Under the pieces are notes generated by a model. It ran no database searches and was not told the origin of the DNA. It worked only from the letters and a program-made list of their open reading frames with translations. 64,000 nt of DNA from Tetragenococcus koreensis (lineage in GTDB: Bacteria > Bacillota > Bacilli > Lactobacillales > Enterococcaceae): positions 1,612,001 to 1,676,000 of the forward strand of contig NZ_CP027786.1 in NCBI RefSeq assembly GCF_003795145.1, read 5' to 3'. Below, piece by piece: positions 1-64,000 of this stretch. The position numbers and the translations under genes were made by a program. Positions within the stretch are counted from its first letter, which is position 1. Every line of letters starts with the position of its first letter.

Positions 1-518
1 CTCATGACAGCAACAAACGACCAAACATTATAGCGTGGGATAATTGATACAAAAACAATAATGATTAACATCACTGGTAAAATCATGACAAAATCAACAA
101 CACGCATCAATACATTATCAATAATTCCGCCGTAATAACCTGAAAGCAGGCCTAATGCCACACCAATAATTGAGGTAATAATCGTAATTGAAAAACCGAT
201 CAAAATGGAATTACGCGCGCCTATGATCAATTGGCCTAAAACGTCACGCCCTCCTTCATCTGCACCAAGCAGATAGGTTGACCCTTCCATTGAAACGGTA
301 CCTGGAGGAGCGTACTTGTCTAAAATACTGACATGCATAATTTGATCTTGATTAATAAAAAATGTCCCAATAAACACAGAGAGCAGGGTAATAACCAAAA
401 TAATTAACGAAAAAATGGCAATTTTATCTTTAAGAAATTCCCGCGTAACCATTTTAAGGCCCATAGGCGGAGCACTTTCTTCTATTGGGAGCTGTTCTTG
501 TTCTCTTTCTTCAGCCAT
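1..518 (-). CDS. oppC: Oligopeptide ABC transporter permease OppC (partial, 3' end outside window)
   Basis: Inner-membrane permease subunit of the oligopeptide importer, partner of OppB. About 172 N-terminal residues are visible. The start (ATG at 516-518) follows an AAAGGAGGAGA ribosome-binding site. A charged, Glu-rich cytoplasmic N-terminus is followed by one membrane segment, an extracellular stretch containing LLGADEGGRDVL (typical of OppC/DppC) and the first helices of the BPD_transp_1 domain. It lies 14 nt after oppB, in the same operon. The C-terminal half, including the EAA loop, is beyond base 1, and oppA may follow there as in lactococcal oppDFBCA. Confidence 0.93.
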   Translation of the reverse strand, partial: MAEEREQEQLPIEESAPPMGLKMVTREFLKDKIAIFSLIILVITLLSVFIGTFFINQDQIMHVSILDKYAPPGTVSMEGSTYLLGADEGGRDVLGQLIIGARNSILIGFSITIITSIIGVALGLLSGYYGGIIDNVLMRVVDFVMILPVMLIIIVFVSIIPRYNVWSFVAVM

Positions 519-532
519 CTTTCTCCTCCTTT

Positions 533-1489
533 CTATTCAATTCGAATTCGCGGATCAACAATACTCATGACAATGTCTGAAATCAAGGTCCCAATCAAGG
601 TTGCCAGTCCTAAAATCAAGGTTAATGAAGTAATCACCGCATAATCGCGTTGAACGATACTATCAATAAACAGCTTTCCTACACCTGGATAGGAAAAAAT
701 TTGTTCTATAACGACCGAGCCGGCAATCAATTCCGTAATTTCATATCCTAATTGCGAAGCAACTGGTAAAAAGGCATTCCGAAAGATGTGGCGAGAAAAC
801 ACTTTATTCGTGGGTACCCCTTTGGAACGAGCCGTACGAACAAAATCCAACGATTTCGCATCAATGATTTCACTACGTAAGTACTGGATGGTTACTGACG
901 TGCCCAATAAGGCTTGCGTAATAGCTGGTAAAATCAAGTGATACACTCGATTCCAAAAGGCATCCATTCCGGATAACCCACCATCAATCGAGCCTCCAGT
1001 AGGAAACCAACCTAAGCGATAGCCAAAGGCAAAGAGCATGATTAGAGCAAAGATAAAAATCGGTACAGCAAAACTAAAGAAGTTATATACTACAACCGTT
1101 TTATCTAAGAAAGAATCTTGAAAACGCCCTGCTAATATTCCTAATGGAATAGCAATCAGATAAGTCAAAACAATAGTTAACGCAGAAAGATAGAGCGTAT
1201 TAGTAATCCGACCTGCTAAAAGATTGGCTACAGGCATTCTATAAAGGAAACTATCGCCAAAGTCCCCTTGTAATGCATTTCCAATCCAGCGGAAATATTG
1301 TTGATACCAAGGATCATTTAAGCCAGCTGCTTCCCGCATCCGTGCAATTTCTGCGGGATCTTGGTTAGGATTAATTAAGCCGGTAAATGGATCGCCAGGC
1401 ATAGCCTGGGCAATCAAGAAAATTAGAACACTTAAAATAATAACTTGCGGAATCATCAAAAGAATCCGGCGTAATATTGTCTTCCACAT
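533..1489 (-). CDS. oppB: Oligopeptide ABC transporter permease OppB
   Basis: Permease subunit forming the peptide channel with OppC. 318 aa with six predicted membrane segments. The EAA-type cytoplasmic loop (ARSKGVPTNKVFSRHIFRNA, about residues 220-240) docks the ATPases. The N-terminus, with IFLIAQAMPGDPF, is typical of the OppB/DppB family. Its ATG overlaps the oppF stop by one base (TAATG), indicating translational coupling. Length is normal for the family. Confidence 0.95.
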   Translation of the reverse strand: MWKTILRRILLMIPQVIILSVLIFLIAQAMPGDPFTGLINPNQDPAEIARMREAAGLNDPWYQQYFRWIGNALQGDFGDSFLYRMPVANLLAGRITNTLYLSALTIVLTYLIAIPLGILAGRFQDSFLDKTVVVYNFFSFAVPIFIFALIMLFAFGYRLGWFPTGGSIDGGLSGMDAFWNRVYHLILPAITQALLGTSVTIQYLRSEIIDAKSLDFVRTARSKGVPTNKVFSRHIFRNAFLPVASQLGYEITELIAGSVVIEQIFSYPGVGKLFIDSIVQRDYAVITSLTLILGLATLIGTLISDIVMSIVDPRIRIE

Positions 1490-2433
1490 TATTTAGCACC
1501 CCCATCTTTTTCTGCGACTTGATGTGTTGGGGTGATTTTTTGCAAATCGTAGACACGACCCGTTTCATCATAATAATCTTTTTGATGTGCCCGATATTCT
1601 CTTTCCACTTCCAGCCGCTGTTTTTTATGCTCATCGCGATGTCTGACATCGATTTTAGGGATCGCCGACAATAACCGTTTTGTATAAATATGGCGAGGAT
1701 CATTATAAATATCTTCTCTACTGCCAATTTCAACAAAACGACCTTTATGCATGATCGCAATATTATCGCACATATGCTTAACCACACCTAAATCATGTGA
1801 AATAAATAAATAGCTTAAGCCATACTCCTCTTGAATCCGTTTCATGAAATTTAACACTTGTGCTTGCACCGAAAGATCCAAAGCCGAAACTGGTTCGTCA
1901 GCTACGATCAACTTAGGGTTGGTTGCAACTGCCCGTGCTACGCCTAAACGTTGTCGCTGTCCTCCAGAAAATTCATGCGGATATTTATATAATGCATCTT
2001 CAGGCATACCTACAATATCGAGTAATTCTTTTACTCGCTTTTTCTCTTCTTGCACACTTAATTTTTCAAAGTTGCGTAGAGGTTCGGCAATAATATCTAA
2101 TACACGTTTTTTGGGATTCAAACTAGACATTGAATCTTGGAAAATCATTTGCACATCACGATTATAATTTATTTTTCTACGAATCGAAGGGTTTGTGATA
2201 TCTTGATCCTCATAATAAATCGCACCATCGGTTACTTTTTCTAAGCCTACAATCGCTTTACCGGTAGTTGACTTGCCAGAACCAGACTCGCCTACAAGCC
2301 CATATGTTTTCCCTTTTTCTATCATAAAATCAACACCATCCACCGCATAGACATGATCGGTAACACGGTTAAAAAAACCGCTGCGAATAGGATAGTGAAT
2401 TTTCAGATTTTTTATCGTAAGTATTTCTGACAT
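1489..2433 (-). CDS. oppF: Oligopeptide ABC transporter ATP-binding protein OppF
   Basis: Cytoplasmic ATPase that, paired with OppD, powers oligopeptide uptake. 314 aa. Walker A is GESGSGKST near residue 52, the signature motif is HEFSGGQRQR, and Walker B is KLIVADEPVSALD. The C-terminal part matches the oligo_HPY extension (YTKRLLSAIP). The gene starts one base after the oppD stop and overlaps oppB by one base, so D-F-B are tightly coupled. Confidence 0.95.
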   Translation of the reverse strand: MSEILTIKNLKIHYPIRSGFFNRVTDHVYAVDGVDFMIEKGKTYGLVGESGSGKSTTGKAIVGLEKVTDGAIYYEDQDITNPSIRRKINYNRDVQMIFQDSMSSLNPKKRVLDIIAEPLRNFEKLSVQEEKKRVKELLDIVGMPEDALYKYPHEFSGGQRQRLGVARAVATNPKLIVADEPVSALDLSVQAQVLNFMKRIQEEYGLSYLFISHDLGVVKHMCDNIAIMHKGRFVEIGSREDIYNDPRHIYTKRLLSAIPKIDVRHRDEHKKQRLEVEREYRAHQKDYYDETGRVYDLQKITPTHQVAEKDGGAK

Positions 2434-3441
2434 TTACACATCTCCTTGTTCGTCTCTAAAATGAAAATATTTATAACAGCTACAACGAACAAAATGATCA
2501 GGCGCTACCTCATGTAGCGTAGGATGCTCTTCGTGTGCCTCCTCCGGTATCCAAGGAATCCGAGGAGCAAAACGACAACCTGTCCGTTTCATATTTTTTA
2601 AAGAAGGAACCACTCCTTCAATAACATGTAGTTCATTGTCTTGATCGTCTTCTTGTGGAATGGAATCCAGTAAAGAGCGGGTATAAGGATGCTTAGGGTT
2701 TTCAAACAGCTCAGCCGCTTCGGCATACTCCACAAATTCGCCGCCATACATCACAGCTACACGATCAGCCATTTCAGCTACAACGCCTAAGTCATGGGTA
2801 ATTAAAATAATACCTGAACCAGTTTCTTCTTGTAAGCTCTTTAATAAGTCCAATATTTGTGCTTGAATGGTTACATCTAAAGCTGTCGTAGGTTCGTCAG
2901 CAATGATAATCGGTGGTTTACAAGCAATAGCAATTGCGATAATTACTCGTTGACGCATCCCACCTGATAACTCGTGGGGGTATTGACGTCCTACACGGGC
3001 AGGCTTGGGGATGCCTACTTGTTCCAATAATTCTAAAGCACGGGCTTGTTTTTGTTCATCGGTTAATTTTGTGTGATAAGACAAATTTTCTTTGATTTGA
3101 TCTTCGACACGCATCAAGGGATTTAATGCTGATAAAGGATCTTGGAAAATCATCCCAATATCGTTTCCCCGGATTTTATTATAAAGCGACTCATTTAAGT
3201 TCGCTAAATTTAAGTCATTGTATAAAATTTCGCCAGTGATCGATGTATTTAATGGATCATGAAGTCCCATAATCGTTGTGGCTAATGTGCTTTTCCCACA
3301 GCCAGATTCACCAACAATGGCTAAAATTTCATTACTTTTCAATGAAAAAGATACATCATCTACAGCATCATAAAAATTATCTTTAATACGAAAAGCCGTG
3401 TGCAGATTTTGAACTTCTAATAGTTGTTCCTCATTGGACAA
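2434..3441 (-). CDS. oppD: Oligopeptide ABC transporter ATP-binding protein OppD
   Basis: First gene of the opp operon, 335 aa, the second ATPase of the importer. Walker A is GESGCGKST, the signature is HELSGGMRQR, and Walker B is PPIIIADEPTTALD. A C-terminal cysteine cluster (GCRFAPR ... RCSCYKYF) is typical of OppD/DppD, some of which carry a 4Fe-4S site. I chose a TTG start at 3441 because an AAGGGGG site lies 8 nt upstream. The promoter is at 3530-3558. Confidence 0.94.
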   Translation of the reverse strand: MSNEEQLLEVQNLHTAFRIKDNFYDAVDDVSFSLKSNEILAIVGESGCGKSTLATTIMGLHDPLNTSITGEILYNDLNLANLNESLYNKIRGNDIGMIFQDPLSALNPLMRVEDQIKENLSYHTKLTDEQKQARALELLEQVGIPKPARVGRQYPHELSGGMRQRVIIAIAIACKPPIIIADEPTTALDVTIQAQILDLLKSLQEETGSGIILITHDLGVVAEMADRVAVMYGGEFVEYAEAAELFENPKHPYTRSLLDSIPQEDDQDNELHVIEGVVPSLKNMKRTGCRFAPRIPWIPEEAHEEHPTLHEVAPDHFVRCSCYKYFHFRDEQGDV

Positions 3442-3529
3442 ATATTATTCCCCCTTAAGTTAAAAAACAAAGCATCTATAAAAATCCGAATTTTCTTTCA
3501 TTTCTTATTCTTTTTTAATATTTCTAATA

Positions 3530-3558
3530 ATTATATAGAATGACTTGCGTTTTTTCAA
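3530..3558 (-). promoter_or_regulatory. Promoter of the opp operon
   Basis: On the minus strand TTGAAA (3553-3558) and TATAAT (3530-3535) are separated by exactly 17 bp, a near-consensus SigA promoter. It lies about 90 bp upstream of the oppD TTG. No CodY or other operator was assigned. Confidence 0.8.
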
Positions 3559-3559
3559 G

Positions 3560-3810
3560 GGGTTCATGCTCCTTTTTTTAATTTCCTACTTAAAAGCCGG
3601 GTAAAAGAGAATGAGAATATGAACAAAGGAAACTAGCGTAATTAAACACAGTTAGGAATATGTTAAATATATTGGAAAGAATAGAATAATAAATCAGATA
3701 AGATTTAGGTCATCGAATAGACGAGAACAAGGACTGAAAAAGCAGTGGGCTGTTGTAGAAATATTGCAGTGACATTTTAAAATAGCCTATTATCTTTAGT
3801 TTATTCCTAT
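3560..3810. other. Intergenic stretch between opp promoter and acpP terminator
   Basis: No convincing coding capacity. The only recognisable element is GAAAAAGCAGTGGGCTGTT at 3736-3754. It closely matches a motif repeated in the glnA/truA intergenic region (25842-26095). Confidence 0.5.
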
Positions 3811-3842
3811 AAAAAAATCGACCCTGATAGAAAGGGTCGATT
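3811..3842 (-). terminator. Rho-independent terminator after acpP
   Basis: Perfect 9-bp stem AATCGACCC / GGGTCGATT (3816-3824 with 3834-3842). On the minus strand it is followed by a run of T residues. It ends the recG-plsX-acpP transcript directly after the acpP stop. Confidence 0.9.
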
Positions 3843-3852
3843 GCTTATCTTA

Positions 3853-4095
3853 TTAATTTAAATGAGAATCAATATAGTCAACTGCCGCACCAACTGTTTG
3901 GATTTTTTCAGCATCTTCATCGGAAATTTCTGTACCAAAAGCTTCTTCTAATTCTAACACAAATTCCATAACACTAATCGAATCAGCATTTAAATCATCT
4001 TTAATGCTCATTGATTCTTTTACTTGATCGGCCGCTACTTCAAAGTGATTGGCGATCACTTCAGCTACCTTATTAAATATTTCTTCACGCGTCAA
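3853..4095 (-). CDS. acpP: Acyl carrier protein
   Basis: 80-aa acidic acyl carrier protein that holds growing or donor acyl chains on a phosphopantetheine arm. The attachment serine is Ser39 in the NADSISVMEF motif (canonical DSL is DSI here). The gene lies downstream of plsX in the same orientation with a 120-nt gap. The pairing with plsX and the nearby fakA suggests service to phospholipid acylation. A second ACP for the fab cluster may exist elsewhere (inference). Confidence 0.95.
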   Translation of the reverse strand: MTREEIFNKVAEVIANHFEVAADQVKESMSIKDDLNADSISVMEFVLELEEAFGTEISDEDAEKIQTVGAAVDYIDSHLN

Positions 4096-4215
4096 ATGTA
4101 TTCACCTCCACGCCTTTAGCATAGCAAGAAATAGCTACCCAATATTTTACGATTTTTTACTTACTTTGTCTAGGCTTTTTTTCATTTTTGTAACAAAGGT
4201 TGCATTTTTATTACA

Positions 4216-5220
4216 TTATTTTGCCTCTTCGTTCGTTTCAAATTGTTTGATTAACTTGCTTACTACCTCTGTTTCAAGCATAGTATGGATCTGCTTAATC
4301 GTGGCCGCTACTGCATCTGGTTTAGTGGCTCCATGCGTTTTAACGACAGGAGATTTCACGCCAAATAAAACCGCGCCGCCATATTCAGAGTAGTCCATTT
4401 CATTTTTCAAATCACTGAGAGCATTTTTCAGTAATAGTGCACCCAATTTCCCCTTCATTCCCTCATCGAGGATCGATTTTTTCAATAGTTTTGTGATATT
4501 TAGTGCGGTTCCTTCGATTGATTTTAAGACAGCATTCCCTGTAAAACCATCAGTCACAACAACATCTGCCACTCCATTTAAAATATCCCGAGATTCAATA
4601 TTACCTACAAAGTTAATGCTAGATTCATTTGACAAAAGTTCGAAGGCTTTTTTCGTCACTTCACTGCCTTTTGATTCCTCAGTCCCATTATTTAATAAGC
4701 CTACTCGCGGGTTTTCTACTTTTCGAACATTTGCTGCATAAAAAGAGCCTAAAACTCCGTATTTTAGTAAATGCTCTGCTTTATTTTCAGCGTTCGCGCC
4801 TAAGTCAAGCATGTCAAATCCTCTATTTTCTCCAATGATAGGCAATGTTGACATTAAGCCAGGACGTTCGATCCCTTTGATACGGCCAACAATAAATAAG
4901 CCGGCAGCTAAAAGCGCCCCTGTGTTGCCCGCTGAAAAGCAGGCATCCGCTTCACCTTTTTTAACTGCTTGTGCCGCTAAAACCATTGAAGCTTGTTTTT
5001 TACGTCGAATAGCTCGTACTGGTTCATCTTCACTCGTTACTTTTTCATCTGTATGGATAATTGTAATGTTTTTTTCATCAGTTACATATTTTTTAATTTC
5101 TGCTTCTTTTCCGTATAACTGAAATTCGATCTCCGGAAAATCTTTTTTCGCCAACATTACACCCGAAACAATCGCTTCTGGTGCATTGTCGCCGCCCATG
5201 GCATCTACTGCAATTTTCAC
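4216..5220 (-). CDS. plsX: Phosphate acyltransferase PlsX
   Basis: Peripheral membrane enzyme that interconverts acyl-ACP and acyl-phosphate, the donor used by PlsY. 334 aa, normal length. The N-terminal [15 protein letters not shown] signature and the central [10 protein letters not shown] and LGANAE motifs are diagnostic. It lies 54 nt after recG, as in many Firmicutes (recG-plsX). No FapR gene separates them. Confidence 0.97.
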
Positions 5221-5274
5221 TTTATTCGCTCACCTTTCCTTAAAAACTCACCTTTTTTAGTATAGCATAAACGC

Positions 5275-7305
5275 TCAATCAAAAAACTGGTTTTCTTTAT
5301 CTGTTTCTTTTAAATAAGAAAACAGCCCCGCATATTCAGGTAACAACTGCCAATCTTTTTTTTGCCATAAATTTTGCGCTTCATCTTTAGCTACTTCTAA
5401 AACATTGGCATCAGCTACAATATCAGCCGCTACAAATTCTGGCAAGCCTGATTGTTTAAAACCAAATACTTCGCCCGGACCGCGCAATTCCAAATCCTTT
5501 TGACTGACAATAAAGCCATTATTTGTTTCGGTCATAATCTTCATTCGCTCTTTGCCTAGCTCATTTTTAGGATTTGCTACTAAAATGCAGTAAGAAGCTT
5601 CTTGTCCTCTGCCAACTCGTCCCCGTAATTGATGCAACTGTGCCAGACCGAAGCGATCAGCATCCATAATAAGCAGCGTTGTTGCATTAGGTACATCAAC
5701 CCCTACTTCAATCACGGTAGTTGAAACCAGCACTTGGATTTCATTTTCTTTAAAGCCTTCCATAATCGCTTCTTTTTCTTCGCTTTTCATCTTACCATGG
5801 AGCAAGCCTACAACAAATTCCGGGGCAAAATAATTTTTTAATTCTTCATACAATTCTACAGCATTTTGGACATCTAGCGTTTCGGATTCTTCGATCAATG
5901 GACAAATCACATACATCTGTCGCCCATTTTGCAATTCCAATTGCGCATTTTTTAAAGCATCAGAAAGCTGACCACGCTTGATCCAGCGTGTTTCAACCGG
6001 AATTCTACCAGCGGGCATTTCATCAATGATCGAAACATCCATTTCGCCATAGGCAGTAATAGCCAAAGTACGCGGAATCGGCGTTGCTGTCATAAATAAC
6101 ACATCGGGTTGGAACCCTTTTTCCCGTAGTCCACGCCGCTGGTTCACGCCAAAACGATGTTGTTCATCAGTAATAACTAAGCCCAGATTGGAGAAATCAA
6201 CGCCCTCTTGTATCAAAGAATGCGTTCCAACCACTACATCAATTTCTCCTTGTTGCAATTGCTCAATAATTTGCTGACGCTCTTTAGATTTGGTTGAACT
6301 AGTTAAAAGAGCGGTATGTACTTCCAAAGGATCAAATAGTTGCTGCAAACTTCCTAAATGCTGCTGGGCTAAAATTTCGGTTGGCACCATTAAAGCGCCT
6401 TGAAAACCCGCTGTTACAGCCGCGTATAAAGCAATAGCCGCAACTACTGTTTTCCCGCTACCCACATCGCCTTGTAATAAACGCTGCATGTGTTTCGGTT
6501 GCAAAAAATCACGACAAATTTCATTGGTTACACGTTTTTGCGCACCGGTCAGCTTAAAAGGAAGCTTTTGCGTAAATTCTTTGACACGCTCTACGTCATA
6601 GGAAATTACAATCCCATGTTTCTCTGATTTTTCTTCTTTTTTTAATCCTTGGATTTTCATTTGAAATAAGAAAAATTCTTCAAACACTACCCGTCGTTTC
6701 GCTTGATGATGTTGGTCGGGATCTTGTGGAAAGTGCATCGCATACATCGCATCTTTTCTACCCATTAAGCGATATTTTTCCATTAGGGATAAAGGCAAAT
6801 TTTCTTCAATCTGATCCCCAAAACGAGCAAATGCTTTTCTAATCAAATCAACCAACGTTTGCTGTCGCACCGCTTTACTCACATGATAAATGGGTGCAAA
6901 GTCACCTTCTTGCTTGGCGCCTAGTATCTTCATCCCCGTTAAGGCTTTGCGCTTAGCATCCCATTTGCCATAGATAGCAATATCTTCAGAAACCACAACT
7001 TTATCTTTTAAATAAGGTTGATTAAAAAAAGAGACACTAAAAACATCGCGATCTTGCATCATGCGAAATTGCAAACGGGACTTCTTATAACCAAAGCGAT
7101 TAACAACTGGTGGTGAGACCACGATTCCTTTAATCGTTACTTTTTCTTGATCATTAATTTCTGCTAAGTTTCTTTCTTTAATATCATCGTAACGAAATGG
7201 ATAGTAGCTCAACAAGTTCTCGATCGTCACAATTCCCAAATCAGCCAACGCTTGTGCACGCTTTTCTCCCACTCCAGCAAGTTTTGTAATTGATTCTTGT
7301 AGCAT
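5275..7305 (-). CDS. recG: ATP-dependent DNA helicase RecG
   Basis: Branch-migrating helicase that remodels stalled forks and Holliday junctions. Wedge/OB domain at roughly 60-150, then helicase motifs GDVGSGKT (Walker A, about residue 290), DEQH (a DEAH-box variant), TATPIPRT and QLRGRVGRG. 676 aa from the chosen ATG at 7305 (MLQESITKLAGVG), preceded by GGTGA. The open frame extends 17 codons upstream to an ATG at 7356, but those codons lie in domains VI and 3' end of the group II intron. That start is therefore an artefact of the insertion. Confidence 0.95.
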   Translation of the reverse strand: MLQESITKLAGVGEKRAQALADLGIVTIENLLSYYPFRYDDIKERNLAEINDQEKVTIKGIVVSPPVVNRFGYKKSRLQFRMMQDRDVFSVSFFNQPYLKDKVVVSEDIAIYGKWDAKRKALTGMKILGAKQEGDFAPIYHVSKAVRQQTLVDLIRKAFARFGDQIEENLPLSLMEKYRLMGRKDAMYAMHFPQDPDQHHQAKRRVVFEEFFLFQMKIQGLKKEEKSEKHGIVISYDVERVKEFTQKLPFKLTGAQKRVTNEICRDFLQPKHMQRLLQGDVGSGKTVVAAIALYAAVTAGFQGALMVPTEILAQQHLGSLQQLFDPLEVHTALLTSSTKSKERQQIIEQLQQGEIDVVVGTHSLIQEGVDFSNLGLVITDEQHRFGVNQRRGLREKGFQPDVLFMTATPIPRTLAITAYGEMDVSIIDEMPAGRIPVETRWIKRGQLSDALKNAQLELQNGRQMYVICPLIEESETLDVQNAVELYEELKNYFAPEFVVGLLHGKMKSEEKEAIMEGFKENEIQVLVSTTVIEVGVDVPNATTLLIMDADRFGLAQLHQLRGRVGRGQEASYCILVANPKNELGKERMKIMTETNNGFIVSQKDLELRGPGEVFGFKQSGLPEFVAADIVADANVLEVAKDEAQNLWQKKDWQLLPEYAGLFSYLKETDKENQFFD

Positions 7306-7334
7306 TTTTTCACCAACTTTCAAATCGAGTAGGA

Positions 7335-7401
7335 GATGAATGATTATTTCATTCATCGTCCTCTCACACCACCGTACGTACGGTTCCGTATACGGCGGTT
7401 C
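7335..7401 (-). ncRNA. Group II intron domains V and VI
   Basis: Catalytic domain V spans about 7368-7401. It contains the CGC-type triad context GAACCGCC and paired GTACGTACGG segments. Domain VI is the hairpin GATGAATGA / TCATTCATC (7335-7343 with 7349-7357, loop 7344-7348). The ribozyme core looks intact by eye, so splicing could persist if maturase is supplied in trans. Confidence 0.85.
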
Positions 7402-7413
7402 AATAATTTAAGC

Positions 7414-8684
7414 TTATTTCTCAAGGATTTCATTGAAATCCTTGAGTTTCCATTGTTTGAATTTTTCTTTCGTAAAGATTCGGTGGAGTAGTTTAGACTC
7501 GGAAATACGCCAATACGATTTTCGACTATTTGCATAAGTCATGGCTTCTCTGTGAGAAGCCCCTCTTGCTTTCAGTTGTCGATATTTTGTTGACACTTTC
7601 TTCCATCTTTTCCAAATAAGGGCGCGCAATCTTCTACGTAAGTGGGTCATTTGTTTCGCTAAGAAAGCCTTTAGTTCCCCTTTCTTATAATAGTTAATCC
7701 AACCTTGCGTATATTGATTGATCGATGAGATAATTTCGTCTAGGCTTCCCGATCTTTTCCGATTGGTCAGTTTCTTTAACTGTCTCTTGAACTTTTGTTT
7801 GGCCGACGCTGTGGGCCGGCTCTTTACTTTCCCTTATCTTTCCTCAGACGGAATCCGAGGTATTCCAATTGATGCGCCTTTACAATTTGGCTCTTCTCTT
7901 GGTTTACCGTGAGTCGTAACTTTCCTTCCAGGAACTGGGTGACACTTTCTTGAACCCTTTGGGCGGCTCGTTCACTTTGTACTAGCACGATAAAATCGTC
8001 GGCGTAGCGGATAAAACGATGCCCTCTCTTTTCGAGTTCCTTATCTAGTTGGTCAAGATAGACGTTGGCTAAAAGTGGAGATAAGGGGCTGCCCTGTTGG
8101 GCTCCTTGAGGTGTAGAACGGATAATTTCCCCGTCTAGTACGCCCGCATTGAGAAAATTCCAGATTAATTGAAGGATTTCTTTATCAGCGATATACCATT
8201 GCATACGATGCATTAGTTTCTGATGATTGATGGTGTCGAAATAACTTTTTAAGTCACAATCCACGACCACATTGTAGCCTTCTTCATAATATTTTCCTGC
8301 TTGATCGATTGCCTGTTGGCAATTCTTTCCAGGTCTAAATCCATAACTGTTTTTAGAAAAGGTCGGGTCGATCAAAGGGGTAATGACTTGTAAAATCATC
8401 TGTTGTACCACGCGGTCTCGTACGACAGGAATACTCAACTTTCGTTTCTTGCCGTCTTTCTTATCAATCTCTACCCGTTTGGTGGGCTGAGGACGATAAG
8501 TCCCTTCTTTCAGTTTTTGAACAAAAGGTTGTCGGTATTTGTTTAGATGTTCCTTGATTTCAAATACGGTCATCTCATCGATGCCTGGTGCTCCTTTGTT
8601 CTTCTTTACTTTCTCGATGGCTCGATCAATATTCATCGAACTTACGAGTTCGTCCATTAATGGATAGCCACTTTGGTTCTTCAT
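7414..8684 (-). pseudogene. ltrA: Group II intron reverse transcriptase/maturase, frameshifted
   Basis: Intron-encoded protein. The first 286 residues (from 8684) hold the RT fingers and palm: SYGFRPGKNC, GSPLSPLLANVYLDQLD and the catalytic YADD box. The frame then hits a stop at 7824. The thumb/maturase part (GWINYYKKGEL and the basic C-terminus) continues in another frame to 7414. Adding one G to the GGG at 7831-7833 (minus strand) restores a single frame of about 423 codons, the usual class C length without an endonuclease domain. It is probably inactive unless the base is a sequencing error. Confidence 0.88.
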
Positions 8685-9201
8685 TTGATTGTCGTGCTCC
8701 CTTACGCGCTCCTCATTTCCTCTTTTGCTTCCAGCTTATCCCTCCATGAGTGAGCTACCTCTCGGTCTTTACCACGGTATTGGCTGCGGTCCTGGTGAGC
8801 ACATCCACCTCCTTGTTTACTTCAAAGTTATTATTGTTCAGTCCTTCGTATCGTAAGATACTACTATGACCTCGGCTGACTTCTATCGATTCGTTGTTAC
8901 TACGATTGATTGCATTCGCTCGATAGACCTCCTCGGGTAAGGCGCGATCACCTTCCACTCATCTCACTGCTTCATTTACTGGATAGGATTCGGGCAGTAT
9001 CGGACTTTGCTTTGTTTTGCAAGCTCATCCGTCCCAATCCAGCCTTCTTATGAAGTTCCTGTTCGTCAGTGCGAGTGTTTGCCTCCAGCTTCCTTCAGAT
9101 TCCACCTCGCGATGGACACCCTTGCTTTTGGCTAACAGTTCCTACTGCCAAGCCTGTAGTGGACTTTCACCACCAAGTTATCGCCCATGCCGAGCGCACA
9201 A

Positions 9202-9236
9202 AAAGCTTGGTACAAACCATAGTTTGACCAAGCTTT
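9202..9236 (-). terminator. fakA terminator, target hairpin of the intron
   Basis: Stem AAAGCTTGGT / ACCAAGCTTT (9202-9211 with 9227-9236) is extended inward by CAAAC / GTTTG after a one-base bulge, with a CATA loop. On the minus strand it is followed by T residues and then immediately by the intron GTGCG end. It lies 37 nt after the fakA stop. Confidence 0.88.
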
Positions 9237-9272
9237 CTAACTTTTCAACGTGTTTTGCAAAAAGAACTTTTT

Positions 9273-10952
9273 CTATTCAGCTGAGAAAATATACGGATAA
9301 ACGGGTTGATCTCCCACATGGATTTCAACTTCCAATTCATTATCAATGGACAAAACAGTCTCTTCTAACTGTTTGGCATCTTTTTGCGAACCATCTTTTC
9401 CAATAATGATTGTAATAATTTCTGTGTCGTCAGTAATCATTTGTTTTAACGTTTCTTTGGAGGACGCTAAAATATCAGTATTTGAGACGACGATTTTTCC
9501 ATTAACCATGCCTAAAAAGTCGCCTTTTTTAATGTTAATTCCTTCAATACTTGAATCACGAATAGCATGGGTAATTGACCCGGAAACCACTGTATCAAGC
9601 ATTTGTGTCATCGCTTCTTTGTTTTCACTTAAAGATTGGCGTTCATTAAAAGCTAGCATAGCTGTCATACCTTGAGATATTGTCGTAGAAGGGACTACTT
9701 CAACAGGTACTTCGGCTACCTCAGCTGCTTGGTTAGCGGCCATAAAAATATTTTTATTATTAGGTAAAATAATGACTTGATTGGCGTTAACTTCATCAAT
9801 AGCTTTGATGATATCTTCGGTGCTTGGGTTCATCGTTTGACCACCCGAAATCACATATTTTGCACCTAAGCTTTCAAATAACTGCTTTACGCCACCACCA
9901 GCAGCAACCGTAATAATCGCATAGTCACACCGAGGCTGCTTTTGAGTCTTCGCTTCATTTTCTTCATTATTTAAAATCGTTTCATGTTGTAAACGCATAT
10001 TGTCTACTTTAATTTTGACTAATGAACCAAATTTCTGTCCATAATTCATGACTTCGCCTGGATATTCCGTATGTACATGGACCTTGATAATTTCATCATC
10101 ATTGACAACTAGTAAGGAATCTCCTAATTCATTTAAATAATTACGAAAAGTATCGTAATCAAATTCACTTTCTACAGTCGGGCCTTCTCCAATTTCCACC
10201 ATAATTTCGGTACAATACCCGTATTTAATTTCGTCTGTTGATAGCTGACTTTGTACACTGCGATGATGCTCTGCATTCACTAATTCATCCATCGCACCTG
10301 GTGAAACAAAATAATCTTGTTCCTCAGGTTCATATTCTCCATTTAAAGCACTTAAAAAACCTTCATAAATGAACAATAAGCCTTGTCCGCCACTATCGAC
10401 AACGCCTACTTCCTTTAAGACTGGCAATAGATCTGGTGTCTTATCTAATGCTCGTTTCCCGCCTTTTACAATAGCTGCCATCACTTCTGCACAATCGTCA
10501 GAGGTTGCTGCTTTTTTTTCACCATAATCAGCTGCGACACGCGCTACTGTCAAGATAGTCCCTTCAACTGGTTTCATCACCGCTTTATAAGCAGTCTCGA
10601 CACCGTGCTTAAAAGCTTGGGCCAAGTTGTCAGCTGATAAAACTTCAAGATCCGCAATACTCTTGCTGAAACCACGAAATAATTGGGACAAAATAACGCC
10701 TGAGTTTCCTCTAGCTCCCATTAACAGTCCTTTTGAAAGGCAGTCAGCTAATTCTCCTATTTTTTCTGAAGTCGAGTCAGAAACTCCTTTAGCACCGCTA
10801 GACATTGATAAGTTCATATTCGTTCCAGTATCTCCGTCTGGCACTGGAAATACGTTTAACGAATTAACAAATTCTGCATTTGATTGAAGACGATTCGCGC
10901 CCGCTTGGACCATTTCTTGAAATTGGCTTGCGCTAATATCCGTTACTTTCAC
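9273..10952 (-). CDS. fakA: Fatty acid kinase catalytic subunit (DAK/DhaL-type, YloV/FakA family)
   Basis: Phosphorylates fatty acids presented by FakB (DegV-family) proteins to give acyl-phosphate. 559 aa. The N-terminal DhaL-type ATP-binding domain contains NVFPVPDGDTGTNMNLS (Mg-coordinating aspartates) and MGARGNSGVILSQLFRG. A middle domain and a DegV-like C-terminal region follow. The start is supported by an AAGGAGG-type site upstream. It lies 52 nt after yloU. With plsX and acpP downstream it forms a lipid-precursor cluster, and the intron now lies between it and recG. Older annotations call it dihydroxyacetone kinase-like. Confidence 0.9.
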   Translation of the reverse strand: MKVTDISASQFQEMVQAGANRLQSNAEFVNSLNVFPVPDGDTGTNMNLSMSSGAKGVSDSTSEKIGELADCLSKGLLMGARGNSGVILSQLFRGFSKSIADLEVLSADNLAQAFKHGVETAYKAVMKPVEGTILTVARVAADYGEKKAATSDDCAEVMAAIVKGGKRALDKTPDLLPVLKEVGVVDSGGQGLLFIYEGFLSALNGEYEPEEQDYFVSPGAMDELVNAEHHRSVQSQLSTDEIKYGYCTEIMVEIGEGPTVESEFDYDTFRNYLNELGDSLLVVNDDEIIKVHVHTEYPGEVMNYGQKFGSLVKIKVDNMRLQHETILNNEENEAKTQKQPRCDYAIITVAAGGGVKQLFESLGAKYVISGGQTMNPSTEDIIKAIDEVNANQVIILPNNKNIFMAANQAAEVAEVPVEVVPSTTISQGMTAMLAFNERQSLSENKEAMTQMLDTVVSGSITHAIRDSSIEGINIKKGDFLGMVNGKIVVSNTDILASSKETLKQMITDDTEIITIIIGKDGSQKDAKQLEETVLSIDNELEVEIHVGDQPVYPYIFSAE

Positions 10953-11004
10953 TGATAATCCTCCTTAAGTTACAATCGCTGAACATTCAGCTAGTTGTCT
11001 GCCT

Positions 11005-11367
11005 TTAATCAGGCAATACACGAACACCCTGAACAAACACATTCACTGAATTAGCAACAACGCCAAGCATTGTTTCAAGGTTATATTTTACTTTTTCCTG
11101 TACATTACGTGAAACTTCCGAAATTTTAGTACCATAGCTTACGATCGTATAGACATCAACGGCAATCCCATTTTCTTCTTGCCGTACCACTACACCTCGT
11201 GCATAGTTTTCTTTCCGTAAGATTTCATTAATATTATCTTTGAGTTGATTTTTACTAGCCATCCCTACGATGCCAAAAACATCAGTTGCCGCTCCACCGA
11301 CAACTGTTGCAATTACTTCATTAGTGATTTCAATTGTTCCTATTGATGTATTTATTTTTACAGCCAT
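11005..11367 (-). CDS. yloU: Asp23/Gls24-family envelope stress protein (YloU)
   Basis: 120-aa Asp23/Gls24 protein, DUF322 fold, found with fakA in most Firmicutes. It is usually a cytoplasmic, membrane-associated stress or cell-envelope factor of uncertain biochemistry. The start at 11367 (MAVKINTSIGTIEITNEVIA) is chosen because AAGGAGG lies just upstream. The frame continues to 11421 without support. The conserved GxxxVDVFGIVGMA-like segment is visible. The yloU-fakA order matches Bacillus yloUV. Confidence 0.92.
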   Translation of the reverse strand: MAVKINTSIGTIEITNEVIATVVGGAATDVFGIVGMASKNQLKDNINEILRKENYARGVVVRQEENGIAVDVYTIVSYGTKISEVSRNVQEKVKYNLETMLGVVANSVNVFVQGVRVLPD

Positions 11368-11641
11368 GATAAGCCTCCTTAGCAAACAAACTGCCCATTT
11401 TCTACTATAGTATTTTAACATAGCCCTTCTTTAAATAAAAGAAGATGACACTATCTAGCCCCTGGCTGTTGGTGAAATGCAGGGTATTTCTTAGCAATTC
11501 AATTGTAAGTTTTTCAGCAAAACAACAGTATATTCAATTGTTTGCCTCATTTTACGTGGCCGTTCCTTTCATAAAAACGTTATAGCCTTGTCTAATTTAC
11601 AATGTTCCAATAAAAAAGTCAATGTAAGACAGAAATTTAGC
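11368..11641. other. Divergent intergenic region between yloU and rpmB
   Basis: No coding sequence supported. A weak minus-strand promoter (TAAAAT about 50 bp upstream of yloU) is possible but lacks a good -35. The region is AT-rich with scattered ATTCAATTG-like repeats at about 11500-11540. Confidence 0.4.
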
Positions 11642-11670
11642 TTGCAAATAAGTCAAATTTATGCTAAATT
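11642..11670 (+). promoter_or_regulatory. Promoter of rpmB
   Basis: TTGCAA (11642-11647) and TAAATT (11665-11670) with 17-bp spacing, about 60 bp upstream of rpmB. Confidence 0.65.
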
Positions 11671-11728
11671 CAACTAGTATGAGCGAAAAACCAGCGCTCC
11701 TAGATCAAGGCAAAGGAGGAAACAACAC

Positions 11729-11917
11729 ATGTCAAAAGTATGTTATTATACAGGTCGCAAAACAAGAAGCGGCAACAATCGTTCACATGCGCTGAACGCT
11801 ACTAAACGTACTGTAAAGCCTAACTTGCAAAAAGTTCGTATATTAGTAAATGGCAAACCTAAAAAAGTTTGGGTATCAGCTCGTGCTTTGAAATCTGGAC
11901 AAGTTGAGCGCGTATAA
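11729..11917 (+). CDS. rpmB: 50S ribosomal protein L28
   Basis: 62-aa basic ribosomal protein. The family signature [19 protein letters not shown] is visible at the N-terminus, where the second CxxC-type pair is missing, so this is the zinc-free form. The start follows AAAGGAGGAAACAACAC. It is a monocistronic unit with its own promoter and terminator, divergent from yloU-fakA, the classical rpmB-yloU arrangement. Confidence 0.97.
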
Positions 11918-11932
11918 TTTTTAAAAGTTCCT

Positions 11933-11980
11933 AGAGGGGATAAACATTGAAAACTCATTGTTTATCCCCTCTTTAATTTT
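11933..11980 (+). terminator. Rho-independent terminator of rpmB
   Basis: 14-bp perfect stem AGAGGGGATAAACA / TGTTTATCCCCTCT (11933-11946, 11959-11972) followed by TTTAATTTT. Confidence 0.93.
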
Positions 11981-12112
11981 GCATAAATAAGTTTAGCAAT
12001 GAACCTCCTCTGCTTTTTGTATCGAAATAGCAAGACAACTCCTCAGACATTGAACAATTCTAAGGTCTCTTCTTTCTCATTTTCTTTTACCCTACCACTC
12101 AAGGTCTATGAA

Positions 12113-12149
12113 AATCCTGTGCTTTAAAAGAAGTTTACTACACAGGATT
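12113..12149. other. Isolated 9-bp inverted repeat upstream of Cse60-like ORF
   Basis: AATCCTGTG / CACAGGATT (12113-12121, 12141-12149) with a 19-nt loop. There is no T-tract, so it is not a typical terminator. It sits about 90 bp before a small gene and could be an operator or part of its leader. The rest of 11981-12236 shows nothing recognisable. Confidence 0.4.
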
Positions 12150-12236
12150 GAAATATGTGATAGACTTTGGTTAAGTAAGGTTACAATTTAATCACCACTT
12201 TCATCGAAAAAAACAGAGAGGAAGGTAGATATAAAC

Positions 12237-12389
12237 ATGAAAATTAAAATCATTGGAAGCGATACAGACAATGAAAGACTTACTAAGTCAGTGAATGAAT
12301 TCTTAGATGGTAATATTGAAGTAGTGGATATAAAATTTAGTAATAGTATGAATGGCTTGGCTGTTTTGATTATGTATAACGAACGCTGA
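12237..12389 (+). CDS. Small protein resembling the Cse60 family
   Basis: 50-aa ORF starting MKIKIIGSDTD and ending LAVLIMYNER. A good GAGAGGAAGG site lies about 9 nt upstream of the ATG. The pattern (MKxK..., acidic helix xxNEFL, EVVDIKFS, then a C-terminal xAxLIMY strand) resembles the short Cse60 proteins of Firmicutes, first named in sporulation studies but widespread in non-spore-formers. Function unknown. It is flanked by its own leader and a strong terminator, supporting a real monocistronic gene. Confidence 0.65.
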   Translation: MKIKIIGSDTDNERLTKSVNEFLDGNIEVVDIKFSNSMNGLAVLIMYNER

Positions 12390-12406
12390 TTAATCAATTA
12401 TTTTTT

Positions 12407-12484
12407 AAAAGAGCGCTTTAGTATAAAAGAAGACTTCCAAATAACTGGAGGTTTCTTTTGCAATACAAAGTGCTCTTTTTTTTA
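12407..12484 (+). terminator. Two-tier terminator after the Cse60-like gene
   Basis: Outer stem AAAAGAGCGCTTT / AAAGTGCTCTTTT (12407-12419, 12468-12480, one G-U) encloses a second hairpin around 12425-12460 (AGACTTCCA / TGGAGGTTT). It is followed by a long T-tract. No coding sequence is supported between here and 12732. Confidence 0.85.
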
Positions 12485-12732
12485 ATGTTTAAAAAAGGGA
12501 TTCTTTATAAGAGAAATACAGAGCCACAACAGAGGTATATTCTTACTTGAGTTTTTAACTGGCTTTCTCTCTTTTTTCTTGATAGTAAAGAGGAAACTAT
12601 TTTTCTAAAACTCCTAAACCATAGGCTTAAAACAAAATAGATACACCCAACACAAAAGCGTGTACAGCACATACGAAGTCTGGTAAGATTAAGCCTAATT
12701 TCTTGTAACACTATGAAAGGAGTGGTTGTTTA

Positions 12733-13994
12733 ATGAATATGGGTATAATTGCATTGCTTGCACTGGTTTTAATTATTATGATTGGGTTTGTAAAAAAACT
12801 CAACATTGGGCTTTTAGCAATAGCAACAGCTGTTGTGATTGGCTATGCATCTGGCCAATTTTCAACGGAACAAATATTAGAAGGTTTCGACGCTTCGTTA
12901 TTTATCACATTGCTAGGTGTGACATTTTTATTTGGAATCATCAATGATAATGGTTGTCTAGATGTATTAATCAACAATATTATCAGCAGCTTCGGCAAAA
13001 GAATTTGGTTTATTCCGATTCTTGTATTTATTATTGGATGGTTGATTGCTGCATTAGCAGGAGCCGTCGCTGCGCTCGTCTTTACTGTTTCAATGTCTAT
13101 CCCCTTGCGCGTAATTCAGGATATAACCCTGCGCTCCTGATGATTATTGGTGTTGCAGGAGCACAATCAGGGCGTTTTACATCAATTACACCCGATGGCA
13201 ATGTAGTCGCTACAATTATGTCTGAGCAAGGCGTAGAGGAAATTCTGACCCCATTAACCTCAAATGTAACCATTGGCATGATCATTTTATCTATTGCTGC
13301 CTTTATTTATTTCAAAGGATATAAGACACAAAAGTCCAAGGTAGCCGATAATATGATTGAAAAAGAGCGCTTGACTAAAAACCATTGGATCGCCTTAGCA
13401 GGAGTACTGCTTTTTATCTTCTGTGTCATTGCATTAGGCTTAGATGCAGGGCTCGTCGCTATTTCTATAGCAATGCTCTTGCTTATATCAGGGATTTCAG
13501 ACGAAAAAGAAGCGTTCCAAAACATCCCTTGGAATACTATTTTGATGGTAACAGGTGTAGGTCTATTAATGAATATTGTCAAAGAAACCGGTGGCATTGA
13601 TATTTTAGTGGGAACGATCGGGGACTTTTCCAATTATGCCACCATTATGGGTATGAGCTCCTTTGTTGGTGGATTTATGTCCTGGTTTTCATCTACTTTG
13701 GGAGTGGTCATTCCTACATTAGCGCCAACGGTAAGCGATCTGGCCGAGGTTATTGGAAATAATACAAATGAAACCGGATTGTTAAGTACCATGATTGTTG
13801 GCTCCAGCTCTGCCGCATTCAGCCCTGCTTCTAGTGCGGGTGGTTTGATTTTATCAACTATAATTGGGGACCGACAATTCGGAGAAAAATTCAATTCCAA
13901 TAAATTGTTTGTAACGCTTTTTGGTTTCTCAATTGTGATGCCTCTGTTGAATTCTGTTCTGGCCATTACGGGGATCTTTAATTTATTTAATTAA
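12733..13994 (+). pseudogene. MatC/SLC13-like dicarboxylate carrier, frameshifted
   Basis: Membrane carrier of the MatC_N / ion-transporter superfamily, about 420 aa when repaired, with about 12 predicted helices. The first part (ATG 12733, RBS AAAGGAG) is read normally to residue ~126 (TVSMSIPL) and then ends at 13140. The rest, with ARNSGYNPALLMIIGVAGAQSG and the C-terminal GSSSAAFSPASSAGGLIL motif, is in another frame to 13994. Adding one C to CCCC at 13101-13104 joins them without losing a residue. Substrate is probably a C4-dicarboxylate or malonate-like acid (family inference). It lies upstream of an AbgT transporter. Confidence 0.85.
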
Positions 13995-14064
13995 TAACAG
14001 ATCAACTGTTAACTTAAAAATATACAATACTATTTGACTGTAGTAGCCCTATTTTACAGTTCTT

Positions 14065-14112
14065 AAAGGAAGACAAATGTTGGTATGTCAACATTTGTCT
14101 TCCTTTTTTAAT
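14065..14112 (+). terminator. Terminator after the MatC-like carrier
   Basis: Perfect 18-bp stem AAAGGAAGACAAATGTTG / CAACATTTGTCTTCCTTT (14065-14082, 14089-14106) followed by TTTTTAATTTTG. The remainder of 14113-14364 holds no gene. Confidence 0.95.
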
Positions 14113-14364
14113 TTTGTTTAGATAAACTGAAAGTTGCTTTGTGAAATAACTTCATAACAGTTTTTCATTCCCTATAAAGTCATCTATGAAAGCAAAGTTA
14201 TAACGTTTGTACGAATTTTATAACTTCACTTTTCATTAGAATTTTATTAGAAAGTCAAAACTTTCTTTGAAAACTATTTGTTTTCTATTCTGACAGCTAG
14301 TAAACTCATTGGTGTACTTATATTTTCATAGTATTGTGTATTATATTGCAAGGAGGGAACTCGA

Positions 14365-15900
14365 ATGAATGAGATAGAAAACCAGAAAAATAAGGGTTTT
14401 TTTGGTTGGATAGAACGAGTGGGTAACAAATTACCTGATCCGGTCGTTTTATTCATGATTTTAGCCGCAATTGTTATTGGAGTATCAGGGATTGCAGGTG
14501 CAACAGGTTTAAGTGTAGAATACTTTGATGCTGAAGCAGGAGAAAACCTTACAGTAGAAGCTATTTCACTATTATCAGCTGAAGGTCTTAACCATATATT
14601 CAATTCAGCCGTTGATAACTTCACAGGATTCGCACCTTTAGGTACAGTACTTGTGACCATGTTGGGTGTGGGAATTGCAGAATGGACCGGTCTTATTGAA
14701 TCAACACTAAAACGCTTATTATCCAACGTACCGGCTTTCTTGCTTTCAGCAGCTGTCGTATTTGCAGGTATTATCTCAAATATTGCTTCAGATGTCGGCT
14801 ATGTTGTTATTATTCCATTGGGCGCGTTGATCTTTGCTGGGGCTGGTCGTCATCCTCTTGCAGGTTTAGCTGCTGCTTTTGCCGGCGTATCCGGGGGATT
14901 TTCCGCTAATTTGCTTGTTGGACCAACAGATGCTTTACTTGTTGATATTGCAAATGCAGCCCTTACTTCAGCAGGGATCGAATATAATATTACCATCACA
15001 GCAAACTGGTATTTCATGATCGTTTCAACAATTGTACTTACTGTTGTCGGAGCTTTAATAACTGATAAATTTGTTGAACCAAGACTAGGTGAATACCACG
15101 GTGACTACCGTCCAGACTTTGAAACACTAACTAAAGACGAATTAAAAGGATTACGTAATGCTTTAATCGTGTTAGTTATTTACGCTATCATTATGGCTGT
15201 TTTGATGTTTCCACAAGGAGCTTTATTTAGAAGTTACGATGAAGCTATAGGCGCAGAGTCGATTAATGACTTTCTTGCCACTGGTTTACTTTTAGCAATT
15301 TTCTTGTTATTTGCGTTACCTGGACTAGCTTATGGTATAACCGTTGGCAAAATCAAAAGTTCTTCTGATTTTGTAAAAGGTATGACAGAAGCTATGAGTT
15401 CCATGGGCAATTATATAGTGTTAGCCTTCTTTGCTGCACAATTGATTGATTATTTCAATTACACAAATCTAGGAACAATTTTGGCTGTATCTGGTGCTGA
15501 TTTACTGGAATCCGTTAATTTAACCGGGCTTCCATTAATTCTAGGTTTCATAGGAGTTTCGGGATTTATCAATCTATTTATTGGCTCTGCTTCAGCAAAA
15601 TGGGCAATTCTAGCGCCTATCTTTACGCCAATGCTTTATAATTTGAATATTGCACCTGAAATGACATTAGTTGCCTATAGAATCGCTGATTCTTCAACAA
15701 ACGTCATTTCTCCATTACTAAATTATTTCCCTATGATTTTAATATTTGCCCAACGTTATGATAAAAAAGCTGGAATTGGTACATTAGTATCTACTATGTT
15801 AGCTTATTCCATGGCATTCTTAGTTACTTGGACAATTCTACTAATTATCTGGTTCCTACTTGGACTTTCATTAGGACCTGGAGCAAGTATAACTTTATAA
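14365..15900 (+). CDS. AbgT-family transporter
   Basis: 511-aa membrane protein of the AbgT family (p-aminobenzoyl-glutamate importers or sulfonamide/antimetabolite exporters). Strong start: AAGGAGGGAACTCGA before ATG. Visible features are GFFGWIERVGNKLPDPVVLFM at the N-terminus, hairpin-like segments such as GGFSANLLVGPTDALL, and SSTNVISPLLNYFPMIL near the C-terminus. About 12 or more helices. No abgA/abgB hydrolase genes are adjacent, so a coupled pABA-Glu cleavage system is not encoded here. Substrate cannot be set from sequence. Confidence 0.92.
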   Translation: MNEIENQKNKGFFGWIERVGNKLPDPVVLFMILAAIVIGVSGIAGATGLSVEYFDAEAGENLTVEAISLLSAEGLNHIFNSAVDNFTGFAPLGTVLVTMLGVGIAEWTGLIESTLKRLLSNVPAFLLSAAVVFAGIISNIASDVGYVVIIPLGALIFAGAGRHPLAGLAAAFAGVSGGFSANLLVGPTDALLVDIANAALTSAGIEYNITITANWYFMIVSTIVLTVVGALITDKFVEPRLGEYHGDYRPDFETLTKDELKGLRNALIVLVIYAIIMAVLMFPQGALFRSYDEAIGAESINDFLATGLLLAIFLLFALPGLAYGITVGKIKSSSDFVKGMTEAMSSMGNYIVLAFFAAQLIDYFNYTNLGTILAVSGADLLESVNLTGLPLILGFIGVSGFINLFIGSASAKWAILAPIFTPMLYNLNIAPEMTLVAYRIADSSTNVISPLLNYFPMILIFAQRYDKKAGIGTLVSTMLAYSMAFLVTWTILLIIWFLLGLSLGPGASITL

Positions 15901-15930
15901 GTAAGCAATTTTCTCTTATAAAACACACCA

Positions 15931-15985
15931 AAAAGAGTACTTCCGTTTCTATCGCTAAACACAGGATAGATGGAAGTACTTTTTG
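15931..15985 (+). terminator. Terminator of the AbgT gene
   Basis: Stem pairing AGTACTTCC with GGAAGTACT plus an inner CTATC / GATAG, followed by TTTTT. It lies 30 nt after the stop. Confidence 0.85.
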
Positions 15986-16040
15986 CTTTGCTAAAATAAA
16001 ACTGTGTCTTTTCTCTCTATTCAATTAATACAACTGTCTT

Positions 16041-16460
16041 TTAGAGGTGTTTAGTCATTATTGGATGATCGAGACATGTCTTCAAGTTTTCACTTTGCCA
16101 GCTCATTCCAACTATTTTCTTGTTGCACTTTACTTTAAATTTTCTATCTTCAGTATAGAAAGTGAACACATCTACCAGGATTCCTTCTTTAAAGGTTATT
16201 TTGAAAATATCCTCGTACAAAATGGTCATTGCTTTTTCTTTAAAATCGCCCGACAAAGTCAGTAAAATCAATGTTAGCTGGTTTTCTCCAAAGATAATAA
16301 CGAATTGTTTCATTGTTAGTGCCCCCAGCCCTCCTAACAGAAATAAATTGAGATTGCTGGCGTCCATTCGTCCATAAAGAACATACTTTGAATCGATAAA
16401 ATCTATATCATGTTCTTTCACATAAGCTATGATATTTTCGAGTTTTGTAGATTTATTCAT
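16041..16460 (-). CDS. Hypothetical protein, PH-like candidate
   Basis: 139-aa protein not recognised by name. The start at 16460 is chosen for GGAGG 5 nt upstream; the frame continues to 16538 without signal. Predicted pattern is a short N-terminal helix, a Gly/Leu-rich hydrophobic stretch (LNLFLLGGLGALTMKQF), then alternating beta strands (FVIIFGENQLTLILLTL, IFKITFKEGILVDVFTFY, RKFKVKCNKKIVGMSWQ). This resembles small bacterial PH-domain-like proteins. No enzymatic motif. Single gene. Confidence 0.65.
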   Translation of the reverse strand: MNKSTKLENIIAYVKEHDIDFIDSKYVLYGRMDASNLNLFLLGGLGALTMKQFVIIFGENQLTLILLTLSGDFKEKAMTILYEDIFKITFKEGILVDVFTFYTEDRKFKVKCNKKIVGMSWQSENLKTCLDHPIMTKHL

Positions 16461-16704
16461 GAAAGCCTCCAAGGTCGATTTTATTTTTAATACTAAAATC
16501 ACTTTAGGTTTTCTCATTATATCACAAAGGTAAGACAACCAATTATCTATAAAGCAAAAAAACTAAAGCCTAAGTTTCTTTAATGAAGGATTGAAAATAA
16601 CCAGCAAAGAACAGAAAGTTTGCATATAATCGAAATGGAAAAGTCGTTCATGTGTTATTCTCAGAAGTTTCTAGAGGGATCTAACCATTTTCACAGTATC
16701 TATG

Positions 16705-16737
16705 AAAAGTTGCTTTTTGCGGGGCCAACTTCTTTTA
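16705..16737 (-). terminator. Possible terminator of the 16.8 kb membrane-protein gene
   Basis: Minus-strand hairpin AAGTTG / CAACTT flanked by A and T runs, just after the stop codon at 16753. The stem is short. Confidence 0.45.
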
Positions 16738-16752
16738 TTTCTTTGACTGGTA

Positions 16753-17742
16753 TCAATCAAATTTCGCCTTGAAATACTCATTTGTTCTCACCAAAAGAGG
16801 ATGGCGTTTAAGAAACGAAAATAGGTGCTTGAGACCTCCCGTGGAAATCGAAGCGATAAAAGCTAAAGAACCCAGTTTTCCTCCAACGCCTTCGAATAAC
16901 GAAAAAGAAAAGACAAATAAAAACGCTGTTAAAAAAGAGGCTATAATTATATCACTTTTATTTGTAAATAACTCTTTGGAAGTCATACCTGTGAATGTAC
17001 CACAAAAAGCGGCAAAGACAATAACATGAGATGAATCAGAAGAAAAGAAAGCTACGAGTAGACCAATTAAAGCAGAAGCAGATACAACGTCAACTCTATT
17101 AATCATTGTATGAATCGTAAAAGTTGAAACACCAGCTAAAATCACCGTAAGAAAAACATAAATATACATTCTAAAACTTAATGGTTCCACAAAGTGAAAA
17201 GACTGATTAATAAATAATGACGTAGTATAGGTTCCGATAAATGCCAAAAAGCCTGCTTTGCCTCCCCATCCAGCAAAAATATGTGAAGAAATAACATATA
17301 ACACGCCGGTAATGATTGAAGCAAACCCTATTGCAAATGGATTAGAATAAATTTGATCACAAACCATCCCGATAAAAGTGCCACAATAAATGGGTAAAGC
17401 GTAATTTTTTATTGTCCACGCTGCTATAAGCCCAATCAAGCTAGCAGCTAACACATCTCCCATGCCTACAATATGATTAAACGCAAACGTCAAGTAAGCT
17501 CCCCCGATAACGGCAACTACCGTTAGTAATTCTTTTTTTCTTATTGCAGGTTTATGATTAGAGTGATGTGTCTTTATCTTCTTTAACTCTTTTACAATAT
17601 ACAGCAATACTAGAATTCCTAATAGCAGCAAGCCGATCTTTATTACGTTAGGCATCTCTGCTTGAATTTCTGCTGATATAGATCGAATAATACCTAAAGA
17701 AAAAGCAGCATAGAACCCAAAGCTGATAAAAGTGAAAAGCAT
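16753..17742 (-). CDS. Polytopic membrane protein with internal duplication, function unknown
   Basis: 329 aa, about 10 predicted membrane segments, no recognised family. Two halves repeat the same pattern. Residues ~100-180 contain SLIGLIAAW ... CGTFIGM ... FAGWGGKAGFLAFIGT. Residues ~220-305 contain ALIGLLVAF ... CGTFTGM ... FEGVGGKLGSLAFIAS. The Gly/Ser-rich CGTFxGM and GxGGKxGxLAFI repeats look like paired re-entrant or helix-packing motifs, as in inverted or tandem-repeat transporters. It lies 38 nt after a VOC-superfamily gene and is probably cotranscribed with it. Transport of a small solute is inference. Confidence 0.75.
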   Translation of the reverse strand: MLFTFISFGFYAAFSLGIIRSISAEIQAEMPNVIKIGLLLLGILVLLYIVKELKKIKTHHSNHKPAIRKKELLTVVAVIGGAYLTFAFNHIVGMGDVLAASLIGLIAAWTIKNYALPIYCGTFIGMVCDQIYSNPFAIGFASIITGVLYVISSHIFAGWGGKAGFLAFIGTYTTSLFINQSFHFVEPLSFRMYIYVFLTVILAGVSTFTIHTMINRVDVVSASALIGLLVAFFSSDSSHVIVFAAFCGTFTGMTSKELFTNKSDIIIASFLTAFLFVFSFSLFEGVGGKLGSLAFIASISTGGLKHLFSFLKRHPLLVRTNEYFKAKFD

Positions 17743-17780
17743 GTTAACCTCCTACTTATTTTTTTACAAAAGGGGGAAAT

Positions 17781-18218
17781 TTATCCAATTTTCTCAGCCA
17801 ACTCTAAAATAATCCCTTCCGGTCCACGAATATAGCATAATTTGTATATATCTTCGTAATTTTGTACCTGGCCGATCAGTTCTCCACCTCTTTTTTTCAA
17901 TGGCGCAACAATTCCTTCAATGTCTTTAACAGCAAAAGCAATATGTCGAAGCCCCAGCGTATTTGGCAAGTTCTGCTGAATACCTTTGTCATCAGTTGGA
18001 AAATGGAATTTTACCAATTCTATCATCGCTTCCCCATCGGGAACTTCTAACATGACCACTGTTTCTTTGACATCATTAAGGTCAATGATTTGTTCCACCC
18101 ATTTTCCTTTAACCTCTGTTTCTCCTAATTCTCTAAGACCAAGCTCAAGAAAAAAAGCTTTAACAAAAGGAAGGTCATTTACAATTACACCTACATGATC
18201 TATTCGTTGAACTTTCAT
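17781..18218 (-). CDS. VOC-superfamily (glyoxalase/dioxygenase-like) protein
   Basis: 145 aa with two beta-alpha-beta-beta-beta modules. Metal-ligand candidates are His8 (RIDHVGVIV), a Glu in AMIELVKF, a His in LRHIAFAV and the C-terminal Glu in GIILELAE. The layout resembles methylmalonyl-CoA epimerase or lactoylglutathione-lyase relatives. Substrate unknown. A GGAGAGA-type site precedes the ATG. It is first gene of a probable two-gene unit with the membrane protein downstream. Confidence 0.85.
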   Translation of the reverse strand: MKVQRIDHVGVIVNDLPFVKAFFLELGLRELGETEVKGKWVEQIIDLNDVKETVVMLEVPDGEAMIELVKFHFPTDDKGIQQNLPNTLGLRHIAFAVKDIEGIVAPLKKRGGELIGQVQNYEDIYKLCYIRGPEGIILELAEKIG

Positions 18219-18840
18219 ACGTCTCTCTCCTACGTTTCTATGCTGCGAATTTCTTCTTAGTCGCTAACAACAAAAAGCTAACAAAAATTTCATAAAGCGA
18301 AGTGAGGGATTCAAACGAATTACTTTTAAATAAAAACTCAGCTTAAACGAATTTTACTTTTTGTATAATTTAAAAGTACTCTTACTTAGTTTAACATGTT
18401 CGGCGTTTCACTTGCAAGAGCTTACATAGGTTGGTATAAAAGTGAAAATTAACTCTTCATAGTTAAAAAGCAACCGACTAACTTTAAACATCAGCGCTAT
18501 TGATGGGATATCAAACCATGTAGCTCCAATCTGCAAACATATTGTTGGACCATCAAACAACGTGCCTCCAATCGACAAATTATTGGTGGTAACTTTCTCG
18601 ATGCGCCTCCAATAGTTATGAATAACTGTGGAATGTACGAAAAAACGACTCCTGTTACTATAAAGTCCAATAAATTTTGCACTTAGAATATCCAATTAAC
18701 TGAAATAAAAATCCCGACTGAAATTTGGCTTCTTTTTTTACCGCAACTAATATATTAGTTACGATTTTATATCTTTAATTGCCACATACTTCGCTTTAAA
18801 GTAGAATGTATAAGTAATATATTTTATGGAGGTAACGAAT
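18219..18840. other. Non-coding stretch of about 620 nt
   Basis: No supported gene on either strand. It holds three degenerate ~42-nt tandem units (18523-18645, listed separately) and presumably the promoters of the divergent VOC and DUF368 genes, neither of which shows a consensus. Confidence 0.5.
18523..18645. repeat. Three degenerate ~42-nt tandem units
   Basis: The heptamer CTCCAAT starts at 18524, 18566 and 18607, i.e. at periods of 42 and 41. Flanking bases are partly conserved (GTAGCTCCAATCTGCAAAC, GTGCCTCCAATCGACAAAT, GCGCCTCCAATAGTTATGAA). It could be a decayed mobile fragment or a local duplication. Confidence 0.55.
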
Positions 18841-19746
18841 TTGAATTATTTTTGGATGATCATTAAAGGAATGATGATGGGTATAGCAAATATCATCCCT
18901 GGTGTAAGCGGAGGGACTATGGCTGTTTCTTTAGGGATTTATGATGATATGATCTTCGCCATTACACATTTATTTAAAAAATGGAAAAAAAGTTTTAAAA
19001 TACTACTTCCATTAGGAATTGGCTTAGTTGCTGGCGTCATCTTTTTTTCCTATGCAATTGAATTTTTATTAAGTCGGTATACACTACCAACAGCATTGGC
19101 TTTTGTAGGACTTATTCTTGGCGGGTTACCTATACTATTCCGTAAATTTCAAGCTTCAATGAAACAATATCAACTAAATTTGAACATATCTCATATTATT
19201 GTATTTCTTGCTTTTTTTGCAATAGTTGTTGGAATGTCTTTCATGCAAGAAACCGAAGCTGGTTTCACCTCGCTAGAAGTTAACTTTACAAATATTATTG
19301 TTCTATTTGTGATCGGGATTATCGCTTCTGCAACCATGGTGGTTCCTGGAATCAGCGGCTCCCTAGTTTTAATGATCCTTGGTTACTACTACGGCATTAT
19401 TAATACTTTGACAAATTTCTTTGATGCTCTTCGTGTGTTAGATTGGGAAGCTCTAGTTTACAATACAAGCCTTCTCTTACCTTTTGGAATTGGCGTATTG
19501 TTAGGCATTTTCTTAATCAGTAAAATCATCGAGTACTTATTTATCCATCATCCTAGCTTAACTTACAGCGGTATTTTAGGTCTCGTCATTGCTTCGCCAT
19601 TTGCCATTATTTATAATACCAATGCTTTAGCCGATTTATCTGGTTCAAATGCCCTTTCTTTTACAATAATTGGAATCGTATTACTGGTTATTTCTTTCTA
19701 TTTGACTTACAAACTAGGAAAAACTGAAGAACCTACAACAAAATAA
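18841..19746 (+). CDS. DUF368 membrane protein, PopT-type polyprenyl-phosphate transporter
   Basis: 301 aa, about 8-9 helices. It carries the two DUF368 signatures: GMANIIPGVSGGTMA-like motif near the N-terminus (here GIANIIPGVSGGTMAV) and the related MVVPGISGSLVLMILGYY in the middle, an internal repeat. DUF368 proteins (PopT) have been proposed to flip undecaprenyl phosphate back to the cytosolic face. I chose the TTG at 18841 because GGAGG lies 7 nt upstream. The ATG at 18826 overlaps that site and is unlikely. Single gene with its own terminator. Confidence 0.88.
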   Translation: MNYFWMIIKGMMMGIANIIPGVSGGTMAVSLGIYDDMIFAITHLFKKWKKSFKILLPLGIGLVAGVIFFSYAIEFLLSRYTLPTALAFVGLILGGLPILFRKFQASMKQYQLNLNISHIIVFLAFFAIVVGMSFMQETEAGFTSLEVNFTNIIVLFVIGIIASATMVVPGISGSLVLMILGYYYGIINTLTNFFDALRVLDWEALVYNTSLLLPFGIGVLLGIFLISKIIEYLFIHHPSLTYSGILGLVIASPFAIIYNTNALADLSGSNALSFTIIGIVLLVISFYLTYKLGKTEEPTTK

Positions 19747-19754
19747 AGTCGTGC

Positions 19755-19799
19755 AAAAAGACGAGTAATCTCTAACAAGGGATTTACTCGTCTTTTTTA
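19755..19799 (+). terminator. Terminator of the DUF368 gene
   Basis: Stem AAAAAGACGAGTAA / TTACTCGTCTTTTT (19755-19768, 19784-19797) followed by T residues, 9 nt past the stop. Confidence 0.92.
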
Positions 19800-20159
19800 T
19801 TTTAAAATAATATTTGAAATCATTATAACGCTAAATTTCATTTTTCTAGTGTCAAAAGAACTAAACATTGAAAGTAGAATAAGCGTAAATTTGAATGAAT
19901 AAAGAACGGTTACCTTTATAACAGTTTTAGTAGAAAAAATCTCTTTACAGCGTAAGAAACAGCCTCTATCTTTCGCTTCTCAAGAGTCCCCACCTTATTA
20001 AAGTAGGCAGACTTGTATTGCTTATAGCAGTCGATTATACTTAAGATGAAGAAAGCCACTCGTCACATGCCGATCAACAACTAGAAAATTTACCACTCAA
20101 ATGTAGAGACTTATTTTATCGTGTACGACTCACGTTGAAGAAAAACAGGAGGAGATTCG
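19800..20159. other. Non-coding stretch of 360 nt
   Basis: No gene supported. The last 110 bases before 20159 read openly in one plus frame (containing LENLPLKCRDLFYRVRL) but without a start codon after the preceding stop. They may be a gene remnant. A strong AGGAGGAG site at the end belongs to the next gene. Confidence 0.4.
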
Positions 20160-20690
20160 ATGGAATATCTTAGAGATATTGCTACGTCCGTTGCTATCTA
20201 TGGTTTTTTTGGCTTTGTTTGGTTTGGCTGGGCACTAGAAGGGCCTAAAGCGTCGTGGAAAAAATATCTAGGAATTGCTTGCGGCACTTCGCTTTTAGTA
20301 GGTTTATTAGGCGTTTATCTAGTTTTTAACTATCAAGATGAAGCAAGCGCTTTAATGGGAACAACACTGTCCACCTGGTACTATGCAATCGCACTTATCG
20401 AATTTTTGCTGGGCGGGATCGTTGCTTATATACTATACAAAAAGAAACTAGAGGACTATATCGCTCCCTGGATCTGTCTAATTGTGGGGATCCACTTTTC
20501 TCCTTTAGCTTTTATCTTTCAGGATCCTACCATGCACGTATTAACTCTCTTGTTTATCGTTACTTCCATTGTCACAGTTAAGCGCCTTAAAACAATTTCT
20601 TACAGAGCCAGTGCCATTACCGGGATTGGCGCCGGAAGCACCCTACTGTGTTTTGCATTATTTAACATTGTCCGGCTTTTACTTTCCTAA
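20160..20690 (+). CDS. Hypothetical polytopic membrane protein
   Basis: 176 aa with five to six predicted helices and a strong AGGAGGAGATTCG start signal. The N-terminal segment (ATSVAIYGFFGFVWFGWALEGP) and a later VGIHFSPLAFIF motif resemble small integral proteins annotated only as hypothetical in lactobacilli and enterococci. No catalytic motif. It is a monocistronic gene with its own terminator. Confidence 0.75.
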   Translation: MEYLRDIATSVAIYGFFGFVWFGWALEGPKASWKKYLGIACGTSLLVGLLGVYLVFNYQDEASALMGTTLSTWYYAIALIEFLLGGIVAYILYKKKLEDYIAPWICLIVGIHFSPLAFIFQDPTMHVLTLLFIVTSIVTVKRLKTISYRASAITGIGAGSTLLCFALFNIVRLLLS

Positions 20691-20692
20691 CA

Positions 20693-20736
20693 AAAACCTT
20701 TTGCGCTTCTTCTCAGAAGATGCAAAAGGTTTTTTA
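20693..20736 (+). terminator. Terminator after the 176-aa membrane-protein gene
   Basis: Stem AAAACCTTTTGC / GCAAAAGGTTTT with an inner CTTCT / AGAAG pairing, followed by TTTTTT, right after the stop. Confidence 0.92.
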
Positions 20737-20771
20737 TCGTCAGAAGTTTAAGTAAATTTGCTAGCGCGTTT

Positions 20772-21179
20772 TTATTTTAGCGAACTTTCTTTTGCTGAAT
20801 AAAATAAGTGAGATACACATTTACAGTCAGATGAACCAAAGCCTTGGGCTGGGATACTCCCGTTATTTCTCTTTTTTAAGCGATCAAAAAGCTGGCACTC
20901 TCCTTCTTTACCATCATAGGTTTGAACTTCTTGAATTTGTAAATAAGGACGCAAGTAATCCAGGTGCCATCGCTGCTTTTTATCCGCTTGAATGTGTCTA
21001 TTTATCCTAGAATAAATATTCTTTTTCGCACTGCCCACGTAAACATAATAGCCCTTTTCAAAGGAAAAACTCCCTAGTTTACCGATTTGAACATTTTCCT
21101 TTTTTTCTGGCAAATATCCCTTTATCGCATAAAGCGTATGCGATTCTGGTATTGAAAATTCGAACTTTCTATCTTCCAA
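20772..21179 (-). CDS. DUF123 GIY-YIG nuclease-family protein
   Basis: 135 aa. It contains LYAIKGYLPEK, then GYYVYVGSAKKNIYSRINRHI (a variant of the GIY-YIG core), RWHLDYLRPYLQI and the C-terminal Cys/His cluster GFGSSDCKCVSHLFY typical of DUF123. Members are compact archaeal and bacterial nuclease-like proteins of unknown role. Normal length. It is convergent with the membrane-protein gene to its left. Confidence 0.88.
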   Translation of the reverse strand: MEDRKFEFSIPESHTLYAIKGYLPEKKENVQIGKLGSFSFEKGYYVYVGSAKKNIYSRINRHIQADKKQRWHLDYLRPYLQIQEVQTYDGKEGECQLFDRLKKRNNGSIPAQGFGSSDCKCVSHLFYSAKESSLK

Positions 21180-21601
21180 ATGGTTCCACGTCCTTTTCTC
21201 ATCTAAAATTTCTGTCCATAAGCCTTGGTAAGTCTGAGCAGACCAAACAGCCTCTATTTCAAATCTTATCCCGTATCATCATTTGTAACGGATGTTTAAT
21301 TTCCTACAGCCCAAAACTTTGCTATAAGGTATTTATTTTCTTATACTTAACATACCATAGTATAAAAAACTGCGATAGCACTAATTTTATGTGCTTTTTG
21401 AGGCCATAAAGAAACAAGTAAGACAGCTCTGCTAGGAAATTTTTATTACTATCTAAGTACAATTTTTTTCTAGAGAGATTACGGCTGTACAATCAAATTA
21501 CATTTTTTATTAATATTGTCTATACATGCTTATGACGTCTCTTTGTTCTATGATAAACTGAAGCGAAGTATGAATATTTTTTGTCGAAGGAGTTCTGCTC
21601 G
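21180..21601. other. Intergenic stretch of 420 nt before yfhO
   Basis: No gene supported. It should hold the divergent promoters for the DUF123 gene and yfhO. A candidate -10 TATGAT / GATAAA lies near 21550-21556 without a convincing -35. Confidence 0.4.
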
Positions 21602-24181
21602 ATGGTCAAAGATTTTTTGCAAAAAAACAAACGGTATGTCCTCGCAAGTTTTTTTATTCCTGTGATTGTAATGGCTATTATTTATTTAACAATCGGTATC
21701 TATCCTGGAAGTGATCGTACACTTCTGGCTAGTGATGCCTTTTCGCAATTTTCTAATTTTCATGCGAGTTTTCGCAACGCTTTGTTAGGCAAACAAAGCT
21801 TTCTTTATACTTGGAATGCTTCCTTGGGGTTAAACTATCTTTCCTTAGTTTCTTATTATTTAGGCGGTTTTTTTACTCCGCTGGTATTGCTTTTCCCCAA
21901 TCAGTTAATGCCAGATGCCCTTTATTTTTTGACGCTGATCAAAATAGGCAGCGCCGGTTTAAGCTTTTGGTTCTATGCTAAGCATACTTTTAAAATTCCT
22001 CAAGGAAGCCATGTAACGCTAGCCATTTGTTATGCATTAATGTCCTTTGTTACAGCACAATCTGAGCTCATTATGTGGTTAGATGCGTATGTATATTTGC
22101 CTTTAATTATTTGGGGTATTGACCGCTTAATGCAAAAAGGGAAACCCAAGCTCTTATTTATTAGCTACTTCATGTTATTTCTCACTAGTTTTTACCTAGG
22201 GTTTATGATTGGCGTATTCTCAGTGCTTTACTTTATAGTTCAACTATTTAGGAATTGGAAAGAGAATAAAAAAAGAATTTTGCCTTATTTTATCACTTCT
22301 TTTTTAGCCGGTGGGGCATCGATGATCATCATCTTACCCGCACTATTAGATCTACGAGCAAACGGTGAAGAGTTAACCCAGATTACCAATCTCAAAACCG
22401 AAGCAACTAGCGGTTTCGACTTCTTCATTAAAAATATGATCGGCGTTTACGATACCACTAAATATGGTTCCATTCCTTTTATTTATATTGGATTATTGCC
22501 GCTTGTCTTTTGTATTTTTTATTTCGTGGTTAAAGAAATTTCTTGGAAAGATAAAATTCTTTATGCTTCATTAATCGCACTATTGTTAGCAAGTTTTTAT
22601 TTCATTCCTTTAAATTTATTTTGGCATGGGATGCATGCGCCCAACATGTTTTTATTCCGCTATGCTTTCTTACTCTCTTTTACAGTTATTATGTTGGCCG
22701 GCTTCGGTTGGGAAAAATTAAACGCCCCTAATGAAAAAAGATTGCTTTTTTCTTTTGTGTTTTTGATCATTGCATTTGCTTTGACCTATCTTTTGGTCTA
22801 TCAAACACATGATTATTTAGAGCCTATTTCACTTATTTTAACTTTGGCTTTCTTAGTCGTTTATTTTATTATCTTTTACACCAAACAGTTTACTCTTAAA
22901 CAGCTGGTAATGTTTTTACTATTATTTGCGACAGTAGAGATGGCTATCAACACCAACAGTATGTTACGAGGGATTTTAGATGAATGGAACTATCCTTCCC
23001 GCGATTTATATACCGAACCATATCCTGCGATCGATGAACTTGTTGAACAAACTAAAGAAGAAAATGATACTTTTTATCGCTTGGAAAACCTTGATCCAGT
23101 TTCTGCTAATGATAGCTTTAATTACGGTTATAGTGGAATTAGCATGTTTTCGTCTATCCGTAACCGAAATACTTCGGGCTATATGGATATGCTGGGCTTT
23201 CGTTCCAGAGGGACCAGTCTAAACATTCGCTATCCCAATAATACATTATTGATGGACAGCTTGGCAGCAGTTAAATATAACTTGTCTGAACAACCCGTTA
23301 ATAAATACGGCTTTAGTCAAAAAGCTACTAGTGGAGGCTATCAACTATATGAAAATCAAAATGCTTTACCATTAGGATTTTTAACTGACCCAGCGATTCA
23401 ACAAGTCAATCAATATGAAAATGATAATTTAGCAAACCAAACGAATTTAATGAACCAATTAGCTGGTACTGAAGAGACCTTTTTCCAATTCCGACCCATT
23501 ACCGTAACTGATTTGAATAATGTGACCATCGAAAACCAAGGCTCACATACAAAATTTAGCGAAGAAAAAGGAAATCAAGCTAAGGAAGTCACTTGGACTG
23601 TTACTGTTCCCGCTCATTCGCAAGCTTATCTAAGCTTATATCCAACTAACTTTGCCGAGTTAGAAAATTCGACAGCAACAATCACAGTTAATGACCAACA
23701 ACGAGAAAGTCAAATTAGCACCAACGGACAGTATTATGATTTAGGTTTTTATGACCAAGCAGAAACCGTTGAATTTACGGCAAGCTTTTATGGTACAGAA
23801 GACATTTCTTTCCAAAACCCACAAGTGGTAACTCTGGATACTGATGCTTTACAAACAAGTATCAATAAAATCCAAGGAAATGGGGTCGAAATGCAAACTG
23901 GAAAACGCAATGCCCAAGCTGAAGTGACCACAAACAGTAATCAAACGCTGGTAACAACGATCCCTTATGATGGAGGCTGGCATGCAAAAATTGATGGTAA
24001 AAAAGTGCCCGTTGATTCTTTTCAAGACGCTTTCGTAAGTTTAGAAATTCCTGAAGGAAAACACACTGTGGAACTAAATTATCTACCGCAAGGATTTCTT
24101 CCAGGTATGGGACTATTTATTGGATGTACTATCCTATTTGTCGGTTTTGATTGGTATTATGAGAAAAAGCGTCTACGTTAA
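21602..24181 (+). CDS. yfhO: YfhO-family membrane glycosyltransferase
   Basis: 859 aa. An N-terminal region of about 12-13 helices with the GSDRTLLASDAFSQF loop is followed by a large extracellular domain rich in beta strands, and a final helix. YfhO proteins are GT-C-fold enzymes. In Bacillus and Listeria they add sugars from undecaprenyl-P-sugar to lipoteichoic acid or related wall polymers. The loop Asp in YPGSDRT is the likely catalytic-site residue. The start at 21602 is set by GAAGGAG 12 nt upstream; a TTG at 21581 overlaps that site. No csbB or gtcA partner is in the window. Confidence 0.88.
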   Translation: MVKDFLQKNKRYVLASFFIPVIVMAIIYLTIGIYPGSDRTLLASDAFSQFSNFHASFRNALLGKQSFLYTWNASLGLNYLSLVSYYLGGFFTPLVLLFPNQLMPDALYFLTLIKIGSAGLSFWFYAKHTFKIPQGSHVTLAICYALMSFVTAQSELIMWLDAYVYLPLIIWGIDRLMQKGKPKLLFISYFMLFLTSFYLGFMIGVFSVLYFIVQLFRNWKENKKRILPYFITSFLAGGASMIIILPALLDLRANGEELTQITNLKTEATSGFDFFIKNMIGVYDTTKYGSIPFIYIGLLPLVFCIFYFVVKEISWKDKILYASLIALLLASFYFIPLNLFWHGMHAPNMFLFRYAFLLSFTVIMLAGFGWEKLNAPNEKRLLFSFVFLIIAFALTYLLVYQTHDYLEPISLILTLAFLVVYFIIFYTKQFTLKQLVMFLLLFATVEMAINTNSMLRGILDEWNYPSRDLYTEPYPAIDELVEQTKEENDTFYRLENLDPVSANDSFNYGYSGISMFSSIRNRNTSGYMDMLGFRSRGTSLNIRYPNNTLLMDSLAAVKYNLSEQPVNKYGFSQKATSGGYQLYENQNALPLGFLTDPAIQQVNQYENDNLANQTNLMNQLAGTEETFFQFRPITVTDLNNVTIENQGSHTKFSEEKGNQAKEVTWTVTVPAHSQAYLSLYPTNFAELENSTATITVNDQQRESQISTNGQYYDLGFYDQAETVEFTASFYGTEDISFQNPQVVTLDTDALQTSINKIQGNGVEMQTGKRNAQAEVTTNSNQTLVTTIPYDGGWHAKIDGKKVPVDSFQDAFVSLEIPEGKHTVELNYLPQGFLPGMGLFIGCTILFVGFDWYYEKKRLR

Positions 24182-24198
24182 TTTCACTTGATAAGCCT

Positions 24199-24234
24199 AA
24201 AGATATGTAAGGTATCCTTACATATCTTTTTTTA
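24199..24234 (+). terminator. Terminator of yfhO
   Basis: Perfect 14-bp stem AAAGATATGTAAGG / CCTTACATATCTTT with a 3-nt loop, followed by TTTTT. Confidence 0.95.
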
Positions 24235-24288
24235 TTCAGTGAGTTTTTTGCTTTTTTTACAGGTTTTTCAACAAAAAAGTAGCCATTA

Positions 24289-24305
24289 TGTTAGGAAACA
24301 TAACA
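24289..24305. promoter_or_regulatory. GlnR operator upstream of glnA
   Basis: TGTTA-N7-TAACA matches the GlnR/TnrA consensus TGTNAN7TNACA exactly. It lies immediately upstream of the -35 box at 24313, as expected for GlnR control in Firmicutes. Confidence 0.88.
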
Positions 24306-24312
24306 CAAAAGA

Positions 24313-24341
24313 TTGACAAGCATAAAATGTCCTGCTATATT
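24313..24341 (+). promoter_or_regulatory. Promoter of glnA
   Basis: Consensus TTGACA (24313-24318), 17-bp spacer, TATATT (24336-24341). About 70 bp upstream of the ATG. Confidence 0.88.
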
Positions 24342-24413
24342 ACTACTATCATCTTACAAAAAGCGGAAAACCAACGCTCTAGTAAATGATAGTTTAAAAA
24401 AGGATGGGATATT

Positions 24414-25754
24414 ATGGAAAAAACTAAAATAAGCACCACTGAGATCAAGAAAATCGCTAAAGAAGAAAATGTTCGTTTTTTACGTTTAATGTTTACTGAC
24501 ATCTTAGGCACTATTAAAAATGTAGAAGTTCCTATCAGCCAATTAGATAAAGTACTAGCTAACAAATTAATGTTTGATGGTTCTTCTATTGAAGGCTTTG
24601 TGCGAATTGAAGAAAGTGATATGTATCTTTATCCCGATTTAGCAACCTGGATGATCTTTCCTTGGGAAAACGAGCATGGAAAAGTGGCACGTTTAATTTG
24701 TGATATCCATAACCCTGATGGCACTCCTTTTGCAGGAGATCCACGAGGAAATTTAAAGCGTTCATTAGAAAAAATGAAAAAATTAGGTTTCACTTCTTTT
24801 AATTTAGGTCCCGAACCAGAATTTTTCTTATTCAAATTGGATGATAATGACGACATTACTATGAATTTAAATGATACTGGCGGATACTTCGACTTATCAC
24901 CAACAGATCTGGGTGAAAACTGTCGTCGTGACATTGTATTAGAACTAGAAAAATTAAATTTTGAAGTCGAAGCTTCACACCATGAAGTGGCTTTTGGTCA
25001 ACATGAGATCGACTTTAAATATGCCGATGCTGTAGAAGCTTGCGATAATATCCAAACTTTTAAACTTGTAGTTAAAACTATCGCCCGTAAACATGGCTTA
25101 CACGCGACTTTTATGCCAAAACCGTTATTTGGTATCAATGGTTCAGGCATGCATTGTAATATGTCACTGTTTGAAGGAGATAAAAATGCTTTTTACGACG
25201 AAACAGATGATTTACAACTAAGCCAAAATGCTTACCACTTTTTAGCTGGTCTTCTAAAACATGCCCGTGCATTTACGGCTATCTGTAATCCTACCGTTAA
25301 TTCATATAAACGTCTCGTGCCTGGTTATGAAGCTCCCGTATACATTGCTTGGTCAGGCAGAAACCGTTCACCTCTCATTCGCGTGCCCGAATCAAGAGGA
25401 CTATCTACCCGTTTGGAATTACGTTCTGTCGACCCTACAGCTAATCCTTATTTAGCTTTATCGCTACTCTTACAAGCAGGTTTAGATGGTATCGAAAACC
25501 AATTGACTCCGCCAGCTCCTATCAACCGCAACATTTATCATATGGACGAAAAAGAACGAGCAGCCGATGGCATCTATGACCTACCTTCAACTCTGGAAAA
25601 CGCACTAAAAGCACTAGATGAAGATGAGTTGCTCAAAAACGCACTAGGAACACATATTTACACAAGTTTTGCAGCAGCCAAAGAAAGTGAGTGGGCCACT
25701 TTTAGGCAAACTGTTTCCGAATGGGAGAAAGAACAGTATTTAGAATTATATTAA
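24414..25754 (+). CDS. glnA: Glutamine synthetase, type I-alpha
   Basis: Ligates ammonia to glutamate with ATP. 446 aa, dodecameric GSI. Visible motifs: [24 protein letters not shown] (includes the Arg that senses feedback in GSI-alpha), [11 protein letters not shown], and the C-terminal [13 protein letters not shown]. The adenylylation-loop signature of GSI-beta is absent, consistent with the Bacillus-type feedback-inhibited enzyme. The gene is usually second in a glnRA operon; here no glnR precedes it, yet a perfect GlnR box does. The start follows AAAGGATGG. Confidence 0.96.
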
Positions 25755-25814
25755 AATATTAGTGGTCTCACTATAAGACAGATTAATTTAACCGCCTAAC
25801 ATGAAAGTTGCTTT

Positions 25815-26095
25815 ATTCTGTTAATAAGAACATGAGAATTCAAAAACAGCGGGACTAATATACTTTAAAAACAGCACTTTTGAAAAATAGTGAGGCTAAT
25901 TTACTTATCAGACACAAAAACTGCTACATTCTGTTGAATAAGCTCATTGAAATTCCAAAATAATGAGACTATTAACGTTTAATAACACCGGAATCGAGAA
26001 ACGATGTTGTTAATCTCTCTTAAGAACAGTGATTTTGAAAAGTATTGAGGTATTAGCTGAATTACCTTACTAGAATCAAAAAGCAGTGGGCTATT
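25815..26095. repeat. Degenerate repeat modules between glnA and truA
   Basis: A ~18-nt motif, roughly AAAAnAGYRRTGRGRCTATT, occurs at 25842-25859, 25882-25900, 25956-25973, 26037-26054 and 26078-26095. Two copies are preceded at 27-28 nt by ATTCTGTTnAATAAG (25815 and 25928). Two others follow ACAGnnnTTTTGAAAA (25871 and 26026). The last copy forms the arm of the terminator. A sixth copy is at 3736-3754. Possibly a decaying, terminator-derived repeat family. Confidence 0.6.
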
Positions 26096-26121
26096 TAGAA
26101 TAGAATAGCCCACTGCTTTTT
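26078..26121. terminator. Bidirectional terminator between glnA and truA
   Basis: Perfect 18-bp stem AAAAAGCAGTGGGCTATT / AATAGCCCACTGCTTTTT (26078-26095, 26104-26121) with T-tracts on both strands. It touches the truA stop codon and can serve glnA from the other side. Confidence 0.92.
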
Positions 26122-26864
26122 TACTCGTATTTAACTTCTTTTAAATATAAACCTTCTGGATGAGCAGTAGGTCCTGCTGCATCGCGGTCACGTGCAGCAA
26201 TAATTTGCGGAATCGCATCATGTCGAATATTTCCATTTCCAATTTTTAACAGCGTACCTACTATAATCCGGATCATATTATACAAAAAGCCATCGCCTCG
26301 GAAAGTAAACAGTAGCTCATCTCCTGATTCACTAATAACCAAATCCGCCTCATAAATTGTCCTCGTTTTATTTTTAACTGCACTTTTTCCTGAACAAAAT
26401 GAAGTAAAATCATGCGTCCCTAAAAAATCAGGGAGTGCTCGCTTTATTTTTTCTAAATCCAGTTCGTATGGATAATAGCTAGTATAAAAACGGCGAAAAG
26501 GGCTGCGCGGTTTGCCAATATCTACCCGAAATTCATAGGTTTTTTCTTTCGCTAAATAACGAGAATGAAAGCTATCCGGGACCAGCTCTACTTGCTTTAC
26601 AGCAATATCTCCTGGCGTTTGGGTATCTAGAGCAAAACGCAATTTTTCTAACGATTGCTCAAAGGGCCAAGCAAAATCAATCACTTGCCCTAAGGCATGA
26701 ACGCCGGCATCTGTTCGTCCCGAACCATTAATCTTAATCGTTTGATTTGCGATTTTAGACAATGTTTTTTCAATCTCATCTTGGACAGTGCGACCATTAA
26801 TCTGGCTTTGAAAGCCGCTAAAATTTGTCCCATCATAGGCAATAATTGCTTTATATCGAACCAT
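26121..26864 (-). CDS. truA: tRNA pseudouridine(38-40) synthase
   Basis: Isomerises U38, U39 and U40 in tRNA anticodon arms. 247 aa. The catalytic Asp is in the GRTDAGVHALGQV motif; FSGFQSQ and FLYNMIRIIVGTLL are also typical. The start at 26864 (MVRYKAIIAYDGTNF) is chosen over the longer frame because GAGGAAAA precedes it and homologues begin there. Last gene of the ecfA1-ecfA2-ecfT-truA unit. Confidence 0.95.
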   Translation of the reverse strand: MVRYKAIIAYDGTNFSGFQSQINGRTVQDEIEKTLSKIANQTIKINGSGRTDAGVHALGQVIDFAWPFEQSLEKLRFALDTQTPGDIAVKQVELVPDSFHSRYLAKEKTYEFRVDIGKPRSPFRRFYTSYYPYELDLEKIKRALPDFLGTHDFTSFCSGKSAVKNKTRTIYEADLVISESGDELLFTFRGDGFLYNMIRIIVGTLLKIGNGNIRHDAIPQIIAARDRDAAGPTAHPEGLYLKEVKYE

Positions 26865-26926
26865 TTTTCCTCCTCTTTCACAAAAAAAGAGACAATAAGC
26901 AAAAACCACTTTTTGTCTCGATTATT

Positions 26927-27721
26927 TTAAGCTCTTAAATAAATTAATGCCACCGTTAGCAGCGCATAAGAACATATAGAAACGGTATCTTTTTTATGCC
27001 AATGCAGTATTCGATATTTGCTTCTTCCTTCACCACCTTGATAGCCACGGGCCTCCATCGCTGTTGCTAAATCATCTGCTCGATTAAAGCTTGAGACAAA
27101 CAGAGGAATCAGCAAAGGAATAACAGCTTTCATCTTTTGAATCAAATTTCCTTCACTAAAATCAACTCCACGAGCGCGTTGAGCATTCATAATTTTTTCT
27201 GTTTCATCCATTAAGGTTGGTACAAACCGTAAGGCAATTGACAACATCAAAGAAATTTCATGAACAGGAAAATTAATTGCATTCAAGGGACGTAAAATAA
27301 ATTCGATAGCGTCTGACAACTCTAATGGAGGGGTTGTCAACGTTAGTAAAGTCGACATAAAGATAATTAGTACAAACCGACAGAAAATAAAAATCCCGTT
27401 TTGTACACCAAAGGCAGTAACCTGAAAGACGCCCCATTCCCAATAAACTTCGCCACCAGAAGTAAATAGGACTTGCAAGGCAACTGTAAATAATATCAAC
27501 CAAAGTAGTGGCCGAACGCCACGCAGGAAAAAACCAAAATCAATTTTTGACAAATAAATACAAAAAATCGTAAATAGGCCTAAAAGTAAGTAGCTTTGCC
27601 AATTATTTGCGAAAAAAATGATCCCAATAAAGTAAAAACTAGTAAGCAATTTCGTTCGCGGGTCCAGTCGATGAATGAGCGAATTTCCCGGAATATATCT
27701 ACCTAAAATCAACTTATTCAT
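26927..27721 (-). CDS. ecfT: ECF transporter transmembrane subunit EcfT
   Basis: 264-aa membrane scaffold that couples the EcfA ATPases to interchangeable vitamin-binding S components. N-terminal [18 protein letters not shown]. The two coupling-helix signatures are AQRARGVDF and [10 protein letters not shown] (the Ala-Arg-Gly motifs). Its ATG overlaps the ecfA2 stop by 8 nt. It probably serves the PdxU-like S component encoded at 44.0-44.6 kb, among others (inference). Confidence 0.95.
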
Positions 27722-28580
27722 TATTTGTGTCCCCTCCTCTTGCCACTAGCTCATCGGCTAACTCGCTTGCCGTAAGAGGCAGCTGTTTAAAGGACATTCC
27801 TTTTTCTTCTAAACGTTTAGCAAACGCAGCTGCAGTCGGTACTCCTAATTGTTTCTCCTGCAGCCATTGAACATTTTGGAAAACCTCTTCAGGGCTTCCA
27901 TCTTTGACTAGCTGCCCTTTTTCTAAAACATAGACATAATCTGCATAATTAGCCACATCATCCATCGAATGAGTAACCAGGACGATGGTCATTTGTTTAG
28001 CTTGACGTAAATGTTCAAATATCGCCATCATATCTTTACGTCCTTTAGGATCAAGCCCTGCTGTAGGTTCATCTAATACTAGTACTTCCGGTTCCATAGC
28101 TAATACTCCGGCAATTGCAACCCGGCGCATTTGGCCCCCGGACAAATCAAATGGAGAACGTTCAAGAAAGCTTTCGTCTAAACCAACTAATGTTACATAT
28201 TCTTTAGCTAGCTCTAAAGCATCTTCTTCTGATACACCAAAATTTTTCGGTCCAAAAGCAATATCTTTGCCCACTGTTTCTTCAAAAAGTTGTGACTCAG
28301 GAAATTGAAAAACGATTCCTACTTTTTTACGAATCGGTTTTAAATTTTTATTGTTGGTTTCAGGAGTAATCGTCCGCTCACCAATTTTCACATTACCTGA
28401 GGTTGGCTTCAATAAGGCATTTAAATGCTGCAAAATAGTCGATTTACCACTTCCTGTGTGACCAACTAGCGCATTATAAGAACCTTCTTTGATTGTCATA
28501 TTAATATCATATAAAACACGTTGTTCAAAGGGAGAATTGGGTTGATAGGTAAAGTTTACTTGTTCAAAAACGATGTCCAT
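27714..28580 (-). CDS. ecfA2: ECF transporter ATPase EcfA2
   Basis: 288-aa ATPase of the group II ECF module. Walker [10 protein letters not shown] at 40-48, signature [14 protein letters not shown], Walker [15 protein letters not shown]-loop VTHSMDD. I place the start at the ATG 28580 ([12 protein letters not shown]), 6 nt after GGTGGA. A TTG two codons upstream is possible. It overlaps the ecfA1 end by about 25 nt, implying coupled translation. Confidence 0.94.
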
Positions 28581-29395
28581 AGCCAATCCACCATCCCTTC
28601 TTCACTCAAATAATTTTCAGGGACTGTAACGCCCCGAACTTTTAGTGCTTCTTTTAATTTTTCTGGAAAAGGTAAATCCAACCCTTTTTCTACCAGGCTT
28701 GGCCCTTCAGAAAAAATTTGCGCCGGTGTACCTTCGTCTACTAACTTTCCTTCACGCATAACTAATATCCGATTTGCATTAGCAGCTTCATCAATATCAT
28801 GTGTGATGGAAAGCACCGTTAATTGATATTTTTTCTTGATTTCTTTAAGAATCGAGATCACTTCTTGCCGGCCTTCAGGATCTAACATACTGGTTGCTTC
28901 ATCAAGAATGATGATATCTGGTCGTAAAGCTACCACACCAGCAATCGCTACCCGCTGTTTTTGCCCACCTGACAAACGTGCAGGTTCTTTATCAGCAAAG
29001 TCCGTCAACCGTACTTGCTCCAAAGATTCTTTCACCCGAGGAACCATTTCCTCCCGTGGAATCCCTTGATTTTCCATACCAAAGGCAACGTCATCTTCGA
29101 CTGTAGCTCCTACAAACTGGTTATCCGGATTCTGAAAAACCATACCGACCATTTTACGAATCGTCCAAATATTCTCTTCATTTAAATCAAATTGTCCTAC
29201 TGAAACATGACCTGTTTCTGGCAAAAGCAAGCCATTGATCGTCTTGGCTAAGGTAGATTTACCTGAGCCATTATGACCAATAATAGCCACCCATTCTCCC
29301 TTATTAATAGTTAATGATAGATCTTGTAAAGCAGCTCTTGTGTCATCTTCTTGATAGCGAAACGTAATATTTTTTAAATTTATGATCGATTCCAT
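28556..29395 (-). CDS. ecfA1: ECF transporter ATPase EcfA1
   Basis: 279-aa ATPase, partner of EcfA2. Walker [10 protein letters not shown] at 40-48, signature [14 protein letters not shown], Walker [18 protein letters not shown]-loop SITHDIDEA. The C-terminus carries the EcfA dimerisation extension. An AAAGGAG site precedes the ATG. First gene of the ECF unit, which lies downstream of rplQ as in many Firmicutes (rplQ-ecfA1A2T-truA). Confidence 0.95.
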
Positions 29396-29758
29396 GGGTA
29401 CTCCTTTATGTATATTAAACTAAAAAAGCATTCGAGGCAGACCTTTTCCTATGCTAACTTGCAGAAATGAAAAGCATTTTATTGTAACTAACATTATCAA
29501 AAAAAAGGGATTATTTCAATTATTCTAATAGTTAGAAGGTTAAAATTTCCAGCTTTTTTCACTTTCCATTAGCTGTGTCTTTACAGCTAATCGAAACTAA
29601 AAAAAAACACTTTATGATGAATGCCTGCTCCCTGACAATTCAGGGAGCAGTGCTGAGCTAGACTCGGAAAAATTTTTCCAACATCATAACACTCTTAAAA
29701 TCATCGACAAAGTGACGCTAGGTAATAGTAACTTTTACTAATACTGCTTCATTAGATT
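29396..29758. other. Intergenic stretch between rplQ and ecfA1
   Basis: No gene. A strong hairpin sits at 29625-29650. A weak candidate ecf promoter (TTGAAA, 15 bp, GATAAT on the minus strand near 29490-29520) is not convincing. Confidence 0.4.
29625..29650 (-). terminator. Strong hairpin after rplQ, terminator-like without adjacent T-tract
   Basis: Perfect 11-bp stem CTGCTCCCTGA / TCAGGGAGCAG with a 4-nt loop. The nearest T-run on the minus strand is about 20 nt further on. It could be a transcript 3'-end stabiliser or partial terminator between the alpha operon and the ecf genes. Confidence 0.6.
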
Positions 29759-30139
29759 TTAGACAAGTTCTAGGATAACCATTGCTGCAGCATCTCCGCG
29801 TCTTGGTTCTGTCTTCAAGATACGAGTATAACCGCCTTGGCGTTCTTCATAGCGAGGAGCGATATCTTTAAAAAGCTTTTGTAAAGCTGAATCGATAACA
29901 ATCTCTTCGTCTTCTTCACGCACATTAGCTACTTCATTACGTACAAATGTAGCCGCTTGGCGACGCGCATGCAAATCACCGCGTTTTCCTAGAGTGATCA
30001 TTTTTTCTGCTGTTGAACGAACTTCTTTGGCACGAGCTTCTGTCGTAACAATCCGTTCGTTAATGAATAAGTCAGTTGTTAAATCACGCAACATCGCTTT
30101 ACGTTGACTAGATGTGCGTCCTAATTTACGATAACTCAC
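29759..30139 (-). CDS. rplQ: 50S ribosomal protein L17
   Basis: 126 aa, last gene of the alpha operon, 23 nt after rpoA. Starts [20 protein letters not shown], with the L17 signature and an internal ITTEARAKE-like strand ([12 protein letters not shown]). Binds near the peptide exit tunnel. AAGGAGGG precedes the start. Confidence 0.97.
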
Positions 30140-30162
30140 GTGGTTTCCCTCCTTCGTAAAAA

Positions 30163-31101
30163 TTAATCGTCTTTACGTAATCCCAGACCAAGATCGCTTA
30201 ATTTAGATTTCACTTCTTCAAGAGATTTGCGGCCCAAATTACGTACTTTGATCATTTCTGGTTCAGATTTATTAGTTAATTCTTGTACAGTATTGATGCC
30301 AGCACGTTTTAGACAATTGTACGAACGAACAGATAAGTCTAATTCTTCGATTGTCATTTCTAGCATTTTTTCTTTTTGTGTTTCTTCTTTTTCAACCATG
30401 ATTTCAGTATTTTTCGCTTCATCGGTCATATTCACAAAAATTTCCAAATGCTCCGTGAGAATTTTCGCTGATAAACTTAACGCATCAAGTGGTTCAATTG
30501 AACCGTCAGTCCAAAGTTCCATGGTTAATTTATCATAATCATCCCGACGACCAACACGTGTATTTTCTACTTGATAGTTCACTCGACGTACGGGTGTATA
30601 GATCGAATCAACAGGAAGTACACCAATTGGCATATCTTCTTTTTTGTTTTCATCTGCTTGATCATATCCACGTCCGGGTTGAACCGACAAGCGTGCATGA
30701 AATCTTGTTCCTTCTGCTACAGTACAGATGTACATTTCTTTATTAAGAATTTCTACATCACTGTCAACGATAATATCGCCAGCAGTTATAGTAGCTGGTC
30801 CGGAAATATCGATTTCAAGGTTTTTTTCTTCTTCACTATAAAGTTTTAATGCAAGACCTTTAATATTCAAAATGATTTGCGCAACATCTTCTCGAACGCC
30901 TTTGATCGTTGAAAATTCATGTAATACACCATCGATTTGGATATTCGTGATTGCTGCTCCTGGTAAAGAAGATAACAAAATACGACGCAGGGAATTTCCT
31001 AATGTAGTTCCATAGCCTCTTTCAAGAGGTTCTACGATGAACTGGCCATAATCTTTCTCTTCATCAATCTTTGCAATTCTTGGTTTTTCGAATTCAATCA
31101 T
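30163..31101 (-). CDS. rpoA: RNA polymerase alpha subunit
   Basis: 312 aa. The N-terminal dimerisation domain ([20 protein letters not shown]) is joined by an acidic linker near 230-245 to the C-terminal DNA-binding domain ([22 protein letters not shown]). Nucleates RNA polymerase assembly. 79 nt after rpsK. Confidence 0.98.
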
Positions 31102-31180
31102 TCTTATCTATTACCCCTTTCAAAACGAAAAGTGTCTTGTTCAATGACATAAATTTTGAGACTCAAAAGAGCAGCACTCA

Positions 31181-31570
31181 TTAAACACGACGGCGTTTTG
31201 GAGGGCGGCATCCATTATGAGGAACTGGTGTTACGTCACGAATCGCAGCCACTTCCAATCCTGCTGCTTGTAATGAACGAATTGCTGCTTCACGTCCTGA
31301 ACCTGGGCCTTTTACAGTTACTTCTACATTCTTCAAACCTTGTTCCATTCCTGCTTTTGCTGCAGTTTCTGCTGCTAATTGAGCGGCAAATGGTGTTGAT
31401 TTTCTGCTACCTCTAAATCCTAATGCACCTGCTGAAGACCATGATAACGCATTACCATGTACATCAGTAATCATCACAATTGTATTGTTGAATGTTGAAT
31501 GAATATGTGCAATACCGGATTCAATATTCTTTTTCACACGGCGTTTACGATTCACTTTTTTTTGTGCCAT
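31181..31570 (-). CDS. rpsK: 30S ribosomal protein S11
   Basis: 129 aa. [17 protein letters not shown] and the C-terminal [17 protein letters not shown] are diagnostic. It lines the platform near the mRNA exit. 26 nt after rpsM. Confidence 0.98.
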
Positions 31571-31596
31571 GAAGTTTTAACCTCCTTCATTAGAAA

Positions 31597-31962
31597 TTAT
31601 TTTTTCTTGCCTGCGATAGTTGTTGCTGGTCCTTTGCGTGTACGGGCATTATTTTTAGTATGTTGTCCGCGAACAGGCAAGCCACGACGATGACGCAAGC
31701 CGCGATATGAACCAATTTCCATCAAACGTTTAACATCTAAGTTAATTTCACGACGAAGATCGCCTTCAACTTTTCTAGTATCCACTTCAGCGCGAATCGC
31801 ATCTGTTTGTTCGTTGGTTAGATCACGAACTCGGATGTCTTCAGAAACGCCAGCTTTTGCTAAAATGTCTTTGGCAGTCGTATCTCCAATTCCAAAAATA
31901 TAAGTAAGAGAAACAACTACATGCTTATCACGAGGGATATCTACTCCTGCAATACGAGCCAT
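31597..31962 (-). CDS. rpsM: 30S ribosomal protein S13
   Basis: 121 aa, starts [20 protein letters not shown], with a basic C-terminal tail ([15 protein letters not shown]) that reaches the P site. GGAGGTG precedes the ATG. It follows rpmJ at 18 nt. Confidence 0.98.
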
Positions 31963-31980
31963 ATTTTATTACACCTCCAT

Positions 31981-32097
31981 TTATCCTTGACGTTGTTTAT
32001 GTTTTGGGTTTGCTGAACAAATCACCATAACGCGTCCTTTACGACGAACGACTTTACAATGTTCACACATTGGTTTTACTGATGGTCTTACTTTCAT
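31981..32097 (-). CDS. rpmJ: 50S ribosomal protein L36
   Basis: 38-aa protein, too short for usual ORF cut-offs. Starts [15 protein letters not shown] and ends in [10 protein letters not shown]. Zinc ligands Cys11, Cys14, Cys27 and His33 are present, so it is the zinc-containing form. It lies between infA and rpsM in the classical order, with AGGAGGTAAG upstream. Confidence 0.97.
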
Positions 32098-32131
32098 GAT
32101 ACTTACCTCCTGTGGTTTTACGTAAGTACAA

Positions 32132-32350
32132 TTATTTAAAACGATACGTAATACGACCACGACTCAAGTCATAAGGCGAAAGTTCGACAGTCACCTTATC
32201 GCCTGGCAAGATACGAATATAGTGCATTCGAATTTTACCAGAAACAGTCGCAAGAATTTCATGGCCGTTTTCAAGCTCGACTTTAAACATTGCATTTGGC
32301 AAAGTTTCGACGACTGTACCTTCTATTTCAATCATATCTTCTTTTGCCAC
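32132..32350 (-). CDS. infA: Translation initiation factor IF-1
   Basis: 72 aa, S1/OB fold: [22 protein letters not shown] ... ending [11 protein letters not shown] take GTG at 32350 as the start because AAGGAGG lies 8 nt upstream and homologues begin [11 protein letters not shown]. The frame running to 32482 has no support. A separate promoter lies just upstream. Confidence 0.95.
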
Positions 32351-32472
32351 GCACAGTACCTCCTTGTACTTGTTTCGCAACTTTACGCGATAAAACGGCG
32401 GAAACCTGTGTCGTGTTCCCACCTTAACTTCTTTGCAACGATTCTTTATTAATCTAGAAGTCGGACTGATAT

Positions 32473-32501
32473 ATTCTAGCATAATGCTTGATTATTTACA
32501 A
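32473..32501 (-). promoter_or_regulatory. Internal promoter before infA
   Basis: Minus strand TTGTAA (32496-32501), 17-bp spacer, TAGAAT (32473-32478), in the 185-nt gap between adk and infA. It would allow infA-rpmJ-rpsM-rpsK-rpoA-rplQ to be transcribed independently of the S10-spc promoter. Confidence 0.65.
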
Positions 32502-32535
32502 GCAAAAGTTATCATAGCGCGAAAAAGGGTACGAA

Positions 32536-34537
<2,002 letters not shown>

Positions 34538-34538
<1 letters not shown>

Positions 34539-34978
34539 CAGATCACCTCAATTGACCCACCAGCAGCTTCAATAGCTTCTTGTGCTGCTTTAGAAAACTT
34601 CGCTGCTTTAACAGTTAATTTTTTGGTTAATTCACCATTACCCAACACTTTAATGCCAGCTTTTTGATTTTTTACAAATCCAGCTTCAGCTAAAACAGCA
34701 GGGGTAACTTCAGTTCCATCTTCAAAGTTGTTCAAAAGGTCAAGATTAATAATCGCATATTCTTTGCGATTAACATTGGTAAAACCACGTTTTGGTAAAC
34801 GGCGGAATAATTCTGTTTGCCCACCTTCAAAACCAAGACGAGTTCCACCACCTGAACGAGCTTTTTGTCCTTTTTGACCACGTCCTGAAGTCTTACCGTT
34901 ACCGGATGATGAACCGCGACCGACGCGGTTACGTACATGACGTGATCCTTTTGTAGATTCTAGTTCATGAAGTTTCAT
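34538..34978 (-). CDS. rplO: 50S ribosomal protein L15
   Basis: 146 aa. Starts [20 protein letters not shown] with the glycine-rich [20 protein letters not shown] extension that threads into 23S rRNA. 44 nt after rpmD. Confidence 0.97.
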
Positions 34979-35022
34979 GTGTTTGGCACCTCCTTAATCA
35001 AAATCGATCTGTCCAATCGTTG

Positions 35023-35202
35023 TTACATTTCTTCTACGTCTACTAAGTGTGCAACTGTTTCAATCATGCCTTTAATCGCATCATTAGCAGGTCGTACAGC
35101 AGTGCTGTTCACTTTTTTTAGTCCCAACGCTTTTACTGTATCGCGTTGATTTTGAGGACGTCCAATAACACTGCGTTTTAAAGTAATTTTTAATTCAGCC
35201 AT
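35023..35202 (-). CDS. rpmD: 50S ribosomal protein L30
   Basis: 59 aa. Starts [20 protein letters not shown]. The start at 35202 is set by AGGAGGACAAATCTA; the frame to 35223 overlaps that site. 13 nt after rpsE. Confidence 0.96.
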
Positions 35203-35215
35203 TAGATTTGTCCTC

Positions 35216-35716
35216 CTAACCAATAATTTCTTCTACAGATTTGCCACGAAGTTCAGCAACTTCTTCGGCGCGTTTTAATTCAGTTAATCCTTTAATTGTT
35301 GCACGAACAACATTGATCGGTGTGTTTGAACCTAAAGATTTTGATGTTACATCAGCGACACCGCTAAGTTCTAATACCGCACGGACAGGTCCGCCAGCAG
35401 CAACTCCAGCACCAGCTTCAGCAGGTTTCATCAAAATATATCCGCCACTATATGTGCCAATTACTTGATGCGGAATCGTTGTACCAACCATTGGTACTTC
35501 GATTAAGTTCTTCTTACCGTCTTCTACAGCTTTACGGATAGCTTCTGGTACTTCTTGTGCTTTACCAGTACCAAATCCTACGTGTCCGTTTTTATCGCCG
35601 ACAACTACTAATGCTGCAAAACGTAAACGACGTCCGCCTTTTACGACCTTTGTTACACGGTTGATTGCAACGACGCGGTCTTCTATTTCCAAATTACTTG
35701 GATCGATATGAGCCAT
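35216..35716 (-). CDS. rpsE: 30S ribosomal protein S5
   Basis: 166 aa. [20 protein letters not shown] and [16 protein letters not shown] are diagnostic. It helps decoding fidelity. The loop residues linked to spectinomycin response look wild type (VVKGGR). 20 nt after rplR. Confidence 0.97.
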
Positions 35717-35736
35717 GAATGGTGTTCCTCCTTTTT

Positions 35737-36093
35737 TTAAAATTCTAGTCCATTTTCGCGAGCGCCTGTTGCTAAAGCTGCTACACGGCCATGGTAAAGG
35801 TATCCACCACGGTCAAAGACTACTTTTTTAATCCCTTTTTCTGAAGCACGTTCGGCAACCATTTGTCCGACACTTTGTGCTTGCTCAGATTTTGTTCCAC
35901 CTGAAATATTTTTATCCAAGGTAGAGGCACTTGCTAGCGTCACACCCGCTACGTCATCAATTACTTGCGCGTAGATGTTTTTATTCGAACGGAAAACGTT
36001 CAAGCGTGGGCACTCAGCAGTACCAGAAATTTTATTTCTCACACGTTGATGTCTTTTTTGACGTGTTTTATTTTTGTCTGGTTTTGAAATCAC
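35737..36093 (-). CDS. rplR: 50S ribosomal protein L18
   Basis: 118 aa 5S rRNA-binding protein: [20 protein letters not shown] ... [18 protein letters not shown] favour GTG at 36093, 8 nt after GAGG, because homologues begin MISKPDK. A GTG three codons upstream (36102) overlaps the ribosome-binding site. Confidence 0.95.
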
Positions 36094-36157
36094 AATTGTC
36101 ACCTCTTTATTTTTATTCGTCTAAGCCGCGCTAATTATACTACTTTGCGGACTTTGC

Positions 36158-36694
36158 TTATTTACCTGTTTTACCTTCTTTGCGGCGTACTTGTTCGCCT
36201 GCATAACGGATACCTTTACCTTTATAAGGTTCTGGTGAGCGAATACCCCGAATTTTAGCAGCTACTTCACCTACAAGTTCTTTATTAGAACCTTTAATTG
36301 TAATCTGGTTATTCGCTGGAACTTCAATCGTAATTCCTTCTGGAGTTTCTACTTCAACCGGTTGTGAGTAGCCAACATTCAAAGTAAGTTTGTTACCTTG
36401 TAATTGGGCACGATATCCAACACCCACAAGTTCTAATGATTTTTGAAAACCTTCAGATACACCTACAACCATGTTATTAAAGTTTGCACGAGTAGTCCCA
36501 TGAATTGTTTTCATTTTTTGACTTTCATTTGGACGGATAAATGTTACTTCATTTTCATTGATATTAAATTTAATATCAGGTGAAAATGTACGAGTTAATT
36601 CACCGTTGGGGCCCTTAACTGTTACATTGTTGTCATCAAATTTTACCTCAACATTTTCAGGCAAAACGACAATTTTATTCCCAATACGACTCAC
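36158..36694 (-). CDS. rplF: 50S ribosomal protein L6
   Basis: 178 aa, two-repeat L6 fold. [17 protein letters not shown] at the start and the C-terminal [19 protein letters not shown] are characteristic. 30 nt after rpsH. Confidence 0.98.
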
Positions 36695-36724
36695 GAAAAG
36701 ACACCTCCTTGTGTATTTATTAAA

Positions 36725-37123
36725 TTACCATACATAAGCGACAACTTCGCCGCCGACATTTTTGGCTCTAGCTTCTTTATCAGTGATCACACCGTCAGAA
36801 GTTGAGACGACTGCAATTCCTAAACCATTCAATACTTTGGGTACTTCGTCAGCTTTGACATAAGCACGCAATCCTGGCTTAGAGATACGTTTCAAGTTGG
36901 TGATCACACGCTCACCATTTTTCCCATATTTAAGGAATACACGGATCACGCCTTGTTTGTCATCTTCGATGTATTCAACATTACGAACAAAACCTTCATT
37001 TTTAAGGATTTCAGCAATGTCGTGCTTTATTTTTGAAGCAGGAACTTCTAAAACATCGTGCTTTGCCATATTGGCATTGCGGATACGTGTTAGAAAATCT
37101 GCAATTGGATCTGTCATGACCAT
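36725..37123 (-). CDS. rpsH: 30S ribosomal protein S8
   Basis: 132 aa. [19 protein letters not shown] at the start and the C-terminal [12 protein letters not shown]-like segment ([14 protein letters not shown]). The first of two ATGs (37123) matches family usage. In many bacteria S8 represses the spc operon; no obvious S8 site was seen here. Confidence 0.97.
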
Positions 37124-37159
37124 TAGATGATTTACCTCCTTTTTGCGAGTTTACTTTTT

Positions 37160-37345
37160 TTACCAGCTAGCTTTCTTCACGCCGGGAATTTGACCTTTAT
37201 GGGCCAGTTCGCGGAAGCAAATACGGCAAAGGTGAAATTTACGATAAACAGAACGCGGACGTCCACAGCGTTCGCAACGAGTATACTCTTGTACTGGATG
37301 CTTTGCAGTTTGTTTATTTTTAGCAACTTGTGACTTTTTAGCCAA
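37160..37345 (-). CDS. rpsN: 30S ribosomal protein S14, type Z
   Basis: 61-aa short zinc form. Ligands Cys24, Cys27, Cys40 and Cys43 (RCERCG ... HLCRICF) are all present. This compact zinc-dependent S14 is the spc-operon copy in Firmicutes. A zinc-free paralogue may exist elsewhere. Confidence 0.96.
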
Positions 37346-37360
37346 TTTCTTCGCCTCCTT

Positions 37361-37900
37361 TTATTTTTGGAATGGTACACCTAATTGAGTTAACAATTCA
37401 AGTGATTCTTCATCTGTGTTTGCTGTTGTAACAATGACGATATCCATTCCACGGACCTTGTCAACTAAATCATAGTCAACTTCAGGGAAGATCAATTGTT
37501 CTTTAATCCCTAGGGTATAGTTTCCACGTCCATCGAACGCTCTTTTGCTTACCCCATGGAAGTCGCGTACACGCGGCAAGGAAACATTTACTAACTTATC
37601 TAAGAAGTCAAACATTCTATCTCCACGTAAAGTAACTTTTGCGCCGATTGGCATCCCTTCACGCAGACGGAAGCCTGCAACAGATTTTTTAGCTTTTGTA
37701 ACTAAAGGTTTTTGACCTGAAATCAACTGTAATTCTTCAACTGCTTTATCTAGGTTTTTAGCGTTAGATACTGCATCGCCTACACCCATGTTGATAACAA
37801 TCTTTTCAACTTTTGGTGCTTGCATAACAGAACTATAGTCAAATTTTTCTACTAATGATGGAACGATATCTTGTGTATATTTTTCTTTAAGGCGGTTCAT
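37361..37900 (-). CDS. rplE: 50S ribosomal protein L5
   Basis: 179 aa 5S rRNA-binding protein. [20 protein letters not shown] and [21 protein letters not shown] are typical. 27 nt after rplX. Confidence 0.98.
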
Positions 37901-37927
37901 TTAGTTGCCCCTCCTTCCTTGATTGGA

Positions 37928-38239
37928 TTATTTATCAATAACTTCACCGGTTTTTTTAGAAACACGGACTTTTTTACTGTCAGCTACTTGATAGCCGACA
38001 CGAGTTGCTTCTCCATTAGAAGGATCGATTAACATGACATTAGATACATGGATCGGTGCTTCTTGTTCAACAATACCGCCTTGCGGTGCAGCTTGAGAAG
38101 GTTTTTGATGTTTTTTTACGACGTTGACACCTTCAACAACGACTTTATCTTTTTTAGGCTGAGCTTCTAAAATGATGCCCTCTTTGTTTTTATCTTTGCC
38201 AGTAATAACTTTAACTTTATCACCTTTTTTAACAAACAT
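37928..38239 (-). CDS. rplX: 50S ribosomal protein L24
   Basis: 103 aa assembly-initiator protein with an N-terminal KOW motif ([18 protein letters not shown]). 35 nt after rplN. Confidence 0.98.
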
Positions 38240-38274
38240 TCCTGTTTCGCACCTCCTTTGACATTAAATAACCA

Positions 38275-38700
<426 letters not shown>

Positions 38701-38967
38701 TTAAATAACCACTGCTTTTTCAACGATTTCTACTAGACGAAAACGTTTTGTAGCTGATAATGGACGAGTTTCCATAATTCTCACGATATCACCAGTTTTG
38801 GCTTCATTATTTTCATCGTGTACTTTGTATTTCTTTGAATATTTAATCCGTTTGCCGTATGTTGGATGGTTTTTCTTTGTTTCAACGACAACAGAGATCG
38901 TTTTATCCATTTTATCAGATTCCACGCGTCCTTGATAAACTTTACGGTGATTTCTTTCTTCAGTCAT
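38701..38967 (-). CDS. rpsQ: 30S ribosomal protein S17
   Basis: 88 aa OB-fold protein: [20 protein letters not shown]. Two ATGs are possible: 38976 is only 2 nt from GGAGG, while 38967 (MTEERN) is 11 nt away and fits homologues, so I use 38967. Confidence 0.94.
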
Positions 38968-38991
38968 ACGATTCATGGCCTCCTTCCACTA

Positions 38992-39180
38992 TTACTTTAC
39001 TTGTTCACGCAACACTGTTTTGATGCGTGCAATCGATTTGCGTACTTCTTTAATACGCGCTGTGTTTTCTAGTTGTCCGGTAGCTAATTGGAAACGAAGA
39101 TTAAACAATTCTTGTTTAAATTGTTTTTCCTGATCCAGCATTTCGGTAGTGGTTAACTCTCTGATTTCTTTAACCTTCAT
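38992..39180 (-). CDS. rpmC: 50S ribosomal protein L29
   Basis: 62 aa helical hairpin protein. Starts [20 protein letters not shown]. The start at 39180 follows GGTGGTGAATCGA and lies inside the last codons of rplP, an 11-nt overlap. Binds near the nascent-chain exit. Confidence 0.96.
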
Positions 39181-39604
39181 TCGATTCACCACCCATTTCT
39201 TCACGTTTTACGATTTTAGTTCTAATTGGCAATTTGTGAGAAGCAAGGCGTAGCGCTTCTTTAGCAACCTCTTCAGGAACTCCAGCGACTTCAAAAAGGA
39301 TTTTACCACGTTTTACTGGAGATACCCAGCCTTCTGGTGCACCTTTACCTGATCCCATACGTACGCCGATGGCTTTTGCCGTATAAGATTTGTGAGGGAA
39401 AATTTTAATCCATACTTTCCCACCGCGCTTCATGAAACGCGTCATCGCAATACGAGAAGCTTCAATTTGTCTGTTGGTAATCCAAGAAGTTTCAAGAGCT
39501 TGCAAACCGTATTCACCAAAAGTTACTTCTTTACCGCCTTTGGCTTCTCCGCGCATTTTTCCGCGAAACTCACGACGGTGTTTTACACGTTTAGGTACTA
39601 ACAT
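39170..39604 (-). CDS. rplP: 50S ribosomal protein L16
   Basis: 144 aa. [21 protein letters not shown] at the start; a conserved arginine-rich loop contacts the A-site tRNA elbow. It overlaps rpmC by 11 nt and follows rpsC at 2 nt. Confidence 0.98.
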
Positions 39605-39606
39605 GT

Positions 39607-40263
39607 TTATTTCCCTCCCTTCTCAGTGTTGTTTTTAGTTGGAAGAATTTCTCCGCGATAGATCCACACTTTAACTCCTAGTTTTCCGTATGTTGTATCT
39701 GCTTCTTCCCAAGCATAGTCGATATCTGCACGAAGTGTATGCAAAGGAACAGTTCCTTCTGAATATCCTTCAACACGAGCAATATCTGCACCATTTAAAC
39801 GGCCAGAAACTTGTGTTTTGATTCCTTTTGCTCCTGCTCTCATCGTGCGTTGTAGTGCTTGTTTTTGTGCCCGACGGAAAGCAACCCGATTTTCAAGTTG
39901 GCGTGCAATACCTTCGCCGACTAATTTTGCATCTAAATCAGATTTCTTAACTTCAACGATGTTAATATGCACTCGTTTACCCGTCAATTTATTTAATTGT
40001 TTTCTTAAGTTTTCGACTTCAGATCCGCCTTTACCGATAACCATACCTGGTCTTGCAGTGTGGATTGAAATATTCACACGTTTTGCAGCTCGTTCGATTT
40101 CAACAGTCGATACAGCCGCTTCAGCAAGTTTTTCAGCAATAAATTTGCGGATTCGTAAATCTTCGTGTAACAAATCTGCGTATTCTTTTTCAGCATACCA
40201 TTTTGCTTCCCAATCACGGATAACGCCGATACGCATTCCAATTGGATTTATTTTTTGACCCAC
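39607..40263 (-). CDS. rpsC: 30S ribosomal protein S3
   Basis: 218 aa. The N-terminal KH domain carries [20 protein letters not shown]. Part of the mRNA entry tunnel. 13 nt after rplV. Confidence 0.98.
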
Positions 40264-40276
40264 TGATTATCCCTCC

Positions 40277-40624
40277 TTATTTTTCTGATACAACAACCGT
40301 GATATGACTTGTACGTTTGTTGATTGGAGATGCTGAACCTTTTGCACGAGGACGGAAACGTTTCATAGTTGGTCCTTCGTTTATAAATGCTTCAGCGACA
40401 ACTAAGTTTTCAACTTCTAAGTCATAGTTGTTTTCTGCATTACTTACAGCTGACATCAATACTTTTTCAATGACTCCAGCTGATTTATTTGGCGTAAATT
40501 TTAAGACAGCAATTGCTTCACTGACGCTTTTCCCTCTAATCAAATCAATAGCTAAACGTGATTTGCGAGGAGAAACACGAACTGTTTTAGCAGTAGCTTT
40601 TGCTGATGTTATTTGTTCTGCCAT
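40277..40624 (-). CDS. rplV: 50S ribosomal protein L22
   Basis: 115 aa. [20 protein letters not shown]-like start region and the tunnel loop [20 protein letters not shown]. The loop that can alter macrolide response looks wild type. Confidence 0.98.
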
Positions 40625-40644
40625 TTCTCTTTCCTCCCCTCAGA

Positions 40645-40926
40645 TTAGCGAGCTGACGTTCTTCGATCATTTTTAGCATGTCCGCGAAAGCTTCTTGTTG
40701 GTGCAAACTCACCTAATTTGTGCCCTACCATGTCTTCTTGAATATAAACAGGTACATGTTTACGGCCATCATACACGGCGATGGTATATCCGATAAAACT
40801 TGGGAAGATCGTTGAACGACGAGACCAAGTTTTAATTACTTTTTTCTTTTCAACACCTTGTTGTGCTTCGACTTTTTTCATCAAATGGTCATCACAAAAA
40901 GGTCCTTTTTTAACACTACGACTCAT
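40645..40926 (-). CDS. rpsS: 30S ribosomal protein S19
   Basis: 93 aa. [20 protein letters not shown] and [14 protein letters not shown] are diagnostic. Binds the 30S head near S13. Confidence 0.98.
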
Positions 40927-40968
40927 GGTGAACCTCCTTTTTAAAATGCATTACGCACGGTCAATGAA

Positions 40969-41802
40969 TTATTTCTTTTTACGACGACGAACAATATGCT
41001 TGTCAGAAGGATTTTTCTTCTTACGTGTTTTCAATCCAACAGCTTTTTGTCCCCATGGAGAAAGTGGTGCTACCCGACCTACAGGTGCTCTTCCTTCCCC
41101 ACCACCGTGTGGGTGGTCGTTAGGGTTCATAACACTACCACGAACAGTTGGGCGCTTACGCATCCAGCGAGAACGGCCAGCTTTTCCGACAGTGATCAAT
41201 TCGTGCTGTTCATTACCAACTGAACCAATTGTTGCTCGGCAAGTTGCTAAAATCATACGAACCTCGCCTGAGTTCAAACGAACTAATACGTATTTACCTT
41301 CTTTACCAAGAACTTGTCCGTTAGTACCAGCAGAACGAATCAATTGTCCGCCTTTTCCTGGTTTTAATTCAACGTTGTGAACAGTAGTACCTACTGGAAT
41401 ATCTTCCAAAGGCAAGCTGTTACCGACTTTAACGTCAGCGCCGCTACCTGAAACAACCGTTGTTCCAACTTTCAAGCCTTTAGGTGCTAGAATATATGAT
41501 TTCACTCCATCTTCATAATGGATTAACGCAATATTTGCGGAGCGGTTTGGATCATATTCAATCGTTTTAACAGTCGCAACAACATTATCTTTATTACGTT
41601 TAAAATCGACTAAACGATATTGGCGTTTATGTCCGCCACCTTGATGACGTACAGTAATGCGTCCGTTATTATTACGGCCAGCATTATTTTTTAATGGCGC
41701 CATTAATGTTTTTTCTGGTTTTGTTGATGTAATTTCAGCAAAGTCAGAAGTTGTCATATTACGACGGCCATTTGTAATTGGTTTATACTTTTTAATTGCC
41801 AC
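40969..41802 (-). CDS. rplB: 50S ribosomal protein L2
   Basis: 277 aa. [20 protein letters not shown] at the start, and the C-terminal [20 protein letters not shown] with the conserved His near the peptidyl-transferase centre. Confidence 0.98.
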
Positions 41803-41844
41803 GTCATTTCCCTCCTACTTTATTTTTAAATCAGTCAATTCAGC

Positions 41845-42132
41845 TTATTCAGCTGAAAAAATTTCAATTTCTTTTGAGTCATCTGTTAAAGCGACGACCG
41901 CTTTACGGCGTTTTTTCGTATATCCTTGGTATTGACCCATACGTTTTGGCTTAGGGTGTACGTTGAGGATATTTACATTAGCAACTTTTACATCAAAAGC
42001 TGATTCAACAGCTTGTTTCACTAATGTTTTGTTGGCCGTTGTATCAACTTCAAATGTATATTTCTTTTCATCCATATCAAGCATTGTTTTTTCTGTGATA
42101 ATAGGACGTTTAATTACATCTAGTAAATTCAT
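41845..42132 (-). CDS. rplW: 50S ribosomal protein L23
   Basis: 95 aa, trigger-factor docking protein at the tunnel exit. [20 protein letters not shown]. Its start overlaps the rplD stop by one base. Confidence 0.98.
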
Positions 42133-42755
42133 TATACAAGCACCTCCTCAATTTGAGTAAGAGCAGTTTGAGTGGTCAATACTTTATCACTCGTTGCAAC
42201 ATCTAGTACCGTTACATTATCAGAAGTAACAACCGTTACATTTGATAAGTTACGAGCAGACAATGATGCAAATTCGTTTTCTGATTCTACAACAACCAAT
42301 ACTTTTGCATTGATTGACAAGTTATCTAATACATTTTTGAATTCTTTTGTTTTTGGTGCATCAAAATTCAATGCATCTACCACAACAAAATTATTTTCAG
42401 CAACTTTTTCTGATAGTACAGATTTAATTGCCAAGCGACGAACTTTTTTAGGAAGTTTGTAGCCATAAGAACGTGGAGTTGGTCCAAATACTGTACCACC
42501 ACCGCGCCATTGTGGTGCACGGATAGTTCCTTGACGTGCACGACCAGTACCTTTTTGACGCCATGGTTTCTTACCGCCGCCTGAAACTGCGCTACGGTTT
42601 TTCACTGCATGCGTTCCTTGTCTTAACGAAGCACGTTGCATCGTAATTGCATCAAAAACAACTGATTCATTCGGTTCGATCCCGAAAATACCTTCATTTA
42701 ATGTGACTTCACCATTTTGGCTTCCATCTTGTTTGAATAATGCTACATTTGGCAT
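42132..42755 (-). CDS. rplD: 50S ribosomal protein L4
   Basis: 207 aa. The [20 protein letters not shown] tunnel loop is intact. In some bacteria L4 represses its own S10 operon through the rpsJ leader; whether that operates here is unknown. Confidence 0.98.
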
Positions 42756-42784
42756 TCCTTAGTTCCTCCTTTCTTCCTATCTAA

Positions 42785-43414
42785 TTATTTTGCTTTCACA
42801 GCAGATTTAATGGTAATCAATGATTTTTTCGCTCCAGGAATGTTTCCTTTGATCAAAATGACGTTGCGGTCAGTATCAACCCGTACAACTTCCAAGTTTT
42901 GAACAGTTACTCGGTTACCACCCATGCGTCCTGGAAGACGTTTGCCTTTTAATACGCGTTTAGGTTCCATTGAACCCATGCCACCTGGTTTACGGTGGAA
43001 ACGAGAACCATGTCCCATTGGGCCACGAGATTGTCCGTAACGTTTGATAACGCCCTGGAATCCTTTACCTTTACTTGTCCCTGTTACGTCAACGACGTCC
43101 CCAGCTTCAAATGTGTCAACTTTGATTTCTGATCCTACTTCTAAGCCCTCAAGCTCCACATTCTTGAATTCGCGAATGAAGCGCTTAGGAGCCGTGTTTG
43201 CTTTTGCAACATGACCTTTGGCAGGTTTGTTACTCAAAATTTCACGTTTATCTTGATAACCGACTTGAACAGCTTCATAGCCATCATTTTCAACTGTTTT
43301 AAGTTGTAAAACAACGTTAGGTTCAGCTTCAATAGCCGTTACCGGAATTAGTTCGCCAGATTCAGTGAAGATTTGAGTCATTCCCACTTTTTTCCCTAAG
43401 ATTCCTTTAGTCAT
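42785..43414 (-). CDS. rplC: 50S ribosomal protein L3
   Basis: 209 aa. [20 protein letters not shown] at the N-terminus and [20 protein letters not shown] in the loop that approaches the peptidyl-transferase centre. Confidence 0.98.
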
Positions 43415-43435
43415 GATTACACCTCCAATGATTAA

Positions 43436-43744
43436 TTATAGTTTAATTTCAATATTTACACCTGATGGTAAGTCTAGCTTCATCAAAGCATCAACTGTTT
43501 TAGGTGTTGGGTTTACAATGTCGATTAGACGTTTATGTGTGCGCATTTCAAATTGTTCGCGTGAATCTTTGTATTTATGTGGTGACCGGATAACGGTATA
43601 TACACTGCGTTGTGTTGGCAATGGAATCGGACCTGAAATAGCCGCTCCTGTCCTTTGTGCAGTTTCTACGATTTTATCCGCTGATTGATCTAAAACACGA
43701 TGTTCATACGCTTTTAAACGAATACGAATTTTTTGTTTTGCCAT
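43436..43744 (-). CDS. rpsJ: 30S ribosomal protein S10
   Basis: 102 aa, first gene of the S10-spc-alpha array. [36 protein letters not shown] precedes the ATG. S10 also acts as NusE in antitermination. Confidence 0.98.
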
Positions 43745-43909
43745 TATTTTTCCCTCCTTCGCCTATTTTAAAAGTAGACATAGCTCCACGAAAATTTTCC
43801 GTCACTCTCGGTCGTGGCAAAGCGCCCGGGCGTGTCGCAACCTCTCGCTTCCTAGCCAATGAGCCCTTTTTTCAATATAGGGTAGTTTATCCCCTAAGAA
43901 AAAAGCACC
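43745..43909 (-). ncRNA. Structured leader of the S10 operon (candidate regulatory RNA)
   Basis: About 165-nt untranslated leader between the promoter at 43916 and rpsJ. It has a GC-rich core unusual for this genome: the palindrome GCCCGGGC, a long-range CCACG / CGTGG pair (43786-43790 with 43813-43817) and an inner CCG / CGG. This would suit ribosomal-protein autoregulation, but I cannot match it to a named family by eye. Confidence 0.5.
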
Positions 43910-43915
43910 TTTTAC

Positions 43916-43944
43916 ATTATATTATGCCAAGGCTTGAATAGCAA
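43916..43944 (-). promoter_or_regulatory. Promoter of the S10 operon
   Basis: Minus strand TTGCTA (43939-43944), exactly 17 bp, TATAAT (43916-43921). Confidence 0.8.
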
Positions 43945-43997
43945 GCTTTTTTTACCATAAATTTCATCTTTCAGAAAAAGTTTTCACATTTATTTTC

Positions 43998-44035
43998 AAA
44001 AAAAATACGAAAAGCAATTTCTGCTCTCCGTATTT
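43998..44035 (-). terminator. Terminator of the pdxK-pdxU unit
   Basis: Minus-strand stem AAATACG / CGTATTT with an inner AGCA / TGCT pair, followed by a T-tract. It lies directly after the ECF S-component stop and just before the rpsJ promoter. Confidence 0.85.
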
Positions 44036-44038
44036 CTT

Positions 44039-44566
44039 CTATAATATTGAAGTGATCGCTCTTTTTAAAGGGAAGTATAAAAAAGATACCAACACTGCCG
44101 TCAAGATAACATTAACTATGGTTGCCGGTAGAGAAAGAGCCGCAGTTGTAAAAGCTGTCGGAACATTCATACCTAAGTAGAGTTGTCGGACCGTGTTTTT
44201 AAGTTGTGTCATCACTAATTTAACTATACCTGTACCTGTTGCAATAAGGACGATTTGCCAGATACGCGTCGGATTTTTTTGATAAACTAAAAATAATCCG
44301 TAAGCGGCAGCACCTACAATGAAACTCTCTATTATAAAGTAAGGAGCTTCTGCTGCATAACCGTTCAATACATCAAAAATAGCAAAGCCTAATCCACCCG
44401 CAAGTGATCCTTTGACATAACCTAAAAGTAATACCGATAAAAGTAATACGGCATTGCCTAAATGAACAAAAGCTCCTGTTGGCAAAGGAATTTTAATCAT
44501 AGTACCAATGACAGTTAGCGCTGTAAAAAGAGCCACCATTACGACATTTCTAGTCGTTATTTTCAT
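44039..44566 (-). CDS. pdxU: ECF transporter substrate-binding (S) component, probable vitamin B6 uptake
   Basis: 175 aa with about six helices. The N-terminus ([21 protein letters not shown]) carries the helix-1 AxxxA-type contact motif of S components that dock on EcfT. GAFVHLGNAVLLLSVLLLGY is a typical substrate-site region. The ATG at 44566 lies inside the end of pdxK (17-nt overlap), with AAAGGATGG upstream. Coupling to a pyridoxal-type kinase points to pyridoxine or pyridoxal as substrate (PdxU/PdxU2-like), by context rather than by residue. It would need the EcfA1A2T module at 26.9-29.4 kb. Confidence 0.8.
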   Translation of the reverse strand: MKITTRNVVMVALFTALTVIGTMIKIPLPTGAFVHLGNAVLLLSVLLLGYVKGSLAGGLGFAIFDVLNGYAAEAPYFIIESFIVGAAAYGLFLVYQKNPTRIWQIVLIATGTGIVKLVMTQLKNTVRQLYLGMNVPTAFTTAALSLPATIVNVILTAVLVSFLYFPLKRAITSIL

Positions 44567-45386
44567 TTTCCGGTACCATCCTTTTTTCTGCTTGATTATA
44601 AGCACCATGCCAGATGTGCCCCACGTACGGATTGATTGACACGCCATTTTCGATACCCACAGCTACAAATGCTTTGGCTGTTTTACAAGCTTCAAGCACC
44701 GAATATCCTTTGGCAATCCCGGCGGCAATTGCTGCTGCAAATGTGCAACCAGCTCCGTGGTTAAAGTCAGTGGAAAATAGTTTTCCTTCAAGCGCTTGAT
44801 AATCTTTTCCATCATAAAAAAGATCTATCGCTTTATCACTAGCTAGACGATGCCCACCTTTAACAATGACGTTTTTAGCACCCATTTGATAAATAATCGC
44901 TGCGGCTTTTTTCATATCATCCAAATTTTCTAAATCACCTAAACCCGACAAAATACCCGCTTCTTCTAAATTAGGCGTTGTAATCAATGCTTGAGGAAGT
45001 AAATATTTTTTTATTCCTTCAACGCTTTTAGGCTGTAAAATTTGCGCAGTTCCTTTACAAGCAATCACCGGATCAATGACAACGTTTTTTATTTGATAAC
45101 GATCAATAAATTTACTTGCTACTGCTATATTTTTTTCATTGCCCATCATTCCCGTTTTTACCACGTCAACCGGACCACCGGCAAATACCGAAATTAATTG
45201 CTTTTCTAGTAATTCTTCAGAGATTGAAGTCACGTCATGACTCCAACCATTATCTGGATCCATAGTCACAATTGAAGTTAAACTTGAAAAGCCAAACACA
45301 CCATATTCCTCAAATGTTTTTAAATCTGCTTGGATCCCTGCACCACCTGTGGAATCCGATCCAGCAATCGTCAATACTTTTTCCAT
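44550..45386 (-). CDS. pdxK: Pyridoxal/hydroxymethylpyrimidine kinase of the ThiD/PdxK family
   Basis: 278 aa ribokinase-fold kinase. [20 protein letters not shown] at the N-terminus, [10 protein letters not shown] in the middle and the anion-hole motif [15 protein letters not shown] (usual GTGC reads GAGC here) near the end. ThiD and Firmicutes PdxK are hard to separate. The downstream ECF S component and the divergent MocR-type regulator favour a pyridoxine/pyridoxal kinase. The start follows GAGGAAGTGAAG. The promoter should lie in 45387-45480, next to the IS110 insertion. Confidence 0.85.
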
Positions 45387-45514
45387 ATCTTCACTTCCTC
45401 GTAAAATATATTTATAAGCATCTTTTCTGATGCAAATGTTCTGGTTCTTTGAAAATAAAATAAATAACGTTAAATAATAAAATCTTTAGGCAACACTACC
45501 TTTTCTCCCTTTGT

Positions 45515-45903
45515 CAAAGCGAGCTTTGCTCGCCGAGGCAAGGAGCGAAGCTCCGCGCAGCTCGTGATTCTTGAACGAGCGGAGGGCACTTTGGAACTTG
45601 TTTCGATATTGTGTGGTTCCTGAGATATAATTGTCAGTGGAAAGGATCCACATGGGATTGTGCTATCACCTCCTGTAGTTCGTCTACGCATTTAAGCATG
45701 CAACCCAGACCGTTGTTATCATTACCAACACACTATCTGTTTCGACATTCGGGCAGGCATACCTTGAGTAGAAGGTTTGAAAGCAGCTCCTGCCTCTTGT
45801 CACTATATTCTCATAAACGAGGTTGTGATTACACAACGTGTATCTTGGGAAGCCCACAGTATCGAAGCATTTTCCTAATTTTTTTGAAAGGAGGTCCTTC
45901 CCC
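45515..45903 (+). ncRNA. Candidate IS110 bridge RNA region
   Basis: Non-coding left end of the element with consecutive hairpins: GCGAGC/GCTCGC (45519-45533), GGAGC/GCTCC (45542-45554), GCTCGT/ACGAGC (45560-45580). Further structured sequence runs to the transposase RBS. In IS110-group elements such as IS621 the bridge RNA that specifies target and donor is encoded here. The exact 5' and 3' ends and guide loops are not assigned. Confidence 0.55.
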
Positions 45904-47154
45904 GTGAAATTATTTGTAGGTATAGACGTTAGCTCGGAAAAACTAGATACATGTTATCTAACCGACGAAATGGTGGTGCTGTTAAATCACACCTATGGCA
46001 ACGACACCCAAGGCGCCTGGGAACTAAAAGAACAGGTACTCGCCTTTTACGAAACGTATTCGTTTGACCAAATCGTCATTGGTATGGAATCTACCTCCAT
46101 GTATAGTTATCATCCAGCGGTAAATTTCCACCAGGATGAACAGCTTCAAGCGATTCATGCCATTACAACGATTGAAAATCCACATCGAATCAAACAATAT
46201 ATCAAAATGTTTGATGAGGATAAAACGGATCCGATCGACGCGTTCATGATTGCCGACTACTTACGGATTCAACGCTATACGAATTCACCTATCAAAGAAG
46301 AAAAATATATGGCGCTTCAACGATTGACTCGCACGCGTTATCAATTCGTACGGCAATTAGTTGAAGTCAAACAACATTTTATCGAAAACCTTTCGTATAA
46401 ATGCAATACCTTAAAAAAGGAATTGCGTGAAGCTGAAGGGTCTACGACCGTTTTTAGTGCCGCAATCATGGAACTTTTTACCCAAGATTTATCCTTAGAC
46501 GACTTAGCGAACCTGCCTTTGAAAGATTTTGCCGAATGGCTTCAAACGAAAGGGCGCGGTCGCTTTAAAGATCCCGAAGGGTTGGCAAAAACGATCCAAC
46601 GGGCCATCCGTAGTTCTTACCGGCTTGATCAAGTCGTGAGCGAATCGGTCGACATGATCTTAGGCATCCTTGTGCGTGAAATTCGTTCCTTGGAAAAAGC
46701 CATTAAAGACTGTGACCAAGGGATCGAAGATCTCGTTCAAACGGTGCCCGAATACCAATGTTTAACCAGTATTCCCGGTGTAGGTCCCGTTTATGCCGCT
46801 GGCTTATTAGCTGAAATCGGTCAAATCCAACGTTTTCCCGATCAAGCTAGTTTAGCCAAATATGCTGGTCTCACTTGGCCCAGACATCAGTCAGGCCGTC
46901 ATGAAGCCGAGGACACACCATTAACGAAAAAAGGCAATCGCTATTTCCGTTACTACTTAATTGAAGCTGCCAATTCTGTAAGACGACATTTGCCCGAATA
47001 CCAAGCCTTTTATCGTAAGAAATATCAAGAAACGCCGAAACATCAGCACAAAAGAGCCATCGTTTTAACTGCAAGAAAATTTGTGCGTTTGGTGGATACG
47101 CTACTACGTAACCACCAACTCTATACGCCACCTAGGAGCGTGATAGAAAAATAA
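45904..47154 (+). CDS. IS110-family transposase (DEDD recombinase)
   Basis: 416 aa from the GTG at 45904, 9 nt after GGAGG; the frame continues upstream without support. The N-terminal RuvC-like DEDD domain shows FVGIDVSSEKLDTCY (first Asp), IGMESTSMY (Glu) and DPIDAFMIADYL (Asp pair). A coiled-coil-like middle follows. The C-terminal Transposase_20 domain has TSIPGVGPVYAAGLLAEIG and KYAGLTWPRHQSGRH with the serine region proposed to cut DNA in IS110 recombinases. It appears intact. The usual ISKRGN motif reads LTKKGN here. Confidence 0.92.
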   Translation: MKLFVGIDVSSEKLDTCYLTDEMVVLLNHTYGNDTQGAWELKEQVLAFYETYSFDQIVIGMESTSMYSYHPAVNFHQDEQLQAIHAITTIENPHRIKQYIKMFDEDKTDPIDAFMIADYLRIQRYTNSPIKEEKYMALQRLTRTRYQFVRQLVEVKQHFIENLSYKCNTLKKELREAEGSTTVFSAAIMELFTQDLSLDDLANLPLKDFAEWLQTKGRGRFKDPEGLAKTIQRAIRSSYRLDQVVSESVDMILGILVREIRSLEKAIKDCDQGIEDLVQTVPEYQCLTSIPGVGPVYAAGLLAEIGQIQRFPDQASLAKYAGLTWPRHQSGRHEAEDTPLTKKGNRYFRYYLIEAANSVRRHLPEYQAFYRKKYQETPKHQHKRAIVLTARKFVRLVDTLLRNHQLYTPPRSVIEK

Positions 47155-47351
47155 CATTATTGTTATTTTGCGCATTTCTTAGGAAACGACCTGTGAAAAC
47201 GCTTGATTTGCGCAGGCCTAGTTCAGCGAGCCCATTTTCAAGTTTAAAAACAGAAATGATTTCAATTTTTATCTTGACTCTTTACCACTATGCTTACATT
47301 AATTTCGTTTAATCTTGAGTATACGCATCTTCTCACTTGACGAAAACAGCC

Positions 47352-47379
47352 AATTGGACTATTTTTAACTCATCCAATT
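47352..47379. promoter_or_regulatory. Inverted repeat upstream of the MocR-type regulator gene
   Basis: AATTGGA and TCCAATT (47352-47358, 47373-47379) flank 14 bp, just before the regulator start. A MocR autoregulatory operator is plausible but unproven. A TTGACT -35-like box lies about 80 bp upstream. Confidence 0.45.
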
Positions 47380-47385
47380 AAGAAG

Positions 47386-48813
47386 GTGATTGTTATCTGG
47401 ACTATTGATAAAACAAAAAAAGAACCGCTCTATCAGCAATTGCTACACCAAATCATTGCCAGTATCCAACAAGGCGAGTTAGCTCCGGGCGAACGCTTAC
47501 CCGCTGAACGAAAACTTGCGGAAATTCTGCAAGTCAATCGTTCAACAGTGGTGCATACTTTCGAAGAATTGACCAGTCTGGGCTGGGTTGAACGCCGACA
47601 AGGCAGTGGCACTCTTGTGGCACAAGGACAATGGGGCAATCGACAACCAGCCATTTATCAATGGCGTTCATTATTTTCTAGCCCTTTATTAAAAGAAGAT
47701 CCCTACCTTACCCAGTTAAAAAATCAAAAAGTGGCTAAAGACGGGCTGGATCTTTACACCGGAGATTTAAGCAGCGACTTGATTCCTGATTTTAAATTTC
47801 CCACTATGACTTGGGACCAAATCATGCACGAAGAAAAACAAATAACTCCGACAGGTTATAAGCCATTAAAAGAACTGATTTTTCAACATTTTTTTCAAGG
47901 TATCCCACAAAAAGAACAGGATATTTTAATTACGGCGGGGTCAACCCAAGGAATTTTTTGGCTTATTCAGGTTTTATTAAACCCAGGAGACACCATCGCT
48001 ACAGAAGATCCTTCTTTTTTATTTTCGTTGCCTTTATTTGCTGCAAGAGGAATTCACTTAAAAGGAATCAAACAAGATCAAGCAGGAATTGATTGCCAAG
48101 CTTTGGAAGAGTCAATCCAAAAAAAGAAAATAAAATTATTATATCTTAATCCAAATTATCAAAACCCAACTGGACGTACAATGACACTGCAACGCCGCAA
48201 AGAGATCATTCATATTTGTCAAAAACACCATTTGCCTATTATTGAAGATGACGTTTTTAGTGAATTAGGTTTTGGTCAATCTATCGCATCTTTAAAGTCT
48301 CTTGCACCCGATCAAGTGATTTATTTAGGTTCACTATCCAAAATTTTTAGTTCTTCTATAAAAGTGGGTTGGCTTGTTGCACCAAAACCGTTAATTAAAA
48401 GCTTGGTCAACGCCAAAAAAATTATGGAAAATGAGACGGATTTACTACCGCAACTTTTAGCTACTGCAGCTTTATCGCAACAAACTTATAAAAAACAACA
48501 GCAGCAATTAACTGAAAAACTACAAGATAGAAGTCAGGCTTTTTCTGATACTTTACAGCCTTTTAAAAAAGATTGGCAGTTTTCTCCAGTTGATGGTGGA
48601 CTTTACTACTGGTTGACTTGGCAACAACGAAAACTAACTCGCAATGACTGGCAAGCTTTCTTACAAGAAGGATTGTTAGTTGCCCCCTCCTTTTTATTTA
48701 GTAATGACACCTCATCTATGAGGGTAAACTACACCCGCTTAGATAAAGAGAATCGAATGATTTTTAGTCAAAAACTGGCGTTGATTACAAAGAAGCTGAA
48801 AAAAAATAGTTAA
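47386..48813 (+). CDS. pdxR: MocR-family transcriptional regulator (GntR HTH + aminotransferase fold), PdxR-like
   Basis: 475 aa. Residues ~10-75 form a GntR winged helix (EPLYQQLLHQIIASIQQGEL, LQVNRSTVVHTFEELTSLGW). The rest is a fold-type I aminotransferase domain with NPNYQNPTGRT and the PLP-lysine motif GSLSKIFSSSIKVGW. MocR proteins sense PLP or related ligands; PdxR members control vitamin B6 genes. It lies divergent from pdxK-pdxU, with IS110 in between, which supports a PdxR role. The start is uncertain: GTG at 47386 abuts AGAAG, and the good site AGAAGGTGA overlaps it. Confidence 0.8.
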   Translation: MIVIWTIDKTKKEPLYQQLLHQIIASIQQGELAPGERLPAERKLAEILQVNRSTVVHTFEELTSLGWVERRQGSGTLVAQGQWGNRQPAIYQWRSLFSSPLLKEDPYLTQLKNQKVAKDGLDLYTGDLSSDLIPDFKFPTMTWDQIMHEEKQITPTGYKPLKELIFQHFFQGIPQKEQDILITAGSTQGIFWLIQVLLNPGDTIATEDPSFLFSLPLFAARGIHLKGIKQDQAGIDCQALEESIQKKKIKLLYLNPNYQNPTGRTMTLQRRKEIIHICQKHHLPIIEDDVFSELGFGQSIASLKSLAPDQVIYLGSLSKIFSSSIKVGWLVAPKPLIKSLVNAKKIMENETDLLPQLLATAALSQQTYKKQQQQLTEKLQDRSQAFSDTLQPFKKDWQFSPVDGGLYYWLTWQQRKLTRNDWQAFLQEGLLVAPSFLFSNDTSSMRVNYTRLDKENRMIFSQKLALITKKLKKNS

Positions 48814-48903
48814 AATAAAAACTTTAAATGGTGTTAAGCATGCTTACTTACCTAGGACAAGCTACTATTTTTATTACCCTCTCTTTTAATGAATGTTCCT
48901 CCA

Positions 48904-48951
48904 AAAAGCGCCGCAAGGATTAACTTTTACAATAATCCTTGCGGCGCTTTT
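48904..48951. terminator. Bidirectional terminator between pdxR and the PTS operon
   Basis: Perfect 19-bp stem AAAAGCGCCGCAAGGATTA / TAATCCTTGCGGCGCTTTT with T-tracts on both strands. Confidence 0.95.
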
Positions 48952-48977
48952 TTAACTATCATTTCATTTACTAAAGT

Positions 48978-50339
48978 TTATTCAGCTTCCACTGCTTCTT
49001 GTTCTTGTCGTACAAGACGTGCATCGTAAGCTTTCACAAATGGATAATAAATAATAAAGGCTACAACAACACAGATAATCGCAACAACAGCTGCTCTCCA
49101 GTCTCCACCGCTGCCAACAAAAGCGCCAATTCCAACAGGCGATGGCCATGGCATTTGAGCAATGATCGGTCGAATCAATTCAAATTTTACCGCAAAATAA
49201 GCGATAGAGGCCGAAGCCATTGGTGCCAAGAAAAATGGTAGTGCTAGAAACGGGTTGTACATCAAAGGAACCCCGAAAATTAATGGTTCATTAATATTAA
49301 ATAGCGAAGGAATAATCGCAGCTTTTCCAATAGCTTTTAATTGTTCTGATTTCGCCATATAAACAAAGTAGAAACATAAACCTAAAGTTGCACCAGAACC
49401 GCCGATAACTACATAAGCATTATTAAATTCTCCTGCTAACGGGATATTTTCTCCTGCTACGTTAGCTGCTAAATTACTCAATGTAATCGGAGTGATAAAA
49501 GAAAAGATAATGGTAGCTCCGTGAATCCCTACTAACCACAACGCATGGACTAAGAAATAGATTACCATTAATCCCAGCCAACTGTTAGTCAAATTCGTAA
49601 CAAAACCAAATGGAATTTGGATCACTTGGAAAATATCTGTATCAAACAAGACCAACAAACCGTTAATAATAATTACAGTAAAAGCCACAACAAACGTGGG
49701 AATTAAAGCAGTAAAAGCATTAGCTACACCAGTTGGTACTTCTTCAGGCATTTTAATCGTCCAATGTTTGGCTACACATAACCGGTACAACTGAACAGCC
49801 ACAATTGCCATAATGATTCCGGTAAAAATCCCCACTGTCCCTAAACGTTCCACACCGTCTTCGCCGATTTGCCAACCGTTGACGATATTAGCTTCGGAAT
49901 CTGTCACCCGAGCTACCACGCCATTTTCAATCACTAACTGCGGAAGCGTCATAAAGAAAGCAAAAACAGACAAAAGAGCGCCATTAATAGGAGACAAATC
50001 CAAATCTTCTTCATTGGCTAAAATAGAGGTGTATTCATACCCTAAGACTATACAAAAATATAACGCTAAAGCTCCCATCGTTGTACTATTGGCCAGCATA
50101 TATAGATCGCTGATTTTGAAAAAGGTGCTTTCAAAAAAGCCTTCTAAAAAAGGAAATGCTTCTGGCAATACATTTAATACTAAAAACATTGAACCAACAA
50201 TAGTAAAGGGGATTGACGCCATTCCAGCAGCCATGATCGCTCGTACAATTTTAAATTGCGCTAGCTTGCCTAATGGTCCCATTAACCTTTTTTCTAAAAA
50301 ATTGAATATTTTGCTATTATTTTGTTCCAAATTTATCAC
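48978..50339 (-). CDS. celB: PTS system EIIC component, cellobiose/beta-glucoside (Lac family)
   Basis: 453-aa membrane permease that moves and helps phosphorylate a beta-glucoside such as cellobiose. N-terminal cytoplasmic segment (FLEKRLMGPLGKLAQFKIVRA), eight to ten helices, and the substrate-site motifs LVGIHGATI (His) and FNINEPLIFGVPLMYNP (Glu) are intact. Last gene of the operon, 6 nt after a small membrane protein gene. Confidence 0.92.
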   Translation of the reverse strand: MINLEQNNSKIFNFLEKRLMGPLGKLAQFKIVRAIMAAGMASIPFTIVGSMFLVLNVLPEAFPFLEGFFESTFFKISDLYMLANSTTMGALALYFCIVLGYEYTSILANEEDLDLSPINGALLSVFAFFMTLPQLVIENGVVARVTDSEANIVNGWQIGEDGVERLGTVGIFTGIIMAIVAVQLYRLCVAKHWTIKMPEEVPTGVANAFTALIPTFVVAFTVIIINGLLVLFDTDIFQVIQIPFGFVTNLTNSWLGLMVIYFLVHALWLVGIHGATIIFSFITPITLSNLAANVAGENIPLAGEFNNAYVVIGGSGATLGLCFYFVYMAKSEQLKAIGKAAIIPSLFNINEPLIFGVPLMYNPFLALPFFLAPMASASIAYFAVKFELIRPIIAQMPWPSPVGIGAFVGSGGDWRAAVVAIICVVVAFIIYYPFVKAYDARLVRQEQEAVEAE

Positions 50340-50345
50340 TCACTT

Positions 50346-50861
50346 TCAGCTAATTGATCTTTTATAATCTTTGATATATTGATACTGTTTGTCCTTTTTT
50401 TGTGAAATCCTACGAATACGACGTAGACAAATCCATGACAAACCGCTGCCTAGTAAAACAATTCCTATAATAAATAACCTAGTTTGGAAACTATCGATTA
50501 AAAATGGAAACATCTGATTAAAACCCAAATCAGTAACTGCGATAAGAAAAAGACAAGCGTTTACCATTGTTTGAAATAAGTGATAGTACCGATTAAAGTA
50601 CAATTTCAATTCAACTTGATCACTTTTATCTCCGTACAACTTTACGTGTTCACTTACAGCAAATCCACAAACTACTAGTAAAAGAACCGAAATCATAAGA
50701 GCAAGATAACCCCCACTTAAAAACGATGCCAGTGCCCAATATAAATTAGCAAAAAAGAAAATCGCCAGTAGATACCGTAGCAATAAAAAACGCTGATAGT
50801 GAAAGTTTGTTTCTGCTGTTTCTTTTCTCAACTGCTCTTGTTTTGTTTTATCGTAGGACAT
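50346..50861 (-). CDS. Small membrane protein of cellobiose-type PTS operons, function unknown
   Basis: 171 aa with four predicted helices, a charged N-terminus and a very basic C-terminus (RRIRRISQKKDKQYQYIKDYK). Not a recognised EII domain: no phosphorylatable His or Cys motif is seen. Similar small proteins sit in lactobacillal and enterococcal cellobiose PTS operons and are often mislabelled as PTS subunits. It lies between EIIA and EIIC, suggesting an accessory role in EIIC assembly or regulation (inference). Confidence 0.7.
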   Translation of the reverse strand: MSYDKTKQEQLRKETAETNFHYQRFLLLRYLLAIFFFANLYWALASFLSGGYLALMISVLLLVVCGFAVSEHVKLYGDKSDQVELKLYFNRYYHLFQTMVNACLFLIAVTDLGFNQMFPFLIDSFQTRLFIIGIVLLGSGLSWICLRRIRRISQKKDKQYQYIKDYKRSIS

Positions 50862-50882
50862 AATAACCTCCTTCTTGCTTTT

Positions 50883-51197
50883 TTATCCTTGTCTTTTATA
50901 TAATTCCAACATCTCTAAAGCAACTTCCCGCAGCGTCATGGTTGTCATTAAATGATCTTGGGCATGAACCATGATGACATCCATCACTACTGCTTCACCA
51001 TTGGCATAATCTTGTAATAAACCAGTTTGGGCTTTATGTGCCTCTTTTAATGACTCATTTGATTCCTCTAATTTTTCTCTCCCCTCTGTAAATTTTCCCG
51101 CACGCATTAGCGGAAATGATTCATGAATAAGCGTGCGAGCATTTCCGCTGGACAAAATAATTTCAAAAGCAATTTCCTGTAATTTTTCCGACTCCAC
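50883..51197 (-). CDS. celC: PTS system EIIA component, lactose/cellobiose family
   Basis: 104-aa helical trimeric phosphocarrier. It receives phosphate from HPr on His78 in VMVHAQDHLMT-like motif (IMVHAQDHLMT) and passes it to EIIB. The Asp81 metal ligand is also present. Lies 22 nt after the regulator gene. Confidence 0.95.
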   Translation of the reverse strand: MESEKLQEIAFEIILSSGNARTLIHESFPLMRAGKFTEGREKLEESNESLKEAHKAQTGLLQDYANGEAVVMDVIMVHAQDHLMTTMTLREVALEMLELYKRQG

Positions 51198-51218
51198 TTG
51201 AAAGTTCCTCTCTCTTTT

Positions 51219-53228
51219 TTAGATTTGATGACAAAATACTTCAATAAATTCTTGATAGGTTGAACAAGCGCTTAACGCTTGCCGAATTTGATCATTTTCA
51301 ATGATCGGGATAAACAATTTGTTGACCTCTTCCATAGGAAATTTAAAGTAACGATCCGGGGAAGAAAGAAAAACCAGCTGAATTTCAGTATGATCTTGAT
51401 CCCAAAAAATCCCCTTAGGCGCAACTGCTACAGCTACATGCGCGGACTCAGTTACGGCTTCGATGGGATGTGGTACAGCTAAATATTTTGAAAAGGCTAC
51501 AGAATTGTATCGTTCACGCAATTGTAATTGTTGCCGCATTTTTTCTTTCATACTTTTAGGTTCAATCGCATCAATCTCAGTAATTAATTGCTCGATAACA
51601 GTTTCTTTTTGCATCGGCTGATCAAAATAAAGAAATAATTCAGGTTTAAAACATTGCTCGATCAATCGTTGGTTCGTTTGACTTCTAGGGGGAGTAAGGA
51701 CAGGCCCTTTTTTGCTAAGTAAAATTTCTTGACCTTTTATTTTAGCCAACTCATGATTAATTGCTTGAATATCATCCTCACCTAAAAAGACGCTGACATG
51801 AACTATCGGAATGAGCGGCACACTTTGCGGCAGCGTAATTGAAGATACGATCAAATCTGCATTTTTTAACATATATTCAGAAATTTCATAATAGCCAATC
51901 ACATGGTCAATCACTACTTTTGAGCCTAGCTCATGTTCAATTCGCATTTTTAATAATTGTGAACTGCCTAAACCAGTCGCACAAATAACAATAATATGTG
52001 CTTTTTGCTCGTTAAAATAACGTTCCATCGCCGCACTCAAGTGAATGGTCAAATAAGCCCATTCACTTTCAGTTACTTCATATTGTTGGAAAATAGCCAT
52101 GTTGTTAAAATACTTAATTGTTAAAGCAAAAATATCTGGGTAATTTTGCTTAATTTCTGCCAACAATGGGTTTTCAATACTGGTATGATTTTGCAACCGA
52201 GTTAACAGCGGCGTAAAGTGCATCAATAATCCGTTGATTAAAACCGAATCTTGTTGAAAAGAAAATCCCGTTTCTGCATCTATTTCCTTTAAAGTGGCAA
52301 TCAATTCCGCCCGAATTTCTGCCTCACTGTAATCCGCTGCTTTTAAGACACGGCGCGCAGCGCTTTTATTACGTAAATGTAATGAAATATAAGAGGCCTC
52401 TTCTACAGGAAATTTAACCTGCATATTCTTTTCAATTCGTTCAATAATTCGTTTAGCAGTCTGATACTCAACGGAGTCTTCAGCTACATCGAAGGCATTT
52501 GTCAATTCAATATTAAAGCCTGATTGCAGCCGCTTAATCGCTAAGCCGATATGAAGCACAATATTATAAATAATAAAGTCGGAAAGCTTTAGTTTTGATT
52601 CACGACATTCGTCTAACACAATAATGACGATTTCTTCAATTTGAATTTCTGCTAATAAGTCCGTATACATTGAAAACGTATATAAGTTATCATACAGACG
52701 ATCCATGAAAAAATAATTCATAATAAAATGTCGTTTATTTTGTTCGTTACCAGCAACAAAGATCCCTGATTTGGGCTTACTATTTAATTCGAGTTCATAC
52801 GGAGCAATCTTTTTTTTGATTTCTACAATATCATTGGAAATCGTCGAACGAGAAACAAATAATTCCTCCGCTAAGTCATCAACAAACACTTGGCTACGTT
52901 CAAAAAACAAACGGTTCAAAATAAAATATTGTCGGTCTTCTAATTCATGAATCGTTGAAATATCAGGATTAAAAGAAGCTTCTTTGACCTCTTTTTGGTA
53001 AAAAATATAGAACTTATCATCCTCTGTAATCCATAAACGGTAACCTTGCCCTTGTTTTGCTTCAATCATAGCGCCATATTTTTCGATCCGATCTGCTGCT
53101 TGGTGTAGATATTTGCGCGCTGTCCGATCAGAAGTATAAAGCCTAGAAGCTAATTCTTGGCTAGTTGTATAGGTATGTTGATTTTCATATAGAATTTTAA
53201 TAATTGATCGTTCTTTGGCGTTCAACAT
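51219..53228 (-). CDS. licR: BglG/LicR-type PRD-containing transcriptional activator
   Basis: 669 aa. N-terminal HTH domains (~1-90 and ~95-170: TTSQELASRLYTSDRTARKYL, VDDLAEELFVSRSTISNDI). PRD1 (IVLHIGLAIKRL) and PRD2 (WAYLTIHLSAAMERY) carry regulatory histidines. An EIIB-like domain follows (IIVICATGLGSSQLLKMRI, with Cys) and a C-terminal EIIA-like domain (YLAVPHPIEAVTESAHVAVAV, with His). Such activators are tuned by phosphorylation from the cognate PTS and HPr. I start at ATG 53228; a GTG four codons upstream is less likely. The gene lies inside the operon it likely activates. Confidence 0.9.
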   Translation of the reverse strand: MLNAKERSIIKILYENQHTYTTSQELASRLYTSDRTARKYLHQAADRIEKYGAMIEAKQGQGYRLWITEDDKFYIFYQKEVKEASFNPDISTIHELEDRQYFILNRLFFERSQVFVDDLAEELFVSRSTISNDIVEIKKKIAPYELELNSKPKSGIFVAGNEQNKRHFIMNYFFMDRLYDNLYTFSMYTDLLAEIQIEEIVIIVLDECRESKLKLSDFIIYNIVLHIGLAIKRLQSGFNIELTNAFDVAEDSVEYQTAKRIIERIEKNMQVKFPVEEASYISLHLRNKSAARRVLKAADYSEAEIRAELIATLKEIDAETGFSFQQDSVLINGLLMHFTPLLTRLQNHTSIENPLLAEIKQNYPDIFALTIKYFNNMAIFQQYEVTESEWAYLTIHLSAAMERYFNEQKAHIIVICATGLGSSQLLKMRIEHELGSKVVIDHVIGYYEISEYMLKNADLIVSSITLPQSVPLIPIVHVSVFLGEDDIQAINHELAKIKGQEILLSKKGPVLTPPRSQTNQRLIEQCFKPELFLYFDQPMQKETVIEQLITEIDAIEPKSMKEKMRQQLQLRERYNSVAFSKYLAVPHPIEAVTESAHVAVAVAPKGIFWDQDHTEIQLVFLSSPDRYFKFPMEEVNKLFIPIIENDQIRQALSACSTYQEFIEVFCHQI

Positions 53229-53243
53229 GTTTGTTCCCACTCT

Positions 53244-53558
53244 TTAAATATTTTCTTCAACGACGCCTGCTAGTTTTTTGATCCCCATTGGAATAGGAAC
53301 ATAAGCTTGTGGCGGAATATTGACAATGGGTTTATTGACTTTATCTGCAGCCTTTTTCAAATTATCGAAATACATTTTTGTTTGAGGACTGACCAAATAA
53401 AGATCATATTTATCTTTTTCAATTGTTGTCGCACCTTGTGTAGCTGAAGTCGCATCTAACTCAATCTCTTTGCCTTGTTCAGTAAACAATTCAGTCGTTC
53501 TTTTAGCAATAACTGAGGAGGACATCCCTCCTGCACAGATAATTAACGCTTTTTTCAT
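53244..53558 (-). CDS. celA: PTS system EIIB component, lactose/cellobiose family
   Basis: 104 aa. The P-loop-like CAGGMSSS holds the phosphorylatable Cys8. The remainder fits the PTS_IIB lactose/cellobiose fold (YDLYLVSPQTKMYFDNLKKA). 22 nt after bglA; it hands phosphate to the sugar bound by EIIC. Confidence 0.95.
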   Translation of the reverse strand: MKKALIICAGGMSSSVIAKRTTELFTEQGKEIELDATSATQGATTIEKDKYDLYLVSPQTKMYFDNLKKAADKVNKPIVNIPPQAYVPIPMGIKKLAGVVEENI

Positions 53559-53580
53559 TATTTTTCACCCTTTTTATTTT

Positions 53581-55049
<1,469 letters not shown>

Positions 55050-55121
55050 TTAAATGATAACAATAGCAACCATTTTTCGTTTCATTATTATTACTTAAAG
55101 TTACCTTTAACTTCTAAATCC

Positions 55122-55150
55122 ATTATAGATAAACCGCTTTCACGTTTGAA
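55122..55150 (-). promoter_or_regulatory. Promoter of the PTS operon with overlapping cre-like site
   Basis: Minus strand TTCAAA (55145-55150), 17 bp, TATAAT (55122-55127). The spacer contains TGAAAGCGGTTTAT (55129-55142), similar to the CcpA cre consensus TGWAANCGNTNWCA. CcpA bound there would block the promoter, as expected for glucose repression. Confidence 0.7.
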
Positions 55151-55283
55151 TAGAGACTATTTCCTTAACGCTCCGGAAATAATTTAAAATTGAACATAAA
55201 GAAGTAAAGAATGAGGGGCGGTTTATGAATCTTTCCTTCAGTTACTTTGTCTGCGCGAATAACGAATTTCAACTTCATAAAAA

Positions 55284-55325
55284 AAGCTAGCAGAAAAAGT
55301 ATCCAACACTCTTCCTACTAGCCTT
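55284..55325 (-). terminator. Second hairpin upstream of the PTS promoter
   Basis: Minus-strand stem GGCTAGTAG / CTGCTAGCTT (one wobble) followed by TTTTTTT. It probably backs up the tuf terminator. Bases 55151-55283 hold no supported gene. Confidence 0.55.
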
Positions 55326-55344
55326 AAAAGATTCATAACATAAA

Positions 55345-55382
55345 AAAACTTTCCAAAACGACTTAGCGTTTTGGAAAGTTTT
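55345..55382 (-). terminator. Original tuf terminator, now separated from tuf by ISL3
   Basis: Perfect 16-bp stem AAAACTTTCCAAAACG / CGTTTTGGAAAGTTTT (55345-55360, 55367-55382) with a T-tract on the minus strand. Removing the IS and one target copy brings it about 24 nt after the tuf stop, a normal terminator distance. Confidence 0.88.
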
Positions 55383-55406
55383 CATTATCGTTCTAATCCG
55401 AACCGA

Positions 55407-55414
55407 ATTATTTT
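55407..55414. repeat. Target-site duplication, left copy
   Basis: ATTATTTT directly precedes the left inverted repeat. The identical 8-mer follows the right end at 56943-56950. Eight bp is the usual ISL3 duplication size. Confidence 0.93.
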
Positions 55415-55564
55415 GGCTCTATAATTTCTAGTGTTGGTAGACAAGAATGATTTTCTTGTAGCCCATACTAGTTTTTTTATATTTTCTGAGCAAAATAGAA
55501 AACAGACACCTTGAAAACCCGTAGAATAAAGGTACCAAACAAATATCCAAAGGAGTGTTTCAAG

Positions 55565-56875
55565 ATGTCCATCTCTCATTATACTAAAGAAATCCTAGAT
55601 ATCCTAGACTTAAATCTGACTTTTGAAGAAGATTGTTTCCAAAAAGAAGCCATTAACGGCGTCATTTGTTTTGTCTTTTATGGTCAGCTTTCTTATCGTC
55701 CACAAGCCTGTTTTCACTGTGGCGAAGAAGATACGGCTTGTTTAATGAAATGGGGATTCAAGGAAGTGACGATTCAGCTTAACGATGTGAGTGAATACAA
55801 AACCTTACTTAAAATGAAGAAACAACGTTTTCGTTGTAAAACTTGCGGGAAAACTTCTATCGCCGAAACCAGTGTCGCGGACCGTCATTGTTCGATCGCT
55901 CGACGCGTCAAACTCGCCATTGCAGAAAAATTAGCTCAACCCTTGTCGATGTCAATGGTCGCCCGGTTGAAGCATGTTTCGCCGACGACAGTTTTACGTG
56001 TGCTGCATAGTTTTCAACCTAAACAGCTAACCCCCAATACTTCCTTACCGGAAGTACTTTGTTTTGATGAATTTCAATCGGTCAAACGAGTTTCTGGTGC
56101 CATGAGTTTTATTATGATGAATGGGAAAACGCGGCAACTCTTAGAGATTGTCGCTAATCGACAACTGCCTCATTTAGAAGCCTTTTTCGCTCGTTATCCT
56201 AGAGAGGAAAGAGCCAAGGTGCACTATGTCGTTTCGGATTTTTACAGTCCGTATGCTTCCTTAGTTAAAGCCCTTTTTCCTAATGCGCAGTTAGTCATTG
56301 ATCGTTTCCATATGAGCCAACATATTGGGCGAGCTTTCCAACAACAACGGAAACAAGTGATGAACACCTTTAACCGTCGGCAAAAAGAATATAAGCACCT
56401 CAAAAAATATTGGAAACTTCTACAGAAAAAAGCTTGGGCACTGGATTACAAAAAACGATATTGGCGGCCTAGTTTTCGGGATCATTTAACCGAGCAAGAG
56501 ATTGTCGACCGCTTATTAAGTTATCATTCCACGCTTAGACAAGGCTATAAAATCTATCAATCGTTCCTTTCTGCATTTCATAAGCAAGATATCGAACGTT
56601 TGGATCAATTATTAAAAACCGATTTGTCTCAGCTTCCTGACCCGTTTCAGCCCGTAGTCAAGACCTTTCGCAAGTATCGACAAGAGATCCGGCTGGCTTT
56701 AACGGTGCCTTACTCTAATGGTCCTTTAGAAGGTTTAAATAATCATATTAAAGTCCTAAAACGAGTCGCTTATGGTTTCCATAGCTTTGAGAACTTTCGG
56801 CAACGGATCTTTTTATACCGAGGAAAGTATTTCCAACCCGGACCCTTACCTATACAAACTAAAAAAAGCAGCTAG
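55565..56875 (+). CDS. ISL3-family transposase
   Basis: 436 aa from ATG 55565, after AAAGGAGTG; the frame starts earlier without support. An N-terminal zinc-ribbon (CFHCGEED ... RCKTCGK) is followed by an HTH-like region (MSMVARLKHVSPTTVLRVL). The DDE catalytic domain has FDEFQSVK, VSDFYSPYASLVK and the C-terminal NGPLEGLNNHIKVLKRVAYGF (Glu). No disruption is visible, so it is probably active. Confidence 0.95.
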   Translation: MSISHYTKEILDILDLNLTFEEDCFQKEAINGVICFVFYGQLSYRPQACFHCGEEDTACLMKWGFKEVTIQLNDVSEYKTLLKMKKQRFRCKTCGKTSIAETSVADRHCSIARRVKLAIAEKLAQPLSMSMVARLKHVSPTTVLRVLHSFQPKQLTPNTSLPEVLCFDEFQSVKRVSGAMSFIMMNGKTRQLLEIVANRQLPHLEAFFARYPREERAKVHYVVSDFYSPYASLVKALFPNAQLVIDRFHMSQHIGRAFQQQRKQVMNTFNRRQKEYKHLKKYWKLLQKKAWALDYKKRYWRPSFRDHLTEQEIVDRLLSYHSTLRQGYKIYQSFLSAFHKQDIERLDQLLKTDLSQLPDPFQPVVKTFRKYRQEIRLALTVPYSNGPLEGLNNHIKVLKRVAYGFHSFENFRQRIFLYRGKYFQPGPLPIQTKKSS

Positions 56876-56895
56876 ACCATAGCGCCTAACTGCTT
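56861..56895 (-). terminator. Minus-strand terminator built into the ISL3 transposase 3' end
   Basis: On the minus strand AAGCAGTTAG / CTAGCTGCTT (one wobble, 10-nt loop) is followed by seven T. It overlaps the last transposase codons. It would stop transcription entering from tuf and so act as the surrogate tuf terminator. Confidence 0.75.
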
Positions 56896-56942
56896 CCTTT
56901 ATTTATCGAGTTTTCTTTACCAACACCAGTTGACAAAGAGCC

Positions 56943-56950
56943 ATTATTTT
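56943..56950. repeat. Target-site duplication, right copy, containing the tuf stop codon
   Basis: ATTATTTT. Read on the minus strand it is AAAATAAT and includes the tuf stop TAA, which is preserved. Confidence 0.93.
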
Positions 56951-58134
56951 TCGATTTTAGCAACAACGCCTGAACCAACAGTACGTCCGCCTTCACGAAT
57001 AGAGAAACGAGTTCCTTCTTCGATAGCGACTGGGTGAATTAATTCAACATCCATTGTTACGTTATCGCCTGGCATAACCATTTCAGTGCCTTCTGGCAAT
57101 TCAATGACACCAGTGATATCAGTTGTACGGAAGTAGAATTGTGGACGATAGTTTGTGAAGAATGGAGTATGACGTCCACCTTCTTCTTTAGTCAAAACAT
57201 AAACTTCAGCTGAGAACTTAGTATGTGGTGTAATTGAACCTGGTTTAGCTAATACTTGGCCACGTTCGATATCATCACGAGAAACACCACGTAATAAAGT
57301 ACCGATGTTGTCACCAGCTTCAGCATAATCCAACAATTTACGGAACATTTCTACGCCAGTAACTGTTGTCTTCTTAACATTTTCATGGATACCAATGATA
57401 TCCACTTCATCGCCGACTTTAATCGTTCCGCGTTCAACACGACCAGTAGCAACAGTACCACGGCCAGTGATTGAAAATACGTCTTCAATTGGCATCATGA
57501 ATGCTTTGTCATGGTCACGTTCTGGAGTTGGGATATAATCGTCAACTGCGTCCATTAGGTCCATAATTTTTTGTTCGTAAGCTTCGTCGCCTTCTAAAGC
57601 TTTCAAAGCTGAACCAGAAATAACGGGTGTATCGTCACCTGGGAAGTCGTATTCAGTTAATAGATCACGAACTTCCATTTCAACTAATTCAAGCAATTCT
57701 TCATCGTCAACCATATCCATTTTGTTCAAGAATACTACGATGTAAGGCACACCAACGTTACGTGACAACAAGATGTGTTCACGAGTTTGTGGCATAGGGC
57801 CATCAGCTGCAGAAACTACCAAGATAGCGCCGTCCATTTGTGCAGCACCCGTGATCATGTTTTTAACATAGTCCGCGTGTCCTGGAGCGTCAATGTGAGC
57901 ATAGTGGCGTTTTTCTGTTTCATATTCAACGTGAGAGGTATTAATTGTAATACCACGTTCTTTTTCTTCTGGAGCTCTGTCAATTGTGTCGTAACTTGAA
58001 GCTTCTGATGTGAAACCTCTTTTAGCTAAAACAGTTGTAATTGCAGCTGTTAATGTAGTTTTACCATGGTCAACGTGTCCGATAGTACCAATGTTAACAT
58101 GTGGTTTAGAACGGTCATATTTTTCTTTTGCCAT
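56944..58134 (-). CDS. tuf: Elongation factor Tu
   Basis: 396 aa GTPase that delivers aminoacyl-tRNA. G1 GHVDHGKT at 19-26, DAPGHADY (G3), NKMD (G4) and SALKAL (G5) are intact, as is the C-terminal [30 protein letters not shown] precedes the ATG. Last gene of the str operon; ISL3 abuts its stop codon. Confidence 0.98.
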
Positions 58135-58180
58135 TTTTATTTGTTCCTCCTAAATTGCGTTTTTTATATTTGATAGGTAG

Positions 58181-58198
58181 AAAACCGCATGCGGTTTT
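58181..58198 (-). other. 18-nt palindrome in the tuf leader
   Basis: AAAACCGCATGCGGTTTT lies in the 148-nt fusA-tuf gap, about 45 nt upstream of the tuf ATG. A minus-strand promoter-like TACAAT, with TTGACG 19 bp upstream, precedes it. The hairpin could tune tuf translation or stabilise a processed tuf mRNA. Confidence 0.55.
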
Positions 58199-58282
58199 CC
58201 GCCCATATCATTGTAATTAATTGTACACGAAATACGTCAAAAAATACAGTATTTGAAGCATTTCATTCAAGATTTATTAATT

Positions 58283-60367
58283 TTATTCAGCGTTACCGCC
58301 GTTTTTCTTAATAATCTCTGCTTGGATCGATTTTGGTACGTCTTCATAATGGTCAAATGTCATCATGAAAGTACCGCGACCTTGTGTTGATGAACGTAGT
58401 GTTGTTGCATAGCCAAACATTTCAGCTAGTGGTACAAACGCGTTTACGATTTGTGCGTTACCGTGAGCGTCCATTCCTTCAACACGACCTCTACGTGCAG
58501 TAACGTGACCCATGATATCTCCTAAATATTCTTCAGGAACAGTAATTGTTACTTTCATCATCGGTTCAAGGATGACTGGATCAGCTTTTTTCGCAGCTTC
58601 ACGTAATGCCATTGAAGCAGCAATTCTAAAGGCTGTTTCGTTGGAATCGACATCATGGTAAGAACCATCATAAAGTGTAGCTTTGATATCAACTAATGGA
58701 TAACCAGCTAACACACCGTTTTCCATCGAATCTTCCAATCCTTTTTGTACAGCAGGAATATATTCGCGTGGAACAACCCCACCGACGATCTTGTTCTCAA
58801 ACTCGAAACCAGCGCCTTCTTCGTTTGGTGTAAATTCGACCCATACGTGACCGTATTGTCCTTTACCACCTGATTGGCGAATGAATTTCCCTTCAGCTTT
58901 GGTTGATGAACGGAAGGTTTCACGATAAGAAACTTGCGGTGCACCAATATTAGCGTCCACTTTAAATTCTTGTCTCATCCGATCGATAAGAACGTCTAAT
59001 TGAAGTTCACCCATACCGGCAATAATTGTTTCGCCAGTTTCAACATTTGATTCTACTCTAAATGAAGGATCTTCTTCTGCAAGTTTTTGCAATGCAACAC
59101 CCATTTTATCTTGGTCAGCTTTTGATCTAGGTTCAACAGCTACTTCAATTACCGGTTCAGGGAAATGAATAGTTTCCAAGATAACTGGATTTTTTTCATC
59201 GCAAAGCGTATCACCCGTTGTGGTATTTTTCAAACCAACAGCGGCTGCAATGTCACCAGAGTAAACTTTTTGAATTTCAGAACGAGTATTCGCATGCATT
59301 TGCAAAATACGTCCAATTCGTTCACGTGAATCTTTAGTGGCATTTAATACGTAAGAACCTGAATCCAACGTACCAGCATAGACACGGAAGAACGTTAAAC
59401 GTCCAACATACGGGTCCGTCATAACTTTAAATGCTAGCGATGAAAATGGTTGATCATCATCAGCAGGATGTTCGGTTTCTTCGCCTGTCTTCGGATCGAT
59501 CCCTTTAATTGGAGGAACGTCAATTGGAGAAGGCAGGTAGTCAATTACCGCATCCAACATCATTTGAACACCTTTGTTTTTAAAAGCAGAGCCACATAAC
59601 ACAGGGTAAAAGTCAACTGACAACGTTGCTTTACGGATTCCGACTTTTAATTCTTCCGGCGTAATTTCTTCGCCTTCCAAATATTTCATCATGATATCTT
59701 CATCAACGTCTGCGACAGCTTCAACTAATTTGTTGTGCCATTCTTCTGCTGTTTCTTTGTATTCATCTGGAATTTCAGTTTCATCAAAAGTTGTGCCTAA
59801 ATCATCTTTGTAAAATTCGGCTTTCATCTTCACAAGATCGATGATTCCTTCAAAGTTGTCTTCAGCACCAATTGGTAATTGAATGGGTTGTGCGTTAGCT
59901 TGCAAACGGTCATGCAATGATTGGACTGAATACAAGTAATCTGCTCCAACTTTATCCATTTTATTACAGAATACAATACGAGGTACTTGATATTCTGTTG
60001 CTTGACGCCAAACTGTTTCAGTTTGGGGTTCAACGCCTGATTGTGCATCCAGTACGGTAACCGCACCATCTAGTACACGCAATGAACGTTGTACTTCAAT
60101 TGTGAAGTCCACGTGTCCTGGAGTATCGATGATGTTTACACGATGGTCCTTCCAGTGTGCCGTAGTGGCAGCGGAAGTAATCGTGATACCACGATCTTGC
60201 TCTTGGCTCATCCAGTCCATTTGAGAAGCACCTTCGTGCGTTTCCCCAAGTTTATGGATACGACCTGTATAGTACAAGACACGTTCAGTTGTTGTCGTTT
60301 TACCAGCATCAACGTGTGCTACGATACCGATGTTACGAGTTTTTTCTAACGAAAATTCTCTTGCCAT
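58283..60367 (-). CDS. fusA: Elongation factor G
   Basis: 694 aa translocase GTPase. G1 AHVDAGKT at 17-24, [18 protein letters not shown]. Domains II-V follow, with [14 protein letters not shown] and [16 protein letters not shown] at the C-terminus. 73 nt after rpsG. Confidence 0.98.
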
Positions 60368-60440
60368 TTCTAGGTTGTTCTCCTCTCAACTTTTAACTTT
60401 TGCTATGGTTATACCTTTTACCAATAAAGAAGCGAGGGTC

Positions 60441-60911
60441 TTACCAGCGATAGTGAGCAAATGCTCGGTTTGATTCCGCCATTTTATGTGTATCTTCACG
60501 TTTTTTGACAGAACCGCCAGTATTATTAGCTGCGTCCATGATTTCTTTGGCTAAACGTTCTTCCATAGTGTGTTCTCCACGCAAGCGCGCATAATTTACC
60601 ATCCAGCGAAGACCTAAAGTCGTACGACGTTCAGGGCGTACTTCAACTGGCACTTGGTAGTTAGAACCTCCTACACGGCGAGCTTTCACTTCTAAAACAG
60701 GCATGATGTTTTTCATTGCTTGTTCAAAAACATCTAATGGTTCATTGCCTGTCGTTTCTTTAATATTATCAAACGCATTATAAATGATATTTGATGCAAC
60801 GCCGCGTTTACCATCAACCATTACACGGTTGATCAAGCGTGTTACTAATTTTGAATTATAAATAGGGTCTGGTAAAACATCACGTTTTGCTGCAGCACCT
60901 TTACGAGACAT
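60441..60911 (-). CDS. rpsG: 30S ribosomal protein S7
   Basis: 156 aa. [20 protein letters not shown] and the C-terminal [21 protein letters not shown]. Nucleates 30S head assembly. 49 nt after rpsL. S7 represses the str operon in other bacteria; no site was assigned here. Confidence 0.98.
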
Positions 60912-60960
60912 ACGTATTTCCTCCTTTCAAAAATTCGTTTGTATTTAATTGCGATTAAAA

Positions 60961-61374
60961 TTAAGATTTAGGCTTTTTCGTTCCATATTTCGAACGAGAT
61001 TTTTTACGATCGTTTACACCAGCAGTATCTAGTGCACCACGTACAATATGGTAACGTACCCCTGGCAAGTCTTTTACACGACCACCGCGGATCAATACCA
61101 CACTGTGTTCTTGTAAGTTATGACCAATACCTGGGATATAAGCTGTTACTTCAATCAAGTTTGACAAACGAACACGAGCGTATTTACGCAAAGCAGAGTT
61201 AGGTTTTTTAGGTGTCATTGTTCCGACACGCATTGCTACCCCACGTTTTTGCGGAGAATATACGGTAGTTTGTTGCTTTTTAAAACTGTTATATCCTTTA
61301 TTCAATGCTGGTGAATCAGATTGTCCACTTCTAGTTTTACGAGGCTTACGTACTAATTGATTAATTGTAGGCAT
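60961..61374 (-). CDS. rpsL: 30S ribosomal protein S12
   Basis: 137 aa. Starts [20 protein letters not shown] at 61374 after AGGGAGGGGG; the longer frame to 61596 has no support. [11 protein letters not shown] near 55-64 retains the lysine linked to streptomycin sensitivity, and [10 protein letters not shown] is wild type. First gene of the str operon, 157 nt from its promoter. Confidence 0.98.
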
Positions 61375-61531
61375 TTTGTTTCCCCCTCCCTTAATTTGCT
61401 TTATAGTTCCACACATCCAGGTGGTTCTTTTTTTGCGATAAAAAAGAATGCATCGTCTGCAAGCTTTCTCAGATGTACTTATACAGTCAGCATGTCCCAT
61501 CAAAAAGACCTGTTTATAAAGCACCTTTGAA

Positions 61532-61560
61532 AGAATACCACGCATTACATAGCTTGTCAA
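61532..61560 (-). promoter_or_regulatory. Promoter of the str operon
   Basis: Minus strand consensus TTGACA (61555-61560), 17 bp, TATTCT (61532-61537). It leaves a leader of about 150 nt before rpsL. Confidence 0.85.
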
Positions 61561-61623
61561 CATTTCCAGACAGCTTTTTCTATCTATTTTTATCAAACGC
61601 TATCATTTTTGTTTTTTACGCTA

Positions 61624-61629
61624 TATAAT
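61624..61629 (+). promoter_or_regulatory. -10 box of the rpiA promoter
   Basis: Perfect TATAAT 42 bp upstream of the GTG start. The matching -35 (TATCAT at 61601-61606) is weak. Divergent from the str promoter. Confidence 0.55.
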
Positions 61630-61671
61630 ATCAGTAACAGAACGTTTACTAACATTTTAGGAGTGATAATA

Positions 61672-62346
61672 GTGAGCTTAAAAGAAGATGTGGGAATTAA
61701 AGCAGCTAGTTATGTCAAAAACGGAATGACAGTAGGACTTGGTACCGGCTCAACCGCTTATTATATGATTAAAGAGATTGGTCGAAAAGTAAAAGAAGAA
61801 AATCTTAACGTGGTTGGCGTCCCTACTTCGTCTACTTCAAAAAAACAAGCAGAAGAAATGGGTATTCCCATTAAATCGATCGATGAAGTCGACAAAGTCG
61901 ATGTCATTATCGATGGCGCCGACGAAATCAGCGCTGACTTTCAAGGCATGAAAGGTGGCGGCGCCGCTTTACTATTTGAAAAGATTGTCGCAACTTATAC
62001 TGATCAAGTGATCTGGATCGTCGATGAATCAAAAATGGTGGATAAACTAGGCAAGTTCCCTCTGCCCGTCGAAGTTGTTCCTTACGGTCAGCAGCAACTA
62101 TTTCAGTTATTTGCCAAAAAAGGATATAAACCAAGTTTTCGTATGGACCAAAAAGCAAAAAAAGTCACTGATAGCGGACACTCAATTATTGACCTTCACT
62201 TGGAACAAATCGATCATCCCGAACAATTAGCTAAGGAATTAGATGAAACGGTAGGCGTTATCGATCACGGCTTATTTTTGAATATGGTCAACACAGTGAT
62301 CATTGGTAGACCAAGCGGGGCTGAAATTATTTCCGATATTCGCTAG
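61672..62346 (+). CDS. rpiA: Ribose-5-phosphate isomerase A
   Basis: Interconverts ribose-5-P and ribulose-5-P in the pentose phosphate pathway. 224 aa from GTG 61672, which follows GGAGTGATA. Motifs VGLGTGSTAYYMI, DGADEISADFQGMKGGGAAL (catalytic Asp/Lys region) and IVDESKMVDKLG are all present. Upstream codons to 61609 are not part of the protein. Confidence 0.96.
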   Translation: MSLKEDVGIKAASYVKNGMTVGLGTGSTAYYMIKEIGRKVKEENLNVVGVPTSSTSKKQAEEMGIPIKSIDEVDKVDVIIDGADEISADFQGMKGGGAALLFEKIVATYTDQVIWIVDESKMVDKLGKFPLPVEVVPYGQQQLFQLFAKKGYKPSFRMDQKAKKVTDSGHSIIDLHLEQIDHPEQLAKELDETVGVIDHGLFLNMVNTVIIGRPSGAEIISDIR

Positions 62347-62514
62347 AAAAACAGTACGTTGTCAATGTTTTAGAAAAATAACTAAATGTTTATTTTGTAA
62401 TTATCCTGTTTTTTCAAGCAACCTTTTGATTGCAATGGAAAAAGCCAGTAAAAAAGTGTACAATGGTAGCGGAATGAAAGTTTCAGTAACTAAATGAACA
62501 AAGGAGATTTTTTT

Positions 62515-63183
62515 ATGCCAAAACTAATTTTTGCACGTCACGGAAAAAGTGAATGGAATAAAGAAAACAAATTCACCGGCTGGGTAGATGTCGATTTAGC
62601 TCCAGAAGGTGTAGAAGAAGCACAAGATGCAGGGCGTAAAATCAAAGAAGCCGGCATTGAATTTGATGTTGCTTATACTTCTGTCTTAACTCGCGCAATT
62701 AAAACTTGCCACTATATTTTAGAAGAAGCTAATCAATTGTGGGTGCCCGAAGTAAAATCTTGGCGCTTAAACGAACGTCACTATGGCGCTTTACAAGGCT
62801 TAGATAAACAAGATACACGCGATAAATACGGGGACGAACAAGTCCACATTTGGCGTCGTTCTTATGATGTTTTGCCTCCATTAACCGATCCTAAAGCTGA
62901 TCGCCGCTATGCTGATTTAGACCCAAGAACGATTCCTGGCGGAGAAAACTTGAAAGTAACTCTAGAACGGGCTCTACCATTCTGGGAAGATCAAATCGCT
63001 CCTGCTTTACGCGATGGAAAAACAGTTTTAGTTGCCGCACATGGGAATTCTTTACGTGCTTTAGCAAAACACATCGAAGGAATTTCTGACGATGATATTA
63101 TGGACCTTGAAATTCCAACCGGAAAACCAAGTGTTTATGAACTAAATGATGATCTAACTGTCAAAGACAAATATTATCTATAA
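62515..63183 (+). CDS. gpmA: 2,3-bisphosphoglycerate-dependent phosphoglycerate mutase
   Basis: 222 aa glycolytic enzyme. The phospho-histidine His9 is in [10 protein letters not shown], the acid Glu in [12 protein letters not shown], and the second His in [11 protein letters not shown]. Start at 62515 after AAAGGAG. Its own terminator follows. A TACAAT -10-like box lies 50 bp upstream. Confidence 0.97.
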
Positions 63184-63194
63184 AATAACGTAAA

Positions 63195-63237
63195 AAAGAT
63201 TCGCGGATTTATATTATCTGCGAATCTTTTTTTGTTT
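63195..63237. terminator. Terminator between gpmA and the alcohol dehydrogenase gene
   Basis: Stem AAAGATTCGCGGAT / ATCTGCGAATCTTT (one mismatch) with TTTTTTT on the plus strand and an A-run on the other side, so probably bidirectional. Confidence 0.88.
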
Positions 63238-63247
63238 TATTGCAATT

Positions 63248-64000
63248 TTATACAAATGATGATTCTGACATACAAGCACGATAGATAGATGCGACATCTT
63301 CTTCATGTAATGGTACGAATCCTTGGTTCGAAATTGAACTATGAGCTACAGCACACTGAGCCATTTCTTCAAAATTTTCTTCCCTTTGGATACCTACCTC
63401 TGGCAACGTCATTGGAATACCACAAGAAGCAAAGAATTCATATAATTTTTGAATACCGACTTCTGCCGCTCTTTTAGGTTCTTCCTCTTCAACATCCCAG
63501 ATTTCTTGGGCAAATCGTTGGAATTTAGGAATTGTATCTTCATCTAAAATATGAGCCATCCATCGCGGTGTAATCATAGCAAGCCCTACTCCATGAGTAA
63601 TATCGTAAAATGCACTCAATTCATGTTCCATTGCGTGACATGACCAGGAACCTTTTTTCCCTTTACCAATCAAGCCATTTAAAGCTAATGTACTGGCCCA
63701 CATCAAATTAGCTCTAGCAGTATAATCATCTGGTTTTTCTAAAGCAATCGGTAAATACTTGATTACCGTTTTCATCAAACCTTCTGCAATCTCATCTTGT
63801 ACTTCAGTGCCCGGTGTTGCATTAAAATAGTTTTCCATCAAATGACTGAGAATATCCGCTGAACCAGCAGCAGTTTGATACGAATTAACACTAAACGTAT
63901 TCGTAGGGTCAAGAAATGACACTTTGGGCAGCAAGCTTTCTCCATGCACTCCTAATTTTATTTGTGCGTCCATATTGGAAATAACACAAGTACCATTCAT
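63248..64000 (-). CDS. Iron-containing alcohol dehydrogenase, BdhA/YqhD-like (partial, 5' end outside window)
   Basis: C-terminal ~250 residues of a ~390-aa group III alcohol dehydrogenase, probably NADPH-dependent toward butanol or short aldehydes. Metal ligands are visible: Asp and His in SADILSHLMENYF, and two His in HAMEHELSAFYDITHGVGLA. The frame begins at the window edge with an internal Met (MNGTCVISNMD), so this is not the real start. The fold's nucleotide-binding half lies beyond base 64000. Confidence 0.9.
   Translation of the reverse strand: MNGTCVISNMDAQIKLGVHGESLLPKVSFLDPTNTFSVNSYQTAAGSADILSHLMENYFNATPGTEVQDEIAEGLMKTVIKYLPIALEKPDDYTARANLMWASTLALNGLIGKGKKGSWSCHAMEHELSAFYDITHGVGLAMITPRWMAHILDEDTIPKFQRFAQEIWDVEEEEPKRAAEVGIQKLYEFFASCGIPMTLPEVGIQREENFEEMAQCAVAHSSISNQGFVPLHEEDVASIYRACMSESSFV

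What the first reader, a model, noticed from the sequence alone, without database searches (positions are those of the whole stretch)
45490..47230. IS110 element with a long structured 5' region: candidate bridge-RNA recombinase
The transposase is an apparently intact DEDD/Transposase_20 protein. Upstream lie about 390 nt of non-coding, GC-richer DNA with three consecutive perfect hairpins (45519-45580), while the downstream non-coding tail is short. In the IS110 group the upstream end encodes a bridge RNA with target and donor loops. This would be an enterococcal-type example whose target specificity could be read from the guide loops.
Basis: partly seen in the sequence, partly recalled or inferred. 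Interest (0 to 1): 0.62.

Follow-up and report, generated by a model that had tools for sequence, protein, structure and literature searches.

The report
Bridge-RNA transposon targeting ribosome-binding sites
This is a jumping gene whose own predicted guide RNA carries the same short sequence that ribosomes use to find gene starts, so it inserts at the ribosome-binding sites of many different genes.

Summary
The element is an IS110-group insertion sequence at 45398-47294 (not 45490-47230) in a Tetragenococcus genome. A second copy, relatives and empty sites fix its ends and CT core. The three hairpins are real but lie in a lineage-specific leader outside the guide RNA. The predicted bridge RNA is 45599-45869: a 24-pair closing stem around a target loop and a donor loop (fold z -6; strong compensatory change over 18 relatives).

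The guides can be read. Left-target guides track insertion sites over 46 sites and 17 guide types (0 of 20,000 permutations as good). The left-donor guide matches the donor end 6 of 6 in 17 of 17 elements. The target guide plus core here, AUCACCUCCU, equals the anti-Shine-Dalgarno tail of this genome's 16S rRNA. Insertions sit on Shine-Dalgarno sequences: 42 of 45 sites have an opposite-strand start codon with an open frame 6-20 nt away, mostly 11-12. The ribosome-binding site stays with the gene.

IS900 was known to target translation starts; an IS110 guide RNA built on the anti-Shine-Dalgarno sequence I did not find in print. Nothing here shows RNA expression or transposition.

The parts
45398..47294 (+). 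whole IS110-group element, CT core at both ends (45398-45399 and 47293-47294)
   Evidence: second copy and genus copies diverge outside these borders; empty sites
45402..45407 (+). -10 box (TAAAAT) of the promoter formed at the circle junction
   Evidence: 17 nt from the right-end -35 across the core; same spacing in 34 of 34 copies read
45599..45869 (+). predicted bridge RNA, bounded by its closing stem (45599-45625 with 45843-45869)
45653..45707 (+). target-binding loop
   Evidence: consensus helices 2-4
45665..45674 (+). left target guide plus core, ATCACCTC-CT, identical to the 16S 3' tail
45688..45696 (+). right target guide GCATTTAAG, specifying CT-TAAATGC
45711..45838 (+). donor-binding loop
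   Evidence: helices 5-7
45731..45736 (+). left donor guide CACTAT
   Evidence: equals the donor hexamer in 17 of 17 elements read
45818..45821 (+). right donor guide CGAG, complementary to CTCG at the left end
   Evidence: invariant in alignment A1, so untestable by covariation
45904..47154 (+). IS110 recombinase, D8/E62/D109/D112 and S330
47274..47279 (+). -35 box TTGACT of the junction promoter
47284..47294 (+). left donor ACCACTATG plus core CT at the right end
45386..45397 (-). target: start codon region and Shine-Dalgarno half of the pdxK-like gene

Best explanation
The element is an RNA-guided recombinase of the IS110 group. It excises as a circle. Joining right end to left end across the CT core builds a promoter (TTGACT-N17-TAAAAT) that transcribes the left end. 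The left-end RNA folds into a bridge RNA of about 270 nt. Its donor loop pairs with the circle junction (left donor CACTAT, right donor CTCG). Its target loop carries the anti-Shine-Dalgarno sequence AUCACCUC-CU, with a right guide for TAAATGC, so the recombinase inserts the circle at a CT inside Shine-Dalgarno sequences, antisense to the gene. The joint puts element-borne CGAG against the rest of the Shine-Dalgarno, so the gene keeps a ribosome-binding site but is cut off from its upstream promoter.

Shown here by sequence: ends, core, empty site, conserved RNA structure, guide-target and left-donor covariation, Shine-Dalgarno placement, junction promoter geometry, conserved catalytic residues.

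Inferred from IS621: excision as a circle, RNA expression, RNA-protein binding and the serine-plus-RuvC chemistry.
For: Ends and empty site.

RNA structure: 95.4% of cells paired against 39.5-43.9% when slid; 71 both-side-changed cells against 21.3 shuffled, 0 of 500.

Target guide: group mean own-guide match 4.70 of 8 against 3.51 (sd 0.22) for permuted guides, 0 of 20,000; right guide, first 4 bases, 2.41 against 1.86, 46 of 20,000.

Position 4 of the left target: guide T gives T in 17 of 22 sites, guide A gives T in 0 of 13; Fisher p 7e-6.

Donor guide: 6 of 6 in 17 of 17, 0 of 20,000. Scans over all alignment columns put the left target, right target and left donor guides at one best place each, inside the predicted loops.

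Shine-Dalgarno: 42 of 45 sites have a start codon with at least 40 open codons 6-20 nt away, 36 of the 42 at 11-12 nt, against 2,597 of 20,000 random positions.

Anti-SD: GGATCACCTCCTTTCT occurs five times in the genome; the one tested is the 3' end of a 16S gene.

Recombinase.
Against: Only sequence evidence: no RNA, circle or transposition was seen, and no circle junction was found in 105 genomes. The two sites in the window's own genome match the left guide at only 6 of 8 positions each and the right guide at 4 and 3 of 7; for G000b two other guide types score better (rank 3 of 17). Six sites are one base out of register and score low (G001a, G002a, G005f, G004p7, G009a, G011b7), and G026a and G046a fit poorly outright (2 and 4 of 8, ranks 17 and 11 of 17). 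Two plasmid copies fit poorly in register (L132 3 of 8, L127 5 of 8, counted by eye). The right-guide signal is weaker than the left and fades with length. The right donor guide cannot be tested because it is invariant. The RNA ends are inferred from the closing stem only.
Confidence: 0.92

Rival explanations
1. The recombinase protein itself recognises Shine-Dalgarno-like DNA, and the likeness of the upstream loop to the target is a by-product or regulatory.
For: Most guides and most sites share CCTC, so part of the match is common to all (others' guides still match 3.5 of 8).
Against: Sites follow the element's own guide beyond the common part (0 of 20,000; position-4 test). G055a, whose guide is AATCAGTC, sits at CATCAGTC. 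The guide strands form the two sides of a conserved internal loop.
Confidence: 0.03
2. A bridge RNA guides insertion, but to CT-containing pyrimidine-rich sites in general; Shine-Dalgarno sites are over-represented because they are tolerated, not because the guide is tuned to them.
For: Observed sites are survivors, and intergenic insertions are less harmful. Some guides (AAGTTCTC, GTATTCTC, AATCAGTC) have drifted from the anti-Shine-Dalgarno sequence.
Against: Guides match the anti-Shine-Dalgarno octamer at 5.5 of 8 on average against 2.7 at random, and spacing to the start codon is 11-12 nt in 36 of 42.
Confidence: 0.04
3. The copy is a dead relic: structure and guide remain, but neither RNA nor protein works now.
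For: Only two copies in this genome; no circle junction seen; site-guide match is imperfect.
Against: Open frame, five conserved catalytic residues, both junction-promoter halves, and a near-identical second copy at a different place.
Confidence: 0.1

Closest known systems
IS621 (E. coli, IS110 group) and its bridge RNA
   Same: Left-end bridge RNA, CT core, junction promoter, target and donor internal loops split into left and right guides, DEDD plus catalytic serine recombinase (PMC11208160 and PMC11208158, passages seen; phmmer E 1.2e-11).
   Different: The IS621 RNA is 177 nt with a 5' stem-loop, as described in the passages seen; this one is about 270 nt and enclosed by a 24-pair stem between its two ends. 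Protein 416 aa against 326. IS621 targets REP sequences (title of a reference seen); this targets Shine-Dalgarno sequences.
IS900 (Mycobacterium avium paratuberculosis, IS110 family)
   Same: Inserts at translation initiation signals: site motif CATGNNNNNNTCTCCTT, which I read as start codon then reversed Shine-Dalgarno (PMC8141618, passages seen). Of Doran 1997 only the title was seen, in its reference list.
   Different: No guide RNA appears in the passages seen. It carries an opposite-strand 'hed' frame. Its sequence was not compared here.
seekRNA of IS1111/IS110 elements
   Same: RNA from the non-coding region guides target choice, upstream in IS110 type (PMC11187229, abstract and passages seen).
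   Different: The paper's main text holds no 'Shine', 'IS900' or 'Enterococc', and its single hits for 'ribosom' and 'start codon' are not about targets.

Membership tests
IS110 family, IS110 group | DEDD_Tnp_IS110 (RuvC-like) and Transposase_20 domains | tested here: met
   NCBIfam IS110 equivalog, 252 bits against cut-off 140
IS110 family, IS110 group | D-E-D-D plus catalytic serine | tested here: met
   D8, E62, D109, D112, S330 invariant in 16 of 16, aligned to IS621 (IS621 residues)
IS110 family, IS110 group | clean insertion with a dinucleotide core, no longer target duplication | tested here: met
   CT at the empty sites
IS110 family, IS110 group | left non-coding end longer than right end | tested here: met
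   about 505 against 140 nt
IS110 family, IS110 group | promoter formed at the circle junction | tested here: met
   17-nt spacing in 34 of 34 copies whose right end was read; activity not tested
IS110 family, IS110 group | circular intermediate | tested here: inconclusive
   junction pattern in 0 of 105 assemblies; circles would be transient
Bridge RNA (IS110 group) | conserved structured RNA in the left end | tested here: met
Bridge RNA (IS110 group) | target loop guides match and covary with insertion sites | tested here: met
Bridge RNA (IS110 group) | donor loop guides match and covary with element ends | tested here: met
   left donor guide 17 of 17; right donor guide invariant, not testable
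Bridge RNA (IS110 group) | RNA expressed and bound by the recombinase; recombination in vitro | not testable with these tools
   needs small-RNA sequencing and assays
Bridge RNA (IS110 group) | match to a covariance model of IS621-type bridge RNA | not tested
   no such model or IS621 RNA sequence was at hand; Rfam has no match in the element except mir-60 at 47124-47190, E 0.13, below its gathering score
IS900-like translation-start targeting | insertion at a Shine-Dalgarno just upstream of a start codon, in fixed orientation | tested here: met
   a likeness of target only, kinship to IS900 not tested

The most novel reading that the evidence does not exclude
A clade of bridge-RNA transposons has fixed on the ribosome's own anti-Shine-Dalgarno sequence as its guide. 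It can therefore read any bacterial genome's ribosome-binding sites and land in front of almost any gene, in one orientation, while leaving the ribosome-binding site in place. The guide-bearing RNA may in addition mimic the 16S rRNA tail and act on mRNAs, including its own transposase message. The targeting half is well supported. The mRNA-acting half is not excluded but has no positive evidence, and the probability given is for both halves together.
Probability: 0.12. Interest if true: 0.82.

Novelty: new variant of a known kind. Interest (0 to 1): 0.62.

Why it matters
It gives a mechanism, readable in the sequence, for a kind of target preference reported in the 1990s for IS900: an RNA guide that copies the anti-Shine-Dalgarno tail of 16S rRNA. 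That makes the preference directly testable by guide swaps. It supplies a naturally multi-target bridge-RNA system with 46 scored insertion sites and 17 natural guide variants, and a second RNA architecture to compare with IS621. Relatives of the protein occur in 423 of 72,556 plasmid records, 393 of them enterococcal, so the same logic may shape gene expression on these plasmids.

Tried and rejected
Hairpins as the bridge RNA: rejected. They lie outside the closing stem, are missing in relatives with short left ends, and the stretch as a whole folds no better than shuffles.

Hairpins as a genome-wide repeat: in this genome only the two element copies carry them.

Guide pairing with the transposase's Shine-Dalgarno in cis: predicted 0.00 in all 16 elements folded.

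Guides avoiding 16S rRNA genes: not supported. The G011b guide is itself close to the 16S tail, 7 of 8 on the left and TTCT on the right (read by eye).

Outward promoter for the displaced gene: promoter-like hits on 45300-47500 are 8 against 4.8 (sd 2.4) in shuffles, two of them on the minus strand of the left end; not convincing.

Circle junction in assemblies: 0 of 105 genomes.

Rows dropped or handled specially: G096a (left end missing) and L012 (no guide) were not scored; two duplicate sites (G011c, G004p1) were dropped, leaving 46; G021a has a 5-nt flank that matches 5 of 5 by eye but was scored 0, and it was left out of the start-codon test, leaving 45. G001a and G002a are probably one old insertion with different guides; both were kept. 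My guide pattern failed on 9 of 14 plasmid loci (L123-L126, L128-L131, L133); some were read by eye, and no plasmid locus is in the statistics. I recognised no target loop in the two Priestia copies and the Anoxybacillus copy.

No structure prediction and no RNA covariance model were run.

Full report
WHAT IS THERE. The window lies in a 2.73-Mb genome of the genus Tetragenococcus. The genus is inferred: T. halophilus contigs named have the same lengths and matches as contigs of G001 and G003, which marks as same genus. Between a pdxK-like kinase gene on the minus strand and a PdxR-like regulator gene on the plus strand sits one IS110-group element. A second copy elsewhere in the genome is 98.7% identical over 1,924 columns. 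Flanks of genus copies diverge immediately outside CTCGTAAAA on the left (26 left ends) and ACTATGCT on the right (11 right ends), giving 45398-47294 with a CT at each end. Uninterrupted orthologous sites in sister genomes read, for example, CACATC-CT-TACATT (L101) where the window reads CACTTC-CT [element] CT-TACATT. The insertion is therefore exact, with only the CT repeated.

THE PROTEIN. The frame at 45904-47154 encodes 416 residues with both IS110 domains, and it scores far above the NCBIfam IS110 cut-off (252 against 140 bits). Its best solved relatives are IS621 and ISCro4 (E 1.2e-11 and 2.7e-10). D8, E62, D109, D112 and S330 align with the IS621 catalytic D11, E60, D102, D105 and S241 (IS621 residues from PMC11208158, passages) and are invariant in 16 of 16 sequences aligned.

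THE RNA. Relatives were found in 17 of 105 genomes of the family at E 1e-60 or better, in 9 of 17 genera. Aligning their upstream ends shows a conserved block from about 45595 to 45870 and a variable stretch before it. Eighteen distinct sequences give a consensus of 53 pairs: a 24-pair stem joining the two ends of the block, a target loop whose two strands are the columns later found to be guides, and a donor loop (window positions). The structure is kept in 95.4% of cells against 39.5-43.9% when partners are slid, and 71 cells change on both sides against 21.3 in shuffles, 0 of 500. The shuffles do not correct for relatedness, as the tool warns. The window sequence alone folds at z -6.05. They exist, but their stretch has z -0.92, and relatives with 376-396-nt left ends lack it. 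No Rfam family fits the RNA.

READING THE GUIDES. The left strand of the target loop reads ATCACCTC-CT in both copies of the window's genome, and the right strand gives CT-TAAATGC. I scored 46 insertion sites with 17 distinct left guides, after dropping two duplicates. Sites match their own guide better than other elements' guides: group mean 4.70 of 8 against 3.51 (sd 0.22), 0 of 20,000 permutations of guides among groups. The right guide, over 31 sites and 13 guides, gives 2.41 of 4 against 1.86, 46 of 20,000; longer right stretches are weaker, 112 of 20,000 for five bases and 544 of 20,000 for six. At position 4, guides with T have T in 17 of 22 sites and guides with A have T in none of 13 (p 7e-6). 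Sliding windows over the whole alignment, with no place assumed, find the left target guide at column 89 (5.12 of 8, next 3.62; 16 sequences), the right target guide at 116 (4.67 of 6 including the CT, next 3.33; 15 sequences) and the left donor guide at 159 (6.0 of 6, next 4.18; 17 sequences). The left donor guide equals the donor hexamer in 17 of 17 elements over four donor types. The right donor guide CGAG and its partner CTCG do not vary in the aligned set, so covariation cannot test them.

POOR FITS. The two sites in the window's genome match their guide at 6 of 8 each. Six sites are one base out of register, and G026a and G046a fit poorly (2 and 4 of 8). Among the plasmid copies read, L122 fits 8 of 8, L121 7 of 8, L120 6 of 8, L127 5 of 8 and L132 3 of 8 in register (counted by eye).

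WHERE IT LANDS. In 42 of 45 sites an opposite-strand start codon with at least 40 open codons lies 6-20 nt from the core, 36 of the 42 at 11 or 12 nt; 2,597 of 20,000 random positions do so. Of the three failures, two have flanks of only 129 and 46 nt (G072a, G055a); the third is G011a2. The sequence next to the core is usually a Shine-Dalgarno sequence (GAGG, GGAGG, AAGGTG), with exceptions such as G055a, G020a and G026a. After insertion the gene strand of the window copy reads ACGAGGAAGTGAAGATATG where it read GTAAGGAAGTGAAGATATG. The ribosome-binding site is kept, while everything upstream is pushed about 1.9 kb away. The guide plus core is identical over ten bases to the 16S 3' tail: the pattern occurs five times in this genome, and the one place tested is the 3' end of a 16S gene. 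The 17 guides match that anti-Shine-Dalgarno octamer at 5.5 of 8 positions on average against 2.7 for random octamers of the same composition. One guide has left it (AATCAGTC, G055a), and its site is CATCAGTC. Fourteen plasmid copies were inspected out of 423 matching records. In 13 of 13 annotated ones the nearest left gene is on the opposite strand, beginning 10-13 nt from the left end in 11 of 13 and 31 and 75 nt away in the other two (positions). Four of the 13 share one site, so this is 8 of 10 distinct sites.

HOW IT MOST LIKELY WORKS. The right end carries TTGACT and the left end a -10 box, set 17 nt apart across the core in 34 of 34 copies whose right end could be read (one copy, G046a, has TTTACT). 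As in IS621 (PMC11208160, passages) the circle would thus switch on transcription of the left end and give the bridge RNA. That RNA would pair with the circle junction through the donor loop and with a Shine-Dalgarno through the target loop. The steps of excision, expression, binding and strand exchange are inferred from IS621, not shown here.

WHAT IS KNOWN. IS110 bridge RNAs and seekRNAs were published in 2024 (PMC11208160, PMC11208158, PMC11187229; passages read). IS900 targets translation starts with motif CATGNNNNNNTCTCCTT (PMC8141618, passages). In the held library I found no paper joining the two: searches 'IS110 + Shine-Dalgarno', 'bridge RNA + ribosome binding site + IS110', 'IS110 family + Shine-Dalgarno + target site', 'bridge RNA + Shine-Dalgarno', 'IS110 + Enterococcus + bridge RNA' and 'seekRNA'. 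Of the papers listed I looked into passages of PMC7823733, PMC3196728 and PMC12500396, which do not describe it; the others I saw as listings only. Subscription papers and supplements were not searchable, and Durrant et al. surveyed many IS110 guides in supplements I did not see, so prior description is possible. I therefore call it a new variant of a known kind.

LIMITS. All evidence is comparative. Whether the displaced gene is still transcribed, and from where, is unexplained; I found no convincing outward promoter.

Noticed in passing
window 7324-9116 (minus strand): Group II intron, three Rfam matches at or above gathering score, with an internal frame of only 286 aa at 7824-8684, which looks short for an intron reverse transcriptase.
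   Followed up: no
G000:C1:2573594-2574199 (L003, L004): A 66-69% identical relic of a related IS110 element elsewhere in the same genome.
   Followed up: no
L087 1488-4157: One copy in genome G005 carries an internal partial duplication that breaks its transposase.
   Followed up: partly
sites G001a (L068), G002a (L011), G005f (L063), G004p7 (L032), G009a (L093), G011b7 (L080): Six sites carry one extra base between the guide match and the CT core, suggesting a tolerated one-base bulge or slip in target pairing.
   Followed up: partly
window 45518-45580: The leader hairpins appear to keep their pairing through changed bases in G074a (read by eye), so they may have a function of their own, outside the guide RNA.
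   Followed up: no
L127, L097 (G025b), L048 (G026a): Three relatives have TT instead of CT at the core position of the target guide although their element ends keep CT; their sites fit the guide less well in register.
   Followed up: no
window 45886-45893: The transposase's own Shine-Dalgarno AAAGGAGG, read on the other strand, resembles the element's target, so self-targeting is conceivable; I did not search for it systematically.
   Followed up: no
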